A stretch of 64,000 nucleotides of DNA from Paenibacillus sp. DCT19 (GTDB taxonomy: Bacteria; Bacillota; Bacilli; Paenibacillales; Paenibacillaceae): assembly GCF_003268635.1 (NCBI RefSeq), contig NZ_CP029639.1, positions 6,554,001-6,618,000 on the forward strand, given 5' to 3'. The notes below the pieces were generated by a model. It was not told the DNA's origin, ran no database searches, and worked only from the letters and a program-made list of their open reading frames with translations. Below are positions 1 through 64,000 of the stretch, in pieces. The first letter of the stretch is position 1, and each line of letters starts with the position of its first letter. The position numbers and the translations under genes are program-made.

Positions 1-1
1 T

Positions 2-589
2 ACGATGATCAATGCGTTCTATGAAGAGCTGGAGGTGCCTTTCTTCTGTCTGGATGATGTGCAGTCCAGCTACCTCGCTACCCGCGAGATGATCGCGAAG
101 GGTCATACCCAGATTGGCATTATTGCGAAGATGGATGATCTCCAGGGCAAATACCGGATGAAGGGATACATTAAAGCGCTGGGTGAAGCAAAATTACGTT
201 TCCATCCCGAGCAGGTGCTTTCGTTTGATACAGCATCCAAACCTGAGTTATCCTCCAATGTGACTGCGTATCTAAACGAAAATAGGGATGCGCTCACCGC
301 GATTGTCTGCTACAACGACGAAGTGGGGCTTGAAGTGGTGAACGCTTGTCGGCAACTGGACATCTCCATCCCGCACGAGTTATCCATCATCGGTCAGGAC
401 AATTCGTACATTGCCAAGAACGCAAATATCCGGCTTACTACATTAACCCATCCCCAAGAGCAAATGGGACGTGATGCTGCGGATTGGGTGATTAAGAAGC
501 TGCAAGGCAAAAAGGATCTGCCGACCAATACCTACTATCAGCCCGTATTGGTAGAAGGTGAGACGGTGAGGGAGATCGAGGTAGAGTAA
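2..589 (+). CDS. AraR/LacI-type transcriptional repressor, C-terminal part
   Basis: This is the effector-binding part of a sugar-responsive repressor. The frame is open to the left window edge, so the N-terminal DNA-binding domain is missing. The visible 190-odd residues have the periplasmic-binding-protein fold typical of LacI/AraR regulators: an ATREMIAKGH segment, an AIVCYNDEVGLEVVNAC segment (the usual cofactor-pocket helix), then SIIGQDNSYIA and LTTLTHPQEQMGRDAADWV, which closes the second lobe. The last segments resemble AraR, the GntR/LacI hybrid arabinose repressor of Bacillus, more than ordinary LacI members; that is family knowledge, not a search. The ligand cannot be told from this fragment. 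An intrinsic terminator follows about 140 bases downstream. Confidence 0.75.
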   Translation, partial: TMINAFYEELEVPFFCLDDVQSSYLATREMIAKGHTQIGIIAKMDDLQGKYRMKGYIKALGEAKLRFHPEQVLSFDTASKPELSSNVTAYLNENRDALTAIVCYNDEVGLEVVNACRQLDISIPHELSIIGQDNSYIAKNANIRLTTLTHPQEQMGRDAADWVIKKLQGKKDLPTNTYYQPVLVEGETVREIEVE

Positions 590-729
590 ATTAGCATTCG
601 GAGAGTCGGTCGAGATTAAACACTTCACGTCAAAAAGTGGCGGCAGGTGAGCGCTATCTATCGTCTACACGAAAGTAATGCATATCGTAATACATGATGG
701 AATCGAATCTTCTTCATTTATATGTAATA

Positions 730-775
730 TCGCAACCGCTCGGCAGGTAAATCCAACTTGCCCTGCGGTTTTTTT
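730..775 (+). terminator. Intrinsic terminator after the AraR-like gene
   Basis: An imperfect stem (AACCGC...GGCAGG pairing with CCTGC...GCGGTT) is followed directly by a run of eight T. It separates the repressor from the iron-uptake operon. Confidence 0.7.
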
Positions 776-960
776 TCATTTCTCAGTGGCTTAACAAAGG
801 TACACTAACTCTGTTCTCAAAACCTCCTTATTAATTATTAGAAATCGTTTTAATAGAATCAGGTGCTACATATAGATTAAACTGATGCCTCTCGTCTAGA
901 TCTAGTTGTAAAAACGATACTTTCATAGGTTATGAAATTGATTAAAAACCATATTTTTCA

Positions 961-1014
961 TTGACACCCTCTCCAGAAAAGCGATATATTTATTGACGTT
1001 GATAATCATTATCA
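961..1014 (+). promoter_or_regulatory. Sigma-A promoter overlapped by a perfect Fur box
   Basis: TTGACA (961-966) and TATATT (985-990) are spaced by 18 bases. TGATAATCATTATCA (1000-1014) is a perfect 7-1-7 inverted repeat matching the Bacillus Fur box and lies over the expected transcription start. Iron-loaded Fur would block this promoter, so the siderophore transporter downstream should be made only under iron limitation. A further palindrome, GAAAACGTTTTAC, at about 1021 has no clear role. Confidence 0.85.
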
Positions 1015-1137
1015 TGGTTAGAAAACGTTTTACTATGTTCTTAATCGAATTTCCACTCTTAATCTTCAATGTTTAACTACATAAGCCGGAGATTCAGCAT
1101 CATCCAATACATTCAAGGGTTCAGGAAGGGGAAACAC

Positions 1138-2226
1138 ATGAACACGAAGAAAAAGCTATCGATCGGAACACTCCTTATCTCATTCATGCTGATCATGGTA
1201 TTAGCAGCGTGTGGGAATAAGACAGAAGAACCTGCAGCTGCTCCTGCTGCAAGTGACACGACCGCAACTCAGACAGAGACAGCAACACCTGCAGCTGAAG
1301 ATGAAAATGCAGGCTATCCAATTACGATTAAACATGCGCTCGGCGAAACAGTTCTAGAGAAAAAGCCTGAGCGTGTAGCTACTGTACAATGGGCGAACCA
1401 TGACGTTGTTCTTGCACTTGGACAAGTTCCTGTGGGCTTCTCTGCCGCAAACTTCGGTGTACAAGATGACAGCGGACTTCTGCCTTGGACGGCTAAGAAG
1501 CTCGAAGAGCTTGGCGTAACTGATCCAAACGTATTCATGGATACAGACGGACTGGACTTTGAAGCCATTTCTGACTCCAACCCCGATGTTATCCTTGCTG
1601 CATATTCCGGCATTACACAAGAAGACTATGATCTCCTAAGTGAAATCGCTCCGGTAGTCGCATATCCAACAGCTCCATGGGCAACAACATGGCGTGAACA
1701 GGTTAGCCTGAACGCTGAAGGTATGGGTATGAAAGCAGAAGGCGAACAACTGATTAAAGATACAGAAGACATGATTAATGAGAAACTCAGCGCATACCCT
1801 CAGATCAAAGACAAAAAAGTGGTATGGGTTAACTTCTCCGCTGAAGACATGTCCAAACTACACATCTATACACCTGTAGATTCCCGTGTTGCCTTCCTGA
1901 AGGAACTGGGACTGGTTATTCCAGATAGCATCACTAGCCAAATCACAGATCCTAACAGCTACTCTCTGAGCCTAAGTGCAGAGAATGCAGAAGCTCTTAA
2001 TGATGCGGATATCCTCGTTGGTTACGGAAATGCTGAGTTGTTGAAAGCTATTCAAGCTGATCCACTTCTAGGCAAAATCCCTGCTGTTCAAAGAGGCTCT
2101 GTTGCATTTATTGAAGCAGATACACCTCTGGTTGCTGCAGGTACACCTAACCCACTGTCCATTTCCTATACCATTGATGATTACCTGAAACTCATTGGCG
2201 CAGCGATCGACAAGGTCAATGAATAA
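1138..2226 (+). CDS. Iron-siderophore ABC transporter substrate-binding lipoprotein
   Basis: This 362-residue class III (FecB/FhuD type) binding protein captures ferric siderophore outside the membrane and passes it to the permease pair encoded next. The start is the ATG behind AGGAAGGGG. A lipoprotein signal peptide ends in LAAC, followed by a low-complexity Ala/Thr/Glu spacer of about 40 residues. Two Rossmann-like lobes follow, with typical segments ERVATVQWANHDVVLALG in the first and DILVGYGNAELLKAI with VAFIEADTPLVAAGTPNPLS near the end. It is the first gene of a tightly packed Fur-controlled operon. The exact siderophore cannot be predicted. Confidence 0.92.
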   Translation: MNTKKKLSIGTLLISFMLIMVLAACGNKTEEPAAAPAASDTTATQTETATPAAEDENAGYPITIKHALGETVLEKKPERVATVQWANHDVVLALGQVPVGFSAANFGVQDDSGLLPWTAKKLEELGVTDPNVFMDTDGLDFEAISDSNPDVILAAYSGITQEDYDLLSEIAPVVAYPTAPWATTWREQVSLNAEGMGMKAEGEQLIKDTEDMINEKLSAYPQIKDKKVVWVNFSAEDMSKLHIYTPVDSRVAFLKELGLVIPDSITSQITDPNSYSLSLSAENAEALNDADILVGYGNAELLKAIQADPLLGKIPAVQRGSVAFIEADTPLVAAGTPNPLSISYTIDDYLKLIGAAIDKVNE

Positions 2227-3259
2227 TACATCCGTTTCGAATGATAACCAAATACGAGCACATATGCCCAGGAACTTCATTCTGGTGTTGAGCATTTGCG
2301 TGATTCTGCTCGGTGCAACTCTAATTGCCTCACTGGTCTTCGGCTCTCGACCAGTGAGGTTTCATGAGTTAATCGACGGATTATTTCACCCGGAAGTAGA
2401 CTCCTATGGAGCCAATATTGTGCGCAAGCGGATTTCGCGAACAGTCTTCAGTTTGTTATGCGGAGCCGCTCTTGGCATTTCAGGAGCACTGATGCAATCC
2501 GTCACTCGGAACCCCCTTGCTGACCCGAGCATATTAGGCGTCAATACAGGGGCTTCCTTGTTTGTGGTTTGTGGGATCGCGTTCCTGAACATCAGCAGTG
2601 CTAATCAGTATATCTGGCTAGCACTTGCCGGGGCTGCAATCACTGCTGTGTTCGTATTCGGGATTGGCTCAATGGGGCGTGGCGGAGCCACGCCCATTAA
2701 GCTTGTTTTAGCCGGAGCGGCCATCAGTGCCGCACTTTCCTCCCTCGTCACCGCCATTATGATTCCACGATCTTATGTCATGGATCAATTCCGATTCTGG
2801 CAAGTCGGAAGCGTGGGCTCCGCTACCTGGAGTGGAATCAGTACGTTCATTCCGTTCCTCATTGTAGGTGTGATCATTGCATTGCTTACGGCTCCTGCAC
2901 TCAATGCACTGGCACTAGGCGACGATGTCGCAACAGGGCTCGGTGTTCGAACCGGAACGTTGCGCTTCATTGCCGCACTTGCAGGGGTTCTATTGTGCGG
3001 AGCAGCGACAGCTCTTGCAGGTCCCATTGGCTTCATCGGCTTGTTATCTACGCATGTCATTCGCCTGATTCTGGGGCCAGACTTGCGATTTGTCATACCG
3101 ATGTCCGCCGTTGCCGGAGCCATCATTTTGACGATATCCGACGTTGGCGGCAGGCTCATCAGCAACCCTGGAGAGCTTGAAGTCGGTGTCGTTACCGCGT
3201 TTATTGGCGCTCCAATACTAATCATCCTAGCGATGCGATCGAAAGTGCGATCCCTATGA
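2219..3259 (+). CDS. Iron-siderophore ABC transporter permease (FecCD family), first subunit
   Basis: This is a polytopic permease of the BtuC/FecCD family with about nine or ten membrane segments and the family signatures GALMQSVTRNPLADPSILG and GPIGFIGLLSTHVIRL. It forms half of the transmembrane channel for ferric siderophore. I chose the ATG at 2219, which overlaps the stop of the binding-protein gene and follows AAGG; an upstream in-frame TTG at 2195 is less likely. Its stop overlaps the next permease gene (ATGA), a sign of translational coupling. Confidence 0.92.
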   Translation: MNNTSVSNDNQIRAHMPRNFILVLSICVILLGATLIASLVFGSRPVRFHELIDGLFHPEVDSYGANIVRKRISRTVFSLLCGAALGISGALMQSVTRNPLADPSILGVNTGASLFVVCGIAFLNISSANQYIWLALAGAAITAVFVFGIGSMGRGGATPIKLVLAGAAISAALSSLVTAIMIPRSYVMDQFRFWQVGSVGSATWSGISTFIPFLIVGVIIALLTAPALNALALGDDVATGLGVRTGTLRFIAALAGVLLCGAATALAGPIGFIGLLSTHVIRLILGPDLRFVIPMSAVAGAIILTISDVGGRLISNPGELEVGVVTAFIGAPILIILAMRSKVRSL

Positions 3260-4287
3260 GAGATCAATCCATTGAATTTATTATGGCGGGCAGACGTCAC
3301 CGACGTCGCCGCTGGATACTCGTCACTAGTCTGCTGGCAGCACTAGCCTGTGTGTTATGCTGCGCTATGCTTTTACTGGGGAATACCATCTATCCGGTAA
3401 AAGATGTGATTGCCTCCCTCTCAGGGGAGAAAATCAAAGGTGTTACGTTTGCCGTAAACACGATCCGTTTACCAAGAATGCTGACAGGTCTCCTTGCCGG
3501 GTTTGCATTCGGTATTGCAGGGCACACCTTTCAGACCATGTTACGCAATCCGCTAGCGAACCCTAATGTGATCGGCATAACGTCTGGTTCAAGTGCAGCA
3601 GCCGTTTTTTGCATCGTTGTGCTTCAAGCGAGTGGGGCAGTCGTTTCCTTAGCCTCCGTAATTGCAGGTCTGGCTACTGTGCTATTCATCTATGTACTCT
3701 CTAGAGGAAAAGTGTTCTCCATTGGACGTTTAATTCTAATCGGTATTGGAATTCAGGCGATGCTTGATGCGGTCATATCTTATCTATTACTAGTCAGCTC
3801 CGAAAAAGATATTCCTGCCGCAATTCGCTGGCTTACAGGCAGCCTCAACGGTTCTCAGATGAGTGCTCTGCCACCTCTACTGATTACGGTACTTATCTGT
3901 TCGCCTATTATCATTCTATTAGGTAAACACTTAAGCATATTGGAGCTTGGTGAACAGTCGGCATTCTCACTCGGCGTGGACACGGACAGAACTAGAATTG
4001 CTCTAATTGTAAGTTCTGTTTGCATGGTTGCTATTGCTACAGCAACTACAGGCCCGATTGCCTTTGTCTCCTTCCTTGCGGGACCAATCGCGAAGAGACT
4101 CGTCGGTGCGGGGGCGTTGAACAGCATCCCGGCAGGTCTGGTTGGTATTAATCTCGTTCTAGGCGCAGATCTGATCGGGCAGTTTGCTTTTGAATACAGA
4201 TTCCCCGTAGGCGTCATTACCGGATTACTCGGAGCACCATATCTAATCTTCCTGTTAATCCGAATGAATCGAAAGGGGGAATTATAA
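3256..4287 (+). CDS. Iron-siderophore ABC transporter permease (FecCD family), second subunit
   Basis: This second FecCD-type permease (343 residues) is the presumed heterodimer partner of the preceding one. The sequence shows an Arg/His-rich cytoplasmic start, GHTFQTMLRNPLANPNVIGITSG (the same motif as GALMQ..RNPLADP in the partner) and GPIAFVSFLAGPIAKRLVG, the helix that contacts the ATPase. It overlaps its upstream neighbour by four bases and its own stop overlaps the ATG of the ATPase gene, so all four genes should be made from one message. Confidence 0.92.
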   Translation: MRDQSIEFIMAGRRHRRRRWILVTSLLAALACVLCCAMLLLGNTIYPVKDVIASLSGEKIKGVTFAVNTIRLPRMLTGLLAGFAFGIAGHTFQTMLRNPLANPNVIGITSGSSAAAVFCIVVLQASGAVVSLASVIAGLATVLFIYVLSRGKVFSIGRLILIGIGIQAMLDAVISYLLLVSSEKDIPAAIRWLTGSLNGSQMSALPPLLITVLICSPIIILLGKHLSILELGEQSAFSLGVDTDRTRIALIVSSVCMVAIATATTGPIAFVSFLAGPIAKRLVGAGALNSIPAGLVGINLVLGADLIGQFAFEYRFPVGVITGLLGAPYLIFLLIRMNRKGEL

Positions 4288-5096
4288 TGAAACCGACACA
4301 TGTGTTTGAAGCCAAACAGCTTGTTGCTGGATATGACAATAAAACGATCATTCATGGCGTCGATCTGGTTATTCCGAGCAATAAAATAAGCGTGATTATC
4401 GGTTCCAATGGTTGTGGCAAATCCACACTTCTCAAAACCATGGCTCGGCTCATTAAGCCGACATCTGGCAGCATTACGCTGGACGGCAAAGCCATCGGTA
4501 AGATTCCACCCAAGCAGTTGGCTCGCGTAGTCGGGCTTCTCCCGCAGTCTCCCATTGTTCCAGAAGGTATCTCCGTTGCGGATCTCGTTGGTCGAGGCAG
4601 ATTCCCACACCAATCCTTGTTTAGTGGTTGGACGAAGAAGGATTACGAGGCTGTCGCGGAAGCAATGACCATTATGAACATTACCGAGTTCGCCAATCAT
4701 AACATCGACGAGCTCTCCGGCGGACAACGTCAGCGTGTCTGGATCGCCATGGCGTTAGCGCAACAGACCGACATTCTGTTTCTGGATGAACCAACGACGT
4801 TCCTTGATATCACCTATCAAGTGGAGATTCTTGACCTGCTTACCGAACTTAATCGTACACATGGGACAACCATTGTTATGGTGCTTCATGACATCAACTT
4901 GTCTGCACGTTATGCGGATTATATCTTTGCACTCCACACCGGAAAGCTTGTCGCTGAAGGCACGCCTACAGAGGTTATTACAAGCGGACAGGTCAAAGAC
5001 ATTTTTGGACTAGATTGCACGGTTATTGAAGACCCAATCTCGGGTTCTCCTCTCGTTGTACCAAAGGGACGATATCACGTTCATGGTGCGCATTAG
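4287..5096 (+). CDS. Iron-siderophore ABC transporter ATP-binding protein
   Basis: This 269-residue ABC ATPase of the FecE/FhuC class powers the importer. It has Walker A GSNGCGKST, the Q-loop at LLPQSP, signature LSGGQRQRVWIAMALAQ, Walker B ILFLDEPT and the switch histidine in VLHDINLSARYAD. The start codon overlaps the permease stop (TAATG). It is the last gene of the operon and a perfect terminator hairpin lies 77 bases downstream. Confidence 0.95.
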   Translation: MKPTHVFEAKQLVAGYDNKTIIHGVDLVIPSNKISVIIGSNGCGKSTLLKTMARLIKPTSGSITLDGKAIGKIPPKQLARVVGLLPQSPIVPEGISVADLVGRGRFPHQSLFSGWTKKDYEAVAEAMTIMNITEFANHNIDELSGGQRQRVWIAMALAQQTDILFLDEPTTFLDITYQVEILDLLTELNRTHGTTIVMVLHDINLSARYADYIFALHTGKLVAEGTPTEVITSGQVKDIFGLDCTVIEDPISGSPLVVPKGRYHVHGAH

Positions 5097-5172
5097 GCTG
5101 GTTTCATACTAAAAATGAGAATGAAGAACTCAAATGGCTCCGAAGATGAGTCTACAAGATTTCGTGAAACAA

Positions 5173-5210
5173 ACCCCTGTCTTATTAAGACAGGGGTCCT
5201 TGCTCTTTTC
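5173..5210 (+). terminator. Terminator of the siderophore operon
   Basis: A perfect 12-bp inverted repeat (ACCCCTGTCTTA, one base, then its complement, 5173-5197) is followed by a T-rich stretch. Confidence 0.85.
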
Positions 5211-5243
5211 AGATATAGAAATAATCTAGCTACATCTCGTCTA

Positions 5244-5408
5244 TTAACTTTGTTGTTTATGCTGATAGATCTTCATGACAGATGCATACAGAAATATCGG
5301 GATTAACACCGCCATATATTTCACTGATCCCTCGATATTCGTAAACCATATTATAGTCACACTTGTTAGGATATACATGATAGCTAAAAGCAGTTTAAAA
5401 GGTTTCAT
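5244..5408 (-). CDS. Small two-helix membrane protein (54 residues), function unknown
   Basis: A short frame starts MKPFKLLLAIMYILTSV and holds two hydrophobic stretches (residues about 5-22 and 31-44) separated by a short polar loop, with a charged tail KIYQHKQQS. It has a good ribosome site (GGGAGG, nine bases before the ATG), which is the main support. It lies between the siderophore operon and the glycan operon, on the strand of the latter. I do not recognise the family. Confidence 0.5.
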   Translation of the reverse strand: MKPFKLLLAIMYILTSVTIIWFTNIEGSVKYMAVLIPIFLYASVMKIYQHKQQS

Positions 5409-5504
5409 TCCCCATATCCTCCCATTCCTTTAAGGTACGTAATATTCACCTATACGACTCGGCTATACTCCTCCAATGATCAGTAGAGTACTTACTCCTA
5501 TGCA

Positions 5505-5543
5505 AAAAAGAGGCTATACAAGCTTAACGCCGTATATACCTCT
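5505..5543 (-). terminator. Terminator of the glycan operon
   Basis: Read on the minus strand, AGAGGTATATAC pairs with GTATAGCCTCT and is followed by a run of six T. It lies 63 bases after the stop of the 617-residue membrane protein. Confidence 0.75.
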
Positions 5544-5605
5544 TCTCTATCCATTTTACACTATTTAACCATAAATGGAACCTAGGTCTTATATTAGAAC
5601 ATAAT

Positions 5606-7459
5606 CTACGTTAACGTAAGAACGATTTGTTCTCCGGATCGGGTAATTTTATAGATACCCTCCTGCATGTCGATTCCGTAATGCTTTTTCAGCAGGTATT
5701 TGGCGTTGAGATCGGTCTCGACAACCACGAGATAATCATAGTTACTCAGCAAGTTGTCCATGTTATCCTCATAGAACAACACGATGCCGTCCACATGCGG
5801 TGCATATAGGAAGTATTTGCCGACATACTGCATGTAATAATTCGTAACCTGTTGATCCCGGTCAGAGCCGTAGAAGAGATACCGTTGTGTATCTTCTTGA
5901 CCACCTGCGTACCACCGATCACCCGTCACTGCATGAATTTTATAGGGAAGTGTCGTATCATAGCTATTCGCAATGGAGGCCATACCATTGTATTCCGACA
6001 ACAAAATGGTGCCTGCAAGTGCCATACATGCGATGATTCCCTTTTGATAATGCCCCTTCGACTGAACTGATTTGAACGACTTGAAGTCCGGTACTTCACC
6101 GATTCGATAATGAAACGAACGCTCGACATCAACGGCAGCACACAGCACCAACCCACCAGCGAAGAGAACTACAATACTGGAAGCATAACGTTCAAATCCA
6201 GCCAGTCTCACCGCTTCATCCACCGGCATGGAGAAGAGATAGAGCGCCAGTATCCCTGCATAGTACAGCAGCAACACAACATTCAGTGCAATCAGCACTT
6301 TCCACAGGTTCCACTTCTTCTTGAGTACCGTGTAAGCCACAATGGATGCTGCAATAGCCACAAGCTGGAAAAGCACAATACCGATTACGGGTCTAGTCGT
6401 AATATCTATACTTGATTTCAGGAAGAGCGTCAGAATCTCCCACTTCTGCTCTGCCGTTTTGCCAGCTTTAAGCGCCGAACCTGCGCCCTCGAACTTGTTA
6501 TCTATCCCTTGGAACACTGTCGCCATACGCCAGCTCCAGCCGAAATACGGCAACAATGCACCACCAATCGTTCCGAACACTGCCAAACCAATTTTCCAGT
6601 TCGAGCGTTGCTTATTTCTAAGCCAGGTGTACAACAGGAAGATCAGGCCAATCGCTGCAAAAATAACACCTGTACTCTTAATCACTGTCAGCACACCTGC
6701 CAGCGGAAGAACAATGATACAAGCCCGTTTAAGATCATGCCGATACTGATAGATCACTGCCAGAATGGCAAGTGCATAGATCGGAAGCAAGAAATCCACC
6801 AGCAGGTTGGTGATGCGAATCGTCAGGTTGAAGAAGGACAGTGTCGATAAGCCGAATCCAAGAAAGGCATACAGCAGGAATCTTTTCTTCTCTGACACGA
6901 CGCCAAACATCGCATAGAAACAGGAAAAGATCAGCAGCGCCTGTGCCAGCAACATCGTGGACTGGGCATGTCCCATGAACCGGCAGACGTAATAGATAAA
7001 CGACGATGTTCCGAGCGGATAGTTTTTGAAATCGATCAGGTCAGAATCTGGCGTCGGGAACGCATTGGTACTGAGCATCTGCTTCAACACAATCGCCCAG
7101 TGCGAGAAGTTATCGTAGTGTGTCAGTTCATTTTGGAACAGAATCAGCAAAAAGATAAACGTTCCGCCTAGAAAGCTAAGCTGGAATAGCGAGAACATGA
7201 ATTGTGGCTTTGCCCCTAGTCGTACAGCTTGAGCCAACGTATCTCGAAACAGCAGTAAACCTATAATTAGCACCACGATGCTTCCTATAAAGAGTTGACC
7301 TACCAGGCCAATAAAAAATACGATACAGGCTATTGCGGAGAACACAAATATAGGGATGAACTCCCAGCGTAATGAGAGTACCTTCCGAACAAACTGCATG
7401 TAACCTACAAAGGAGATTATCAACAAAACTCCCATTACAAATTGAAGCAAACTGAGCAT
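5606..7459 (-). CDS. Large polytopic membrane protein, possible GT-C-type glycosyltransferase
   Basis: This is a 617-residue integral membrane protein with roughly 12-14 hydrophobic segments through about residue 490, then an extracytoplasmic C-terminal domain of about 130 residues. The first large loop holds HYDNFSHWAIVLKQML and FPTPDSDLIDFKNYP, which recalls the acidic first-loop signature of GT-C glycosyltransferases that use lipid-linked sugars; this is a topology-level resemblance, not a family identification. It starts behind TAGGAGAG, 11 bases after the stop of a cellulose-synthase-like gene, and is the last gene of a three-gene operon. A role in assembling or decorating a surface polysaccharide is inferred from the operon only. 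An O-antigen-ligase-like role is an alternative. Confidence 0.6.
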   Translation of the reverse strand: MLSLLQFVMGVLLIISFVGYMQFVRKVLSLRWEFIPIFVFSAIACIVFFIGLVGQLFIGSIVVLIIGLLLFRDTLAQAVRLGAKPQFMFSLFQLSFLGGTFIFLLILFQNELTHYDNFSHWAIVLKQMLSTNAFPTPDSDLIDFKNYPLGTSSFIYYVCRFMGHAQSTMLLAQALLIFSCFYAMFGVVSEKKRFLLYAFLGFGLSTLSFFNLTIRITNLLVDFLLPIYALAILAVIYQYRHDLKRACIIVLPLAGVLTVIKSTGVIFAAIGLIFLLYTWLRNKQRSNWKIGLAVFGTIGGALLPYFGWSWRMATVFQGIDNKFEGAGSALKAGKTAEQKWEILTLFLKSSIDITTRPVIGIVLFQLVAIAASIVAYTVLKKKWNLWKVLIALNVVLLLYYAGILALYLFSMPVDEAVRLAGFERYASSIVVLFAGGLVLCAAVDVERSFHYRIGEVPDFKSFKSVQSKGHYQKGIIACMALAGTILLSEYNGMASIANSYDTTLPYKIHAVTGDRWYAGGQEDTQRYLFYGSDRDQQVTNYYMQYVGKYFLYAPHVDGIVLFYEDNMDNLLSNYDYLVVVETDLNAKYLLKKHYGIDMQEGIYKITRSGEQIVLTLT

Positions 7460-7470
7460 CTCTATCTCTC

Positions 7471-9762
7471 CTAACCCTCTCGGATGAAACTCTCGGATTG
7501 TGGGGGAGTCAAATCATTCAACAATTGATTAATAAGGCCGCGCTCCACGATATCATCGATATTCTCCACGGAGAGAAGCACTTCACGATGATTAGCTGTT
7601 GTATTGCCCGTATGTTTCAGCATCACTTCAATATTGCTTTTGGTCATAAACGTAACGATGGATCCCGCGGAGATGTTGCCGTGTAACCCCGTCGCCGAGA
7701 AGAAACGATAGTTGAAGCTACGCAGAATGCAGCCTGAGTTATTCGTAAACGTGACCGGAAGCTCCATTGAAAGTCGCGGCATTTTCCGCTGATCGGATCG
7801 CTGCTGAACAACCCGCTTCTTCACATTACGTAGCATATCGTCATACGCCGTATCCCAGAGGTTCATCTGTTCTGGCAGCGAGTGTTTGCGGTCATAAATA
7901 ATCTGCATGTACTGGCGGTTATCTGTCTCTTCAATTGGTTGTACCGTTGCCGAATAGCGCCAGCCGGCTCCATCCTGTTTCACATATACGATAACCGCGT
8001 CAAGATTCGCCTCGTACCGCTCGCTTTTTACAACGAGAGAGATGGTCTCTTTTTCAGGCAAATAGATTGGATAGGGTACATAGAAGGCAATACCTTGCTC
8101 GGATACATCGACGGTCTTCGCCTCATACTGCAAATTTCTCGCTTTGTAACGGATGGTCACATTCTCCTGTGCCCGAATGCGCTCTGTCTCCCGATACGCA
8201 CGTCGACCAATCATGAAGAACAAGGCATAGCATAGCGCTATCATGTTATGAACCAACCAGAAGATAATGATACTACTGAAAAATAGGGCAATACCATACT
8301 TTCCGCTGGCATAACGAATGATAGCGGCAATGGATAACAGGAGCAGGAAAATATGCGGAAGCGCATATAACAGAGCTGACATCCACTTTCGCCCACTAGA
8401 CCTGCTTTTGTTCGTAACCTTGAACTTCTTCTCCCGAATCCCTAATGTCTCAAGGATGACCGGCCATATGAGATATGGCATAAATATTGTATCGATGACC
8501 TGACTCCAGCGCTGATTCCGTATGTTACTGGACAGGTAACGCATGGATAGGCTATAGAAGAAATACGAAGGGAGCCAGAATATGAGAATCTGCCAGAAGG
8601 TTGTATTAACGATCTGGAAATCAAATAACGCAAACAAAATCGGTGACAGGATAAAAATCAATCGGTTAAAGAACGACCACCAGTATAAGAAACTGCTCAC
8701 ATAGGTCACTCTCGTCCAGAACGGAAGCTTCTCGGAAAAGGGAGCACGGGTATTCTGTAAGCTCTGAATAATGCCCCTCGCCCAACGAATCCGCTGCTTA
8801 ATCATGCTCGGAACCGTGGTAGTTGTTTGCCCAGCAGCTTGAACTTCTTGCGTCGCATAAGTGATATACCCCTCTTGCTGCAACCGGATGCTTGTCTCAA
8901 AGTCCTCCGTGATTGTATTCAGCGGGAAACCACCGATGTCTTCCATACCTTGCCTTGAAATAATGGTGTTACTTCCGGTATACGCTACGGCATTGGAAGC
9001 ATTACGCAGAATGTTGACTTCTCGTGAGAAAAAGTCCTGTTCATTCGGAATCCCTTGCTCCGCGTACAGGTTAAATTGAAATAGATCTGGATTATAGAAG
9101 CTTTGCGGTGTCTGCACCAGTCCAAGCTTGAACTTTTTATCCATTTCATCCTCTCGGCGAAGTCGCCACACTCCGCCCTCTTTGATGAATGTAGAGAGTA
9201 GGAAATAGGGAACGGTTTTCATCAGAAAGGTATGCTGTGGAATCATATCCGCATCAAAGGTAGCAATGAGCGGAGACGTGGTTTTGCTTAATGCATTGTT
9301 CAAGTTACCGGACTTAGCATCCTTATTGCCAGGAAAGCCTAAGTATCCAACACCAAATTGATTGGCAAGTTCCTCGACCTCAGGTCTCGCCCCATCATCA
9401 CATAAGTAGATATGAACCTTCTGCTTATCCGGGTAATCCATGAATGTACAGGCATTCACCGTCTTATACAACAGATCGACCGGCTCATTATGGGTTGCAA
9501 TAAACACGTCTACATGTGGATAGTAATCCGGCGGGACATCGGGAAAATCGAGCTGTGTACGTTTCTTCTGCATTTTTTGAAAGAACAATTCAAAGGTCGT
9601 AAGAACCGTTACCGTTTCCGCTACAATGAGCAGCATGCCGAAAATGACATTGAGGACGCCCTCGCCCCATGGCAGTGTAAAAAAGATACGCCATAGCAAG
9701 TAGATCGTCATTAAGATCATGGTGATGACAAAAAAGATGTTTTGCCGTTTCTCGTTTTGCAC
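7471..9762 (-). CDS. Cellulose-synthase-like processive GT2 glycosyltransferase with PilZ domains
   Basis: This is a BcsA-like membrane synthase of 763 residues. Two N-terminal helices are followed by a cytosolic GT2 domain with FIATHNEP, CDDGARP, the metal-binding FDADM, the acceptor-site TEDFE and QRIRWARG (the QxxRW motif that holds the growing chain), then several helices. After them comes a PilZ c-di-GMP receptor: RRAYR (RxxxR) and, about 27 residues later, DVSEQG (DxSxxG). A second PilZ-like stretch near the C-terminus has RKMPR and a degenerate SATG. It should polymerise and export a beta-glycan under c-di-GMP control; the sugar is unknown. The GTG start overlaps the TAG of the upstream gene (TAGTG) behind AAGGAGG, which decides the start over an ATG 33 bases earlier. 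Confidence 0.88.
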   Translation of the reverse strand: MQNEKRQNIFFVITMILMTIYLLWRIFFTLPWGEGVLNVIFGMLLIVAETVTVLTTFELFFQKMQKKRTQLDFPDVPPDYYPHVDVFIATHNEPVDLLYKTVNACTFMDYPDKQKVHIYLCDDGARPEVEELANQFGVGYLGFPGNKDAKSGNLNNALSKTTSPLIATFDADMIPQHTFLMKTVPYFLLSTFIKEGGVWRLRREDEMDKKFKLGLVQTPQSFYNPDLFQFNLYAEQGIPNEQDFFSREVNILRNASNAVAYTGSNTIISRQGMEDIGGFPLNTITEDFETSIRLQQEGYITYATQEVQAAGQTTTTVPSMIKQRIRWARGIIQSLQNTRAPFSEKLPFWTRVTYVSSFLYWWSFFNRLIFILSPILFALFDFQIVNTTFWQILIFWLPSYFFYSLSMRYLSSNIRNQRWSQVIDTIFMPYLIWPVILETLGIREKKFKVTNKSRSSGRKWMSALLYALPHIFLLLLSIAAIIRYASGKYGIALFFSSIIIFWLVHNMIALCYALFFMIGRRAYRETERIRAQENVTIRYKARNLQYEAKTVDVSEQGIAFYVPYPIYLPEKETISLVVKSERYEANLDAVIVYVKQDGAGWRYSATVQPIEETDNRQYMQIIYDRKHSLPEQMNLWDTAYDDMLRNVKKRVVQQRSDQRKMPRLSMELPVTFTNNSGCILRSFNYRFFSATGLHGNISAGSIVTFMTKSNIEVMLKHTGNTTANHREVLLSVENIDDIVERGLINQLLNDLTPPQSESFIREG

Positions 9763-10856
9763 TACAACTGCTTCCTCCTTGCTGCAAATACCCATCTACG
9801 CTGCAACTGAAAGCTAAGCAGGAACAACAAGGCATCACAGACGAATTTCGCTATCTTCTCATCTATGTAGAAAATAGTATGGAATACATATACACCTGTA
9901 CTAGAAAGCAAAATGACTAATCCGCACAGCGATAAATACCGCCATAGACTGCCTTGGCTGTCCTCTTTGCGAAATACAAAATGTCTATTCAATACATAAT
10001 TAATCGCAATCGAAATAACTCTCGCAATGACTGTAGCTAGTAGAATTCTTAAATAGTGCTGCTCCCCTAATATAGGCCGTAAGAGGTCAATCAGAAACCA
10101 GGCAATGCCCAAATCGACGACGGAACTGGCTACTGACGATGATATAAACCGAAAAAAGTTAGAAAAAAGCACACCCATTACCCGGGCGCTATCCTGAACA
10201 GCTTTGAAATGTGTACCTGCATTCCCATTCTCGTAGATGACTTGGATCGGCATCGTATGGATCGGTATGCCCGACTGGATGCAGGAAATGAGCATCTGCA
10301 GCTCATATTCGAAGCGAGAGCCGCGAACCTCTTGCATAAATGCAAGTAACCCGGGGCCGAAGGCGCGGAGCCCGGTCTGGGTATCTGACAGCTTTTTACC
10401 ATATAACATTGCAAAAATGAACGAGGTCATCCGGTTGCCCAGCAACGACTTCGGTGGGATTCCTCCCTCGCTGAAGTCCCGTACGCCAAGAACCAACGCA
10501 TCAGGATGACGTCTAGCTTCCACCGCCAGACGGTATACATCTTCTGCAGCATGCTGTCCATCCGAATCAGCCGTGACTACAAAGGCAGAGGAATCACAGT
10601 TTTGGCTAATGTACTGAAAACCAGTCTTGAGTGCGTCACCTTTACCTTGATTCTTCGAGTGGCGAAGTAGGACACAACCGTTATGATGGAGTTCCTCAAA
10701 AATGGACTGGTATGCTTCTCCAGAACCATCATCCACGATAACAATATTAGTCAAGCCATATTCTCGCAATTGCTTCACATAGAGCGGAAGTCTCTCATCT
10801 GGCTCAAGCGATGGAATAAGGATGATCGTTTCGCCATGCTGTGCACCTTTCATCAT
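9762..10856 (-). CDS. GT2 glycosyltransferase fused to a GtrA-like membrane domain
   Basis: This is a 364-residue two-domain protein. The first 200 residues are a DPM1-like GT2 transferase: ILIPSLEPDERLP, VDDGSG, and TADSDGQH (the metal-binding DxD region). The rest is a GtrA-like four-helix domain (for example VASSVVDLGIAWFLIDLL and INYVLNRHFVFRK) of the type that flips or presents polyprenyl-phosphate sugars. It probably makes a lipid-linked monosaccharide for the membrane protein two genes downstream. I chose the first ATG of ATGATG, since GGAG lies ten bases upstream. It is the first gene of the operon and its stop overlaps the synthase start. Confidence 0.85.
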   Translation of the reverse strand: MMKGAQHGETIILIPSLEPDERLPLYVKQLREYGLTNIVIVDDGSGEAYQSIFEELHHNGCVLLRHSKNQGKGDALKTGFQYISQNCDSSAFVVTADSDGQHAAEDVYRLAVEARRHPDALVLGVRDFSEGGIPPKSLLGNRMTSFIFAMLYGKKLSDTQTGLRAFGPGLLAFMQEVRGSRFEYELQMLISCIQSGIPIHTMPIQVIYENGNAGTHFKAVQDSARVMGVLFSNFFRFISSSVASSVVDLGIAWFLIDLLRPILGEQHYLRILLATVIARVISIAINYVLNRHFVFRKEDSQGSLWRYLSLCGLVILLSSTGVYVFHTIFYIDEKIAKFVCDALLFLLSFQLQRRWVFAARRKQL

Positions 10857-11085
10857 CCTACATAAGCTCCAATTCGACATATTTTCACAAAATTCTTTCT
10901 TGGAATATTGAGAGTATAACACCGAAAAGGTTGGCAGTAAACGAGTAAACTGTAACCTTTTTGGTAAAAATTTTGGCTGAAATTACATATAAAAATGACT
11001 CGTTTATACGACTATTAGAAGAGTGTAAACTGCCCATCATCTTAACTATTATTGGGGTAAATTTCCCCTATTCTATTCATCGGCA

Positions 11086-11114
11086 AAAGCCTCTCCGAAT
11101 TACAGAGAGGCTTT
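11086..11114. terminator. Strong hairpin upstream of the YheC/D gene
   Basis: AAAGCCTCTC and GAGAGGCTTT form a perfect 10-bp stem with a 9-base loop. Neither side has a real T run and no gene clearly ends here, so it may be a weak terminator or a leader structure. The surrounding 350-base gap (10857-11205) must also hold the promoters of the divergent genes; I see nothing else in it. Confidence 0.4.
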
Positions 11115-11205
11115 CAAATCTAGACGAATGGTCACTTATGCGAGCCACTCATTTGAATTAGAATGATTATAAAACATAAAAGATTAAACAAAGGCTGTGA
11201 TTCCA

Positions 11206-11928
11206 ATGTTGATCCAACGAGACAAATGGATACAGTATGGCATCCTCGGCAGCGAAGCCTTGCTCACTAAACGCCTGCCAGCAACACAATTGCTTACGCA
11301 GAATACATTAAAGAACATGCTGCTGCAATATCCAAGCGTTGTACTGAAACCCCGCAATGGGAGCTATGGAAGAGATATTGTGTTTATCCAGCGGAATCGT
11401 TCTAACGGCTATCGTATTCAAAATGAGAATAATACCGTTCATATAAAAGACATGGAACAATTGCTCCAGTGGATCGAGAGCACAGACAAAGCGGATGGGT
11501 ATATCGTCCAAAAGCGCCTGCGGCTGGCTCAGATACAACATAAACCGTTCGATATTCGCATCATGGTTCAGCGCCAAAAAGGAACATCTTCTTCTTGGCA
11601 CGTAACAGGTTCCTACGCCAAAGTTGCATCAAAAGGATATCTCGTTACCAATGTGGCAAGTCGCACCATCCCAGTGCTCAAGGCATTACAACTAGCCCGA
11701 ATCGATAATTCCGGCTTAATAAAAAGAATGGAACAGATTGCCCGAATCGCTGCCCAGCAACTAGGAAAGCATTACCCTGATCTCAGGCAAGTTGGGTTCG
11801 ATATCGGCATTGATCGGAATCGGCGTATATGGATTATTGAGGGTAATTATAAACCAGACTTGCGTCCTTTCCGGCGCTTACGAGATTCATCCATGCACCG
11901 CAGAATATTGTGGTATAAAGAACACTAG
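11206..11928 (+). CDS. YheC/YheD-family (endospore coat-associated) ATP-grasp protein
   Basis: This 240-residue protein matches the YheC/YheD group of Bacillus spore-coat-associated proteins, which have an ATP-grasp fold. Visible features: LPATQLL and YPSVVLKPRNGSYGRDIV (lysine and glycine-rich loop that grips ATP), YIVQKRL and FDIRIMVQ in the central sheet, and VGFDIGID followed by WIIEGNYKPDLRPF, which carries the metal-binding acidic and Asn residues. The substrate of the family is unknown. The ATG at 11206 fits AAAGG better than the GTG nine bases upstream. It is a single gene with its own terminator, presumably expressed during sporulation. Confidence 0.8.
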   Translation: MLIQRDKWIQYGILGSEALLTKRLPATQLLTQNTLKNMLLQYPSVVLKPRNGSYGRDIVFIQRNRSNGYRIQNENNTVHIKDMEQLLQWIESTDKADGYIVQKRLRLAQIQHKPFDIRIMVQRQKGTSSSWHVTGSYAKVASKGYLVTNVASRTIPVLKALQLARIDNSGLIKRMEQIARIAAQQLGKHYPDLRQVGFDIGIDRNRRIWIIEGNYKPDLRPFRRLRDSSMHRRILWYKEH

Positions 11929-11940
11929 AACAAACAAAGG

Positions 11941-11976
11941 ACGACACGTCTTCAACCCTTGGCGTGTCGTCTCTTC
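11941..11976 (+). terminator. Terminator after the YheC/D gene
   Basis: ACGACACG (11941-11948) and CGTGTCGT (11963-11970) form a perfect 8-bp stem with a 14-base loop and a short pyrimidine tail. Confidence 0.6.
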
Positions 11977-12032
11977 ACGTTCGTAAACTCTTCTTGTCTA
12001 TTCATTTCTATCTATAATTATAAGTGCTGCAG

Positions 12033-12365
12033 TTATTTGCGGCGGCGTATAGCTGTACTTACTACACGTGTCACTCGGAAGCTATTTGGGCCTACTTGAA
12101 TAATGGCAAACTGACTGAACGAAGTACCTGTAGAAGTGTACGGTTCCGCTTCAATATTGCCGCTTGGTGTTCTAACCGTTGCGGTAATTCTCGTGAGTAA
12201 ACAAACGCCACGACCAGAAGCCCTCCAAGTTTCGTCACGCTGAACACTATAAAGGTCGTCACTACAAAAGAGCGATGAATACTCCACTCTTCCAACTGCA
12301 TTAAACGAAGTAGAGTTAAAGATTTGCACGGGGTCATACCCGCTGCCAAGTCTTCTATTTCCCAT
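12033..12365 (-). CDS. Small basic protein of unknown function (110 residues)
   Basis: The start is fixed by AAGGAGG eight bases before the ATG. The sequence begins MGNRRLGSGYDPVQIFNSTSFN, alternates short hydrophobic and Ser/Thr-rich strands (TATVRTPSGNIEAEPYTSTGTSFSQFAIIQVGPNSFRVTRVV) and ends in RRRK, suggesting a compact all-beta domain with a basic tail. It has no signal peptide and no membrane segment. I do not recognise it. It is not obviously in an operon. Confidence 0.55.
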   Translation of the reverse strand: MGNRRLGSGYDPVQIFNSTSFNAVGRVEYSSLFCSDDLYSVQRDETWRASGRGVCLLTRITATVRTPSGNIEAEPYTSTGTSFSQFAIIQVGPNSFRVTRVVSTAIRRRK

Positions 12366-12510
12366 TACCAAAACCTCCTTATTATTGATAGTTTTATTAA
12401 ATGCAGTAGATTTGTTTTGGTGAGGGATAAGTGTGGACAAGGCGCATAAAGTGCGTCTGTCCGGTAGCAAGTAGCATAGTGGCTCTACACGGGCGCAGAT
12501 GCATCTCGAA

Positions 12511-12548
12511 CAAAAAACAAAAAGCCACCCTTAGGTAAAAGGGTGGGC
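12511..12548 (-). terminator. Terminator of the WYL regulator gene
   Basis: Read on the minus strand, GCCCACCCTTT pairs with AAGGGTGGC and is followed by TTTTTGTTTTTTG. It lies 70 bases after the regulator stop. Confidence 0.8.
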
Positions 12549-12618
12549 ACGAAAATATGTATTTCCAATATATTATGCCTGTTTATAGGCTGCATCATTT
12601 CGCATTTTTTCGGGAATA

Positions 12619-13587
12619 TTATACCAGATGGTCAAATGACTTGATCCTTGTATATAGGGCACCTGCCATTTCCTCTGGCAACGATCTGATCTTGATATCT
12701 TCACCCAAGAACAACAGCCAGTTGAGCATGTCGGACAGCTCTTCTGCATGATCAGCATTGACGTGTGTTTTTAGAATCGCTCTCGATTGAAAAGGATCAA
12801 TATAAGAGATAGAGACCTTTAGCGGATGGTACTTTTTAAACTGCTCAATCGCCTTTGGCCCAAGCTCAAGAATCATATTGAACGCTTCTTCTTCCTTCAT
12901 CAGTTTTTCTTGGATTTTCTTATGGCTCAACCTTTTATTTACGGAGTATGGTTCTACATCTGTAAGGTAGTCGACGGGAAAAAGGCGTCTCTTCTCTTCC
13001 TTTAATTCGTAACCTTCAATCAACCAGATGCTCTTCTCGCGATAAAGGTGCAAGAGATAGATCGGATAAGAATTTATGTCATGCCCTTCTCTAATCGTGA
13101 TCCATAAGTAGCGGTCCAACAGAAGAAGCTGAATCAGCTTCTCTAATATAGGGTGGGGCAGGTCTGACAGTTCAAGCAAATCCGGATTATTGGGATTGGT
13201 GCCTTCAAACAGCAAGAGTTGATTGAGCAGAACGAGGTCATCTTGATGGCTTTGTGAGATCAGCCCTAACAATTTCTCCGCCAAAGACTGTCGACTCTTC
13301 AGATATGGAAGCTGCTGGTTACGTGTCGCCATAAAAGCAATAAACAGAGCCTTAATCTCGGTATCCGTAAAACGAACAGGCGGCAGGACAGCATTGCTCA
13401 TGACAAAATAGCCACCATCTCTACCCACTTCAGCGACGAGCGGCATTCCCATGGCTTCGATTTCCCTGATATCCCGAATAGCTGTTGAACGGGAAATACT
13501 GAATTCCCGCATGATTTCGGAAATGGTGAAGGAAGCGCGATTATTGATATACCGCATGATGAGGTTAATCCGTTCAACTTTTTTCAC
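12619..13587 (-). CDS. WYL-domain transcriptional regulator (HTH_11 + WYL)
   Basis: This 322-residue regulator of the DeoR/YafY type has an N-terminal winged helix (residues 1-65: FTISEIMREFSISRSTAIRDIREIEAMGMPLVAEVGRDGGYFV). Its central part matches the WYL ligand-sensing domain, with YPIYLLHLYREKSIWLIEGYELKEEKRRLFPVDYLTDVE in place of the usual W-Y-L core. The GTG start follows TAGGAGG. It is transcribed away from the effector-binding-domain gene that begins 106 bases upstream, so it probably controls that gene and itself. The ligand is unknown. Confidence 0.85.
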   Translation of the reverse strand: MKKVERINLIMRYINNRASFTISEIMREFSISRSTAIRDIREIEAMGMPLVAEVGRDGGYFVMSNAVLPPVRFTDTEIKALFIAFMATRNQQLPYLKSRQSLAEKLLGLISQSHQDDLVLLNQLLLFEGTNPNNPDLLELSDLPHPILEKLIQLLLLDRYLWITIREGHDINSYPIYLLHLYREKSIWLIEGYELKEEKRRLFPVDYLTDVEPYSVNKRLSHKKIQEKLMKEEEAFNMILELGPKAIEQFKKYHPLKVSISYIDPFQSRAILKTHVNADHAEELSDMLNWLLFLGEDIKIRSLPEEMAGALYTRIKSFDHLV

Positions 13588-13693
13588 GACGGCCTCCTAA
13601 ACAGTATCACTTTTTGACATGATTAAAAGCTATTATAAACTCATCAAGCGAAAGAAACACCCTTTCAAAAAAATAAAAAGGAGCGGAGAAATA

Positions 13694-14173
13694 ATGAATA
13701 ACTACACTCTCGAAGAAAAAGAAAGCTTTACCGTATTAGGCATGGGAACGGATCTGAAGAGCCATTACACCGATTATGCTGGCATTAACAAGGAAAAGCT
13801 GGACTTCTGGCATACGGTCCAAGAAGATGGCAGGCTGGATGCACTCAAAGCGGTAGCTAAGAATGATTACATTTTTGCTGTGAACGAAGCTGTAAACCAC
13901 AAAATGATGCATTACGCTGGTGTGCTAACGGATGAAACCCTACCTGATGCTACCCGTGTCATTCAGTTCCCTAAGGGAGAATACCTAGTTATCCAAGGAG
14001 AAGCGGAGACAGCAGATGCTCTGAGTAACATGCTTACGGGTATCGCTTTTGGTCAGATCCTGCCAGAAGCGAAAGACTTTGCTTATGTTGGTGGACCAAA
14101 TGCAACAGTCGAGATGGGCAAGCGCAATGGCTCCGTTTTCGGTGAAATATGGATTCCTGTCGTTAAGAAATAA
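13694..14173 (+). CDS. GyrI-like/AraC effector-binding domain protein
   Basis: This 159-residue stand-alone effector-binding domain is similar to YdeE/GyrI-type small-molecule binders: an N-terminal strand FTVLGMGTDL, a central helix, FPKGEYLVIQGEAETADALSNMLTGIAFGQILPEA, and a C-terminal AYVGGPNATVEMGKRNGSVFGEIWIPVVKK, which fits the usual ending of the fold. Such proteins sequester toxic small molecules or act as ligand-sensing partners. The ATG at 13694 sits behind AAAAAGGAG. It is divergent from the WYL regulator, which suggests a local switch. Confidence 0.75.
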   Translation: MNNYTLEEKESFTVLGMGTDLKSHYTDYAGINKEKLDFWHTVQEDGRLDALKAVAKNDYIFAVNEAVNHKMMHYAGVLTDETLPDATRVIQFPKGEYLVIQGEAETADALSNMLTGIAFGQILPEAKDFAYVGGPNATVEMGKRNGSVFGEIWIPVVKK

Positions 14174-14180
14174 TTAGGGA

Positions 14181-14288
14181 ATGGATGTACCCGCCGAACT
14201 GGTAGAGAAGTTTAAGTTCGCAAGGCAAAAGTCCAAGCTTGCTGGTACGATTCGTGGCTCATTCTTTGTGATTAAAGGGGAGTACTAA
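14181..14288 (+). other. Possible 35-codon gene remnant
   Basis: A short frame (MDVPAELVEKFKFARQKSKL to IKGEY-stop) follows the effector-binding gene in the same direction. Its composition is protein-like, but its ribosome site (AGGGA directly against the ATG) is badly spaced. It may be the tail of a lost gene rather than a working one. Confidence 0.2.
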
Positions 14289-14410
14289 GAATAAAAAAAC
14301 ACATCCTACATCGGGAAATAGAGCACTCTTGGATAAACCCATTCTGAATTGAAGTTCGAGTGGAGGTTTATCCAGAGAAGAGCGCCTATATACCCCTAAG
14401 GATGTGTTTT
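14289..14410 (-). terminator. Large nested-hairpin terminator after the 5'-nucleotidase gene
   Basis: The outer arms, AAAACACATCCT (14296-14307) and AGGATGTGTTTT (14399-14410), are perfect complements. Inside them, GGATAAACC (14331-14339) pairs with GGTTTATCC (14365-14373), and GCACTCTT pairs with AAGAGCGC across a four-base bulge. On the minus strand the outer stem ends in a T run, so it can terminate the 5'-nucleotidase message. At about 115 bases it is far larger than a normal terminator. Confidence 0.6.
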
Positions 14411-14444
14411 GCTATCTTACGATAAGATAAGAATAAGTTCTAGA

Positions 14445-16559
14445 TTATGAAGCTTTGGCTGCAACTGCTTTTTCAATCAGAGCCTTAGCATCGTTCGTAG
14501 TAAGACCTTGTTTTGGTTGAAGCTGCTTGCTATCTGCACCAAAGATACCTTTGTCGATCAGTTTTGCCATCGAATCCACGGCATATTTAGACACGGTTGC
14601 ACCATCCTCGAAACCTGCAATGATCGTAGCTGCATTTTTATCCGTAGCTTGATCCTTCAACAATTTAGCGAGGATTGTAGCAGCTTCTTCACGGGTAATA
14701 TCGCGATCCGGGTTGAAGTTACCGCCGTAGCCTTGAATGAAACCAGCATGTGTAGCTTCAGCGATTGCGTCAGCATATGCAGCGTTAGCAGCAACATCCT
14801 TGAATGCTGGCGCTGTAGTTACTTCGTTCAGCTTCAACATCTCTACGAGCGCAGTTACAAACTCAGCACGCGTAATAGATTCATTGGAAACTGGCGCTTC
14901 TGGTTGCTCTGCAGCCGCCACGTTCGTAATACGACCCTCATTTTTAGCGACAATGCTCTCGCCTTTAAATGTATCTACGATGTATTGGTAGAATACATCC
15001 AGATCGATAGGGCCTGCCAAGGATGATTTAGCATCCAACAGCACTTTATAGTTATCTCCACCTGCGGCCATGAAGTTATTCACTACAGCCGTATACGTTT
15101 TTGCAGGATCAATGGGTGTTCCATCTTCCAGACTCAGACCTGTAACACGTTCTGCAACTGGTTTATTGAAATCTGCAGTATACTTCAAACCAGCGATTTG
15201 AAGAGTTTTCGTATTTGGTGTACCGTCCGCATTTGTACCCCATTGTTGCTCTAACAAGGTTTTGATCTGTGCACCAGTCAACTCCAGTTTCACGAGCGTA
15301 TTACCAAAAGGTTGGATTTTTGCAAGATCAGCAAAAGTCACATCACCTTGTGGTAGATCTGCACGAATACCACCTGGATTCATAAATGCAAAGTCAGCAG
15401 CGTCTGCATCATCGCCGAAGTCAGCTTGACGCATCGCATCTGCAATCAAGTTACCCAGAGGAGCTTCATTATTATAAGCATCCGTACGTGTAACAGAACC
15501 ATCTGTTGTACCTACTGGCTTAGTCAGCTCAGGATGCTTGTCCAATGACTTCTTAATGATCGCCAAAGTCTCAGGGTCTTCTTTTACACCCTCTTGGAAA
15601 GTCGTTGTAACTGTAGCTGATTTCTCCGTTACATCCCCTGTCTTAGGGTCAATCATCAGCTTGATATCTTCAAATGCCGTACCATATGAATACGCTTGAA
15701 CAATCAAAATGCCATTTACTTCACCGTTAGCCAGAGCATGATTGTCACCTGCAACGATGACGTCAACAGGGGTATTTGCTGGCAGAGCTTTAGCCAAATC
15801 AGCCGCTTCTCCAGTCGTTACGCCTTCTTTCGTTGATGCTGGGTCATGTGCCAGAACGATAATTGTTTCTACGCCTTGGTCTTGCAATTCTTTTGCATAT
15901 TTATTAACGGCTTCAACTTCTTCTTCAGCGCTTAAGAACGTTACGCCTGCTGTACCGGATGGAGATACTTTAGCAGGTGTAGATTTCGTTACTAATCCGA
16001 TAAATCCGATTTTGACGCCGCCCACTTCTTTAATAACATAAGGTTTAATCAATGGTTTGCCTGTAGCCGTTTCAATTACGTTTGCGTTCACATAATCGAA
16101 TTTAGCACCAGCATGTGTTACTTTGCCTTCTTTGGGATCAAGTCCACCAAAGATTTGTGCTTTCAGTGCAGCAATACCTTGGTCGAATTCATGGTTACCT
16201 AAAGAACCTACATCAAAGCCCATCATATTCATCCATTCCATGGTAGGCTCATCCCGATCGAGAGATGAAACTGGAGCAGATGCACCGACTGAGTCTCCGT
16301 TATGGAAGAGTAGAGAGTGCTCGTATTTGGCTTGAGCTTCTTTCAGATAAGTTGCTAGAATTGGAGCGCTTCCTGCCTTTTTATCACTAACAATAGAGGT
16401 AGTATCTAGCTGACCGTGGAAATCATTGATTCCAATCAAGTGAACTTCTACATCTGTGTCTGCAGCAGAGACACCAACAGCGCCGAATAGTTGGCCGAGC
16501 AATAGTGCAGTAGCAGCCACACGAATGGTGCTTTTAGCCACGTATTTTTTCCAAGACAT
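14445..16559 (-). CDS. SLH-anchored 5'-nucleotidase (UshA/YfkN-type metallophosphoesterase)
   Basis: This is a 704-residue secreted enzyme. The signal peptide ends near VSAAD. The metallophosphoesterase domain has INDFHGQ, HNGDS, LGNHEFD and VLAHDP, the usual metal ligands. A fourth motif that is normally GH(T/D)H reads VAGDNH. The second domain (DAYNNEAPLGNLIADAMRQ, MNPGGIRADLP, TFADLAKIQPFGNTLVKLELTG, MAAGGDNYK) is the 5'-nucleotidase nucleotide-binding domain. The last 170 residues hold SLH-type repeats (ITRAEFV, GYGGNFNPDRDITREEAATIL) that bind pyruvylated wall polymer. It should dephosphorylate extracellular nucleotides at the cell surface for phosphate and nucleoside salvage. Confidence 0.9.
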   Translation of the reverse strand: MSWKKYVAKSTIRVAATALLLGQLFGAVGVSAADTDVEVHLIGINDFHGQLDTTSIVSDKKAGSAPILATYLKEAQAKYEHSLLFHNGDSVGASAPVSSLDRDEPTMEWMNMMGFDVGSLGNHEFDQGIAALKAQIFGGLDPKEGKVTHAGAKFDYVNANVIETATGKPLIKPYVIKEVGGVKIGFIGLVTKSTPAKVSPSGTAGVTFLSAEEEVEAVNKYAKELQDQGVETIIVLAHDPASTKEGVTTGEAADLAKALPANTPVDVIVAGDNHALANGEVNGILIVQAYSYGTAFEDIKLMIDPKTGDVTEKSATVTTTFQEGVKEDPETLAIIKKSLDKHPELTKPVGTTDGSVTRTDAYNNEAPLGNLIADAMRQADFGDDADAADFAFMNPGGIRADLPQGDVTFADLAKIQPFGNTLVKLELTGAQIKTLLEQQWGTNADGTPNTKTLQIAGLKYTADFNKPVAERVTGLSLEDGTPIDPAKTYTAVVNNFMAAGGDNYKVLLDAKSSLAGPIDLDVFYQYIVDTFKGESIVAKNEGRITNVAAAEQPEAPVSNESITRAEFVTALVEMLKLNEVTTAPAFKDVAANAAYADAIAEATHAGFIQGYGGNFNPDRDITREEAATILAKLLKDQATDKNAATIIAGFEDGATVSKYAVDSMAKLIDKGIFGADSKQLQPKQGLTTNDAKALIEKAVAAKAS

Positions 16560-16744
16560 GAATTAACATAACCCCTCTCCAAATTCTGATCCTGAGATAT
16601 TCTACCATAGTTCAATTCATTATAAGTACTAAATTTATTAAATTAATGTAAAATTTTTGCGAGATTGATAGAAAACTGAATTCATTCAGGATCGTTACTT
16701 CACATTTAATGTAATCGAATACATAGGAACGATAGGATTCGTCT

Positions 16745-16788
16745 AAAAAAACAAAAAAGAACCACCTTTGTAAGTACAAAGGCAGTTC
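16745..16788 (-). terminator. Terminator downstream of the sortase gene
   Basis: On the minus strand, GAACTGCCTTTGT and ACAAAGGTGGTTC form a hairpin followed by TTTTTTG and a further T run. The distance to the sortase stop is about 80 bases. Confidence 0.75.
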
Positions 16789-16870
16789 GGCAGTTCGGGA
16801 CTTCCACACTCACCAAATAGAGAACACAATATAAGGTAGAGAGATAAACGTAATTGAGGTTATAACATCG

Positions 16871-17650
16871 TCATGAAATCTTGCGGGCAACCACCGCTAA
16901 CCGTCCGTTCTCAGTTGAGTACTCGCACGTGGACAGGACAACTAGCTTGTCGCCATACTGTGCTGTTACCCCCGTGTCATATAGAGCGAGTTGTTGGATG
17001 TTCTGAATATAGGAATCGAACTCGGCTGGCGTGTTTACATGTTCAAGCTGATAGTATTTAAAAACGTCATCCGATTTGCGGTAGATTTCCGACACAATAA
17101 CGGCTACAATCTCATACTCTTCCTTCTCGTAAAGTGTGCTGAACTGGAAGGTAGCATGCTCTCTATAGAATCTTTCACTCTTGTATTTCATTAAGTCTTT
17201 AAACATCCAGCCACTTTTCATATGGTGACCATGAATGAGTAGAATATCTGAACCGTTGATCTGACTATGCTTATCCAAAAAAGGGAGGCCGCCATGGTTC
17301 TCTTTTTTATCAAAATCATGATCGAGGTAGTACTCTGCATCCCGTGGATTCTGCATCACAGGGTACTCAATACGAGTGCCGTCAATGTTCAGCCAGCCTG
17401 CAATATCCGAATTCCTCTCATACAGCTCTCGGAATTCGGGAAGCATGACCGGTTCAGCAGTCTTATTAGACAAAAGGGAGGGGACATAGTCCCCTCCGCC
17501 CTTGCCCGAACTATCCTTCCAAACCTTGGTCAACTCTGCGATTTTCTGCTGCTCAGCATAATCTCTCAGATACGTTCTCGTCATATTGACGAGAGAGAAA
17601 ACCAACACAAGGAGGGAAACGGCGATAAGAATTTTTTTGGTTTTGCTCAT
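16871..17650 (-). CDS. Class B-type sortase
   Basis: This is a 259-residue membrane-anchored transpeptidase. One N-terminal helix (ILIAVSLLVLVFSLVNM) is followed by a sortase domain: GWLNIDGTRIEYPVMQ, DHDFDKKENHGGLPFLD (a class B-like insertion), the catalytic His in LLIHGHHM, and the catalytic Cys and Arg in VVLSTCEYSTENGRLAVVAR. It starts behind AAAGGCGG, 19 bases after the stop of a very large protein ending in an APKTG sorting signal, so that protein is the obvious substrate. Clostridial class B sortases also use (S/P)PKTG-like signals. It would link the substrate to the peptidoglycan cross-bridge. Confidence 0.9.
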   Translation of the reverse strand: MSKTKKILIAVSLLVLVFSLVNMTRTYLRDYAEQQKIAELTKVWKDSSGKGGGDYVPSLLSNKTAEPVMLPEFRELYERNSDIAGWLNIDGTRIEYPVMQNPRDAEYYLDHDFDKKENHGGLPFLDKHSQINGSDILLIHGHHMKSGWMFKDLMKYKSERFYREHATFQFSTLYEKEEYEIVAVIVSEIYRKSDDVFKYYQLEHVNTPAEFDSYIQNIQQLALYDTGVTAQYGDKLVVLSTCEYSTENGRLAVVARKIS

Positions 17651-17669
17651 GTTCTTACCGCCTTTCCAA

Positions 17670-20600
17670 TCATTGAATTCGCTTGTTCTTCTTATTACCA
17701 AGTAAACAGAGCACAATCGTCATCAAGGACATCAGAGCCAGTGCCATATAGATCATTGGCGTTACGCTGTTGTCTCCCGTTTTCGGAGCATCGTCCAGCT
17801 CGTTGCTGACGTTGTTAACTTCATGGTTACCATTGTCGGTGTCGTTATTAACCTTGCCCGGATTTGTCGTACCTGTATCTGGGTCGGTATTATCGCTCAC
17901 CGGATTAGTCACTCCGTTACTTGGCTCGGGCGTTCCATCAACCGGATCGATAGTGCCGTTATCCGGATCAGTAGCTCCGTGATCTGGCTCGGTGGTGCCA
18001 TGAACTGGATCTGTCGTTCCATTGATCGGATCTGTAGTTCCGTTGACTGGCTCCGTCGTTCCATTGACCGGTTCGGTCGTTCCTTGAACTGGCTCGGTTG
18101 TTCCCTGACCTGGGTTAGTCGTTCCGTTACCCGGATCAGTTGTTCCATTCCCCGGCCCGCTTGTTCCGTTGCCCGGGTCAGTTGTTCCACCGCCACCGTT
18201 ACCGCCACCGGAACGAATTGGCTTCATAGGCACATCATATCTAACAATGTCGAAATCGACAGAGATCGTATTGCTTCGGTGTGTCTCGTATCCATCCTTC
18301 GTTACGATTAGATAATAATCCGCTTCAGGGAACACCATGTACGCATAAAAGCCATTGGCATCGCTATCCTGCTCTGGACTCTTATTGTCGTGCGGTGGGA
18401 AATTAGGAACCGCAGGAAGTGTTACTTTTGTACCCGGAATACGACCTTTATCTCGATTCCGCTGCGTATCCGCATAATACAGAGTAACGATGGCTCCTTC
18501 AATTTTCTTGCCAGTAGTCGCATCTCCGGTCGTTTCATCATAAACCGTACCGTAAGGGTCAACTAGCTCCTCGGAAATATTAAGTTCTCCGTTCGCCTTA
18601 ACATTCAGTTGTGCGACTTTGAGGAGTAATTCTTCGCCTGTCTCCGACTCATAACGAACTTCCATGATGTACTTCTGCTCGCTTAGCCCTTCTACGGAGA
18701 ACGTTCCATTTGAAGCCATCGGGAATGCTTTAGGACGACCATTTTCTTCAATATACGTACCGTCAATGTTCTTCAAATAGATATGCATATGACTGGTAAA
18801 CTCATCATTGAACAGTTCTGTTGTTCCGTTCAGTTGCTTGAACAGCACAATTCCTACTGCCGTAATATCGGCTGGAACAGTCTCGTCTGTCACGCTGCCA
18901 TCTACATTTGCTTTTTGCGTGAACTCGACAGGTACATCTTTACCACCTACGCGATACCACTTCGTATACGTGATGGTATAGTCCGTATCTGCCACAGCTG
19001 GAACTGCATACTCACCGTTCTCATTCGTCACTGTCTGAATTTTCTCACCTGTCTTCAGATCAGTTACTGTAATTGGCGCATTAGGAATGACTTCGCCTGT
19101 ATTGTTGTTACGCAGGACGCCCTCCAGATACGGACGAGTATTTACATAATCTGCTCTGGACACTTGTTTCTCAGGAATCGTGCCTGTACGGACAAAGCTT
19201 TCCGGATCTGTCACATAACCATCTGTCGTGTAATCCTCTTGGGTTACTGTATATTCCAGATTGGTCGGAAGATCTTGTACACCGAGTGTCTGTCCATCGG
19301 TAAGCTCAAAGGTATCTCCATTACGGATAACACCTGTGCTACCGTCTGACTTCACATAAACATAGGATTCGTCCGCCCCTTCACCTGTGAAAGTGATCGT
19401 GTACGTGAACGGTTTTTGTTTGTCGTCGTCTTTACCTTTAACAGTGTTGCTGATGAGCAGACCACCTTTTAACATACGGATATTCGTATATGGCGCTACT
19501 TCATCTGTGCCGTCCATCACTCCGGTATAATACCGTTCCTCAGGATTAGTCACGTAATCCTCGGCTGTGTAATCCTGCTGGGTAATGGTGTATTTTAGAT
19601 GCTTAGGTAAACCCACCAGATCCAGTGTCTCTCCATCCTTAAGTCTGAAAGTATCACCGGATTTGATTGTACCTGTACTACCATCTGATTTCTCGTAAGT
19701 GTAGCTTCCATCCTTACCCGCATCCTCCAAGATAACGGTGTACTCGAATTCCTTCGTTGGGTCACCGCCGTTGCCCATCACTGTATTGCTGATGGTCAGC
19801 TTGTTAACGATGCGTTCATTAATGAAATCTGCCTTATGATCGCCTTTGTTCACGACTGTGCCAGAATACTCTCTCGTCTCTGGTGTAGTGGTGTAGCCAT
19901 CACTAGTCGTATAATCAGCCTCGGTCACGGTATACACAAGATCTGCAGGCAATGCCGCGAGCGTCACAGATTCCCCATGCTTAAGCGTAATTTTATCTCC
20001 GCTCTTGATCTTGCCAGACGTACCATTTGACTTCGTGTAGGCATATTCCTTGTCCTTGCCTTCACCATCGAAATTCACAGTGTATTCGAAGTCCTTGGAA
20101 GGATCACTTCCATTTCCTTGCACTGTATTGCTGATCGTTAACTTACCTTGTGCTGGCGTAGGCACGATCAGTGGAAGTTCAGAGTTCACTTTTATGCCGT
20201 CTACCCAGATTGGTTTACCAGGTGTATTGCCAACGTACACTTGATAAATTTTGGTCATAGGCAACCATGTTGTTGTATCGATATACGTTTCCTTCAGCTC
20301 ATAATATCCGGGGTCTGGGATGAGTAGATTCAGTTTCCCTTCACTATTCGTTGTGCCATCAGTGACGCGATCCCCGTTGCTTTTCTTGTAAAGTGTGAAT
20401 TCCACGTCTTTTAACGGATTGTTGTTCGGATCTACCTTCCTCAAAGGCAAGAGCGCATTGGAGGTTGAAGTACCAGCTACGTCTGAACTGTCCAGCGTGC
20501 TTTCACTTCTGGCACTAACCGATTTCAGCTTATCATCGCCCATAAGCTTAACCTCATTGCCCATTTTATCTCCAGCTTTTGCTGTAGTCGGGTCAACCTC

Positions 20601-23600
20601 GGTTTGGTAGACAAACTGATAGAACTTGTTCGGATCGTCCATTTTGAATAACAAAACAGTAGTGCCATCCACTCCCGGCGCAGCTTCTACCTGGACTTCA
20701 GCATTCGGATCACTAAGATCGAGTGCAGCGCCAGTTCGCTCGAGAGCACCACTAGCAGTCAGTGTAGCCGGATAGACCGCCATGCTTGGTGCTGACAGCA
20801 CAAGCTTTCCATCTACCTCATAACGCAGATTCATACCTGCACCTAGCGTATCCTGTAAATACGCACCCTGCTGCATGTTGAATGGTGGTGTATAATTTAC
20901 CGTCCACTCCAGTACGCCTGGAACAGGTTTAGTTACCGACTTGCCTAGTGTCTGAATAGGTACGATAATCTTACGTTGTTCCGTAACAACCTTCTCTTCT
21001 CCGCCCCAGGTCATATGTAGGTCGGCTTTGTTGTACATCACTTGTTTATCAGTACCATTCGTAGTGTAATCCTCTATATATTGCGCAAGAGCTTCATTGG
21101 AAGGTCTTGCTTTGACCAAAATGATATAAGGACTTTCTAATTTCGAAAAGGTAAACGTTCCTACGTTTCCGCTATGGGAGAAGTTTACCACGTGGGCAGC
21201 TGTGCCCGGTTCAATCACTGTTCTTGCATCGTTTCTAGTACCATATTCTGTTCCCGAACTATTGTCCGAGAATCCTTTCCATAGCTCAAAATCCTTACCT
21301 TCGGAGTACGGTACGAATTCCCAGCCTTCGGGCAACGTATCCACTAGCTTAATATTGCTAATAACTCGATTACCGCCGTCCTTAGCCATTTCTTCTGTGT
21401 TATATCCAGGCATATTGACCCCTAAACGGAATGTAACCGTCTTGGTAATTCTGTCATAGCCAGAAATGGTCCATGCATCATTGTTATCGTTTCGAATGTA
21501 GCTGCTCACATTATTCGGACTAACATTCTCCGGCGTGCCATCTGCTTTCAATGGCTTCGACGCATAGAGCATATCCTTGTTTAACATCCGAAGGTGAAGG
21601 TTTGCGTTATTTTGCGCTTGAATTACAGTCTCACCATCAATCAGTAAAGCCCGATTCCAGATTGATTTCCCTGTATTAATATCCTGTTTGAAAAGGACAT
21701 CCGTGTTGGTCTCCAGTGCACGGAAGCTGAAGGATGCTGCTGCTTCGGTGTATCCAGTCACCTTGATTAAATCCGCTACTACTTTACCATCTACGGTTAA
21801 AGGAATACTTTTCATGGTCAGACCGCTTGCATTCGTCTTTAGCGTGCCTTCCTGATATTTACTCCAAAGCTGCGCGTTATTGATGTTTCCTTTAATCTTG
21901 GCAATAGTGTCAGCACTCACCTCACCAGTCTCATCCATAGCATTGTCCAAAACGTTCAAATTCCCGCCATGCACCAGCACATCGTATACGGCAGCATTGG
22001 GCAATGCATACTGTGGATTAAGATTAACCGTCCATGTAATTCCGCCCAGATTGTAATCCTCTGTCGATACAGCACCTGTTTTGGTAAACGCATGTGCGCC
22101 AACCGTGACGGAGGCCTCATCCGTAACCGCACTAGGTCTTGTACCCGCAGTTACGTTATTGTTCTGTATGCCGCCTGGTGTAGCCAAATTCCAGTTGGTA
22201 CGAGGCGTGATCTGGAAGTTCGAACCGCTAATGACCTTGCTTTGAATCAGCAATTCTACTCTACCGTTAATTTCTCCAAAGGAATAAGTCCCGCTCGCAT
22301 CTGGTACAATAGCCTGCACCTCTGATGCATTGCCATCTACCATTGTCTGCCATGTAGCAGAGGTGAACTCCAGCCCTGCAGGAAGTACATTGGTGATGGT
22401 AAAGTCCTGTAGTCCTCTTTTGTTATACTGGTTAACGACAACTTTCCATGTGATCATTTCATTCGAGTGGTCATATGAGGCAGATGCTTGAATCCAGTCT
22501 GGAGCAAAAGAAATCTCTAGTGCTGTATTCACTAACATCGTAGCGTCCTGTCTCAGTTCCACTTTGCCCTGCATATCCCGGTGACTTCGACCAAGGTTGC
22601 CTGGCGGAGTACGATATTCGTAATAATAAGCTTCCTTAGGAATCCAAGTCTTATATTCAACCTTTGGATCCAGACCTGTTCCTTCTGGAAATGTGTATGT
22701 CAGTGATCCATCTGCGCCAATGACTGGAGTTACATTCTGATCATTAACCTTGAATGAGTCCTCCATATAAATGCCTTGAACATTACCGAAGCCAGTATTA
22801 TAAACGGAGGGATTCGTATAAAATACCTTTCCGTCTAACGGCAGCTTAACGGTGTTATCAAACTTATCACTTGAAGATACGTTGGACTGCCAAGTAACTG
22901 CACCTTCAACAAATTGTGCTGGTTGAATTCCACGATAACTATACTGATCCCATCTCACCATTCCAGGTGAGCTTAGCGTAATGCTATAAGCCGGGGTAAC
23001 ATCCGGATTTTTTAGCTGGTATGCTCCACCAAAAATCGAGATCGGTTTGCTATCACCGTAATTCAAGCCTGTTACATCCGAATTGGCCGTGGTATCAAAG
23101 CTGAATGTGACCGCTTTACCAATACCATTGAAAAACAGATCATCACCATTAAATACAATCCGGATGCTATTCGGAGTGAAATAAACGGTACCAAGCTGTT
23201 TCACACCATTTTCAGTAGTGGCATTCAAGGTTCTGGTCGCTGTTGGCAGAACGACCTCCTTGAAGTAGGTGTCTCTTTTTAGCTCAATAAAGTCACCCTT
23301 CTGCAAGTACTTCGTCGTATCGTTCTGATCCTGTGTACCAACATAGTCACCCATTACCGGCACTTTGAGCCCCTCTGATGTAAGGGTAAATGCCTGTCTC
23401 CCCTGGATGGTACCGCCTGGAGCAACTTCAGTTCCTTGCGTTACTTTCAGTGGAAAGATTGCATTTGCATCCATGAATACTGCTGTTTTGTCCGATGGAT
23501 CGACGGCCATTAGCCCCACCATGCTATTAGCTTGCGGCTTGGACTCCGCCTCAGGTGTCAACGTTGGACTGTCTGAAGAAGGTTCTTCTGCTGCATCGTT

Positions 23601-23876
23601 TGCTTCTTCTTCTTCTTCTGCTGGCGGCAGATTGTTCTCCGACGTTTCATCTGACGGATCACTCACTTCCTCCGCTTCCGAGGAAGAATTGTCTGATGGA
23701 AGCTCGCCTGTTGCGTCGTCCACCACCTCTGACGTCGATTGTGATTCGACTACGCTCAGTGAGCCGGAATCGTCATTCGCCAATGCAGCAGCAGGGAACG
23801 CTACAGTTTGCAAGACAAGCATAATTGCCAAGCAGATCGATAGCATCGTTTTACCTATACTGCGTTTGTGTTTCAA
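17670..23876 (-). CDS. Giant sortase-anchored surface adhesin with Cna-B-like repeats
   Basis: This is a 2068-residue wall protein. I place the start at the TTG behind GTGGAGGAG, giving MKHKRSIGKTMLSICL and a signal peptide ending ALA; longer frames upstream lack a ribosome site. Order: acidic Ser/Glu linker (about 30-130); long beta-rich adhesin region (to about 1120); a SpaA/Cna-B prealbumin-like domain (about 1130-1215, LPLRKVDPNNNPLKDVEFTL); three tandem domains of about 105 residues, each with xxISNTVxGxxxDxxKxFEYT and a closing TEADYTTSDGY-like strand (about 1240-1580); carboxypeptidase-regulatory-like domains; a run of 7-residue Gly-Thr-Thr-x-Pro repeats; then APKTGD, a membrane helix and a Lys/Arg tail. 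Cna-B-type domains often carry isopeptide bonds. The ligand is unknown. Confidence 0.85.
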   Translation of the reverse strand: MKHKRSIGKTMLSICLAIMLVLQTVAFPAAALANDDSGSLSVVESQSTSEVVDDATGELPSDNSSSEAEEVSDPSDETSENNLPPAEEEEEANDAAEEPSSDSPTLTPEAESKPQANSMVGLMAVDPSDKTAVFMDANAIFPLKVTQGTEVAPGGTIQGRQAFTLTSEGLKVPVMGDYVGTQDQNDTTKYLQKGDFIELKRDTYFKEVVLPTATRTLNATTENGVKQLGTVYFTPNSIRIVFNGDDLFFNGIGKAVTFSFDTTANSDVTGLNYGDSKPISIFGGAYQLKNPDVTPAYSITLSSPGMVRWDQYSYRGIQPAQFVEGAVTWQSNVSSSDKFDNTVKLPLDGKVFYTNPSVYNTGFGNVQGIYMEDSFKVNDQNVTPVIGADGSLTYTFPEGTGLDPKVEYKTWIPKEAYYYEYRTPPGNLGRSHRDMQGKVELRQDATMLVNTALEISFAPDWIQASASYDHSNEMITWKVVVNQYNKRGLQDFTITNVLPAGLEFTSATWQTMVDGNASEVQAIVPDASGTYSFGEINGRVELLIQSKVISGSNFQITPRTNWNLATPGGIQNNNVTAGTRPSAVTDEASVTVGAHAFTKTGAVSTEDYNLGGITWTVNLNPQYALPNAAVYDVLVHGGNLNVLDNAMDETGEVSADTIAKIKGNINNAQLWSKYQEGTLKTNASGLTMKSIPLTVDGKVVADLIKVTGYTEAAASFSFRALETNTDVLFKQDINTGKSIWNRALLIDGETVIQAQNNANLHLRMLNKDMLYASKPLKADGTPENVSPNNVSSYIRNDNNDAWTISGYDRITKTVTFRLGVNMPGYNTEEMAKDGGNRVISNIKLVDTLPEGWEFVPYSEGKDFELWKGFSDNSSGTEYGTRNDARTVIEPGTAAHVVNFSHSGNVGTFTFSKLESPYIILVKARPSNEALAQYIEDYTTNGTDKQVMYNKADLHMTWGGEEKVVTEQRKIIVPIQTLGKSVTKPVPGVLEWTVNYTPPFNMQQGAYLQDTLGAGMNLRYEVDGKLVLSAPSMAVYPATLTASGALERTGAALDLSDPNAEVQVEAAPGVDGTTVLLFKMDDPNKFYQFVYQTEVDPTTAKAGDKMGNEVKLMGDDKLKSVSARSESTLDSSDVAGTSTSNALLPLRKVDPNNNPLKDVEFTLYKKSNGDRVTDGTTNSEGKLNLLIPDPGYYELKETYIDTTTWLPMTKIYQVYVGNTPGKPIWVDGIKVNSELPLIVPTPAQGKLTISNTVQGNGSDPSKDFEYTVNFDGEGKDKEYAYTKSNGTSGKIKSGDKITLKHGESVTLAALPADLVYTVTEADYTTSDGYTTTPETREYSGTVVNKGDHKADFINERIVNKLTISNTVMGNGGDPTKEFEYTVILEDAGKDGSYTYEKSDGSTGTIKSGDTFRLKDGETLDLVGLPKHLKYTITQQDYTAEDYVTNPEERYYTGVMDGTDEVAPYTNIRMLKGGLLISNTVKGKDDDKQKPFTYTITFTGEGADESYVYVKSDGSTGVIRNGDTFELTDGQTLGVQDLPTNLEYTVTQEDYTTDGYVTDPESFVRTGTIPEKQVSRADYVNTRPYLEGVLRNNNTGEVIPNAPITVTDLKTGEKIQTVTNENGEYAVPAVADTDYTITYTKWYRVGGKDVPVEFTQKANVDGSVTDETVPADITAVGIVLFKQLNGTTELFNDEFTSHMHIYLKNIDGTYIEENGRPKAFPMASNGTFSVEGLSEQKYIMEVRYESETGEELLLKVAQLNVKANGELNISEELVDPYGTVYDETTGDATTGKKIEGAIVTLYYADTQRNRDKGRIPGTKVTLPAVPNFPPHDNKSPEQDSDANGFYAYMVFPEADYYLIVTKDGYETHRSNTISVDFDIVRYDVPMKPIRSGGGNGGGGTTDPGNGTSGPGNGTTDPGNGTTNPGQGTTEPVQGTTEPVNGTTEPVNGTTDPINGTTDPVHGTTEPDHGATDPDNGTIDPVDGTPEPSNGVTNPVSDNTDPDTGTTNPGKVNNDTDNGNHEVNNVSNELDDAPKTGDNSVTPMIYMALALMSLMTIVLCLLGNKKNKRIQ
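17885..18200 (-). repeat. Tandem 21-bp repeats encoding a 7-residue stalk motif
   Basis: About 13 consecutive units of G-T-T-(D/E/N)-P-x-x are encoded by degenerate 21-bp repeats with a GTTCC core on the plus strand. They form a Pro/Thr-rich stalk just before the sorting signal. Copy number in such tracts commonly varies between strains. Confidence 0.85.
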
Positions 23877-24029
23877 TATCGAAATCTCCTCCACTTCTGA
23901 AAATTTTAGTTGCTGTCTGCCACTTATGTACGTTCTCTCCTGATCTCTTACACTCAAGAAAGTGACAAAGTGAGCCAATTTAATGGCATATTCGACCATT
24001 CTAATGTAGAGACCTATACAAAACCTCAA

Positions 24030-24068
24030 CAAAAAAAGGCAACCCCTCTGCGTTACAAAGGGATTGCC
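24030..24068 (-). terminator. Terminator between the two giant surface genes
   Basis: On the minus strand, AGGCAATCCCTTT and AGAGGGGTTGCCT form a stem followed by seven T. It lies just after the VWA/SLH protein gene, so the adhesin-sortase pair probably has its own promoter in the 23877-24030 leader. Confidence 0.8.
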
Positions 24069-24090
24069 TCTTCTTATTGGTAAAGCAAGA

Positions 24091-27000
24091 TTACCACAGA
24101 TCTTCTGGGATATACTTGATCATCATTTCAGATCCATCTTCATTAATTTGATACGTATGCGTTCTTGTTGCTTCCTCAACCTGTCCGAATGACCATTTGT
24201 CTTGACGGTTATCCGGATACGAAGGTTCAACTCCCGTTAGAGGACCTCTGTACAGCATACCGTTAATCATCTTAACGGCTTCCTCACGGGTGAGCTGACC
24301 TCCAGGCTGGAAGGAACCATCCTTATAACCCGATACGATACCGAAGCGGAACACTTCCTCAATCGACTGCTCTGCCCAGTTCTTCTCAATATCGGTAAAC
24401 GAGCTTATTCTCAAAATAGGATCGATCCGCAGCTCTTTCGCAACGCCCAGATAGCGGGCGATAGCTGTTGCCAGCTCTGCTCTTGTAATCGGCTGATCTG
24501 GTTTGAACGTATGATCGGCATAGCCTTTAAATATTTCTCTGTTTGCGACTGCTTCGATATACTCAGCACCCCAGTAATCTGTAGTAACGTCATCGAATAG
24601 CTTCACATGTCGAACCTCATCTTGCAACTTCAGTGTACGGGCAAAAATAGCAGCAATCTCCGCACGAGTAATGAGTTTCTCAGGCTTCACATTACCATCC
24701 GGGTAACCCATAATATACCGATCATGCTGATGCTCGTAACGGTTAGAATACATCATCACTTTAATTAAAGATGTGTCGTCCTGCACATTCATAAGCTTAA
24801 GCTTATCGTCTGTGCCAATGGCAGCCGTTACGGCAGCGTAGTTCTCGCCTTCGTTCATTTCATTGACCTTGAGCTTGAACGTCAGTTTACCCTGCGTGCC
24901 TCCTGCAAGCTTACCTAGCGCCCACTTCAGTTCTTGATCTGTTACCACACCACCGTTTGCATCAACTAAGCTCATTCCTGCCGGGATGTTGGCTTTAACG
25001 TACACGTTGCCTGCCTCAGTCAACGTTTTGTTAGCGTAAATAATCGTGAAGGTTATCGTATCGCCTTCTCTGACTTTCATTTTGTCGACAAGAACCGCTG
25101 TAGCAAGGTCAATCGACTCTGCCGTGCCCGATGCTGGGTCAGTAGGCTGTGTCGTGCTGATTGGCGGTGTGACAGGATTGGTCACAGTTGGTGGCGTAAC
25201 AGGTGTTCCGATTGGAGAACCCCCTCCGCTAGATGAAGACAGAGGTGTCATGCTAAAGTCGTACAACACAATTTCCGTACCGACATGAATCAGTGGACGA
25301 CTTGGATCAACAAATCTACTGTCAAAATCCTTATATCCTGCCTTTGTCGCCGTTAAATAATAATCTGTATGCGGAAATACCATATATGCATATTGTCCTG
25401 TCGCATCACTTGTCTGTGGGTTGGCATTATCCGCTGGCGGGAAGCCGTTCACAGGCGGTAAGATTACTTCTGTTCCGTTGCTGTAATGAAGCTTAACGAC
25501 TGCACCCGGTATTGGGTTACCCGTAACGGAATCCGTGATTGTGCCGTAGGGGTCAATAAGCACCTCACTGATGCTGATTTGACCGTTAGAACTGATCTCC
25601 ACCTTCGTATGACCAATAATAACAGGCTTGGTTCCGCCTTCAGGAAGCGGAATATTATAGATGACATCTGCAGTATAGCTACCATCCAGCACGCTGTCGA
25701 TGTTAAATACCCCATTGGAGTCAATTGAGCCTGTATGGGCACCATTACCATCGGTTAGCGATATGGTATAACCTCCGCCTACCGTTCCGTTTAGTGCCGA
25801 GGTACCGTTTTGGGATGATCCAATTAAAATAACACCGGAGACGGTTTTGTTCGCCTCATAGGATTGTCCATCAATATTAGCATTCACTGGAACGCTCTGA
25901 TGAAATGTAACGGACGTTTTCTTGCCACCAATTTCAATGGGCTTGGTAATGGAGACATCATATGTCTCACTGCCCTTCGGTATAGCTATGGTGTAAGCTC
26001 CGTCAGCCTCAGTAACTGCAACAGCATGAAAATCAACAATACCGTCACCGTCAAAATCTTTACTTACAGTAATACTTGCGCCTGCTATAGGGTGACCCAG
26101 TGAGTCTGTAACCACACCTGTAATAACGCCTGGAGTGAACGTAATATAGATGGTATCACTCACGTAGAGACCTCTTTGACTATCGTCAACCGTTGCCCTC
26201 AACGGGATAGAAATAGGATCTGTACCTCCAAGAGTGCCTGCGGTGAACGTTGTGGTTGCGATCCCTTGTGCATCCGTTGAGACGCTCACCGTATTCGAGT
26301 TACCTGTAAAATGACCGTACATCGTATCTGGCACATCAAATACAACTTGAACTCCAGCCTGAGGACGACCCTCGATATCAGTCACTACAGCTTTGAAAAC
26401 CGATGTGGCTGTACCATTCCCGAGTATGGACGAGGGGTTGGCTGTCAGTGTAATTTTGTACTCGACGAGCTCAAAATCCTCGGTAACAACGCCGTTCGCA
26501 TTGCCGTTGACTGTAGATACTGAAACCTCTCTATGAGCAGGACTATACTCATGACTAACGACTTCTAAAATATATTTATTGATCACAACATTATCGAAGT
26601 TGTACTTACCATCTGAACCTGTTGTAACCCGTCCCTTCTCTTTCCCTGCAAGATCACGCAAAATCACTGTCGCATCGGATATCGGATCTCCCGTTTTCTT
26701 ATCAATCACCGTTCCGTTAATACTCGGATTGGTAAACGTGATCGTCACCGTGGCTACGTTTGACTCACCTACGCCATCCGAAGCTTGATACGTGAACGTC
26801 ACACTGCCCGACGCGTCTTCTTTCGCCTCAAACGTGAATGAACCATCCGTATTTACAGTCAGCGTACCTTTACTTGGATCGCTAATTGGACTCATATTCA
26901 CGGCTGTGAGTGTATTATTGCCTACAACCGTATCATTGGCTAGAATACCGTTTGCCGAAGGAACAGTCAGTTTACCTCCCCTAACAACCTGGTAGCCGTC

Positions 27001-30000
27001 ATTCTCGGCAATAGGTAAAGAACTGAATTTAGCATAATAGTCTCCAGCTGATGTAACGTTAAATGTATATGTGGCATTCGTACTTACAGAAGTACCTGTT
27101 CCTGATTCGTTATCATACCATCCTACGAATGCATAACCAGTGGCTGGAGTCGCCGTAAGTGTTGCTGATTCGCCAAGTCCGTAGGTATTGTCACCCGCAG
27201 TCGTTCCACCAACATTGCCTAAGACATGTGTTGTGATTGGCATAGTAATTGTAATGGTCACTGTAGCCACGTTCGACTGACCTGTTTCGTCAGAGGCTCG
27301 ATACGTGAATGTCACACTACCCGATGCTCCATCATCTGCAACGAATGAAAAAGATCCATCATTGTTGACCGACAAGGTACCCTTGCTTGAATCACTGAGT
27401 GAACTGATACTCACAGCTGTGAGTGTACCGTTTCCTGGAGCCGTATCATTCGCTAGAATGCCCGTTTCGGCTGGAACATCTAGGGTCTCCCCTCTCACAA
27501 CTCGATAGCTGTCATTCTGAGCGAAAGGTAATACTCTGAATTTGGCGTAATACTCTCCGGCTGATGTAACCGTAAACGTATATGTCGTGTTCGTGCTAAT
27601 AGGAGTGCCTGTACCTGCTTCGTTGTCATACCATCCCACAAATGTGTATCCGTCGTTTGAACTAGCCGTAAGTGTTGCTACTTCGTCAAGTGCATAGTCA
27701 CCATCTCCGGCAGTCGTACCACCAACATTTCCAATGACATGGGTAGCAACGGGTACGGTAATCGTGATTGTTACCGTCGCTACACTTGAATAGGCAGTTC
27801 CATCAAAGGCTTGGTACGTAAATGTCACCGTACCGGACGCCTCACCGTCGGCTACGAATGTGAACGAGCCGTCAGGGTCTACAGTAGTCAGCGTGCCCTT
27901 GCTTGGATCACTCAAGGTGCTGATTCTTTCCGCTGTAAGTGGATGATTCTCATCATCGCTATCGTTTGAGAGTATGCCTGTCTCAGCTGGAACTGTGAGC
28001 GTTTCTCCCCTTTTTACACGATAAGTGTCATTCTCTGCGATAGGCTCATGCGTAGCCACGGGCAGAGTAATCGTGATCGTTACTGTGGCTACGTCTGATT
28101 TGACGATGCCGTTATCGGCTCGGTACGTAAACGTCACCGTACCGGACGCTTCATCATCGGCCACGAATATGAACGATCCGTCAGGATCTACAGTAGTCAG
28201 CGTGCCCTTGCTTGGATCGCTAAGAGTGCTAACATTTTCCGCTGTGAGTGGAAGACCCTCCCCATCGGAGTCGTTCAACAAGATGCCTTCAATCGCCGGA
28301 ACTGTGAGCGTTTCTCCTCTTACGACACTATAGCTGTCGTTTTCGGCATATGGCATCATCACAAATTTTGCATAATAGTCTTCATCTGTCTGAACAGTTA
28401 CATCATATTCTGCATCCGTACTTACAGGATTACCTGACCCTGCTGGGTTGTCATACCATCCTACGAATGCATAACCGAGCATTGGGATTGCTGTAATTGT
28501 AGCTAGGTCACCAATGTTATAGGTGTTGTCTCCTGTAGTCGTACCGCCGTTATCTCCGATGACATGTGTGTTGATTACAGCTGTTGTCACATTCGTTACA
28601 TCGGTAGTAACTGTATTAGATACAAGTCCAATGCCAGACAATACAGCCGTACCACTAGTTACAGTCTGTGGCGTGCCTGGTGCGGTTATCGTAAAGGTGA
28701 GCTCCTTGCTGTCATTCGAGAGAACATCAATCCCCGTTTGTGTCTGACCGTCACTTGTTACGCTAAGACCTGTTTTATCCGTATCTGTGTAGTTATAAAT
28801 TGTAACCTTATAGTCTATAGATCCGTTGGTCTGAACCGTTGCCGGCCCTGACTTGTCAATTCCCATTAACAAATCAAGCTTACCGTTGTTCCCCAGTCTC
28901 ATCGTGGCTTTTGTATCGCTCAGCCACTCCTCACTAACGTAGCTTGCACCGATTCCGTTCGTTTTGGATACCGTCTGCTTACTTTTTAAGGCATCGTAAT
29001 ACGGACTGTCGGTCGGTGGGAAGAAATATGCTGCTGTTTTAGCCCCATCGGTGTCGTTACCCGAATTAAGGTAGCGAGTTATCTCACCTACATTATTCGG
29101 TGGTACCTGAAATGTCGGTTTAACGTTATAGCTTAGCTTAAAAGTACCTTCTGCTGGAGGACTGTACTCTCCCGACTGTGGATTCGTCCGGTTCTTAAAG
29201 CGGTAAATATGTGGCTGCATATCGCTTGCATCGATATACCAAGTTAAGCTGCTAACGCCTGACACCGTCTTGATCACGGCTCGACTCCCGTATCCAGCAA
29301 ACTTATATGCTGTACCGCCGGAGATCGCCGTACTTGTGTCCACCGTTGCAACGGCATCCCCAATTTTCAACGTGGACAGATCGACAGTAAAATCATTGCT
29401 GATTTCATCCGAAACGACGATGGCACTCGCGATATCCGCGGTCTCAGAGCCAAGATCGGTAGTCTCCGGTATGTTGAGAAGCGGAAGTATCGTTGTAGTA
29501 GCTTCTACATCGTTCGCCAATCCAGCGAAGGCTGAACTGACAATGTCATACGTCGGAGCGAATGTATAATAATTGCTGTAAACAAATGCATCTGCATAGT
29601 TAAAGCCACTCGGCCCTTGAGCTGCATAGGTCTGCAAGCTGTTATAGGCACTCTTTGCTGAGCCGTTTCTAAAATCACTGTCTTTATTATCTTTGACACT
29701 TTTCGGATCCAAACCCGCCCAAGCGTAGACAGGCTTAGTACCAGAAGGTCCGTTAATCGCTGTTGAGGATCCTAATCCCACCGTATATACTTTTGCCTGA
29801 GTCGACTCTCCTTCATTGTAGGTCGTGTATCTACGATCGATCAGATCCTTCATATAGGCTCCCGTGAGAATGGTTAATGCAGCGATCTCAGGGTCTCCTG
29901 TACTTGCCAAACTCAAACCGTCAGAGGCTCTACCTGGCACAAACTTTGCGTTATCATTTGCACTCTGAGTATAGTTTGCAATCGTTGTGGCATCGGTTAA

Positions 30001-30918
30001 TGCATTGTTATAGTTGGTCTCGAACGATATAGCACTTGGTGAAGAAAACCATGCTTTCTTCGCATGAATTGCAGCCCCATCCGATAGCAGGAATATATAA
30101 GGCTGACGCTTAGGTCCTGTTCCCTTGGTTCCCACATTGCTCATCGTTTTGGAAAGACCATACATGATACCATCCTGCGTTGGTGTTCCTCCCCCTAGTG
30201 AAACTGGCGATGGTGATCCAACAGTACTGCCATCCTTGTTTAGATTCCTGTTCAACGTGATGTTCTGGTTTGAACTGTCATACTTCAAAAAATCTTCTGC
30301 TGCATGACCTGAACTAAATTCGTAATGACCTAGTTCCATAAACGTTCCCAGATGGGTCGAATTAGCAGCTCCACCAAACCAGTACACCGCAACACGGTTT
30401 TTGGGGTTTGCGTCCATCACTGTGCGAATTGCATCATTCGCAGCCTTGGCCATAGCTTCCACACGATAGTAAACCCCTGGTCCACCCGCTGTTTCCGCTA
30501 TTTCTCTGCCGTTCAAAGTTCCCATAGAGGAACTCATGTCCAAAACAAAAGTGACGTCCGCTGCCGGTCCGTTAGCAGTACTAGTTCCACCGACTCCTGG
30601 ATTGGTCGTATTAATCGTCTTATATTCTTGTGCCAATGCAGATAACTTCACATTGAAACTGCCGTCGTTCTCCGCCGTTACACTCTTGTCTGTCCAGATT
30701 CGTCCATCCGAATCGGCCGTACCAAAGCCGCTAGGTGCTGTATCTGTCACTGGGTCAGCAGTCAATTTGACCTGGTACGGGCCATAGTTCGTCTCCGACA
30801 TCGTCGGAGTACTAGCCGCATGAGCTACTGAGCCAACCAAAGGAGATAGACCGCTAATCCCCAATAGCAGACACACCGTAAGCACAATTGAAATCAATTT
30901 GGTGAAGCCTTTGTTCAT
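24091..30918 (-). CDS. Giant VWA-domain adhesin with cadherin-like and InlB-type repeats and SLH anchor
   Basis: This is a 2275-residue secreted protein starting behind GGAGG, with a signal peptide ending AHA. Order (approximate residues): a von Willebrand A domain with the metal-binding DMSSS (115-470); a beta-sandwich linker (to 780); a mosaic of three InlB B-type repeats (each ending GY.FVGWYDN...YYAKF) alternating with four cadherin-like repeats (AENDxYxVxRGxTLxVP...VATVTITIT) from 783 to 1395; a carboxypeptidase-regulatory domain; a Big_1 invasin-type domain (1483-1590); three more regulatory-like domains; a Pro/Thr linker; a DUF11-like domain; and SLH repeats (2067-2210; ITRAEIAAIFART, ITRAELATAIARYLG, LTREEAVKMING). 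It should sit on the wall through SLH and act as an adhesin. Confidence 0.85.
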   Translation of the reverse strand: MNKGFTKLISIVLTVCLLLGISGLSPLVGSVAHAASTPTMSETNYGPYQVKLTADPVTDTAPSGFGTADSDGRIWTDKSVTAENDGSFNVKLSALAQEYKTINTTNPGVGGTSTANGPAADVTFVLDMSSSMGTLNGREIAETAGGPGVYYRVEAMAKAANDAIRTVMDANPKNRVAVYWFGGAANSTHLGTFMELGHYEFSSGHAAEDFLKYDSSNQNITLNRNLNKDGSTVGSPSPVSLGGGTPTQDGIMYGLSKTMSNVGTKGTGPKRQPYIFLLSDGAAIHAKKAWFSSPSAISFETNYNNALTDATTIANYTQSANDNAKFVPGRASDGLSLASTGDPEIAALTILTGAYMKDLIDRRYTTYNEGESTQAKVYTVGLGSSTAINGPSGTKPVYAWAGLDPKSVKDNKDSDFRNGSAKSAYNSLQTYAAQGPSGFNYADAFVYSNYYTFAPTYDIVSSAFAGLANDVEATTTILPLLNIPETTDLGSETADIASAIVVSDEISNDFTVDLSTLKIGDAVATVDTSTAISGGTAYKFAGYGSRAVIKTVSGVSSLTWYIDASDMQPHIYRFKNRTNPQSGEYSPPAEGTFKLSYNVKPTFQVPPNNVGEITRYLNSGNDTDGAKTAAYFFPPTDSPYYDALKSKQTVSKTNGIGASYVSEEWLSDTKATMRLGNNGKLDLLMGIDKSGPATVQTNGSIDYKVTIYNYTDTDKTGLSVTSDGQTQTGIDVLSNDSKELTFTITAPGTPQTVTSGTAVLSGIGLVSNTVTTDVTNVTTAVINTHVIGDNGGTTTGDNTYNIGDLATITAIPMLGYAFVGWYDNPAGSGNPVSTDAEYDVTVQTDEDYYAKFVMMPYAENDSYSVVRGETLTVPAIEGILLNDSDGEGLPLTAENVSTLSDPSKGTLTTVDPDGSFIFVADDEASGTVTFTYRADNGIVKSDVATVTITITLPVATHEPIAENDTYRVKRGETLTVPAETGILSNDSDDENHPLTAERISTLSDPSKGTLTTVDPDGSFTFVADGEASGTVTFTYQAFDGTAYSSVATVTITITVPVATHVIGNVGGTTAGDGDYALDEVATLTASSNDGYTFVGWYDNEAGTGTPISTNTTYTFTVTSAGEYYAKFRVLPFAQNDSYRVVRGETLDVPAETGILANDTAPGNGTLTAVSISSLSDSSKGTLSVNNDGSFSFVADDGASGSVTFTYRASDETGQSNVATVTITITMPITTHVLGNVGGTTAGDNTYGLGESATLTATPATGYAFVGWYDNESGTGTSVSTNATYTFNVTSAGDYYAKFSSLPIAENDGYQVVRGGKLTVPSANGILANDTVVGNNTLTAVNMSPISDPSKGTLTVNTDGSFTFEAKEDASGSVTFTYQASDGVGESNVATVTITFTNPSINGTVIDKKTGDPISDATVILRDLAGKEKGRVTTGSDGKYNFDNVVINKYILEVVSHEYSPAHREVSVSTVNGNANGVVTEDFELVEYKITLTANPSSILGNGTATSVFKAVVTDIEGRPQAGVQVVFDVPDTMYGHFTGNSNTVSVSTDAQGIATTTFTAGTLGGTDPISIPLRATVDDSQRGLYVSDTIYITFTPGVITGVVTDSLGHPIAGASITVSKDFDGDGIVDFHAVAVTEADGAYTIAIPKGSETYDVSITKPIEIGGKKTSVTFHQSVPVNANIDGQSYEANKTVSGVILIGSSQNGTSALNGTVGGGYTISLTDGNGAHTGSIDSNGVFNIDSVLDGSYTADVIYNIPLPEGGTKPVIIGHTKVEISSNGQISISEVLIDPYGTITDSVTGNPIPGAVVKLHYSNGTEVILPPVNGFPPADNANPQTSDATGQYAYMVFPHTDYYLTATKAGYKDFDSRFVDPSRPLIHVGTEIVLYDFSMTPLSSSSGGGSPIGTPVTPPTVTNPVTPPISTTQPTDPASGTAESIDLATAVLVDKMKVREGDTITFTIIYANKTLTEAGNVYVKANIPAGMSLVDANGGVVTDQELKWALGKLAGGTQGKLTFKLKVNEMNEGENYAAVTAAIGTDDKLKLMNVQDDTSLIKVMMYSNRYEHQHDRYIMGYPDGNVKPEKLITRAEIAAIFARTLKLQDEVRHVKLFDDVTTDYWGAEYIEAVANREIFKGYADHTFKPDQPITRAELATAIARYLGVAKELRIDPILRISSFTDIEKNWAEQSIEEVFRFGIVSGYKDGSFQPGGQLTREEAVKMINGMLYRGPLTGVEPSYPDNRQDKWSFGQVEEATRTHTYQINEDGSEMMIKYIPEDLW
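26990..28570 (-). repeat. Internal long tandem repeats of the VWA/SLH adhesin gene
   Basis: Modules of about 200 bp (InlB B-type) and 300 bp (cadherin-like) are repeated three and four times with high DNA similarity, for example the stretches around 27740-28050 and 28050-28350. Such arrays are prone to expansion, contraction and misassembly. Confidence 0.75.
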
Positions 30919-31386
30919 ACTTCATGCCTCCGTATAGATTAGAATTTAAACGTACAACTTCCACGATAGATTCTTCTGAATCCGCTTCCAGTTCATGTAA
31001 GCTAGATGTCTAGTTATGAATACCGTAATTCAGATTAGTTCCATGCATGTACGTTTCTAGCAAAGTAGATGACTTTAGGAATATAGTTCTGTGTTCCCAA
31101 AAACAGCTAGCGTAAGCACCTTTTTCACCTACCATCTGCGCATTTCATCAAATAACTCTCACAGCTCTTATGACCTTCTTCCTATTTCGAGAATGAATTG
31201 CGAAATCTAGTATACTCATTCGCTCTGAACAAAAACTGAACAAAATCATATAGATTCATATTATCGTTTCTGAAGGGGCTTCCAGGGTAAGTGAAGGTAC
31301 GGTAACATGTAATCTGTTGGTGGGAAAAACATATAGAGTGGAGTTCTCGCTATTTTTCATAGAACTATATTTAAGGGTGTGATTGA
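30919..31386. other. Intergenic region between divergent genes
   Basis: This 468-base stretch should carry the divergent promoters of the giant adhesin and of the 182-residue membrane protein. I see no open frame, strong hairpin or recognisable operator in it. Confidence 0.5.
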
Positions 31387-31935
31387 ATGACTGTGGTTAT
31401 CGGTGTTTTGGCCTTGATATTAGGATTGCTATGCGCGATCTGGCCTTACTTGGGATGGTATCTAAGATTGGGATGGAGACTTAAAGATGCGGAGCCAAGT
31501 GATTTGTCTTTAAGTGTTGACCGGATTCTAGGCGTTGTCTTGGTAATCATTGGTCTAGTACTGATCGTCTCCAGTTGCTCCACAGGCAGCAAATCCGATT
31601 ACACGTGGGCGGAACAATTTAAAGAGAAACTTGATGCAGGGCAAGTGAAGGAAATCAGGATCGGCATGTTTAATCCCACAACATTAAGTGAGGAAGAAAC
31701 AAATACCGTTGTGCAAATGATTCAAAACGCAGAACTTAGACCTTTTGAGTCAGGCAATGCCTTTGGAGCGAATAATACCGGGGAGATTACATTTATAAAC
31801 GGAACTAGCGTAGAACTCGTGATTTGGGGCTCATCTGGAGGGATTGAACTGCATCCAGATGCTACTCAGACGCAGTATGAGATCATGAGTGAGGAATTGA
31901 AAAATTGGTTTATGACAAATTATAGTGATGAGTAG
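31387..31935 (+). CDS. Membrane protein of unknown function (182 residues)
   Basis: Two N-terminal hydrophobic helices (residues 2-24 and 46-63, with LGWYLRLGWRLKDAEPSDLSL between them) resemble the small DUF6199-type membrane module of Bacilli. A soluble domain of about 115 residues follows, with SEEETNTVVQMIQNAELRPFES and GEITFINGTSVELVIWGSSGGIELHPD, likely an outside-facing alpha/beta domain. A Cys-Ser motif after the second helix (IVSSCSTGS) is not at a proper lipobox position. The ribosome site is AAGGGTG. No operon partner is visible. Confidence 0.65.
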   Translation: MTVVIGVLALILGLLCAIWPYLGWYLRLGWRLKDAEPSDLSLSVDRILGVVLVIIGLVLIVSSCSTGSKSDYTWAEQFKEKLDAGQVKEIRIGMFNPTTLSEEETNTVVQMIQNAELRPFESGNAFGANNTGEITFINGTSVELVIWGSSGGIELHPDATQTQYEIMSEELKNWFMTNYSDE

Positions 31936-32098
31936 CATCTAACGTCGCTATACTCTTTAAAACTTCTCCACTTAACTATCTCAAGCTTGTATCACTGACC
32001 ACTTATTTTTTCTAATGAAAAGTTTACAGCAAAATGACTATCCAGTTCGTAACATTGGATAGTCATTTCTTCACTATAGCTCTAGCTACGGCAAGAGC

Positions 32099-33778
32099 TC
32101 ATTTCTTATTCCATGAATCCTTTAACGGGACAATTCGGTTGAATATTAGCCTATGATCGGAACTATACTTTTTATCAATACAGAAGTAGCCGTGTCGGAA
32201 GAATTGAAACTTCTGCTCTGGACGACCATGTAGTATGAAAGGTTCTATTAAAACATCCTGTATGGTGACCAACGATTCCGGGTTAATTAATGTACTCCAA
32301 TCCCTCTCATCCGCCTTAGGAAGATCCTGATCCAGTAGCAGCTTCTCATAAAGATTCACATTTGCCTTTACAGCTTGATCCGCGGCAACCCAATGAATTG
32401 TGCCCTTCACCTTGCGACCGGTAAATCCTGTACCACTCTTGGTCAGTGGGTCATAGGTACAGTGAAGTTCTATAATTTCACCAGTGTCACGATCCTTGAT
32501 TACTTCTTCACACTTGATGAAATAGGCTCCTTTTAGCCTTACCTCAGCATGAGGACTCAGCCTGTGAAAACCTTTTGATGGTTGCTCCATAAAATCATCA
32601 CGCTCAATATAAATTGTTTTGGCAAAAGGAACTTCTCTCTTTCCGAGTGTCTCGTTTCCGACATTATTTTCAATCATTAACAGCTCTACCTCATCGCTTG
32701 GATAGTTGGTAATGACGACTTTTAGAGGATGCATGATTGCCATTACACTCACTGTTTTTTCTTTTAAATCCTGCCTGAGGCAATGATCCAAGAGCGAGAT
32801 ATCTGCTGTACTTTCCGTCCGAATACTACCAATGCTCTCAATAAAGCTACGAATGCTCTCTGGCGTAAATCCTCTTCTTCGAAGTCCTTGGATTGTCGGA
32901 AGCCTTGGGTCATCCCAGCCATCGACGTAACCCCCTTCGACCATTGGTCTCAAAAAGCGTTTACTTGTCACCACACCCGTTAAATTTAGCCGCCCAAATT
33001 CCCTTTGACGCGGAGGGTTAGCGAGACTAAGCTCTTGTAACACCCATTCGTATAAAGGACGATGGTCTTTAAATTCAATTGAACATAAGGAATAGGTGAT
33101 ACCTTCAATGGCATCTTGGATTGGGTGAGCGAAATCGTACATCGGAAAGATACACCAGTCCGTTCCTGTCCTGTAATGCGTAGCATGGATAATTCGGTAA
33201 ATAACGGGATCTCTCATATTTATATTGGGCGAAGCCATATCTATTTTGGCACGAACAACCCTGGCGGCAGCCGGAAATTCTCCATTTTTCATTTTCTCAA
33301 ACAGCTCCAGATTTTCCGCAACTGATCGGTCTCTATAAGGGCTATTCTTGCCAGGCTCTGTCAACGTTCCTCGATATTCCGCTACTTCATCGGGTGATAG
33401 GTCACAGACGTAAGCCTTCCCCCGCTTGATCAATTGAACCGCAGCCTCATAAATTTCATCTGAATAGTCTGATCCATAGTAGATGTGCCCACCCGGATCA
33501 TATCCAAGCCACTTGATGTCCTCAATGATCACGTTAACGTACTCGATGTCTTCTTTAAGGGGATTCGTATCATCAAAGCGCAAATGAAATGTCCCGTTAA
33601 ACGTTTGAGCTAGAGAATAATTCATGTGAATGGCATAAGCGCTTCCGATGTGAAGGTAACCATTAGGCTCTGGTGGAAAACGCGTGCACATGTGCCTGTC
33701 AAATGGATTTTGTTCAAGCTCTTCCTTAATCAACTTGTGCATAAAACCTTCCGTGTGATGTTCGTTCTCGTTAACCAT
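32099..33778 (-). CDS. glnS: Glutaminyl-tRNA synthetase
   Basis: This 559-residue class I synthetase attaches glutamine to tRNA-Gln. It has the HIGH-type motif PPEPNGYLHIGSA, the GlnRS block RFDDTNPLKEDIEYV, TDWCIFPMYDFAHPIQDAIEGITYSLCSIEF, and a KMSKS-type loop VVTSKRFLR (the usual Met is Thr). The C-terminal half is the anticodon-binding double barrel of GlnRS (VPFAKTIYIERDDFME...FHRLSPHAEVRLKGAYFI). The ATG at 33778 follows TTAGGAGG. Most Bacillota lack GlnRS and use GluRS plus the GatCAB amidotransferase, so this gene was probably acquired. A T-box leader controls it. Confidence 0.96.
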   Translation of the reverse strand: MVNENEHHTEGFMHKLIKEELEQNPFDRHMCTRFPPEPNGYLHIGSAYAIHMNYSLAQTFNGTFHLRFDDTNPLKEDIEYVNVIIEDIKWLGYDPGGHIYYGSDYSDEIYEAAVQLIKRGKAYVCDLSPDEVAEYRGTLTEPGKNSPYRDRSVAENLELFEKMKNGEFPAAARVVRAKIDMASPNINMRDPVIYRIIHATHYRTGTDWCIFPMYDFAHPIQDAIEGITYSLCSIEFKDHRPLYEWVLQELSLANPPRQREFGRLNLTGVVTSKRFLRPMVEGGYVDGWDDPRLPTIQGLRRRGFTPESIRSFIESIGSIRTESTADISLLDHCLRQDLKEKTVSVMAIMHPLKVVITNYPSDEVELLMIENNVGNETLGKREVPFAKTIYIERDDFMEQPSKGFHRLSPHAEVRLKGAYFIKCEEVIKDRDTGEIIELHCTYDPLTKSGTGFTGRKVKGTIHWVAADQAVKANVNLYEKLLLDQDLPKADERDWSTLINPESLVTIQDVLIEPFILHGRPEQKFQFFRHGYFCIDKKYSSDHRLIFNRIVPLKDSWNKK

Positions 33779-33810
33779 GCTGACGCCTCCTAATGAATTG
33801 GATATGGACA

Positions 33811-34105
33811 CAAATAAAAAAAACCTCACCTCCAAGACCTTATGTCTTGGGGACGAAATTTTCGTGGTGCCACCCCGGCTTCATTAATATGTCGCCATAT
33901 TAACCTCTTCAAGTACGGCATGTAGCCATGCTTATACTCTAGCTCTATAACGGGAGCTCCCGTCATGCCATCCCCGCATATACGGTTCCTACCTGCTGCT
34001 CAGAGGCTTGTTTCTGGGTACAACTCTTGACTCCTTTTCAGCTACCGGAGCTCTCTGTGCAAGAACAGTTTCCCGTACTCTTCTCATCATCGCGTTTGAT
34101 TATTA
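33811..34105 (-). promoter_or_regulatory. T-box riboswitch upstream of glnS
   Basis: The leader contains the T-box element GGGGTGGCACCACG (33863-33876), followed by a terminator hairpin CCAAGAC...GTCTTGG (33832-33850) and a run of eight T (33816-33823) just before the gene. The 5' part has the Stem I landmarks: an AGAGTAC loop-E-like segment, CAGAGAGC and the GGTAGCTGAAAAGG region. A CAA triplet (34027-34029) in the 3' strand of Stem I is a plausible glutamine specifier. Uncharged tRNA-Gln should stabilise the antiterminator and switch the gene on. Confidence 0.9.
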
Positions 34106-34110
34106 CCTTC

Positions 34111-34140
34111 ATAATATCAAATGATTCCCTTTTTTGTAAA
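34111..34140 (-). promoter_or_regulatory. Promoter of the glnS T-box transcript
   Basis: On the minus strand, TTTACA (34140-34135), an 18-base spacer and TATTAT (34116-34111) lie just upstream of the T-box Stem I. Confidence 0.6.
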
Positions 34141-34234
34141 CTTCAATTCACAGCAGTAAGTACCTCATTAAAGCACCCTGGAAGTCAAATTCCTTTGTTT
34201 TCACACCATCACCCCAATAAATACTTCCAGGTAA

Positions 34235-34902
34235 CTATTTATTAGTTCGTTTGTTAACTTCAATCGCAATGAACTCTGGCAAATAATTAGGCGTACAGCC
34301 CTTTGATACCATTTCGCCTTTATAAAGACCCGTTTGCTCACCCAGTTTAATACAACGCGCTCGATACTTTGGATCATAAACGCCGATCCAGCCTGCAATG
34401 AAATTCATAGCCCATTGAACTTCCGGTTCTTCCTGCGCAATATTAGCTTCAATTGCTGTGAGTAAGTCTTCGGTGTTATCAGGTGGTGCTTGTCCTGTCC
34501 ATCTCAATCTCGCTTGATAATACCAGAACGTTCGCCTTTGAAGAGTAGAAGAGCTATATTCCCATGATTCCATCAATGCAATGGTCTTCTTGTCTTTGGT
34601 GAGCTGATTAGCCATTAACCAATCCATTAAGTTATTTCGCTCATCAAAAGTGTGAGTCTGCATATCCTGATCAAGCTTATCTAGCACTTCTTGTGAAAGG
34701 AGTTTTTTATCCATAATTAAGATTGCTAGTAGTCTAGGCAAGAATTCTTCGGTAGACCAAAGTTCCATAGCTAGTTCGTGATCTTTTTAATGTCCTTCGC
34801 AATTTTTCGTAAATCGCCTAGCTTCGTTTTGCTATTGATCTGTGATAGGATATTTGCTGCTTTTGAAGAACGTTTCATTTCTGAACCTTCATTCTTATTC
34901 AT
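34235..34902 (-). pseudogene. DNA alkylation repair (AlkD-like HEAT) protein, frameshifted
   Basis: Two pieces of one protein are visible. The first begins at the ATG at 34902 (MNKNEGSEMKRSSKAANIL...LRKIAKDIKK) and stops after ITN. The second, in the adjacent frame, continues DHELAMELWSTEEFLPRLLAILIMDKKLLSQ and runs to NKRTNK. The switch is at a run of five A in the coding strand (34784-34788); a sixth A would give one frame of about 222 residues. The family is the helical HEAT-like glycosylases that remove alkylated bases. AAG at the switch could also allow -1 slippage. I call it broken, with sequencing error as the main alternative. Confidence 0.7.
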
Positions 34903-35226
34903 TTGACACCACAACTCCCTTATTAGAGCATTGTTTCATAGTATGTCCTGGTTGCAATACATCAATAACTTTATTCGTTATAAGTCTTACTGCTTACAAA
35001 TGTAACATATCGAAGGTATGTAAGGTTCACTATGTTTTCTACAACGGCACGTATTTATGCTAGGTATAGCGTACCTTGATCTAATAAAACTATACCTGAA
35101 CGTACCCTAGGCAATATACTGCAAATAAATGTGTTAAACTACAACGAGAAGTGCCTATCTATACGAAAGAACGCTATACAACCGGATGTAGGCAGATTAT
35201 ACGCCACATATTGAGAAAGGATCGCC
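34903..35226. other. Intergenic region between divergent broken genes
   Basis: A 324-base AT-rich spacer. I see no additional gene; it should hold the promoters of the AlkD-like and YndJ-like genes. Confidence 0.4.
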
Positions 35227-36218
35227 ATGAATAGTTCTCTGAAGCAACTGACGCAGTCATTATTAGTACCCGTCATTCCCGGTGGAATCATTACTATTCT
35301 TATATTTGTTTTGGATTACTTCTCATTCGAACTTGTTGAAAAATTTCTACTGTTTGCGGCTTTCGTCATTGTACCTCTTGTAATCTTGCTATTGAACTAT
35401 GACGAAAAGAATAAGCAGCAACGAATGATTTATGCCGCTATGAAATGGCTTCAATTTCCCGCAGCACTTCTTACCCTGGCCTCTGTAATGAGCAGTAAGA
35501 TATGGGGATTAGAAAGCACAGCAATACCAGGGATTCTCTCCCTTGGGTGGCTACTGTTCACGCTACTACTTGGCATCTATGGCTTAACCATCATTGTGAT
35601 TGCGAAAGAAAAAGCAGCGGAAATAGCGATTGGCGCGGGGCTCGTTTATTTTTTTATCGGGGCATATGGTTTACGTTATATCAATATCAATTGAACCTCT
35701 TCCAAGCTAATCCTGCAACACACGCATTAAGCTCGGTTCACTTTCATTTCTCATCTGCGATCGTTCCGATTTTTATTGGTGCACTGGGCCGCATCATGAC
35801 GAAGAAAAGCTGGTATCCCTGGGTCGTTGCCATCGATATCATCGGACCCATATTGATTGCGATTGGTATGATTTTCTCCAAGCCCATTGAATACATCGGT
35901 GTCACATTGTTCGCCTGCAATATTGTAATTTACACTGCTTATCTCCTTGCATACTTGAGGAAAAACGCTTTGGATACTAAGGCAACCTTCTTTTTAGGCC
36001 TTTCTTGCCTAGCCTTTTATACGGTTGTTGTGATTTCCATGTTCTATCCGTTACTTAAAAAAATGTTTTCCTTAACCATACTCGATTTCATTCCCATTTA
36101 CGGATCTCTGCATGCGTTTGGTTTTGTCTTATGTGGGCTGATTGGATGGGTGTATATGGTAGACTTCATTAAGAAAAAGAAGCGTGTCACGGAGGATAGA
36201 TCGGTTGATACATCTTGA
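35227..36218 (+). pseudogene. YndJ-like membrane protein, frameshifted
   Basis: The first 145 residues (MNSSLKQLTQSLLVPVIPG to GLVYFFIG) are four or five membrane helices. The frame then fails, while the adjacent frame continues IWFTLYQYQLNLFQANPATH and ALSSVHFHFSSAIVPIFIG, the conserved YndJ-family block, and runs on with more helices to the stop at 36218. One additional G in the run at 35659-35662 would restore a single polytopic protein of about 330 residues (reading IGGIWF at the join). YndJ is a membrane protein of unknown function. As with the divergent neighbour, one missing homopolymer base explains everything. Confidence 0.7.
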
Positions 36219-36338
36219 TGAGTGATTACATACAGAAACAAGCGACCTTCATCCTGTTCCCCTTGCAACAACATGAATTAGCGAATGCAATTTTTAGGCT
36301 AACCAATCGGCAAGAATGAAGTAGTTTAGCCAGGTTCG

Positions 36339-36347
36339 TGCTATAAT
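36339..36347 (+). promoter_or_regulatory. Extended -10 promoter of the HEAT-repeat gene
   Basis: TGCTATAAT is a perfect extended -10 element; no good -35 is seen, as is usual for this type. Confidence 0.55.
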
Positions 36348-36409
36348 GGTGTTCACCTGATTAACATTCATCATTCTGCCGAGATGGCGATGATTAAGGA
36401 GATTGAACT

Positions 36410-36862
36410 TTGACGAACAACCATGAAATTGGAGTAGTTAACGAACTACCGGAAAACTTTGAAGAGCTCAAACGAGCGGCTAATCGGTCTTCAAGCTGGA
36501 GAGACAGACTGAATGCAGTGAACGAATTGGGAAACTGGGATACAGCCCCTACCATTAAATTGCTGCAAAATGTTTTGAAAAATGATCAAGTGTTTCAAGT
36601 GCGCGAAGCCGCATATAGCAAGCTCAAACAGTTGGATGAAGATGTACAAATGCCTGTCCAGAACAAAGGCGATCTGTTTAAAGGTCTTAACAAAATCTTG
36701 CTACGGATTAAAAAAAGCCTTCCAGAAGGCCACACATTTGAGCAATTTAAGGAAAAACTGCAAAAGACACGTCTGGATATCTATGATACCTACGAAGGCG
36801 ACAAAGATGCTGAGTTCGACTCTTGGCTCCATGGAATTTGGGAGACACTAGGTCGAAAATAG
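36410..36862 (+). CDS. Small HEAT-repeat protein (150 residues)
   Basis: The protein is all-helical. Residues 17-75 (LPENFEELKRAANRSSSWRD, RLNAVNELGNWDTAPTIKLL, VFQVREAAYSKLKQL) fit one to two HEAT-like repeats as seen in PBS-lyase HEAT proteins. The C-terminal half has many Lys/Glu (KGLNKILLRIKKSLPEGHTF, LDIYDTYEGDKDAEFDSWLHGIWETLG). The TTG start is supported by AAGGAG eight bases before it. HEAT proteins are protein-binding scaffolds; no partner is evident. Confidence 0.7.
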   Translation: MTNNHEIGVVNELPENFEELKRAANRSSSWRDRLNAVNELGNWDTAPTIKLLQNVLKNDQVFQVREAAYSKLKQLDEDVQMPVQNKGDLFKGLNKILLRIKKSLPEGHTFEQFKEKLQKTRLDIYDTYEGDKDAEFDSWLHGIWETLGRK

Positions 36863-36892
36863 CCACCGCTCATCGTATTATAGCTAAGTACA

Positions 36893-36925
36893 AAGCCACT
36901 CCCAAAAAAATGGAGTGGCTTCTTT
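36893..36925. terminator. Bidirectional terminator between convergent genes
   Basis: AAGCCACTCC and GGAGTGGCTT form a perfect 10-bp stem with an A-rich loop and T-rich flanks. It lies between the HEAT gene and the aldehyde dehydrogenase gene. Confidence 0.85.
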
Positions 36926-36926
36926 A

Positions 36927-38417
36927 TTATTCTGGTATATAAGGAAGATCCAGCGTCTTCGGTACGTTGATGACATGCTTTTCTGTGTACGTGCGAATGC
37001 CTTCCGTGCCGTATTCACGGCCAATACCCGATTGCTTGAAGCCACCGAAAGGGAATCGAACGTCGAGCCCCTGTACAGCAGCTGTATTGATCATAGTCGT
37101 TCCAGCTTCAAGTTGACGTGCGACGGAGATGGCATCCTCTTCTTTTCCCCACACAGAACTCGTCAATCCATATATGCTTTCATTGTGTAGATGAATAACC
37201 TGCTCTTCATCGTCAAATGGTAGAATCGGAACCGTAGGGCCGAACTGTTCCTCCACCACAATCGGATCATGAACATCACAACCTAAAACCAGCGTAGGTT
37301 GCAGGTAGTAACCTTGTTCAAACAGCTTCTGATCCAGAATTTGACCGAGAGGGATGACCTTAGCCCCGCGCTTTTGCGCATCTTCAACCAAACCCTGTAC
37401 ATAATCTCGCTGCTTCAGGTTATTAACCGGACCTACCGTCGTATTAGAATCGAATGGATCACCAATCCGAATCCAGCGATTTGCTGCCTCTATATATTTT
37501 TCCACAAACGCATCATAAATAGAACGGTGTACATACACACGTTTGGCGATCATACAGATTTGGCCTGCTGTCAAGAAATTAGAAATGACAATCCGGCGCA
37601 TTGCTCGCTCATCATGAACATCAAAGCTTTCCAAGAAGATAGCCGCATCATTACCACCAAGCTCCAGCGTCATATCCTTAATCGTTTCCGAGGCAGCTTT
37701 GATAATATGCTTCGCTGTTGCGGTTCCACCTGTAAAGGTGATTTTAGACACAAGAGGATGACTAGTCAGCTCAACGCCCACATCCGCATCACCATAAACG
37801 ACATTGATTACACCAGCCGGGAACTCACTCGCGATAATCTCTGCCACTTTCGCCGCCGCTAATGGTGCAAATGGACTTGGTTTGAGCACAATCGTGTTGC
37901 CCGCAAGTAAGGCAGGAGCGATCTTAATCGTAGATAAAGCAATAGGGTAGTTCCAAGGACTAATCGCTGCCACCACACCCATTGGATCATAAGAAAGAAT
38001 CGTTTTACCATGGTCATGCTCTTGGATCTCTTCCTGTAGAGCTGATTTAGCTTCATTACAAGCAAACTCCATCCACATTAACGATACATAAATTTCACCG
38101 TGTGCATCATACAGGGGCTTGCCATGCTCCCTAGACAGCAAATGAACAATTTCATTCTCAGCTGCTCTAATCTTCTCGATTGCCTTGCGCATCATGATAA
38201 TGCGTTCATCTATGGAGGTCTGCTTCCAAGTTTTAAAAGCTCCTGCCGCCGCTTCAATCGCTTCAACCGCTTGTTCTTTCGTAGTGATAGGGACATAGCC
38301 TACGATCTCCGTTGGGTTTGTTGGGTTCTCTTTTGCCAACTGCGAAAGGGATTCTACATGTTGACCATTAATGAACGCTTCAACGATAACTGTCTCTTGG
38401 TCTGCTTGTATCGTCAT
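36927..38417 (-). CDS. NAD(P)-dependent aldehyde dehydrogenase, succinate-semialdehyde type
   Basis: This 496-residue enzyme of the ALDH superfamily oxidises an aldehyde to the acid with NAD(P). It shows the cofactor region MGVVAAISPWNYPIAL and LKPSPFAPLAAAKVAEI, the general base in TLELGGNDAAI, the catalytic Cys in LTAGQICMIAKRVYVH, and the closing GIGREYGTEGIRTYTEKH. Overall it is closest to the succinate-semialdehyde dehydrogenase (GabD/YneI-like) branch, which feeds GABA carbon into the TCA cycle, but the true substrate is not certain. It is a single gene with no partner transaminase nearby. Confidence 0.88.
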   Translation of the reverse strand: MTIQADQETVIVEAFINGQHVESLSQLAKENPTNPTEIVGYVPITTKEQAVEAIEAAAGAFKTWKQTSIDERIIMMRKAIEKIRAAENEIVHLLSREHGKPLYDAHGEIYVSLMWMEFACNEAKSALQEEIQEHDHGKTILSYDPMGVVAAISPWNYPIALSTIKIAPALLAGNTIVLKPSPFAPLAAAKVAEIIASEFPAGVINVVYGDADVGVELTSHPLVSKITFTGGTATAKHIIKAASETIKDMTLELGGNDAAIFLESFDVHDERAMRRIVISNFLTAGQICMIAKRVYVHRSIYDAFVEKYIEAANRWIRIGDPFDSNTTVGPVNNLKQRDYVQGLVEDAQKRGAKVIPLGQILDQKLFEQGYYLQPTLVLGCDVHDPIVVEEQFGPTVPILPFDDEEQVIHLHNESIYGLTSSVWGKEEDAISVARQLEAGTTMINTAAVQGLDVRFPFGGFKQSGIGREYGTEGIRTYTEKHVINVPKTLDLPYIPE

Positions 38418-38487
38418 TTTACATCCCCTCCGTTATATAAATGGAACGAAAAAATATTTACACTAGCCACTCCAATGACAGAATAAC

Positions 38488-38570
38488 CTTCCGATCGCTG
38501 TTATCCCCAGATTTTTGTGATTCCTTTTTTATAAGGTAAAATCCGGGTATAAAGGCGAGCGCTTCGCTTC
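38488..38570. repeat. Dispersed hairpin repeat, copy 1
   Basis: This stretch shares CTTCCGA-CGCTGTTATCCCC, AGATTT, a T/A-rich centre and AAAATCCGGG-AT-AAGGCG with 59434-59502. ATCCCCAGATTT and AAATCCGGG-AT are imperfect inverted repeats, so it folds as a hairpin. Both copies lie between genes. Confidence 0.65.
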
Positions 38571-38631
38571 TTCAGGTTTTTTCTGCCCTCTCCGTTTTGT
38601 GTAAATGTTTAGTTAAATTTATATATAGCTA

Positions 38632-39717
38632 TTAATTCCATACTTCTTCTGCAATTTCTTTCACATAACGAAGTTTCCGCCATTGTTGTTCTTCCGTTAG
38701 AATATTGCCTTCTTCCGTAGACGAAAAGCCACATTGTGGGCTCAAACAGAGTTGCTCAAGGGGTACATAGGTTGCCGCCTCTGCGATCCGAGCTTTAATG
38801 TGTTCTTTATCCTCTAGCTCACCTGATTTGGATGTAAGTAAACCAAGCACGATTTTCAAATCTTTACGATTTACATATTTTAATGGCTCGAAACTACCTG
38901 AGCGCTCATCATCAAATTCCAAAAATAACCCATCTACATTTAAGCCGCCAAAGATAACTTCAGAAGCGTAATCATAACCACCCGTTGAGAAATAGTTCGA
39001 CTTATAGTTACCCCGACAAATATGCATCGTCACCACTAAATCTGCCGGTTTATGAGCTAACGTTTCATTAATCATCCGCTGCATCGTTTTCAATTCTTCT
39101 GCCGGTTCCAAGCCTTTAGCACGGAACTTATCATGACCCGCTTCTGAGAATAAGTCTGCCCATGCTGTATCATCTAATTGCAGATATCGACATCCCGCAT
39201 CATAGAAGGCTTGAATAGCTTTTTGATACGCCGCAATCGTATCCTGAAGGAATTGCTCTCTGTTCGTATAGATATTGGCGCCATTCTCCAATCGGTATAG
39301 GAGCATGTTAGGACTTGGAATGGTCTGTTTCGCCACTGCGTCACCTGCGTGCTTTTTCAAAAACTTAAAATCCTCGACAAAGGGATGACTTGAGAAATCG
39401 ACCTTACCAACAACACGAATCCCGCCCTTGCGCGTTTGCATGTTATGGAACTGAGGTCCATCAATTTGCTCATATAACTCTACGCCATCCAAGCCACCTA
39501 GAAAATCAAAGTGCCACCAGCTTCTGCGGAATTCACCATCCGTAACTGCGAATACGCCATTTTCCTTTTGCAGTTCAATAATTCGAATAATCTCTTTATC
39601 TTCCACAGTTCTTAATTCTTCATATGTGATGTTGCCTGATTTATATTGTTCACGCGCCTGACTTAAGTTTGCAGGACGTAAAAAGCTACCTACATGATCA
39701 TTACGAAATGGTATCAT
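38632..39717 (-). CDS. Cobalamin-independent methionine synthase-like protein (YxjG/YxjH family)
   Basis: This 361-residue protein matches the single-domain MetE C-terminal-like family of Bacillus YxjG/YxjH: N-terminal HVGSFLRP, TDGEFRRSWWHFDFL, and the zinc-site residues His in VTMHICRGN and Cys in CLSPQCGFSS. These TIM-barrel enzymes transfer methyl groups to a thiol such as homocysteine; B. subtilis yxjGH are under S-box control. I see no S-box here. The gene starts behind AGAAGGAG and is monocistronic. Confidence 0.88.
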   Translation of the reverse strand: MIPFRNDHVGSFLRPANLSQAREQYKSGNITYEELRTVEDKEIIRIIELQKENGVFAVTDGEFRRSWWHFDFLGGLDGVELYEQIDGPQFHNMQTRKGGIRVVGKVDFSSHPFVEDFKFLKKHAGDAVAKQTIPSPNMLLYRLENGANIYTNREQFLQDTIAAYQKAIQAFYDAGCRYLQLDDTAWADLFSEAGHDKFRAKGLEPAEELKTMQRMINETLAHKPADLVVTMHICRGNYKSNYFSTGGYDYASEVIFGGLNVDGLFLEFDDERSGSFEPLKYVNRKDLKIVLGLLTSKSGELEDKEHIKARIAEAATYVPLEQLCLSPQCGFSSTEEGNILTEEQQWRKLRYVKEIAEEVWN

Positions 39718-39841
39718 AAAAAAATCTCCTTCTAACTTTTTAGTTTCCTGAGTATAGCATGATCAAGTGGGATGCTAGTTATATGAAAAATGCATGGCTG
39801 GTTATAGCTTTTAACAATAGCAAGGGGGACTCAAACAACAA

Positions 39842-39870
39842 AAAATCCACCTCTTGAAGAGGCTTTAAAC
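39842..39870 (-). terminator. Small terminator after a degenerate gene
   Basis: On the minus strand, CCTCTT and AAGAGG flank a minimal loop and are followed by TGGATTTTTTG. Its position fits the remnant at 39896-40092. Confidence 0.45.
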
Positions 39871-39895
39871 TGCCGTACTTATATTGAGAGATTCA

Positions 39896-40092
39896 TTACA
39901 TTGAGTCGATTACGAAGCTAGTGGAAAGAACAAAGAAGGTCAACAGCTTCGAGTATTTTCCCAATGCATACCACATTTTTTCAACAATTTCTTTATATGC
40001 ATGGTTGCTAGTCACTTCCATGACACCAATCAAAGAGATGGGGTAAGCAATAAAAAAACAATTTCAATTCCTGCAACGGCAAGCCATTCAAG
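39896..40092 (-). pseudogene. Remnant of a membrane protein gene
   Basis: Two overlapping frames on the minus strand join at a run of seven A/T (40052-40058). One gives LEWLAVAGIEIVF; the other gives FIAYPISLIGVMEVTSNHAY, KEIVEKMWYALGKYSKLL and TFFVLSTSFVIDSM-stop. One extra T joins them into a 63-residue stretch with two hydrophobic helices. An in-frame stop lies just upstream, so only a tail remains. The rest of the 39718-40262 gap is AT-rich and shows no further coding signal. Confidence 0.4.
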
Positions 40093-40262
40093 CTAATTTA
40101 CAGATGCGAAAGTCGATTGAATTATATTTAATTATTGACTTATTATGTAATTTATATATAATATATAACATATAAAATGTAAACACTTTATTATCCTTAT
40201 AAACCAATTTTTGAACAGTTGGCCAACTTTCAAATATACCAAATTTTGAAGGGACGATCACA

Positions 40263-41054
40263 ATGAAAAAGGTAGTTACAGCTTTATTGGTTACGGCATC
40301 CTTATTTGTAGGTAGCGTTTCATCTTTTGCATATTCTATAGATTCTTCAAATACAATTCCTACTAAAATGAATCCAGGAACCATAGTAGAGTATGACGAA
40401 ACCAACCAAATGATTGTTATTGACCAAGGTAAACTAGTAACACTGCCTTCTATTTATCAAAGCCAAATAACCCAGTTCAGTTCAGCAAAGGTAGATATAG
40501 AACAACTACAATCAGAAGAAGAATTTGTTGAGCAAATCAAAGAAGAAGCTAAAGATTTACCGGTATATAAAATAGAAAATCCTCTTCCACAACCGGGGTT
40601 GAGAGTTTTATACGATGGCGAAGGTTATATAAAAGAATTTATATATCCTCAGGAAAACGTCTTCGCATTAGCAGCATATAAAGCATTACCTAGAGGAACT
40701 AGAAAGGCAGCCGGTACTTATACTTACGGTAGTAATAATAATAAAATCACAATAACATCCAGTACTGTTCTTGGAGAAGGCCGTTTTACAAATTTCACTG
40801 ATACTACTGGTGAAAACAGCAATACACTCAAAAAAGGTGATGCTGCAACGAGGGGCGATATAGATAATCCTAAATATGAACAGGTACTGGATGCGCGAAA
40901 CTTGGATAATAATGTATTTGCTAATGTTACCAAAAGAGATAACGGAGCACTTCCTGACGCTACATTAGATATTTGGAAAACAGGTGTAGAACTATTTGAT
41001 TTAAAATGGTCTTCTTCTCTTTCATTTAAAGGTAGATACTTCTACTCATTCTAA
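40263..41054 (+). CDS. Secreted protein of unknown function (263 residues)
   Basis: A clear Sec signal peptide (MKKVVTALLVTASLFVGSVSSFA) is followed by a soluble, strand-rich protein with no recognised domain. Notable segments are MNPGTIVEYDETNQMIVIDQ, a Lys/Glu-rich helix around residues 75-100, and a Gly/Thr/Asn-rich C-terminal half (GTYTYGSNNNKITITSS). It starts behind GAAGGGA. Base composition is AT-rich compared with neighbours, and the same holds for the lipoprotein gene downstream, so the pair may have arrived together. Confidence 0.65.
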   Translation: MKKVVTALLVTASLFVGSVSSFAYSIDSSNTIPTKMNPGTIVEYDETNQMIVIDQGKLVTLPSIYQSQITQFSSAKVDIEQLQSEEEFVEQIKEEAKDLPVYKIENPLPQPGLRVLYDGEGYIKEFIYPQENVFALAAYKALPRGTRKAAGTYTYGSNNNKITITSSTVLGEGRFTNFTDTTGENSNTLKKGDAATRGDIDNPKYEQVLDARNLDNNVFANVTKRDNGALPDATLDIWKTGVELFDLKWSSSLSFKGRYFYSF

Positions 41055-41067
41055 ATTTAAAGTATTA

Positions 41068-41110
41068 AAGGAGGGGGCGGAATTCTTCGCCTCCTTATCA
41101 AATTTTTAAA
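41068..41110 (+). terminator. Terminator between secreted protein and lipoprotein genes
   Basis: AAGGAGG(GGG)CG pairs with CGCCTCCTT around GAATTCTT and is followed by a T-rich stretch. Confidence 0.65.
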
Positions 41111-41123
41111 AGGGTGATCATTT

Positions 41124-42182
41124 ATGCGAATAGAGTATTCGAAAAATTACTTCTTTCTATTTTTGTTTGTTTTACTCATTTTAATTTCAGGATGCAGTAA
41201 TGATGCAACAAATGTAAAAAAACCTTCTGTCGATATAAAAAATACTGTTTCACAATCCCGTGAATATCTCTCCATCACTAACACCGAATACGTCAATGGA
41301 ACAGATCCCAATGATGGAATGAAAATGAATGTGTATACATACGACTTACAGTCCAAAGCTCTCAACAAAATGACTGACTTACCATATAACTCTCAATATC
41401 CTCTGACCGTAGTTTCTTTGGCCGAAGACACCACCTATTATTCGGGCGAAGGCAAAAGTAAAGGCGACGAGTTATTCGCTTATGATATGAAAACACAGCA
41501 GGTGCAGCAATTAAGCTCCAATTTATTTGCGATTAATTCAATTATCCCGGATGTCACTGAGAATACACTAATGATGGCTGCTGTGCAAAAAGGAGAACGC
41601 CCTGTAAAAGTCATGTTTCTGGATAAAGCAACTCAAAAAATCTCGATATTAAATGAACAAGATTCAGATACGACCACATGGGACATCGCCTATGATCCGG
41701 AAACAGAAAAAGGATACGCCATTCAATATTCTGAGGATGAACAATACGAGCAGATGGAAAAGTCAAATCAGACCCAAAAACCGATGGTTCCACCGAGTCA
41801 TACCATTATCGAAATTGATCCCGTATCGAAACAAACTCGTGCAATAATTAAACTTAAAGATGAACAGATTCTCACTCTATCTGCCAGAGGAAATCAGCTT
41901 CTCATAGCAACTGCAAAATACATTAATAAGATGCCTATCGGGTATAGTCTGGTGGATCTGCAGACAGGACAACGAAAGGAACTTCAGCTTCCGATTAAAG
42001 CCAGCAGTGAACTATTTCTGGACAAAGACGGTAACGGGTTTTATTTTCTCGGGGAAAAAGGAAATGGAAATACCGAGCGAGGTATTTATTTTTATGATAT
42101 GAAAACGGACAAGATTGAGACTGTTTTCTTGCAAAAAGAAGGATTCATCAATAACTTCACGCTAGTATCTGAACTGAACTAA
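41124..42182 (+). CDS. Beta-propeller-like lipoprotein (352 residues)
   Basis: The lipobox is LISGC after a strongly hydrophobic signal peptide. The mature part repeats strand units of the kind MNVYTYDLQSKALNKMTDLP, DELFAYDMKTQQVQQLSS, VMFLDKATQKISILNE, HTIIEIDPVSKQTRAIIKL, YSLVDLQTGQRKELQL and GIYFYDMKTDKIETVFL, that is, six or more blades of a beta-propeller as in TolB/YncE-type folds. Function is unknown; surface-exposed propellers usually bind proteins or glycans. The ATG follows AAAAGGGTGA. Confidence 0.7.
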   Translation: MRIEYSKNYFFLFLFVLLILISGCSNDATNVKKPSVDIKNTVSQSREYLSITNTEYVNGTDPNDGMKMNVYTYDLQSKALNKMTDLPYNSQYPLTVVSLAEDTTYYSGEGKSKGDELFAYDMKTQQVQQLSSNLFAINSIIPDVTENTLMMAAVQKGERPVKVMFLDKATQKISILNEQDSDTTTWDIAYDPETEKGYAIQYSEDEQYEQMEKSNQTQKPMVPPSHTIIEIDPVSKQTRAIIKLKDEQILTLSARGNQLLIATAKYINKMPIGYSLVDLQTGQRKELQLPIKASSELFLDKDGNGFYFLGEKGNGNTERGIYFYDMKTDKIETVFLQKEGFINNFTLVSELN

Positions 42183-42190
42183 TCTAACAA

Positions 42191-42364
42191 ATGTCGTCAG
42201 AGCAGCTTTACTTGATTCACCATCCTGAAAGAAGCGCTAGAACTAAAAATGCCATTCAACACTTAGACTCTTTAGATCTATTAGATCAGGTCAGTACTAG
42301 AATAGAAGTAGCACGTCGGAATTCATTTATTGACAAAAAGTTATTTCAATTAAAAACATTTTAA
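42191..42364 (+). other. Possible 57-codon frame, doubtful
   Basis: The frame MSSEQLYLIHHPERSARTKN... ends KKLFQLKTF and looks protein-like (polar helices, Arg/Asp-rich), but it has no ribosome site. It may be a fragment of a lost gene just outside the left end of the genomic island. Confidence 0.2.
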
Positions 42365-42424
42365 ATGAGTTAGTTAAAGAATTTCGGCAAAACGATCTAA
42401 TGAATATACATCATAAATTTCGTC

Positions 42425-42470
42425 CTACTTATGGTACGGTTCACCGTATCGGTTGATATGGTAAAATAGA
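42425..42470. mobile_element. Left attachment site of the rlmH island, with displaced rlmH end
   Basis: On the minus strand, 42442-42425 reads GAACCGTACCATAAGTAG, which encodes Glu-Pro-Tyr-His-Lys-stop, the normal C-terminus of RlmH proteins in this phylum (for example GEPYHK in Bacillus). It is cut off from the rest of rlmH by 11.3 kb. The direct repeat TGAACCGTA (plus strand 42435-42443) also occurs in the resident rlmH end (53700-53708). To its right, ACCGTATCG (42443-42451), eight bases and GGTAAAATAGA (42460-42470) form the element arm, repeated in inverted orientation at the other end. Confidence 0.85.
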
Positions 42471-42477
42471 GTAAGGA

Positions 42478-42508
42478 AAAGGAGAGGTGTGTTGCCTCTC
42501 CTTTCATT
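42478..42508. terminator. Terminator at the left end of the island
   Basis: AAAGGAGAGG and CCTCTCCTTT form a perfect 10-bp stem with a 7-base loop, directly after the DUF6602 gene; T-rich on both sides. Confidence 0.8.
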
Positions 42509-42509
42509 T

Positions 42510-43784
42510 CTACTTATTCTGCTTTAATGCCCATCGAGTCAACCTGCCAGTTTTATCTTCTGCCGCATATGTTTTTCCACCACAATAAACAATACGACAT
42601 TCATCAGTCAATAGTTCAATCTCTCTTTTATCATTTAAATAAGCTAAACCCTTTTTACGAAGGCTTGTGACAATATCATCTAAATCACGATTTTCTTTCT
42701 TTAGCCAGTCAACGAAAATATCTTCATCTACATTTAAAATCTCTCCATAACAAAGCCAATTGATAATCATATGTTCTTGATCATCAAGTTCAGCAGGAGT
42801 CCATTCATACATGTCCACTCTTTCTTCTAAATCTTTTTTCTCAACATAATGATAATTATATTCCCATCCTGTTTGGTTACCGATTTTTTTAGGTCGGGCA
42901 GAAATATAACGATGCAATACTTCGGCTTCCAAGTCTTCTCCAAAAATATCACTTGAAATATTATATCGATAAGTTAATCTTGTCCACAACAGTTCTAATA
43001 AATGTAGTAATGGATTGTGTGATGAGCTCGCATATACATCCCAAAAATCATTTTTATCGACATTTCCAATGTAAGGCATTGCGTTTAATTTCACGAGAGA
43101 ACTATTCCTAGCCACGATTAAATTCGGGAAATTTATAGGCCCGAACCCCTTCTTTATATTCATAGAATCAGGGCTCATGTTGTCATCAAGATAGTTAATA
43201 AAAGACTCTCTTAAACTATATTCAGATGAATAACCGTAATATCCAAAAACTATTCTAAGCGGTAATAACTCTTCAATAATAAGAGTGTGATATAACATTT
43301 GCTCTGTTAGATTCAAGTTCACAAGTTGTGCTTTTTCTGGTAATTCCTTTTTTACAATCTGCTTATATGCATCTCTTACAGGATGTATTTCTATAGGATC
43401 ATGATCACTAATTTCAAAAATCCTTCTCATCTTTTGATGTGAGTCAATTAAATCATCGAGATATAAATTCTTCTTCACTTCAATAACCGCTAATACCTGA
43501 GAACAAGAGTACACATAATCATTAGAATAAGGAAGCTTTTCCCCTTCACCTTCCACAATCATACAGTCTGTTTGGTGACTTAACTCCCCTTTACTATTCT
43601 TAATCATACCGGAAACAACACGGATATCTAAATTTTTCGGTAAACTCTTTTCTAGTATATCAGTTGTCAGACCTTCATACATTTGACCAATCATGGAACC
43701 ATGTTTTACAAATTCGAAGTTCTTTATTGTTTCCTTCTCCTTATCCATTAAGTCCTTAAGCAAGTCAGCTACTGTTGTTAACAT
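42510..43784 (-). CDS. DUF6602-type protein with a PD-(D/E)XK nuclease-like core
   Basis: This is a 424-residue soluble protein. The N-terminal 110 residues match the DUF6602 pattern: GSMIGQMYEGLTTDILEKSLP (containing E37), a short hairpin, QTDCMIVEGEGE (D73) and AVIEVKKNL (E102, K104). E...D...ExK is the arrangement of PD-(D/E)XK nucleases. The C-terminal 300 residues are of unknown function, with Trp/Tyr-rich segments and a helical end. The start follows TAGGAGG. DUF6602 proteins are found scattered in accessory DNA; a restriction or anti-phage role is an inference. It is the outermost cargo gene. Confidence 0.65.
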   Translation of the reverse strand: MLTTVADLLKDLMDKEKETIKNFEFVKHGSMIGQMYEGLTTDILEKSLPKNLDIRVVSGMIKNSKGELSHQTDCMIVEGEGEKLPYSNDYVYSCSQVLAVIEVKKNLYLDDLIDSHQKMRRIFEISDHDPIEIHPVRDAYKQIVKKELPEKAQLVNLNLTEQMLYHTLIIEELLPLRIVFGYYGYSSEYSLRESFINYLDDNMSPDSMNIKKGFGPINFPNLIVARNSSLVKLNAMPYIGNVDKNDFWDVYASSSHNPLLHLLELLWTRLTYRYNISSDIFGEDLEAEVLHRYISARPKKIGNQTGWEYNYHYVEKKDLEERVDMYEWTPAELDDQEHMIINWLCYGEILNVDEDIFVDWLKKENRDLDDIVTSLRKKGLAYLNDKREIELLTDECRIVYCGGKTYAAEDKTGRLTRWALKQNK

Positions 43785-44289
43785 CGTATCCTCCTAGAAA
43801 ACGTATTCTATAGTGTTGATGAATTAGTTTCACAATATCTGTTCAGCGTAAGCTAACTGCCTATGAATGTGATGAGTATTATAGAATCCCTATATGAATC
43901 TGCTACTATACTATGCTATCATATAATGGTTTATAGATGACAAGTTCACTTCGCGTGTCTGCTTTATATGTGCTTTACAACCTAACGGCAATGATATACT
44001 AAGCACATTATTTAAATCTAAGAGGTAAGATCGACATATTGGTGTTTCTCAACCTATGTGCCGCTAACCCGTCCATTGCATGACATATCAGAGCTTCTTT
44101 ACTTGAATAGGTGTCAAGATCGCGGCCGTTCAGATGGATCTGGAGCCTCTCAAGCTTGGAGGTAGACACGTCTAGAAGACTGATACTGAACTGACTGCTT
44201 AAAAAGCTAAATTGAATTTGCCGGATAAAATTCAGCCAGATGATGGTGAACTTTTATCATTATCTTTAAGAACGTGAGGTAGCTTTTAT
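43785..44289. other. Non-coding stretch inside the island
   Basis: 505 bases between divergent genes. Short protein-like fragments on the plus strand (for example around 44110-44180 and 44200-44270) are broken by stops and may be eroded coding sequence. I recognise nothing and see no strong structure. Confidence 0.35.
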
Positions 44290-44691
44290 ATGAAGATCAG
44301 TGTGTATGCTGTCGGAGACAAGATGGAAAAGTTCTATCTTGAGGCCACTAAAGAATATGAGAAGCGACTGAGCCGCTACTGTAGTATTAAGCTTGTTCAG
44401 TTGAAGAAGATAGACGATCTGCAAAAGAAATTGAATCCCAACTCATTCGTTATAGTCATCACAACTTTGGGTAAGAGCATTTCTTCGGAAGAACTGGCGG
44501 TTAAGCTCGATCAAAACGCATCGTCAGGCGTCTCTGACATCTCCATAGTTGTTGGTGCAAATCCATCTGAATACAATGAAACTCTGACACTGAGTCAGAT
44601 GGAGATGGACTTCGGGTTACAAACAACCGTTCTGGTTGAACAAATTTATCGAGCTTATCGCATCATCAACAATCATCCATACCACAAATAA
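44290..44691 (+). CDS. Divergent RlmH-like SPOUT methyltransferase paralogue carried by the island
   Basis: This 133-residue protein aligns with RlmH, which methylates pseudouridine 1915 of 23S rRNA at N3. It keeps MKISVYAVGDKMEKFYLEATKEYEKRLSRYCSIKLVQL, SISSEELAVKL, VEQIYRAYRIINNHPYHK and the overall order. It lacks about 20 residues of the charged middle segment and the SAM-binding GGSHG loop, which reads VVGANPS here. Its C-terminus, HPYHK, is intact, unlike that of the resident RlmH. It starts behind GAGGT and points toward the resident gene. Whether it is catalytic is unclear. Confidence 0.8.
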   Translation: MKISVYAVGDKMEKFYLEATKEYEKRLSRYCSIKLVQLKKIDDLQKKLNPNSFVIVITTLGKSISSEELAVKLDQNASSGVSDISIVVGANPSEYNETLTLSQMEMDFGLQTTVLVEQIYRAYRIINNHPYHK

Positions 44692-44709
44692 ATGGTTATA
44701 TTATGGACA

Positions 44710-44744
44710 GCACTCACACATAGTTATATTACTTGCGTGAGTGC
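44710..44744. terminator. Hairpin between the RlmH-like and HEPN genes
   Basis: GCACTCAC and GTGAGTGC form a perfect 8-bp stem with a 19-base AT-rich loop between two convergent genes. Confidence 0.6.
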
Positions 44745-44767
44745 ATCTTCATACAATTTATTGTAAC

Positions 44768-45565
44768 TCATAATTCAATAACCGGATGCTCTAAAAAAAT
44801 TTCCGCTAAAAGCTGTATGTCGTTTAATTGAGTTGAAATAGTTCTTCGCGAGATCAAATTCTCTGAATTGTGAGGTCCTAATCTCGCTTGTGGATGTATA
44901 CAACGATTTCTACTTTCTCTCAATCCCTTTATTTTCTCCTCATCAAAAAATGCATTATATTGAGAAGCATGTTCGGCAACTTTCTTATCAAATACTAACC
45001 TATCGAATTCTTTAATACTTGTATCAAAAAAGTGCTCAATTACTTTAAAAAATTGCTCAAATCGCCTAAGTGGATTTTGTATGCGTAGTGCATCAGTATA
45101 AGTTGCTAGAACAGATGAATAATTAAATTTATCTTGATTCATAAACATTTCAGGATCAAGCTTATCTGGAATGTTCAGCATTCCCCCAATAGAACTGTAG
45201 CCAATAAGAGTTTCACTCCTTAAAAGCTCTTCTTCTTCAGTGTTTTCCGCCTCGTAGGTAGGGCTTTCCAAAAACAGTGACTCGGCATCCAACAATTGAA
45301 GTTTTGTTTGGACATAAACCGAATTAGAACAGAACGAAGCTATTCTATAGACCCTCATTTCTAGGTTGTCTTGTTCTTTAAAAACAAATCCATCTTCATT
45401 CTTACCAATCACTTCAACATTGCTTACTGAAATACAAACCCCTTTGAAAAGTCCGCTTTCGTTAGCCTCCCATTTGACCTTACAATCTTCTATATAAGAA
45501 GTCACTTCTTGATTGAAAGGCCGGCGAATCAACGGGTTAGCTTTGAGATAGTAGTTAATCTTCAT
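44768..45565 (-). CDS. HEPN-domain protein (Apea-like), 265 residues
   Basis: The C-terminal part (residues about 150-260) is helical with FEQFFKVIEHFFD followed by RESRNRCIHPQA, in which R219 and H224 give the RX4-6H signature of HEPN ribonucleases. The N-terminal 140 residues are strand-rich and of unknown fold (KWEANESGLFKGVCISVSN). HEPN proteins of this kind act as RNases in abortive-infection and toxin systems. The start follows GAAGGAG. It is the last gene of a five-gene run on the minus strand, 93 bases after another HEPN-like gene. Confidence 0.7.
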   Translation of the reverse strand: MKINYYLKANPLIRRPFNQEVTSYIEDCKVKWEANESGLFKGVCISVSNVEVIGKNEDGFVFKEQDNLEMRVYRIASFCSNSVYVQTKLQLLDAESLFLESPTYEAENTEEEELLRSETLIGYSSIGGMLNIPDKLDPEMFMNQDKFNYSSVLATYTDALRIQNPLRRFEQFFKVIEHFFDTSIKEFDRLVFDKKVAEHASQYNAFFDEEKIKGLRESRNRCIHPQARLGPHNSENLISRRTISTQLNDIQLLAEIFLEHPVIEL

Positions 45566-45658
45566 CTCTTTCTCCTTCTACAATTTTGAATGCCTGCATG
45601 AAAAGTGTTTGCAATAAAACATTAAAAGCTATTCATATCATCGTTTCCTAATAATAAA

Positions 45659-46966
45659 TTAAAACATAGGACTTCCACTGGCCATAATAATCTGTTGAGC
45701 CACTAACTTAATTAACTCAATGTCATACGTCAAATACTCAGCTTGTTTTGAAAAAGGTAAGATCATCTCAACGTTTTGATCTACGTCACTGGCTTTTGTA
45801 TGGACAATTTTACAACGTATATCATATATCCGCTCCTTTAGGTTATTGATCAGCTCGTCATCATCTTGATTTTGAGTGAGCGGAACAGATGAAATCTGCT
45901 TACTGTGCTTTCCTTGCTCATTCTTCATAGAGAAAAAATCACTCTTTTTAGTACCCCTTAGAAAATCTCTGACTTCATCAGGGTTCACACACTCTCTTAA
46001 GGTTGATAACAATTGTGTTCTCTCGTTAGCAAACCCTCTGCCATTTAATCTTGGTCGAATCATAGTAATTAATTTTGTTAAATCCTCATCCTTGTCTTCA
46101 TCGAAAACTGGATTTTTTAATATTTTCTTCAACATCTTCTTTGCATCAAGTTCAGTGTACATTGGAAAATAGAATTCAATTGCCTGATAGAAAGCAAGAT
46201 ATTGTAACAAAGGCATCTTTGTAGCACTTCTAGCGTACCAATACAAAGAAATAGCATCATTGTTATATTTCATCTTTGGAAACTTCAACTCAGCAACATT
46301 GGCTTTCTGAGGCATTACACCGCCTATCCCAATTGAGCTTCTCTTAGAAAGCATCAAAGGAAGTTTAAATCTCAAGTCAATTTGGAAAAAAAGTGAATCA
46401 CTAATTCTTTTTAATAGTTCTACTGCCTTGTCATGTTGATTTATATTTACTCCCCTGATTTTTATAGAAACAGGAGAATTTCTTCTCATTTCTTTTTTCA
46501 TTAACAAAGATAGTTCTTTTGACCAGCCACTTAATTCAATGGTTACATGCCCAATGTCACTTTCCTGGCTTAAAACAATGGGTTCACTTGCTAATGTAGA
46601 TTGGAATTCACCAAACAATCTTCGGTTAATAAAACCGTTATGTTGGCTAATGTATACATGTTCAATGCTGGCCTCTATCATTTTATTTTCATATGAGCAT
46701 ATTGCTGTATAGTGTTTTAAGACAGTGTATCTCTCAAAATCAAATTCCAAGAAGTTAAGAGCAATGGATTCTTCATCTAATGCAACTTCATACTTATCCC
46801 TTCCGGAATTCATTTTCAATAAAAATTCACCTGCCTCAGTAACGTACTCAACATTGGATGTAGTACAGCGAGCAATTAGTTCAGCCTTTGTACTTTCACT
46901 AATACGCTCTTTTGCTGTTTTGACCGCCGCTTGCATTGACCTCTCATCCATTACCAAATCATACAT
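45659..46966 (-). CDS. Second HEPN-like protein, 435 residues
   Basis: The final 200 residues contain MPLLQYLAFYQAIEFYFPMY, the typical HEPN helix seen in Apea-like proteins, and later ERIYDIRCKIVHTKAS, where R384 and H389 give the RX4-6H motif. The first 200 residues are strand-rich with no family I recognise (AELIARCTTSNVEYVTEAGE; ALNFLEFDFERYTVLKHYTA). It starts behind AAGGAG. A terminator-like hairpin lies just upstream, so expression may be lower than, or independent of, the kinase genes. Pairing with the 265-residue HEPN protein suggests a heteromeric RNase or an RNase with a regulatory twin. Confidence 0.65.
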   Translation of the reverse strand: MYDLVMDERSMQAAVKTAKERISESTKAELIARCTTSNVEYVTEAGEFLLKMNSGRDKYEVALDEESIALNFLEFDFERYTVLKHYTAICSYENKMIEASIEHVYISQHNGFINRRLFGEFQSTLASEPIVLSQESDIGHVTIELSGWSKELSLLMKKEMRRNSPVSIKIRGVNINQHDKAVELLKRISDSLFFQIDLRFKLPLMLSKRSSIGIGGVMPQKANVAELKFPKMKYNNDAISLYWYARSATKMPLLQYLAFYQAIEFYFPMYTELDAKKMLKKILKNPVFDEDKDEDLTKLITMIRPRLNGRGFANERTQLLSTLRECVNPDEVRDFLRGTKKSDFFSMKNEQGKHSKQISSVPLTQNQDDDELINNLKERIYDIRCKIVHTKASDVDQNVEMILPFSKQAEYLTYDIELIKLVAQQIIMASGSPMF

Positions 46967-46987
46967 CTCCTTCGCAAATGGAAAGTT

Positions 46988-47016
46988 GAAAAAAGAAGAG
47001 GGGCTTCCCCCTCTCC
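46988..47016 (-). terminator. Terminator inside the putative defence operon
   Basis: On the minus strand, GAGAGGGG, GAAG and CCCCTCTT form a tight hairpin followed by CTTTTTTC, just after the frameshifted gene and 22 bases before the HEPN start. It may attenuate read-through into the two HEPN genes. Confidence 0.7.
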
Positions 47017-48296
47017 CTAAATGTTATCCATGAATTCTTCAAATGCCTTTGTCCAAACAGCAATATGTCGACCATCATCTTCTAATGGTGCTGTGCTGAA
47101 TCTTGATTGTAACAACAGTTGGTTTGCTTCGGCAGATTGGAGCCATTCAAGGGTATAATCAAATCTTGCCTGCATGTCTGACAGATCAATAGTCGATAAC
47201 TCGTTACTCGCTCTAACTAACCTTTCAATTTTATGAATTGTGGCCGTAGTAACGTTGTTCAAACTTTCACGCCATAATGGTACATCATTGGCTGATAATC
47301 CATCTTTCAAAGCGTTCAATAAATCTTCGCTCGCTTCTGTATGATCATTCATTAAGAGCCTTAATAATTTGCCATCCCTTAACTTAGATAGATCACGATC
47401 TGTCAAAAATTCAAGCAAAAGTGTATGAGAATAAAATCTTGGGTAGGCTCCCCCTCCACCTTCTTCAAGGAAATCATCCAGATTCATTCTTCTAGTTTTA
47501 TTCGTATAGCCACCCGCAAAACCTGTAGCCCCCACGGCTAAACAAGCATAGCCGAATGCGTCAGCGAAATTCACCATAACAATCTTTTCATTTTGAGCCC
47601 CTACAATATGACTGATATAAAGAAGAGTTTCAGCAACTCTTTTGTGATTAGTTCTAATAGAGCCATTTCCCGTTTGTACAGGAAGCACATAGATACCATC
47701 CAGTTCTTCTCTTGCTGAAAGATTATCAATAATAGTTTGAATGACTTTATTTTCGAGTGGATTTTGATGAAGTACAATGTTATCCGTGAAGGCAACTGTT
47801 GCTAACATACTGTGATCATACTCTGCTTTTAGTTCTATCGCGGCGTCAATCCAATTGAGTTGAAGTGCAAATTCATCCTCGGAGTCTTCAACTAATGGTG
47901 TAGGAATTATTAAATGAGTCACACCAAGGCCTACTTGGAAATCAAAACAGCCTCTCAAGCTATCAAGTATTTCCTCTTTTATAACAGGCAAAGTATATGG
48001 CCATGCCATAGATGTTTTGTGGTCATCAAACCATTCTCTTTGAGTTTGAATTTGACTATCAAACTCGTACTCACTCCCCCAAACCAGGGATATGTCGATA
48101 ATCTAGCACATGTATTATTGCAATTATCAAAATTTAAACCAGATAGATATAACTGGGGATCAAAGAGCAAGCAATCAGGTGTGACTGACAAATTTCTTCT
48201 TGTGGCCTGTGCTTTATGTACACCGCTTGCATTAATCACCACACCATCAACACGATCATGATTAGTCCACTTGTAGCCAACATTGAGTAAAAACAT
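47017..48296 (-). pseudogene. Unknown protein (about 425 residues), frameshifted near the N-terminus
   Basis: The gene begins with an ATG overlapping the kinase stop (TGATG): MFLLNVGYKWTNHDRVDGVV, ...CLLFDPQLYLSGLNF, ...LSTYPWFGG. It then leaves frame at a run of five G (48076-48080), and the adjacent frame continues SEYEFDSQIQTQREWFDDHK to the stop at 47017. A sixth G restores one frame. The body alternates strands and helices (LGVTHLIIPTPLV, MLATVAFTD, ELDGIYVLPVQTG, KIVMVNFADAFGYACLAVGATGF), like an (alpha/beta) barrel with weak resemblance to tRNA-guanine transglycosylase-type barrels. I cannot name it. If the shift is real, the system may be crippled. Confidence 0.65.
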
Positions 48297-49126
48297 CAAA
48301 TCACCTCTTCGATAAGACTTAGAATTTGTTTACATGATGACGGCCTTCTTACTGGGTTGGCCTGTAACATCCACCTAAGAGCTTGTTCAAGCCGCGAGTC
48401 CACCTCTACAAATTCACTCAAGGGAAGTGGTTCCATATTCCCAATATGGAACTGATTCTTATGGAATGGATGTACTCCTGCCAAAGCTTCATAAACAACA
48501 ATCCCCAAAGCAAAAAGGTCAACTCTTAATGTGAAATTCTTTCGTCCGCGAAGCTGTTCAGGAGCCATGTATCCCAGTGTACCCATAATCATCCCAGCCA
48601 TTGTAATCGTCTGAGTGTCAAGGTGCTTGGCTAGACCTAAATCTATAAGTTGAAACTCACCCGAAATAGAACACATGATATTTGCCGGTTTAATATCACA
48701 GTGGACAATTCTTAACTCCCACATTTCTTCTATTGCAAACAACATCTGCTTAAGGAGTTTAGCCGCTTCAGATTGACTAAGAGTGGCCTTCTCTAAATAC
48801 TTCTTGAGATCTGTTCCAGGCACATATTCTGTAGCAACAAAAAAACATTCCCTTCCTCTCAGAGCTAAGCTTCCATGGTCAACTAATCTTGCTAAGTGCG
48901 GGGACTTAGTTTTTTCAAGTTTGGCAACTTCAAGTTCAGCACGTTTTATAAGTTGATCTGGTGAATACACCTTTACAGCTATCTCTTGAGAATCATGACT
49001 AAGTACTGCTTTAAATACCGTCCCCTGACCTCCATCACCAATCGGAGAAAGGAACAAGAATTGCTCTCCTATAGAAGTGCCGTTGAGTTCATCAACTGTA
49101 ATCTCAGGAGTAAATGGTTTGCTCAT
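48296..49126 (-). CDS. Eukaryotic-type Ser/Thr protein kinase, soluble
   Basis: This 276-residue kinase domain has no membrane helix or sensor domain. Motifs: glycine loop GDGGQGTVF (30-38), catalytic Lys in AVKVY (K52), helix-C Glu in AELEVAKL, VHCDIKPANIM (HRD variant HCD with catalytic D144), DLG in place of DFG (D162), and GYMAPEQLRG. All catalytic residues are present, so it should be active. The ATG at 49126 sits behind AAGGGG, after a TTG. It overlaps the next gene and lies 16 bases after the wHTH/nuclease-like gene. Ser/Thr kinases such as staphylococcal Stk2 and PglW act in phage defence; a similar signalling role is inferred. Confidence 0.88.
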   Translation of the reverse strand: MSKPFTPEITVDELNGTSIGEQFLFLSPIGDGGQGTVFKAVLSHDSQEIAVKVYSPDQLIKRAELEVAKLEKTKSPHLARLVDHGSLALRGRECFFVATEYVPGTDLKKYLEKATLSQSEAAKLLKQMLFAIEEMWELRIVHCDIKPANIMCSISGEFQLIDLGLAKHLDTQTITMAGMIMGTLGYMAPEQLRGRKNFTLRVDLFALGIVVYEALAGVHPFHKNQFHIGNMEPLPLSEFVEVDSRLEQALRWMLQANPVRRPSSCKQILSLIEEVI

Positions 49127-49142
49127 CAAAATTTCCCCTTGT

Positions 49143-49856
49143 TTATTGAATAAAGCCCCATTTAGAATTTTGGCATATTAAATCTCTACAAAGTCGAAGT
49201 CTTTGAAGTCTGAAATCAGAGTACTTATATGACTTATTCTTTTTAGGCTCAAAAAGAATTGTGACTGTACTGTTAGCACTTACACTCATCAAACCAATAT
49301 TCGCATCCATAAATTTCTGCACAATTTCCGGTTTGAACTGCATTCCCTGATCCATAGCCACGTAAGAGTAATCAGCAAAATTCAAGTTATATACTGCTTG
49401 ATCTAATGCTTCTTGCCACTTAACAAGTTTGGCTTCTATAGCTACAACATATGTTGGCGAAACAGTGGACCAGCCCGTTGAAGAATAGGTATATTTGGAT
49501 ATCCGCTGAACCAGTTCAAGTTCCAAGAAACGATTTAAGTAAGAATCCTTAATTCTTTCAGGTTTCATCCTCAAAATTTTGCTCAGCCGCTGTATTGATA
49601 TCCCCTTTTGGTGTGTCATAAAAATAGCTAAGACATCTAGCTGAGACATGTTTAGCTTTTTTAAAGAGCGTTTGTAATCATTGTTGTTTAAAGTGTTTGT
49701 ATCCGCATGTATCGGAGCAAACAAGAGATCGACAATTCGATGATTCACTGGAAGCTCTTCTGCAACAGCAATCAAGCTGTCCACCTCTTTATTTAGTAAA
49801 GTCTCGTATTGGGACTTAATGATAGGGATCATTTCCATCTCTAAAGCGAATTCCAT
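49143..49856 (-). CDS. Winged-helix protein with PD-(D/E)XK-like core
   Basis: This 237-residue protein has two parts. Residues 70-125 form a MarR-like winged helix (MSQLDVLAIFMTHQKGISIQ, RLSKILRMKPERIKDSYLNR). Residues 135-175 contain YVVAIEAKLVKWQEALDQAV and ADYSYVAMDQ, the E-x-K plus Q pattern (E141, K143, Q153) common in PD-(D/E)XK nuclease-like domains that have a WxxAlxQA helix. It starts behind AGAGGT and is the first gene of the five-gene run. It could be the DNA or phage sensor, or an effector nuclease, of the system. Confidence 0.65.
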   Translation of the reverse strand: MEFALEMEMIPIIKSQYETLLNKEVDSLIAVAEELPVNHRIVDLLFAPIHADTNTLNNNDYKRSLKKLNMSQLDVLAIFMTHQKGISIQRLSKILRMKPERIKDSYLNRFLELELVQRISKYTYSSTGWSTVSPTYVVAIEAKLVKWQEALDQAVYNLNFADYSYVAMDQGMQFKPEIVQKFMDANIGLMSVSANSTVTILFEPKKNKSYKYSDFRLQRLRLCRDLICQNSKWGFIQ

Positions 49857-50640
49857 AATAATTACCTCTTTCCGTTGGATTGTATCCAGCTTAGTAGTTA
49901 ATTTGCCCTACAAATCCTCCGAATATAGTCCATAGTACCCCATTAGGGAAAAAGTGTAAATACCACCCTGTGATGGGATTATTGGGCGGTAAGTGAATGA
50001 AACTGTAGGCAGCTCTCCGCCACCCCCACTTTTCAGCGAATTATATATAAATTCAACATATACTGGCCCATATCCTTGCTCACGCTCAGGCTTGACCTAA
50101 TTATACTATTTCATATATTCGCTTTTTAATTATTTTGTAACAGAGGTACTATTCAGAATACCCAACCTCGCGGCGATAGACTATAGACAGCAAACAGCGG
50201 AAAAGACAACTGCATCCTCTCCGCTGTTTATATTATTCATCCACATTAATCTATCCGTATCCTCACGCTGTCTTCTTCAAGCTTCCCTCTCAGATTATCA
50301 TTCTTTATTACATAGTGCATATTCAGAAAGTCTTTCTCACAAATCAGCCCCGCTTCTGGAGTATTTTAATCTTCTGTGCTGAGAGTAACAAGTTCGTCAG
50401 AAAGCCTTTATAATGACAATTTTACTTAAAGAATGAATTACTGTGCTTCTGAGAAACAACTTGGTAGTAATTTTAATTAAAGGCCTTGGCTTCCTCGAAC
50501 CACCTACAAAAACACTACAAAAAAGCCATAATTACAGCTTGCTAACCTTCATCCAAGACGAAAAATGATGATCTCTTGCATAACTCAATCTATTTATTGT
50601 ATAAAATCCTATTTTGTAACACAGTCCTGAATAAATAATA
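49857..50640. other. Long spacer inside the island with one terminator and one gene remnant
   Basis: 784 bases without an intact gene. It should hold the promoter of the kinase operon. AAACAGCGGA (50192-50201) and TCCGCTGTTT (50220-50229) form a strong hairpin. Just above it on the minus strand, 50366-50246 encodes TPEAGLICEKDFLNMHYVIK and NDNLRGKLEEDSVRIRID-stop, the probable tail of a lost gene for which the hairpin was the terminator. Confidence 0.45.
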
Positions 50641-52077
50641 TCAATGTTCCTGTTCTTTGAGCAATTGATAGATTTCCGTATGTCCTAATTCCTCAGCAAT
50701 CTGAAGTATACTCTTCTCTCCTTCGATAAATCTGTTACTATCAGCTCCGTGTTTTAGCAATAGCTGCACCATGTTAATTGAGCCTAATTCTACTGCAATT
50801 TGGAGCGGTGAGGATAAAGGGGTTCCCATTTCAGGATCTGCTCCATGATCAAGCAATTGGCTCACTAACTCTACTTCATCATCCTGAACAAGTATGGACA
50901 ACGGGGTTTCTCCTCTGAAAAAGTAATCTGGATCAGCACCGTACTGAATTAAGAGGCTTATCAAAGCAACGTTTTTATTACGGGCAGCCGCTATTATTGA
51001 TGAAGAATTGGCAGGATCGGCCCCTTGATCCAGCAAACGGACTACTTCATTATAATTATCATCGGCTACAGCATAGTACAAATCTTCATCGAGAGCATCA
51101 CTTACATCTATAGAGTTTTCTGCCTGTTGTAATTGTCCTTTAATCACTCCCATAATTTCAATCAGATTCATATGGGCATATTTGCTGTCCCCATATAGGG
51201 CAATCACTAGCTCAGTTATAATCGGAGAATCCTGATCTATAATAATTGGAGTGCCATCCACTTGTAAATTTTCTTGTTCCCAGCTCTTCATCAAGCCTGC
51301 AACGATAACCACCAGACGTTCATACCCTACCATTTCACTCCAGTTATAACCGTTGATCTCAGTTGCAATAGCTGTCCATTCTTTCTTGTACTCAGTTGTG
51401 TCACTAGATGTAGAGTTCACCGTTGTTGCCAGAGATGTATTCATATTCTCAGTTTGCTCTCTTCGTATATTTTGACTCAGACTATCTGAAACAGCTCGGA
51501 AAGTTGTAAAGAAATTAAACATAAAGCTTATGATGGCAATGAGGGTTGGCAGAAGAATTAGTATAAAAGGTAGAGCTAGATTGACGCCTCCTGCTTTGAC
51601 AATATCACGTTCGCCTGATAAGACATGTTCAACAACTTGGTGGACACGGTCAATTTTACGTTTGGTATGACGTAAGTAAAGTTGATTGCCTGTTGTACCG
51701 ATTATCACTTTGAAGATACTATACATGACTGTACCTGTTATTACTGGGGCGACCAATGAGTTAGACATGTTTGATACCATAGTTCCAATTAAATAAATGC
51801 TAAAGTAAACCACTGCTAGGTAGATAAAGAAGTACCTATACATTCTTCTGTAGAGCAACCAGTAGAAATCAAAGATAAACGCTGCCCAGTTCCATGCACT
51901 GTCCTCTCTCCATTTTTGTAGATATGTATCTTCATTCTTGCCAATGAATAAGGACAACTCCCCTTCGGATATCCCCATAATCATTTCTTCAGTAGTTGGC
52001 ACATCATCCGTATTTTCTTCATTCAACTGAGACAGCACATACCAAATATCTGAGTCTTCCAGTTTACGATGATTCAT
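50641..52077 (-). CDS. Membrane-anchored ankyrin-repeat protein (478 residues)
   Basis: Residues 58-110 and 125-150 are hydrophobic helices around WNWAAFIFDFYWLLYRRMYR, which resembles the small DUF2628-type membrane module. A further helix (ALPFILILLPTLIAIISFMF, about 165-187) precedes a soluble part. The last 150 residues are four ankyrin repeats (DNYNEVVRLLDQGADPA; ALISLLIQYGADP; ELVSQLLDHGADP; NMVQLLLKHGADS). The start follows GGAGGCG. Ankyrins bind proteins; no partner or function can be named. It lies in the island, separated from the kinase operon by the long spacer. Confidence 0.75.
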   Translation of the reverse strand: MNHRKLEDSDIWYVLSQLNEENTDDVPTTEEMIMGISEGELSLFIGKNEDTYLQKWREDSAWNWAAFIFDFYWLLYRRMYRYFFIYLAVVYFSIYLIGTMVSNMSNSLVAPVITGTVMYSIFKVIIGTTGNQLYLRHTKRKIDRVHQVVEHVLSGERDIVKAGGVNLALPFILILLPTLIAIISFMFNFFTTFRAVSDSLSQNIRREQTENMNTSLATTVNSTSSDTTEYKKEWTAIATEINGYNWSEMVGYERLVVIVAGLMKSWEQENLQVDGTPIIIDQDSPIITELVIALYGDSKYAHMNLIEIMGVIKGQLQQAENSIDVSDALDEDLYYAVADDNYNEVVRLLDQGADPANSSSIIAAARNKNVALISLLIQYGADPDYFFRGETPLSILVQDDEVELVSQLLDHGADPEMGTPLSSPLQIAVELGSINMVQLLLKHGADSNRFIEGEKSILQIAEELGHTEIYQLLKEQEH

Positions 52078-52097
52078 CTTGTCGCCTCCGTCATTGA

Positions 52098-52129
52098 TAA
52101 AAAACGGACTGGTTTCAGCCCGTTTTATA
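52098..52129. terminator. Terminator between propeller and ankyrin genes
   Basis: AAAACGGACTG and CAGCCCGTTTT form a stem with a short loop and T runs on both strands. Confidence 0.8.
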
Positions 52130-52137
52130 AAATATTG

Positions 52138-52950
52138 CTACAGATTGATTCTGCGGATGGACTTGCTGTTGTCGTCATAAAAAATAACATTTCCTTTTAC
52201 GAATGTAATCATATTACCGTCTGTTGCCATCTCGTAGACAGTGTCAGCCATAGTCATGTACATTTTCCCGTTGTAAGTAGAAACGCTATCATACCGGCTA
52301 CCATCATACTCAACGATCTTTTTCACTTTCACAGGAAACCTTTGCAGATCATACATCTTACTTCGGCCAAACACATATAGATTGTTAGCTGTTGCATGTG
52401 CGGCTGCTACAGGAGCATATCCATAGTAGTCCGTCAGATCAATTGCGTTGTAGGTCGTACTACTGACTACTTGCTCGACTTGCGATTGATTCAATTTCCC
52501 TTCAAAGATATTCAATTCGTGACTGGCTGTGACACCATACATAACGCTCTCAGCATCGGGGAACGCAATGAAGTCCATATAACGGGCTGCGACATGGTTA
52601 ACATCATACGTAGCTACGCTGATGCTGTTGGTGATGTCGTAAAGGATTGTGGCAGTTGAATGTCCTGAAAATACTATTGCGGCGAGATACAGTTTGCCAC
52701 TCGCTGAATTATAGGCAAGTTTGAGGGGCGTCAGGTCTTTATAGTCATAGTGTTTCGTTTTCCCGTCGGCATCCTTGTAGTTCCAATTGAAATCCTGATT
52801 GATCGTTTTGAATGTCTCTATCGTTCCGTTAGAACTGTTAAATTTACGTATCTTCAATTTCTGACTATCTAGGAAATAGATGTTGTTGCTCTTGTCCACA
52901 ACCATGCTGTCAATCTGGTTAATCTTCTCTGTTCGCACAGGGCCATCAAA
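52138..52950 (-). pseudogene. Beta-propeller (NHL-like) protein, N-terminally truncated
   Basis: The remaining 270 residues begin in the middle of an NHL-type repeat: DGPVRTEKINQIDSMVVDKS followed by NNIYFLDSQKLKIRKF. Further blades follow (LKLAYNSASGKLYLAAIVF, MDFIAFPDAESVMYGVTASH, VSTYNGKMYMTMADTVYEM). There is no signal peptide, ribosome site or proper start; the GTG at 52938 is only the first in-frame start after the break. The sequence upstream is integrase coding sequence on the opposite strand, so the gene was cut by a deletion or rearrangement at about 52945. Confidence 0.7.
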
Positions 52951-53690
52951 AGGACAAACATATCGATACTATATCTGCGGACAATTTCATAACAAAGGAA
53001 AAACTGTTTGTCGCTCCAATAGTATTCGAGCGGATGTGGCCGAGAAGCAGTTGCTTGAGGATCTTGTCCGTATCGCTTCTCGACCAGAAATCACTCATCA
53101 ATTGGCATATAATATTAACAAGATTCGCTCCCATACAGATGCTCCCTTGCAGGCAGAGAAGAAAGCTATCTTGGATGAGCTGAACACTGCAAGCAAGAAG
53201 CTTCAAAAGCTCAAAGACAAACTACTGGAAAATCTTGAGCTAGTCCCTATTCTCAAGCCTGAGCTTATGAAAGTCCATACGAAACATGAACAGTTACACA
53301 AAAACCTTGAAGCTGTGGAAGCAAAGATTGCCGAGGACAACAGTACTTTAGTAGATGCAGATGCTCTGTATAATCTCCTAATACTCATAAAAGACAAATT
53401 GATTACTTTGGATGCCGAAGAACAAAAAGTTCTATTGCGATTGATGGTCGAGAGTATCCAAATTACTATGGAAGCTCCCCGTAGTTTAGGACGGCAGGTG
53501 AAAAAAATAAACTTACATTTCGATTTCACATTTGAAGATGAGGCCCGACACTCCTTCGACTTACTTGAACGCCTGTCATCGGGCAAAACATTGGACTTCA
53601 TTGCTCCGGTTGAACCGTGGATGCTTGATCCAAGTATTAATTTGAAAATAGAAAGGGATTCCATTATGGAGTCCCTTTCTATTTTACCCT
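52945..53690 (+). pseudogene. Large serine recombinase/integrase, C-terminal fragment
   Basis: The fragment starts inside the zinc-ribbon: KGQTYRYYICGQFHNKGKTVC (one Cys pair; the first pair is lost), then SNSIRADVAEKQLLEDL, followed by the long coiled coil (residues rich in Lys/Glu/Leu, LDELNTASKKLQKLKDKLLE) and TLDAEEQKVLLRLMVESIQI, all typical of large serine recombinases such as phage integrases and Ccr proteins. The N-terminal resolvase domain with the catalytic Ser is absent. Its frame has no stop before rlmH and runs into the antisense of rlmH through the attachment site. It is therefore the dead integrase of this island. Confidence 0.88.
53649..53682. terminator. Hairpin between integrase fragment and rlmH
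   Basis: AGAAAGGGA-TCCAT and ATGGA-TCCCTTTCT form a long imperfect stem. It can end rlmH transcription on the minus strand and integrase transcription on the plus strand. Confidence 0.75.
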
Positions 53691-53710
53691 TAAAGGCGAT
53701 ACGGTTCATT
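53678..53710. mobile_element. Right attachment site at the rlmH stop
   Basis: Reading the minus strand: TGAACCGTA (53708-53700) lies in the last codons of rlmH, followed by TCG, eight bases (53696-53689) and GGTAAAATAGA (53688-53678). ACCGTATCG-N8-GGTAAAATAGA is the same arm as at 42443-42470, inverted. The probable crossover dinucleotide is at 53706-53707. Confidence 0.85.
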
Positions 53711-54169
53711 CCGATTGATCTTCACTGCGCGATAAATCTGCTCCGCCAACACCAGCCGCATAAGCTGATGCGGCAGGGTCATGCGCCCGAAGCTCAAGCG
53801 CTGCTTCGCGCGGCGCAGCACCTCATCGGAGAGCCCATGGCTTCCTCCGATGACAAACACGACATGGCTCGTCCCATACGTGCCGAGCTTGTCGATCTCC
53901 ATAGCCAGCTCCTCGGAACTCCAGAGCTGGCCATCCAATGCGAGCGCGACAACATGCGCCTCGCTCTTCACATGCGCGAGGATGCGTTCGCCCTCGCGCT
54001 CCTTCACCGCCCGTACCTCTGCTTCGCTCAGGGTATCGGGCGCTTTCTCATCTGGGACCTCGATCATCTGAAACTTGATGTACGGGGCGAGCCGCTTGGC
54101 ATATTCCTGAATGCCGAGCGTTAAATATTTTTCCTTCAATTTGCCTACGCCAATAATTTGAATCAACAT
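53690..54169 (-). CDS. rlmH: 23S rRNA (pseudouridine1915-N3)-methyltransferase RlmH, C-terminus altered by insertion
   Basis: This 159-residue SPOUT enzyme methylates pseudouridine 1915 in helix 69 of 23S rRNA. It has the start [32 protein letters not shown], the SAM-binding [13 protein letters not shown] (108-112 GGSHG) and [23 protein letters not shown]. The tail reads NEPYRL-stop instead of the family's EPYHK; the last two codons and the stop come from the inserted island. The original end is still present at 42425. The gene starts behind TTAGGAGG. The C-terminal Tyr-His region lies close to the active site in known RlmH structures, so activity may be changed. Confidence 0.95.
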
Positions 54170-54280
54170 GGATATCCATTCCTCCTAAATGTCCTGCAAA
54201 AGAATCTATAAGTAAGATGCATCACCGCATCGTTTAATCTACCTGTTTCAGCTACACGTTATATCTTCGCATCCCAATAT

Positions 54281-54480
54281 TCTAACGAACCCCACACACC
54301 TTATTTAGCCCATTTTAGCTTCTTATAAAATCTAACGAATCTCACACACGCTATCGCAGTAGAAACAAGCGTTTCCCACCACTTTCAAGGTCATTTCATT
54401 AAAATAGCATGCCTGCGATTCGTTAGATTTCAACCAGGGAGTATTAGCACCATATAAGAGGTCTCAGATTCGTTAGAGCT
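54281..54480. repeat. Nested-palindrome dispersed repeat, copy 1
   Basis: A 200-base element is built of four copies of a CTAACGAA word: two pointing right (TCTAACGAACCCCACACACC at 54281, TCTAACGAATCTCACACACG at 54331) and two pointing left (GATTCGTTAGATTT at 54417, CTCAGATTCGTTAG at 54464). Outer and inner pairs can each form stems. The same arrangement occurs at 61992-62190. Confidence 0.75.
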
Positions 54481-54768
54481 CCACAGTTACTCTACTGCAC
54501 AGCTACTATAATGCTACTGCAAAGTTACCACCATACTACAGCACACAACGCTATCACTCACCCGACACAACTCCCACCTCAAAGTAGGCTTCCACTACGC
54601 GGCTAAGCACCCTATCATTATTACCTCAATTCATTGTTGATCGGCAAGGCGCTAGCCATCTTCCACGACCAACTCGTTAAGGCGCACGCCAGACAGGACA
54701 CGCACATGTTGCACTTAGGCTTCTTCGTCCCCACCCCATCACTCCAACGCCCCATCTTCTCCTACCAA

Positions 54769-54800
54769 AAAAGCAAAAAGAGCGCTCAACACGCTCTCTT
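54769..54800 (-). terminator. Terminator of the CxxH/CxxC protein gene
   Basis: On the minus strand, AGAGCG and CGCTCT flank a short loop and are followed by TTTTTGCTTTTTTGG. Confidence 0.7.
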
Positions 54801-54900
54801 CGCTCCTTGCTGTGATGTTCATACCGGATGGAAAGTGAGTTCCAGCGGAGAAGTGCCACCTATAGTGACGCCTTCTGCCGCCTTCAATTCCTACAGTACG

Positions 54901-55068
54901 CTAAACGACAAGAAATTCCGCATGCTGCTCGCACTCAGCGCACTTCGCAGGCGGATCCCAGTCGGCAAATTCCGTCTCCTTCAAATCCACGATATCTGGA
55001 GCGTCCTCATACTCATCGACAAACTTGTCGATCGCAATGTCCACGTGTTCTTTGCATACAACGTACAT
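54901..55068 (-). CDS. CxxH/CxxC small zinc-binding-type protein (55 residues)
   Basis: The sequence MYVVCKEHVDIAIDKFVDEY, EDAPDIVDLKETEFADWDPP, AKCAECEQHAEFLVV has a CxxH near the start and a CxxC near the end, the layout of the CxxH/CxxC protein family that is common beside wal-operon and rlmH genes in Bacilli and Paenibacilli. The four ligands probably hold a zinc ion. I chose the second ATG (55068), which has AAAGGA at a workable distance; an ATG 12 bases upstream abuts its ribosome site. The function of the family is unknown. Confidence 0.8.
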   Translation of the reverse strand: MYVVCKEHVDIAIDKFVDEYEDAPDIVDLKETEFADWDPPAKCAECEQHAEFLVV

Positions 55069-55267
55069 CCGTTCAAGCATCCTTTCTGTAACCAGCTATG
55101 CTCCCGATTCACAACCGCTTATCCATATAGGATAGCCACTTCTCTGTTCTATCACACCTGGGACGTAAAAGAAACCCCTTATAGAATATTCCCGCATAGA
55201 TCGGTTGAAAATACATAGCCAAAATGAACCAGCCCCAGCTAAGGTGGACGCTCACCCACCACATCCA

Positions 55268-55313
55268 AACACAAAAACAACACCCCTCCCCTAACTAAAG
55301 GGGCAGATGTTGC
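55268..55313 (-). terminator. Terminator of the MBL-fold lipoprotein gene
   Basis: On the minus strand, AGCAACATCTGCCCCT pairs imperfectly with AGGGGAGGGGTGTTGT, followed by TTTTG. Confidence 0.65.
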
Positions 55314-55396
55314 TCTTGAGTTCACTGCCTATGCCATATTAGAACAAGATTCATCAATCTAACCATGGAAAAAACCATGCCTTAATTTATGTCCTC

Positions 55397-56377
55397 TTAT
55401 GGCCAAGAAATTTCACCTTTGATCACCTGAGCACTCGTTTCCAAATCACCTGTATTGGTGAAGTCCGGATACGCCTTTTCCATTGTTGCAATTAGCTCTT
55501 TGGAATCTTTGGCTTTCTCTGCTTCTGCTTCAAACTTTGCAATATAATCGCGGGTAAACGTTACACTGGATAGATCTCCGGCACTGGTTCCCACATAGTG
55601 ACCTGGGATCACTCGCTCAGGGTTCAGAGCAGTAATTTCATCCAACAGTTCACGCCACTCATTACGGCTCTCTGGTGTTTGATTATCTGCCATCCAGACA
55701 TGTACGTTCTCGTACACAGGAACGCCGCCCAGAACCGTTTTAATGGATGGGATCCACAGGAAGGTGTGCGACGGATCAGAACCATCCAGACCAATGATAT
55801 CAACGGCTTGTCCATCTACTGTGAACTGTTTGCCGTCGAAGACATCAGGAACAATCTGTGCTGTTGGCGCATTTTCCTTCAGAATTGGGTTCCAGTAATC
55901 ATTCTTCACTTGGATCGTTTCCTTAATGCCTTCCACTGTTCCCGGCGTTGCGACAATCTTCACATCTGGGAATGCTTCACGGATGACCGACAGACCGAAG
56001 TAATAATCTGGATCTTTATGGCTGATAAATACGGTCGTAAGTTTCTTACCTGTATCCTTAATCATTTTCACCAGTTGCTCCGCATCATTCTTCTGGAACT
56101 GGGCATCGACGAGCACCACCTCAGTAGGCCCTTCAATCAGGTTAGAGGAAACACCAAAAATACTTTTCTCCCCTGGATTAAATGTGGTCACTTTAAGCTC
56201 AGACGTTGATGTATCTGCTTCATCGCCCGTTGTATTGTTAGCACCGGCCACGTTGGACGAGGTGTCTGTCGTATTTTCGGTTTTACTTGCTGTACTTGTA
56301 CAAGCGCTCAAAATTAACATGATACTGAGGAGTAGCATGACTCCAATGGATAATTTTTTACGAAACACTTTATTCAT
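55397..56377 (-). CDS. MBL-fold hydrolase-like lipoprotein
   Basis: This is a 326-residue secreted lipoprotein: signal peptide ending LSAC, a Ser/Thr/Asn/Glu-rich linker to about residue 60, then a metallo-beta-lactamase fold (EVVLVDAQFQKNDAEQLVKM; TTVFISHKDPDYYFGLSVI; IIGLDGSDPSHTFLWIPS; LNPERVIPGHYVG). The metal motif HxHxDH is replaced by HKDPDY: one His and the Asp remain, the second His is Asp and the third is Tyr. The later PGH is kept. It may bind fewer metals or have a different activity. A pair of palindromic operators lies upstream, suggesting control by a dimeric repressor. Confidence 0.8.
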   Translation of the reverse strand: MNKVFRKKLSIGVMLLLSIMLILSACTSTASKTENTTDTSSNVAGANNTTGDEADTSTSELKVTTFNPGEKSIFGVSSNLIEGPTEVVLVDAQFQKNDAEQLVKMIKDTGKKLTTVFISHKDPDYYFGLSVIREAFPDVKIVATPGTVEGIKETIQVKNDYWNPILKENAPTAQIVPDVFDGKQFTVDGQAVDIIGLDGSDPSHTFLWIPSIKTVLGGVPVYENVHVWMADNQTPESRNEWRELLDEITALNPERVIPGHYVGTSAGDLSSVTFTRDYIAKFEAEAEKAKDSKELIATMEKAYPDFTNTGDLETSAQVIKGEISWP

Positions 56378-56428
56378 CTTCCTCTCATAATACTGTCGCC
56401 AGTTAGATTAATAAGGCACAGTGCAGTA

Positions 56429-56560
56429 TGTTTTTAATTTTGGTTTTGCATTTTTGGTTAAACGTCTTATCTTTGCTTTTTGGATTTTGCTCTTTAGATT
56501 TTGCTTTTTGGGTTAGCGTTTTGCTTACCCTTTTTGGATATTACATTTTAATCTAGCTTT
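56429..56560. repeat. T-rich imperfect tandem repeat
   Basis: Irregular repeats of TTTTGCTTTTTGGATTT-like units lie in the leader of the MBL lipoprotein gene. They look like replication slippage products; I see no coding sequence. Confidence 0.6.
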
Positions 56561-56697
56561 TGCTCCTACGATGTCTACATTTCAAACCTTGACTTCACAT
56601 TTGACATTGAATGACGGACATAGTCGGTTCATAACACACAATGCAATACACACAACGCTCTCTTACTTTGATCAAACAAGACCCCTTCCCACTTTTA

Positions 56698-56745
56698 TGT
56701 AACTACTACAGTTACAACTTTTAATATGTAACTATTATAGTTACA
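56698..56745. promoter_or_regulatory. Tandem palindromic operators
   Basis: TGTAACTACTACAGTTACA (56698-56716) and TGTAACTATTATAGTTACA (56727-56745) are two near-identical 19-bp palindromes with centres 29 bases apart. Such TAACTA-N-TAGTTA sites are typical for dimeric winged-helix repressors of the HxlR or MarR type. They lie about 320 bases upstream of the MBL lipoprotein gene. No such repressor gene is adjacent within the window. Confidence 0.75.
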
Positions 56746-56861
56746 ACTTAAGTTTCATGTCAAGGACTTATCTCTACAATTTTTTAAAAATCAAACATTA
56801 TAGCTCACCTCTCTACTAAGCACCATCCATACCAAAGGTGAGTATTCATCGAGAACATCAC

Positions 56862-56892
56862 AAAAAAACCAACCAGAATATCCTGATTGGTT
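56862..56892 (-). terminator. Terminator of the BamE-like lipoprotein gene
   Basis: On the minus strand, AACCAATCAG and CTGGTTGGTT flank a short loop and are followed by seven T. Confidence 0.85.
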
Positions 56893-56914
56893 CCCTTCAT
56901 AAACCCATTTTCTA

Positions 56915-57436
56915 TTATTGCAGCCCAGATTGAGCCTTTGTCAGCAATTTGCCACTTTGAAAAGCAATAACCGCATTCGCTCCCGTATCTCCGGTACCTT
57001 TATAGTTGTAGACAACCATATTCTCGGCTTCACTCAACGCTTCACCTTCGCCGCCGAGGATCGCGATCACTTCCTCCACCGTCATACCCACTTCAAGCTT
57101 TTCGTATTGAGCAAAGGTAATGAGCACCCCATCGCCCTTTCCTGCCGATCCATTATTAGTAGGTGCGCCTGTAGCCGTCCCTCCGGTTTCAGTCGCAGTG
57201 GACACCGTCGTACTGAGCTCATTCAGCTTTTTCTCCAGCTCCGCAATCTTATTATCCTGCTCCCCGCTCTTCTGAACCTGCTCCGCAAGCCGCTGCTCTA
57301 GACCTGCAATCTTATCCTCCAACCCACTTGCATCCACAGCCCCCGGTGTAGCTTCCTTCGAAGTGCAGGCAGATAAGAGAGACAGCGACACGAGTAGAGC
57401 CGTTCCCCCTAGCATCCCTTTCATTGTACGTTTCAT
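56915..57436 (-). CDS. Coiled-coil lipoprotein with BamE/SmpA-like C-terminal domain
   Basis: This is a 173-residue lipoprotein: signal peptide ending LLSAC, a 50-residue coiled coil (LEDKIAGLEQRLAEQVQKSG, IAELEKKLNELSTTV), a Gly/Thr/Asn linker, and a small domain (ITFAQYEKLEVGMTVEEVIA, ILGGEGEALSEAEN, VVYNYKGTGDTGANAVIAFQ) with the yxxlxxGMtxxeVxxilG pattern of SmpA/BamE and DUF3862-type lipoproteins. In Gram-positives this domain is of unknown function. The ATG lies behind AGAGGGG. Confidence 0.8.
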   Translation of the reverse strand: MKRTMKGMLGGTALLVSLSLLSACTSKEATPGAVDASGLEDKIAGLEQRLAEQVQKSGEQDNKIAELEKKLNELSTTVSTATETGGTATGAPTNNGSAGKGDGVLITFAQYEKLEVGMTVEEVIAILGGEGEALSEAENMVVYNYKGTGDTGANAVIAFQSGKLLTKAQSGLQ

Positions 57437-58052
57437 AATTGAATAACCCCTCTTCTATAGTTTAGAACATCCAGATCGTCAAAGACCTGTTACTTGCACA
57501 CCCGTGCATCACGAACACATTGACAACAGTTTATCATAGCAAAGGTCTAATGTAACTGAGTCTTAGGCTCTGATCCTGTCCGATCATTTGTCAAAAGAGT
57601 AACCTCTGTCCCGGAATATTGAGCCATTTCGACAGCAAAATCAACAGTGAAAACCATGAATCTAGTAGCACAAATCTTGCCCATGTAATAAAAAATCAGT
57701 CCTTTTGCGTACCCAGCAGTGATCCAATAACCATTAAGTAATTGATACCTCATCATCATTTCGGTATAGATTTCATAAGTTCTGATCGACACTTGTTCTA
57801 CTCATTCATTGTGAGATACCTAATTCTGATTTCATCTTCTGCTCGTCAATCCGTTCTGATTAAATCTCGGTTTCAACCTATAATAACCCATGACAGTAGG
57901 GTTTTTAATGAGTGCTAACTCCGATAATTTGCAATAACTCCGAGTAACTTACATTTTCTACAATGTTAAAAAAAGAGCCGATCAGCAACCTGACCAGCTC
58001 TCTCTATTATTTCCTATCACCATCTCAACATAGTATGTGCTAGATATATGTT
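57437..58052. other. Intergenic region between lipoprotein and htrA genes
   Basis: 616 bases. An 81-codon frame on the minus strand (57792-57547) lacks a ribosome site and resembles no family, so I do not call it. The only clear structure is the htrA terminator at its right end. Confidence 0.4.
57965..58001 (-). terminator. Terminator of htrA
   Basis: On the minus strand, AGAGCTGGTCAG, GTTG and CTGATCGGCTCT form a 12-bp stem followed by seven T. Confidence 0.9.
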
Positions 58053-59321
58053 TTACTCCGGTTTATCCGACAGCTTCACCGATACCTTCTCGGCTTTGCC
58101 GTCCCGATAGAAGGTTACCTCAATCGTATCGCCGATTTTCTTCTTATCGTACAGATATTTACGAAGATCGAGCGTAGAGGTAATTTTTTGCCCGTCAAAT
58201 TCAGTAATGACATCGTTGAGCTTCATACCCGCTTCCGATGCAGGCCCAGATGCTTCGAGCACCACCACACCACTATCGACGTGGGATGGTAGTTTCAGAT
58301 CCTTACGCTGCTCGTCATCCAACGGAGCATAAGGATTGCTCAGATCGACAGTGTACACGCCCAGGTATGGACGAGATACTTTACCGTGAAGCAATAACGA
58401 ATCGACGGTTTTCATCACTTCGTTCATCGGAATAGCAAATCCCAGACCTTCAACGCCCGTATCCGATATCTTCATCGTGTTAATGCCGACCACTTTCCCG
58501 TTCAGATCGACCAATGCTCCGCCGCTATTACCTTCGTTGATCGCTGCATCTGTCTGAATAACGTTCTGCTCCCAGTCGTACACACCATCCTGATTAATCG
58601 ACACGGGTAGAATGCGATCGGTATAACTCACAATCCCGGATGTAAGTGTACCACCTAGACCAAGCGGGTTACCGATGGCAAGTACGGTCTGACCTCGTTT
58701 AAGCTTGCTGGAATCGCCAATTTCCGCCACAGCTCCCAGCCCTTTATCCTCTGTCGACAGCACCGCAATATCGCTCACCCGGTCTTTGCCAACCAGCTTC
58801 GCCTTATGTGTCTCGCCGTCCACCGTTACGATCTCAAGATCACTCGCACCTTCCACCACATGGTGGTTGGTCATAATGTAGGCTGTGCCCTCTTCTTTCT
58901 TGAAAATGACACCTGACCCTAGCGCCGAGTCCTCCATAGATAGGCTGCTGCCCGTTTTATGATTCACAATGCTCACCACAGAAGGGCGCACCTTCTCAGC
59001 TGCCTGAATGATCCGGTCGTACGGGTCAACAGCTTGAGCCGAGGGCGCACCGCCACCTGCACCATTGCCTATCGCCGCATTGGATAACGGTACAGATGCT
59101 GGCTGCATGATGAAACTAAACAGGGTAACGGTAACGATGGAGCTGATCACGGAACTGATCACGGCTACTTTGACCGTGGAGCTAATACCCGAGCGCGATT
59201 TGCGCGGATTCTGCCACCGATCACGCCCTCCTGGGCGGAGAATCTGAAGTTTGCCCTTCTGCACAGGTTCGGCGCGTCTTGAAACTTTAGTTGAATAAAA
59301 ATCGTCTCCGAACAATCCCAT
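58053..59321 (-). CDS. htrA: HtrA-like membrane serine protease with PDZ domain
   Basis: This 422-residue quality-control protease of the S1C family degrades misfolded exported proteins. It has a cytosolic N-terminus of about 60 residues, one membrane helix (VAVISSVISSIVTVTLFSFIM), then a trypsin-like domain with His in TNHHVVEGA, Asp in SDIAVLS and Ser in NEGNSGGALVDL, and a C-terminal PDZ domain (GVVVLEASGPASEAGMKLND, VITEFDGQKI). I place the start at the ATG behind GGAGAGG (MGLFGDDFYS). Bacilli carry such a gene (htrC/yyxA) just after the wal operon, as here. Confidence 0.93.
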   Translation of the reverse strand: MGLFGDDFYSTKVSRRAEPVQKGKLQILRPGGRDRWQNPRKSRSGISSTVKVAVISSVISSIVTVTLFSFIMQPASVPLSNAAIGNGAGGGAPSAQAVDPYDRIIQAAEKVRPSVVSIVNHKTGSSLSMEDSALGSGVIFKKEEGTAYIMTNHHVVEGASDLEIVTVDGETHKAKLVGKDRVSDIAVLSTEDKGLGAVAEIGDSSKLKRGQTVLAIGNPLGLGGTLTSGIVSYTDRILPVSINQDGVYDWEQNVIQTDAAINEGNSGGALVDLNGKVVGINTMKISDTGVEGLGFAIPMNEVMKTVDSLLLHGKVSRPYLGVYTVDLSNPYAPLDDEQRKDLKLPSHVDSGVVVLEASGPASEAGMKLNDVITEFDGQKITSTLDLRKYLYDKKKIGDTIEVTFYRDGKAEKVSVKLSDKPE

Positions 59322-60190
59322 CGTGATCCTCTCCCCTTCGTTGTCACGCATCAAGATCCTGACTGCCGCCTGATCATTGTCGCATGGGACGACGATGGTG
59401 TTCTCACATACCCCACTCCGCCGACAGATGAGCTTCCGAACGCTGTTATCCCCAGATTTCTTTGAGCCCCTTATGTAAAGGAAAAATCCGGGGATGAAGG
59501 CGTGTTAATGCTCCGGATACAGCTTCCTTTCAGAAAGCTCTGAGCTCCGCTTTTCCAGCTTCGTTCTGTGTCCTCTGTGACGCACGTGGCGTACATACCA
59601 GCTCTTTCCCCATGCTTTATTGCATTAGTATTTCAAAATCCTTTTGCATATCGCTGCACTCCCAAGTACACGAAATGAAGCGTCTATGTATAACAGAATG
59701 AATCTCCCATTCTGCCAGCGACTTTATCAATCACGCTCTCGCATTTTTTTGATATGCCAATACACTCACCAGTTCGCTCACATTCCAGCCTATTTCCAAG
59801 TGCTCCTTATATACTAAACACGTTATATCTGAAAAAGTTGCATAAATACGAAGAATAACGTAAATTTCCGCTAATTTGCAGCTATCGATAAAGATCCATA
59901 CTATATCTATCACCACAAAATCCCGTTCGCTAAGCGCAAATTTACCCTTTCAGGCAAACTTTTTCTCATCCGATAGGCTACTGTTTCAGCATACACGCCC
60001 TCTTCTTTCATTTATAGCGGCAAAAAGAGGAATGTTTTCCAACCAGCCTGACTACAATAATAGTAAAAAGGTTGTTCAAAGTCGGCATTTGGTACCGACG
60101 GATGCCCACAGGCGTCTTGACACCAATTTGCCTAATTGCACTCTCATTTTAAGAAAAGAATTCGAAGGTTCATAGAAGGAGGATTCGCTT
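59322..60190. other. Intergenic region between htrA and the small helical protein
   Basis: 869 bases. It holds a dispersed hairpin repeat (59434-59502) and AT-rich DNA with the promoters of the divergent genes. No frame with a ribosome site was found. Confidence 0.45.
59434..59502. repeat. Dispersed hairpin repeat, copy 2
   Basis: CTTCCGAACGCTGTTATCCC and the rest match 38488-38570. ATCCCCAGATTT and AAATCCGGGGAT form the arms of a hairpin. Confidence 0.65.
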
Positions 60191-60403
60191 ATGGAACGCA
60201 CACGTACACTCACAGCCATGGAAGAGGTTCATATGGCGGCCAAGCTAGCCGATCTCAAAGAAGAGCATTACCGCAATACATTAGCCCTAAGCACCATCAT
60301 TGAGCTGCTCGTGGACAAAGGCATCCTAACCCGCGAAGAAGTAGAGCGCAAAGCCGCTGAGCTAGACAGCTTTATGGCTCACCCACCCTATCCCATGGTG
60401 TAG
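60191..60403 (+). CDS. Small helical protein, unknown function (70 residues)
   Basis: The start is supported by AGAAGGAGG eight bases upstream. The protein is almost entirely helical (EEVHMAAKLADLKEEHYRNT; LALSTIIELLVDKGILTREE; VERKAAELDSFM), with a heptad-like Leu/Ile pattern that suggests a coiled-coil dimer. Its 3' end overlaps the 3' end of walJ on the other strand by 32 bases, so the two messages are convergent and complementary. I do not recognise a function. Confidence 0.75.
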   Translation: MERTRTLTAMEEVHMAAKLADLKEEHYRNTLALSTIIELLVDKGILTREEVERKAAELDSFMAHPPYPMV

Positions 60404-61178
60404 GACGGTCATAATACGTATCACAGAGTTTGAACTCATGATCCCGATAGAAGCATCCACGACTCTCCATCGCATCGCGCACGGTCATTTTCGCCAGATC
60501 CATCATATTATGATCCCGGCTGAGATGTGCAAGATACGTGCGCTTGATGCGTCCATTCATCAATTCACTGAGTGCTGCCCCTGCTGCTTCATTCGACAAA
60601 TGCCCGATATCGCTTAAGATTCGGCGCTTCGTATTCCACGGATAACGTCCCATCCGCAGCAATTCGACGTCGTGATTCGATTCGAGCACAAGCACGTCAG
60701 AATTCGAGATGGCATCGCGAACCTTGTCGCTCATATAGCCCAGGTCTGTCGCAACAGACAGCTTCTCACTGCCATCATCGAACGTGTACCCTACAGGTTC
60801 TGCTGCATCGTGTGAGATCCCGAAAGACTCCACGCGCAGCGAGCCAAAATCATGCTTCTCACCCGTTTCAAAGATCCGCCGGTTCTCCTCCGGAATGGCC
60901 CCAACCGACTTCTCCAGCGCCGCCCACGTATTGGTGTTTGCATAGATTGGTAAATTATATTTCCGAGACATCGCGCCTAGTCCTTTAATGTGATCGGAAT
61001 GTTCATGTGTGACCAGAATGCCGTCCAGCTCTGTTCCTGCGATCTCCCGTTCCTGGAACAGTGCATCCAGTCGCTTCGCACTGAGGCCTGCATCAATCAT
61101 AAGTGACGTGCCTCCATGCTGTATGACTGTGGCGTTTCCTGTAGAACCACTAGACAATACGGTAAAATAAATCCCCAT
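60372..61178 (-). CDS. walJ: WalJ/YycJ metallo-beta-lactamase-fold nuclease
   Basis: This is a 268-residue MBL-fold protein, the last gene of the wal operon. It has the full metal motif THEHSDHIKG, GISHDAAEPVGY, SVATDLGYMS (bridging Asp), LESNHD and YLAHLSRDHN. YycJ of Bacillus acts as a 5' to 3' DNA exonuclease linked to mismatch repair and to coordination of division and replication. The ATG at 61178 follows GGGGAG. The stop of yycI is six bases upstream. Confidence 0.93.
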   Translation of the reverse strand: MGIYFTVLSSGSTGNATVIQHGGTSLMIDAGLSAKRLDALFQEREIAGTELDGILVTHEHSDHIKGLGAMSRKYNLPIYANTNTWAALEKSVGAIPEENRRIFETGEKHDFGSLRVESFGISHDAAEPVGYTFDDGSEKLSVATDLGYMSDKVRDAISNSDVLVLESNHDVELLRMGRYPWNTKRRILSDIGHLSNEAAGAALSELMNGRIKRTYLAHLSRDHNMMDLAKMTVRDAMESRGCFYRDHEFKLCDTYYDRPTPWDRVGEP

Positions 61179-61184
61179 AACTCA

Positions 61185-61928
61185 TTACTCCCCTGGTTTA
61201 TCTGTCTTGGGACTGAATACATCCCCACTGATGCCCTGCACGTACAACACTTCGCCACTTTCCAGCACGAATCGCCATGCCGGCATCGCAACTTGTAGAT
61301 CTGAATTGAACAACTGGCCATAATAGCCAAGCTGAATATCTTTGACAATGGAATCGTTGGGCAAAAAGTTCTCGATCAGCGTACCCAGCGCCTTCGACGC
61401 CGGAAGCACCTGCTGCTCGCTCTCCTCCGCTGTCGTAATCTTCACCGGAGTCTGACGGTAACCTGTAATCTTCTGGTCGCTGTAGAATAGCTCCAGACTG
61501 ACATTGAAGAGCGGCCATTTGCTATCCACCAATGGATGAAGGACAAATGCCCCATCCTCCGCCATCAGTTGATCCAGCCGGTACGTGCCGATCTGCGGAA
61601 TCTCATCTTGCAGCGCATCCTCCAGCTCACTTTGTGAGAAGATTAACTTGCTGTCTACAGGCTGCTCCAGGTCAACACGAATACCTGCCTCGTCCTCTTC
61701 TATGAATTCATAGGACAGCTTCGGTAGCTTCGGTGTTTCATTCGGGATAGGTGCGAGCACCTGAATCCCCTTCTCTTCCATTGCCTGCTGTGTATTATCC
61801 GCCAGCGAGGTGAAGTCCAGATTGGCTCCGGCCGTCTCCCGTGCATCCATCCAGATCTGATATCCCAACACTAGATTCAGCAGCAGAAAGGCATAGATTA
61901 ATACATTTTTCGCCCGTCCCCAATCCAA
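61185..61928 (-). CDS. yycI: YycI, negative regulator of WalK
   Basis: This is a 247-residue membrane-anchored protein: a short cytosolic MDWGRAK, one helix (NVLIYAFLLLNLVLGYQIWM) and an extracytoplasmic domain with the YycI fold shared with YycH. It forms a complex with YycH and WalK that restrains WalK activity. The TTG start is chosen because GGAGG lies eight bases upstream and because B. subtilis YycI also begins MDW. Neighbouring gene order is as in Bacillus. Confidence 0.9.
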   Translation of the reverse strand: MDWGRAKNVLIYAFLLLNLVLGYQIWMDARETAGANLDFTSLADNTQQAMEEKGIQVLAPIPNETPKLPKLSYEFIEEDEAGIRVDLEQPVDSKLIFSQSELEDALQDEIPQIGTYRLDQLMAEDGAFVLHPLVDSKWPLFNVSLELFYSDQKITGYRQTPVKITTAEESEQQVLPASKALGTLIENFLPNDSIVKDIQLGYYGQLFNSDLQVAMPAWRFVLESGEVLYVQGISGDVFSPKTDKPGE

Positions 61929-61991
61929 AACGTTCACCTCCATCAGTTAACTAGGTCGTGTCTGAAAACTCACTGAATGAAATACTTGTTT

Positions 61992-62190
61992 CTTAACGAA
62001 CTCCACACGTCTTATTAGCTCTATTTTCCGCAAGTTTGTAATCTAACGAATTGGAGAGACGTTATTTCTAGCATCTATAGACCTTCTATCGATTTTCACC
62101 GGTACTCTACGACAATAGCATCACTGAGGTTCGTTAGATTTTGCTACCTATGCTGATTCCGCCATTTAAGGTGTGTCAGATTCGTTAGCC
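61992..62190. repeat. Nested-palindrome dispersed repeat, copy 2
   Basis: CTTAACGAACTCCACACG (61992), ATCTAACGAATT (62041), GGTTCGTTAGATTT (62128) and GTGTCAGATTCGTTAG (62173) repeat the layout of 54281-54480. It lies within the wal operon, between yycH and yycI, and will be part of that message. Confidence 0.75.
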
Positions 62191-62212
62191 CTCTGCTCCA
62201 CCCTACGAACCA

Positions 62213-63493
62213 TCAAGAAACCGTCGTTTCCTCACCGTTACCGAAGCGAATCACCCATACCGGGATCAGTTTAAGGCCATCCTCAATCGCAGACGGTCGA
62301 TACGCTGGATATACATCTACAACCTCGCGGTTTGCACCAGCTACCTTCTGAATGAGTGCCTTCAGCTTGTCCCCGCCAGGCAGCTTAACCGACTGTTTCG
62401 TCTCCGTACCTTCGTTTAGATACTCCAATGAACGCTCATAGCTCGATACGGTCTCCTGCCGCATTTCCATATTGATCGTACCGAAGCGGAATTGCATCGA
62501 GTCCATAATCGGAAAGCTGCCGTAATACTGCTGGAACTGAAGCTGTGTTTTGTTATCCGCTGTCTCCAGCATTAGACGTGACCGTCCCTTCCAGCCCCCG
62601 TGCTGGTTGACAAAATCCACCGCGGACAAGGCATCCTTGGCCGCATCAATCTGTCCCGCAGGTGGTGCAGCTGGGTCGGTGTAGCTAATCCATCGCTGAT
62701 CCTGCTTCACTTGCAAACTGCGTTTACTATCCGTGTAGATCTCTGACCCATCCTTTTCCCGGATATTCCGGGTCATGCTAGGGTCGAAGAACAAGCTACG
62801 CTGCATCTGCTCTACCGTAAACTGGCTTGTCGGCATACTCGCCTCAATCGTCTCGATAGCTTCAGAAGGAATGTAATAACGGCCATCCATCAGCGTATAA
62901 GGCGTCCAGTTGCTGCCGAAGTCCACATGCTGCTGCACATCCTGCACCGTTAGGTCAGCCTGCGTAGCCTCGTACACGACATCTCCCTTGGCGCTGAAGA
63001 ATAGAGCATGCGCTTTGGTTTCATTTTTGGCGGTATAGATCGAAATTCGGTTAATCGTCTCTCCTTGAAAGAGGGAATCCGTGCCTAGTCGCATTACGCG
63101 CTGTAACAAAGCCACCGGAATACCCTCCTTGAAAGACAGCTCAAAGCCAGGGTTGTCCTTCCGAATCTGATCCCAGTTCACAGACTGCACACTACGCCGC
63201 TGAAAATCATCAAACGTGCGTCCCTGCAGTCGTGAGAAGATCAATTGATAGAATGTATTGCCTGGGTAAAACACCGTATGTTTATCCTCACCTAGATGAA
63301 TAATCATCTGATCCGGAAAAATTAATTCCTCAATGTTACGCTCTTGACCCATATTCTCGGTCTTCACATAGTTCGTTTCAGATGTCACAACCGAATCCCC
63401 ACCGCCTGGTAGACGGTAGATTAGAAAGTAGCTCTGTACTAGGCTGGCAACAACGAGTGTGGTAAGCACCAGTGATTTAATCCGTTCCTTCAC
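62213..63493 (-). CDS. yycH: YycH, negative regulator of WalK
   Basis: This is a 426-residue protein with one N-terminal helix (IKSLVLTTLVVASLVQSYFLIY) and a long extracytoplasmic part typical of YycH (EELIFPDQMIIHLGEDKHTV, SVNWDQIRKDNPGFELSFKE, PVWVIRFGNGEETTV at the end). It works with YycI to dampen WalK. The GTG at 63493 lies behind AAGGAGG; the gene overlaps walK by 17 bases. Confidence 0.9.
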   Translation of the reverse strand: MKERIKSLVLTTLVVASLVQSYFLIYRLPGGGDSVVTSETNYVKTENMGQERNIEELIFPDQMIIHLGEDKHTVFYPGNTFYQLIFSRLQGRTFDDFQRRSVQSVNWDQIRKDNPGFELSFKEGIPVALLQRVMRLGTDSLFQGETINRISIYTAKNETKAHALFFSAKGDVVYEATQADLTVQDVQQHVDFGSNWTPYTLMDGRYYIPSEAIETIEASMPTSQFTVEQMQRSLFFDPSMTRNIREKDGSEIYTDSKRSLQVKQDQRWISYTDPAAPPAGQIDAAKDALSAVDFVNQHGGWKGRSRLMLETADNKTQLQFQQYYGSFPIMDSMQFRFGTINMEMRQETVSSYERSLEYLNEGTETKQSVKLPGGDKLKALIQKVAGANREVVDVYPAYRPSAIEDGLKLIPVWVIRFGNGEETTVS

Positions 63494-64000
63494 GGTGCTC
63501 ACCTCCTTCATCACGCATCGGCAATGTGAATGTTACGGTCGTGCCAACGTCCAGCTCCGATTCAAGCGTAATACTGCCGTCATGGGCTTTTACAATTTCC
63601 CGGGCAATGGATAACCCGAGTCCTGTTCCACCCATACTACGCGAACGAGCCTTATCTACACGGTAAAACCGTTCAAATATACGATCCAAATCCCGCTGTG
63701 GGATGCCCATGCCTGTATCCGTTACCGAGATGGCGAGCGTCTGATCATTCGTTTTGCGTGCTGCAATCGTGATCGTACCACCCTCAAGCGTGTACTTCAG
63801 CGCATTGGAAACGACATTATCGAGCACCTGATCGATCTGATCCCGATCCAGCGGTACCGCAGGAAGGTCACGTTCCACCGATAACACAGGCTGAATATCC
63901 TTTTGATGCATCTGGAATGAGAATCGATCTGTCACTTCCTCCAGCATCTCCAAAATGTCGGTAGGTTGTTTCCGCAGAAGAGCCTCTTTGGAATCCAGTC
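63477..64000 (-). CDS. walK: WalK sensor histidine kinase, C-terminal part
   Basis: The frame is open to the window edge, so only the catalytic ATP-binding domain is present: N box DNVVSNALKYT, G1 DTGMGIP, F box IFERFYRVDKARSRSMGG and G2 GTGLGLSIAREIV. WalK phosphorylates WalR, the essential regulator of cell-wall hydrolases. Identity is given by the following yycH-yycI-walJ. The HAMP, PAS and phospho-acceptor His regions lie outside the window. Confidence 0.92.
   Translation of the reverse strand, partial: LDSKEALLRKQPTDILEMLEEVTDRFSFQMHQKDIQPVLSVERDLPAVPLDRDQIDQVLDNVVSNALKYTLEGGTITIAARKTNDQTLAISVTDTGMGIPQRDLDRIFERFYRVDKARSRSMGGTGLGLSIAREIVKAHDGSITLESELDVGTTVTFTLPMRDEGGEHREGTD

What the first reader, a model, noticed from the sequence alone, without database searches (positions are those of the whole stretch)
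42425..53710. An 11.3-kb serine-integrase island in rlmH of a Paenibacillus-like genome, with attP and attB readable from the sequence
Seen: direct repeat TGAACCGTA at 42435-42443 and 53700-53708; the missing RlmH tail (Glu-Pro-Tyr-His-Lys-stop) stranded at 42442-42425; 28-base arms at both ends in inverted orientation with 9/9 inner and 11/11 outer matches; a large-serine-recombinase fragment against the right end. Joining the ends gives a 58-bp dyad around GA, as expected for attP; joining the flanks restores rlmH with the family C-terminus, as expected for attB. Known: staphylococcal SCC elements insert at the same gene end using serine recombinases (Ccr). Inference: an SCC-analogous class of islands exists outside Staphylococcaceae.
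Basis: partly seen in the sequence, partly recalled or inferred. Interest (0 to 1): 0.95.

Follow-up and report, generated by a model that had tools for sequence, protein, structure and literature searches.

The report
Mobile island carrying half an enzyme
A mobile DNA island in a Paenibacillus-like bacterium inserts into the end of a gene for a ribosome-modifying enzyme, changes that enzyme's essential tail, and brings along a small partner protein that has kept the tail but lost the other half of the active site, so the two probably work as a mixed pair.

Summary
In detail: an 11.3-kb island of the large-serine-recombinase (LSR) type sits in the 3' end of rlmH, with readable attachment sites and a decayed LSR. 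SCC-like islands at rlmH outside staphylococci are already published, so that inference is not new.

What was missed is more interesting. Insertion changes the RlmH tail from Tyr-His-Lys to Tyr-Arg-Leu, and the island carries a second, 133-residue RlmH relative (RlmH2, 44290-44691). In E. coli RlmH one monomer binds SAM and the other supplies the essential C-terminal tail. Of the 120 closest RlmH2 proteins, 119 keep the tail histidine and none keeps Gly107 or the Thr-x-Pro-His motif of the SAM side. Six of six RlmH2 islands found at rlmH change the host tail; one related tail-keeping island lacks RlmH2. Independently, eight genomes outside the family carry RlmH2 beside or together with a long RlmH that has lost its tail; 228 of 228 control genomes seen match through the tail.

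Best reading: RlmH2 and host RlmH form a heterodimer that rebuilds the split active site. Gene facts are shown; the heterodimer is inferred. Against it, four of ten Paenibacillaceae genomes with RlmH2 have an intact host tail.

The parts
42425..42442 (-). Stranded original 3' end of rlmH (Glu-Pro-Tyr-His-Lys-stop)
   Evidence: same reading as the uninterrupted rlmH end in G013
42440..42469 (-). Left element arm of the attachment site (inverted partner of the right arm)
42510..43784 (-). DUF6602 protein, weak similarity to PD-(D/E)xK nucleases; cargo
   Evidence: Pfam DUF6602 62.7 bits; PADLOC PD_DExK E 1e-14
44290..44691 (+). rlmH2: 133-residue short RlmH with intact Tyr-His-Lys end and without the SAM-side motifs
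   Evidence: Pfam SPOUT_MTase 98 bits; dN/dS 0.10 against G261
44768..45565 (-). Unknown protein, 265 aa; cargo
   Evidence: no Pfam match
45659..46966 (-). Unknown protein, 435 aa; cargo
   Evidence: no Pfam match; weak PADLOC DzbB match E 4e-9
47017..48009 (-). Unknown protein, 330 aa; cargo
   Evidence: no Pfam match
48296..49129 (-). Protein kinase-like protein; cargo
   Evidence: Pfam Pkinase 148.7 bits; PADLOC mad6 and PD-T4-6
49143..49856 (-). Unknown protein, 237 aa; cargo
   Evidence: no Pfam match
50641..52077 (-). Ankyrin-repeat protein with DUF2628 domain; cargo
52138..52947 (-). C-terminal remnant of an S-layer-homology protein that is full-length in related islands
   Evidence: compare L055:9392-11167 and L155:7392-9191
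52949..53641 (+). C-terminal remnant of the LSR (zinc ribbon and coiled-coil region); catalytic domain missing
   Evidence: Pfam Zn_ribbon_recom; 72% identical to the C-terminal part of the G261 and G198 LSRs
53679..53708 (-). Right element arm, which now encodes the altered rlmH end (Tyr-Arg-Leu-stop)
53690..54169 (-). Host rlmH: SAM-side motifs intact, catalytic tail changed from YHK to YRL

Best explanation
The interval is an integrative island of an rlmH-targeting LSR family, now probably immobile because the catalytic half of its recombinase is missing. Recombination at the GA of ...GAACCGTA... replaces the last codons of rlmH, so the host protein ends Tyr-Arg-Leu, not Tyr-His-Lys. Judged from E. 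coli mutants this should abolish catalysis by the host homodimer while leaving its SAM-binding knot intact. The island brings RlmH2, a short paralogue that has lost the SAM-side loop and the Thr-x-Pro-His motif but keeps Glu138, Arg142 and the Tyr-His-Lys tail (E. coli numbering). Host RlmH supplies the SAM side and RlmH2 the tail side of the composite active site, so a heterodimer restores methylation of 23S rRNA pseudouridine 1915 while the island is integrated; excision would regenerate the normal tail. The same split occurs as neighbouring chromosomal gene pairs elsewhere in the Bacillota. Shown by sequence: the island, the tail change, the complementary losses, the gene pairs. Inferred: heterodimer formation, its activity, and the loss of host homodimer activity.
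For: Tail change, LSR or LSR remnant abutting rlmH, and RlmH2 occur together in 6 genomes: the window, G082, G043, G261, G198, G289. G083 has a related LSR island (47-51% identical LSR) whose arm keeps the YHK end, and no RlmH2. In E. coli RlmH one monomer gives the SAM site and the other the tail; Y152F, H153F, R154A, E138A and E138Q are inactive (PMC5430550, passages). Short RlmH2, n=120: E138 120, R142 120, Y152 118, H153 119, K154 119; G107 0, T/P/H of MTxPH 0, G104 3. Six of six non-Bacilli genomes with RlmH2 in a 398-genome phylum sample have a neighbouring long RlmH that ends before the tail, as do Youngiibacter and Lutispora, where the genes are apart. Controls without RlmH2: 149 listed rows and 79 of 80 further genomes match to residue 158-159; 30 of 30 read in full end Tyr-His-x. 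dN/dS of rlmH2 between window and G261 is 0.10.
Against: No experiment and no complex model (structure prediction was off). Four of ten Paenibacillaceae genomes with RlmH2 have an intact host tail: G292 (element at another site), G319 (LSR remnant, tail YHK), G308 (RlmH2 on a short contig) and G368 (RlmH2 elsewhere). Brevibacillus G631 keeps Tyr-His but with a changed and longer end, AYHTKP. In an Epulonipiscium MAG with RlmH2 no long RlmH was found. The tail-keeping contrast rests on one island, G083. The tailless set was picked for lacking the tail, so only its retained SAM side is informative. 88 phylum genomes with an RlmH match were not seen row by row, and a match to residue 158 cannot exclude a YHK-to-YRx change (the window's own row ends at 158). 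The genomes are related, so counts are not independent events.
Confidence: 0.72

Rival explanations
1. RlmH2 is a self-sufficient replacement enzyme: insertion disables host RlmH and the island's copy takes over as a homodimer.
For: RlmH2 is a SPOUT-family protein with an intact tail, under purifying selection, and occurs with tail-changing insertions.
Against: None of 120 RlmH2 keeps Gly107 or Thr, Pro and His of the SAM side; in the fixed pairs the long RlmH keeps a complete SAM side beside RlmH2.
Confidence: 0.12
2. RlmH2 regulates or competes with RlmH, or serves recombination (for example directionality or site exclusion), and does not restore catalysis.
For: It travels with the element even when the element sits at another site (G292); four genomes have it with an intact host tail.
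Against: It does not explain why unlinked or LSR-free genomes with RlmH2 have a long RlmH without a tail, nor why exactly the catalytic tail residues of RlmH2 are kept.
Confidence: 0.08
3. An ordinary SCC-like island; RlmH2 is unrelated cargo and the tail change is harmless.
For: SCC-like islands at rlmH are known in several genera; the LSR's best NCBIfam match is CcrB.
Against: His and Arg/Lys of the tail are essential in E. coli; the tail is Tyr-His-x in 30 of 30 controls read; the co-occurrence of RlmH2 with lost tails recurs outside islands.
Confidence: 0.08

Closest known systems
Staphylococcal cassette chromosome (SCC) and Enterococcus cassette chromosome (ECC)
   Same: Insertion at the 3' end of rlmH, large serine recombinase, att sites that include the last codons of rlmH, variable cargo (PMC6222049, PMC10061031, passages).
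   Different: The LSR is below the Ccr cutoffs (CcrB 379 of 900 bits); the insertion changes the catalytic end of RlmH; the island carries RlmH2. That SCC insertion leaves the RlmH end intact is recalled, not tested.
LSR islands downstream of rlmH in other Bacillota (for example Paenibacillus pinistramenti)
   Same: Same target and recombinase class, tandem arrays with repeats of the rlmH end (PMC10061031, passages).
   Different: The passages seen do not mention an altered RlmH tail or a second RlmH.
RlmH, 23S rRNA pseudouridine-1915 methyltransferase (composite-site homodimer)
   Same: Host RlmH and RlmH2 together hold every residue named for the composite active site.
   Different: The known enzyme is a homodimer with both halves in each chain; here the halves lie in two different genes.

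Membership tests
SCC/ECC cassette chromosome | Inserted at the 3' end of rlmH with repeats of the gene end at both borders | tested here: met
SCC/ECC cassette chromosome | Ccr recombinase (CcrA, CcrB or CcrC) above the curated cutoff | tested here: not met
   G082 and G043 LSRs: CcrB 379 and 372 bits against 900, CcrC 318 and 316 against 900; the window's own LSR is a fragment
SCC/ECC cassette chromosome | SCC-type helicase or primase genes beside the recombinase | tested here: inconclusive
   Pfam named no helicase among ten proteins of the G082 island, but only that island was scanned gene by gene
Large serine recombinase element | Recombinase with Resolvase, Recombinase and zinc-ribbon domains adjacent to the attachment site | tested here: met
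   met in the G082 relative; the window keeps only the zinc-ribbon end
Large serine recombinase element | Recombinase acts on these attP and attB sites | not testable with these tools
   needs a recombination assay
RlmH (for RlmH2) | NCBIfam RlmH equivalog cutoff | tested here: not met
   best 88.6 bits against 172; the Pfam SPOUT_MTase cutoff is met, 98 against 27
RlmH (for RlmH2) | SAM-side motifs GGxxG and MTxPH | tested here: not met
   0 of 120 keep G107, T, P or H
RlmH (for RlmH2) | Catalytic Glu, Arg and Tyr-His-Lys/Arg tail | tested here: met
   118 to 120 of 120 at each position
RlmH (for RlmH2) | Methylates pseudouridine 1915, alone or as a pair | not testable with these tools
   needs biochemistry

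The most novel reading that the evidence does not exclude
RlmH exists in a heterodimeric form: a long subunit that binds SAM but lacks the catalytic tail, and a short subunit that supplies the tail but cannot bind SAM. It is fixed as a gene pair in parts of the Bacillota, and a mobile island has captured the short subunit and forces the arrangement on its host by replacing the host enzyme's tail at integration.
Probability: 0.7. Interest if true: 0.9.

Novelty: new variant of a known kind. Interest (0 to 1): 0.82.

Why it matters
It would be a mobile element that makes up for damage to a conserved gene not by restoring the lost end but by supplying the complementary half of a shared active site. 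It predicts a natural heterodimeric RlmH, so the one-SAM-site, one-tail model of this small enzyme could be tested with subunits that evolution has already separated. It also warns that genes annotated as rlmH include two incomplete kinds.

Tried and rejected
Rejected: (a) the island as proof of a new SCC-like class outside staphylococci; such islands are published. (b) RlmH2 as a plain duplicate of the host gene: 32% identical to it and separated from all long RlmH of the tree by a branch with support 100/99. (c) RlmH2 as a common plasmid or phage gene: the matches in 10 plasmid and 9 phage records are at most 35% identical and have the span of ordinary RlmH; a viral-contig scan gave one 33% match. 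(d) Tail loss as a single assembly error: it was read in 8 genomes and in database proteins named from Thermoanaerobacter, Caldanaerobacter and Tissierella.

Led nowhere: structure prediction; the genome-contig scan kept 80 of 505 relatives, by match length mostly ordinary RlmH; far ends of the G198 and G289 islands were not found in the fetched stretches.

Rows dropped: G775 (E 0.009, partial match 23-120) from the 80 genomes. In one search P0135 was left out and P0173, which has YHK plus three residues, counted as intact. From I followed only loci whose match was about 400 bases (L067, L068, L069, L074, L105, L117); L100, L120 and L095, of intermediate length, were not counted as RlmH2. The 149 rows were counted by hand.
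Full report
Observation. The window is G000:C1:6554001-6618000 of a 6.67-Mb single-contig genome. The chromosomal rlmH (53690-54169, -) ends ...NRNEPYRL*, whereas 28 of 29 relatives read end EPYHK and one EPYHR. The missing GAACCGTACCATAAGTAG lies at 42442-42425(-). Around the shared GA the two element arms match at 21 of 27 positions in inverted orientation, and 0 of 200,000 shuffles reach this. G013 shows the uninterrupted gene end, followed by the same methionine-synthase-like gene that lies beyond the window's island; 2.57 kb of the window (39852-42424) is extra relative to G013.

The island family. A search of 75 genomes of the genus with the LSR fragment gave matches in 10, the window's own included; the three best others, G043, G082 and G083, lie directly beside rlmH with open frames of 703, 692 and 535 residues. 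The G082 LSR has the Resolvase, Recombinase and zinc-ribbon domains; its best NCBIfam match is CcrB, 379 bits against a cutoff of 900. In the window the LSR is cut at 52949 and meets a truncated S-layer-type gene; 6.55 kb present at this point in the G261 island is missing. The window's island is therefore probably immobile.

RlmH2. The island holds a second RlmH-like gene (44290-44691, +), 133 residues. In the genus search only G043 and G082 have a close relative of it (65%), the two genomes with the best LSR matches by E-value. A family sample found it in 9 of 344 genomes, the window's own included; G082, outside that sample, makes ten. In six of the ten, RlmH2 lies in an island at rlmH with an LSR or LSR remnant abutting the gene, and all six have altered tails: YRL in the window, G043, G261 and G198; YRF in G082; YRR in G289. 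In the other four the host tail is intact. G292 carries LSR and RlmH2 at another site, one side of which resembles the rlmH end. G319 keeps RlmH2 and an LSR remnant beside an intact rlmH. G308 has RlmH2 on an 11-kb contig, and G368 has it far from rlmH. G083 is the contrast: a related LSR island (47-51% identical LSR) whose arm itself encodes the YHK end, with no RlmH2 found in the genome.

Why the tail matters. In E. coli RlmH one monomer gives the SAM site and the tail of the other gives residues essential for catalysis; Y152F, H153F, R154A, E138A and E138Q show no detectable activity (PMC5430550, passages). Alignment shows two complementary kinds of incomplete RlmH. Short RlmH2 (the 120 best of 834 found) keep E138 in 120, R142 in 120, Y152 in 118, H153 in 119 and K154 in 119; they keep G107 and the T, P and H of MTxPH in 0, and G104 in 3. 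Long RlmH picked for lacking the tail (n=25) keep G107 and the T, P and H in 25. Intact RlmH (n=101) keep all of these, with K in 98 and R in 3 at the last position.

Fixed pairs. In a sample of 398 phylum genomes, short RlmH2 was found in the window's genome and six others. All six have a long RlmH whose match stops at residue 146-152, with ends such as LLEQLNRIV*, LVEQLSSIFNQS* and LLEQIYLAFSGENHL*, and in all six the two genes are neighbours. Two of the six are also held as named records, a Bacillota MAG (L105) and a MAG labelled Sumerlaeota (L117). Youngiibacter (ends NEIAAAR*) and Lutispora (ends GYRINMGER*) have a tailless long RlmH too, with RlmH2 apart from it. Brevibacillus G631, from the class sample where 2 of 398 genomes matched, has a neighbouring pair with the altered end AYHTKP. 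In an Epulonipiscium MAG no long RlmH was found. Controls without RlmH2: all 149 other rows listed and 79 of 80 further genomes match to residue 158-159; 30 read in full all end Tyr-His-x. Of 324 genomes with a match, 88 were not seen at row level. Database proteins named from Thermoanaerobacter, Caldanaerobacter and Tissierella also lack the tail; one from T. kivui is named RlmH 2.

Evolution. In a tree of 44 proteins one branch (support 100/99) separates all RlmH2 from all long RlmH, and the Paenibacillaceae RlmH2 form a group (93/94). Between the window and G261 dN/dS of rlmH2 is 0.10, although the window's island has lost its recombinase domain.

Mechanism. Shown: the island, the tail change, the complementary losses, the gene pairs. 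Inferred: a heterodimer of host RlmH (SAM side) and RlmH2 (tail side) that restores activity. A self-sufficient RlmH2 is disfavoured by the loss of the SAM-side motifs, and unrelated cargo by the matched losses. The four genomes with RlmH2 and an intact tail show that the pairing is not strict; there RlmH2 may be redundant, which I did not test.

Prior art. SCC-like islands at rlmH outside staphylococci are published (PMC6222049 and PMC10061031, passages). I found no report of a heterodimeric RlmH or of an island-borne RlmH in the searches, of which I saw listings, nor in the passages seen of PMC9508554. The library lacks most subscription journals.

Noticed in passing
L060 (G007:C1:5528001-5546500): Five copies of the rlmH end (PYHK-stop) within 18 kb, as in tandem islands; several are flanked by a different arm type, AACTTGCCGTTAC before and CGGCAAGTTT or CGGCGAAA after.
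   Followed up: no
L065 (G020) and L061 (G076): Three copies of the rlmH end in each stretch; in G020 one includes a partial second rlmH with a stop inside.
   Followed up: no
L003-L031, bases after the rlmH stop codon: 14 of 29 relatives share GGCA or GGCG, after at most one other base, right behind the rlmH stop, although the DNA beyond differs; it may be part of an attachment site.
   Followed up: partly
L055:16841-18916 and L056:1149-3257: In the integrated state the LSR reading frame runs on through the attachment site into antisense rlmH, giving 691 and 702 residues.
   Followed up: no
L157 near 2120 and L158 near 5373 (G292): A complete relative of the island sits at a site other than rlmH; one border reads GAACCGCATCATAAGTAA, much like the rlmH end.
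   Followed up: partly
window 39852-42424: 2.57 kb with two genes without Pfam match, absent from G013 between rlmH and the methionine-synthase-like gene; possibly an older insertion.
   Followed up: partly
L160 (G308) and L064 (G050): Two LSR genes side by side within a few kilobases of rlmH, an arrangement like ccrAB.
   Followed up: no
L164:16463 (G368): A degenerate copy of the rlmH end lies about 6 kb from RlmH2, far from the chromosomal rlmH.
   Followed up: no
P0199 and P0205: Long RlmH proteins that end ...GEP and lack just Tyr-His-Lys; they could mark insertions at the same codons.
   Followed up: no
window 48296-49129 and 42510-43784: Kinase-like and nuclease-like cargo with matches to anti-phage defence models; the G082 island carries a type III-like restriction pair.
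   Followed up: no
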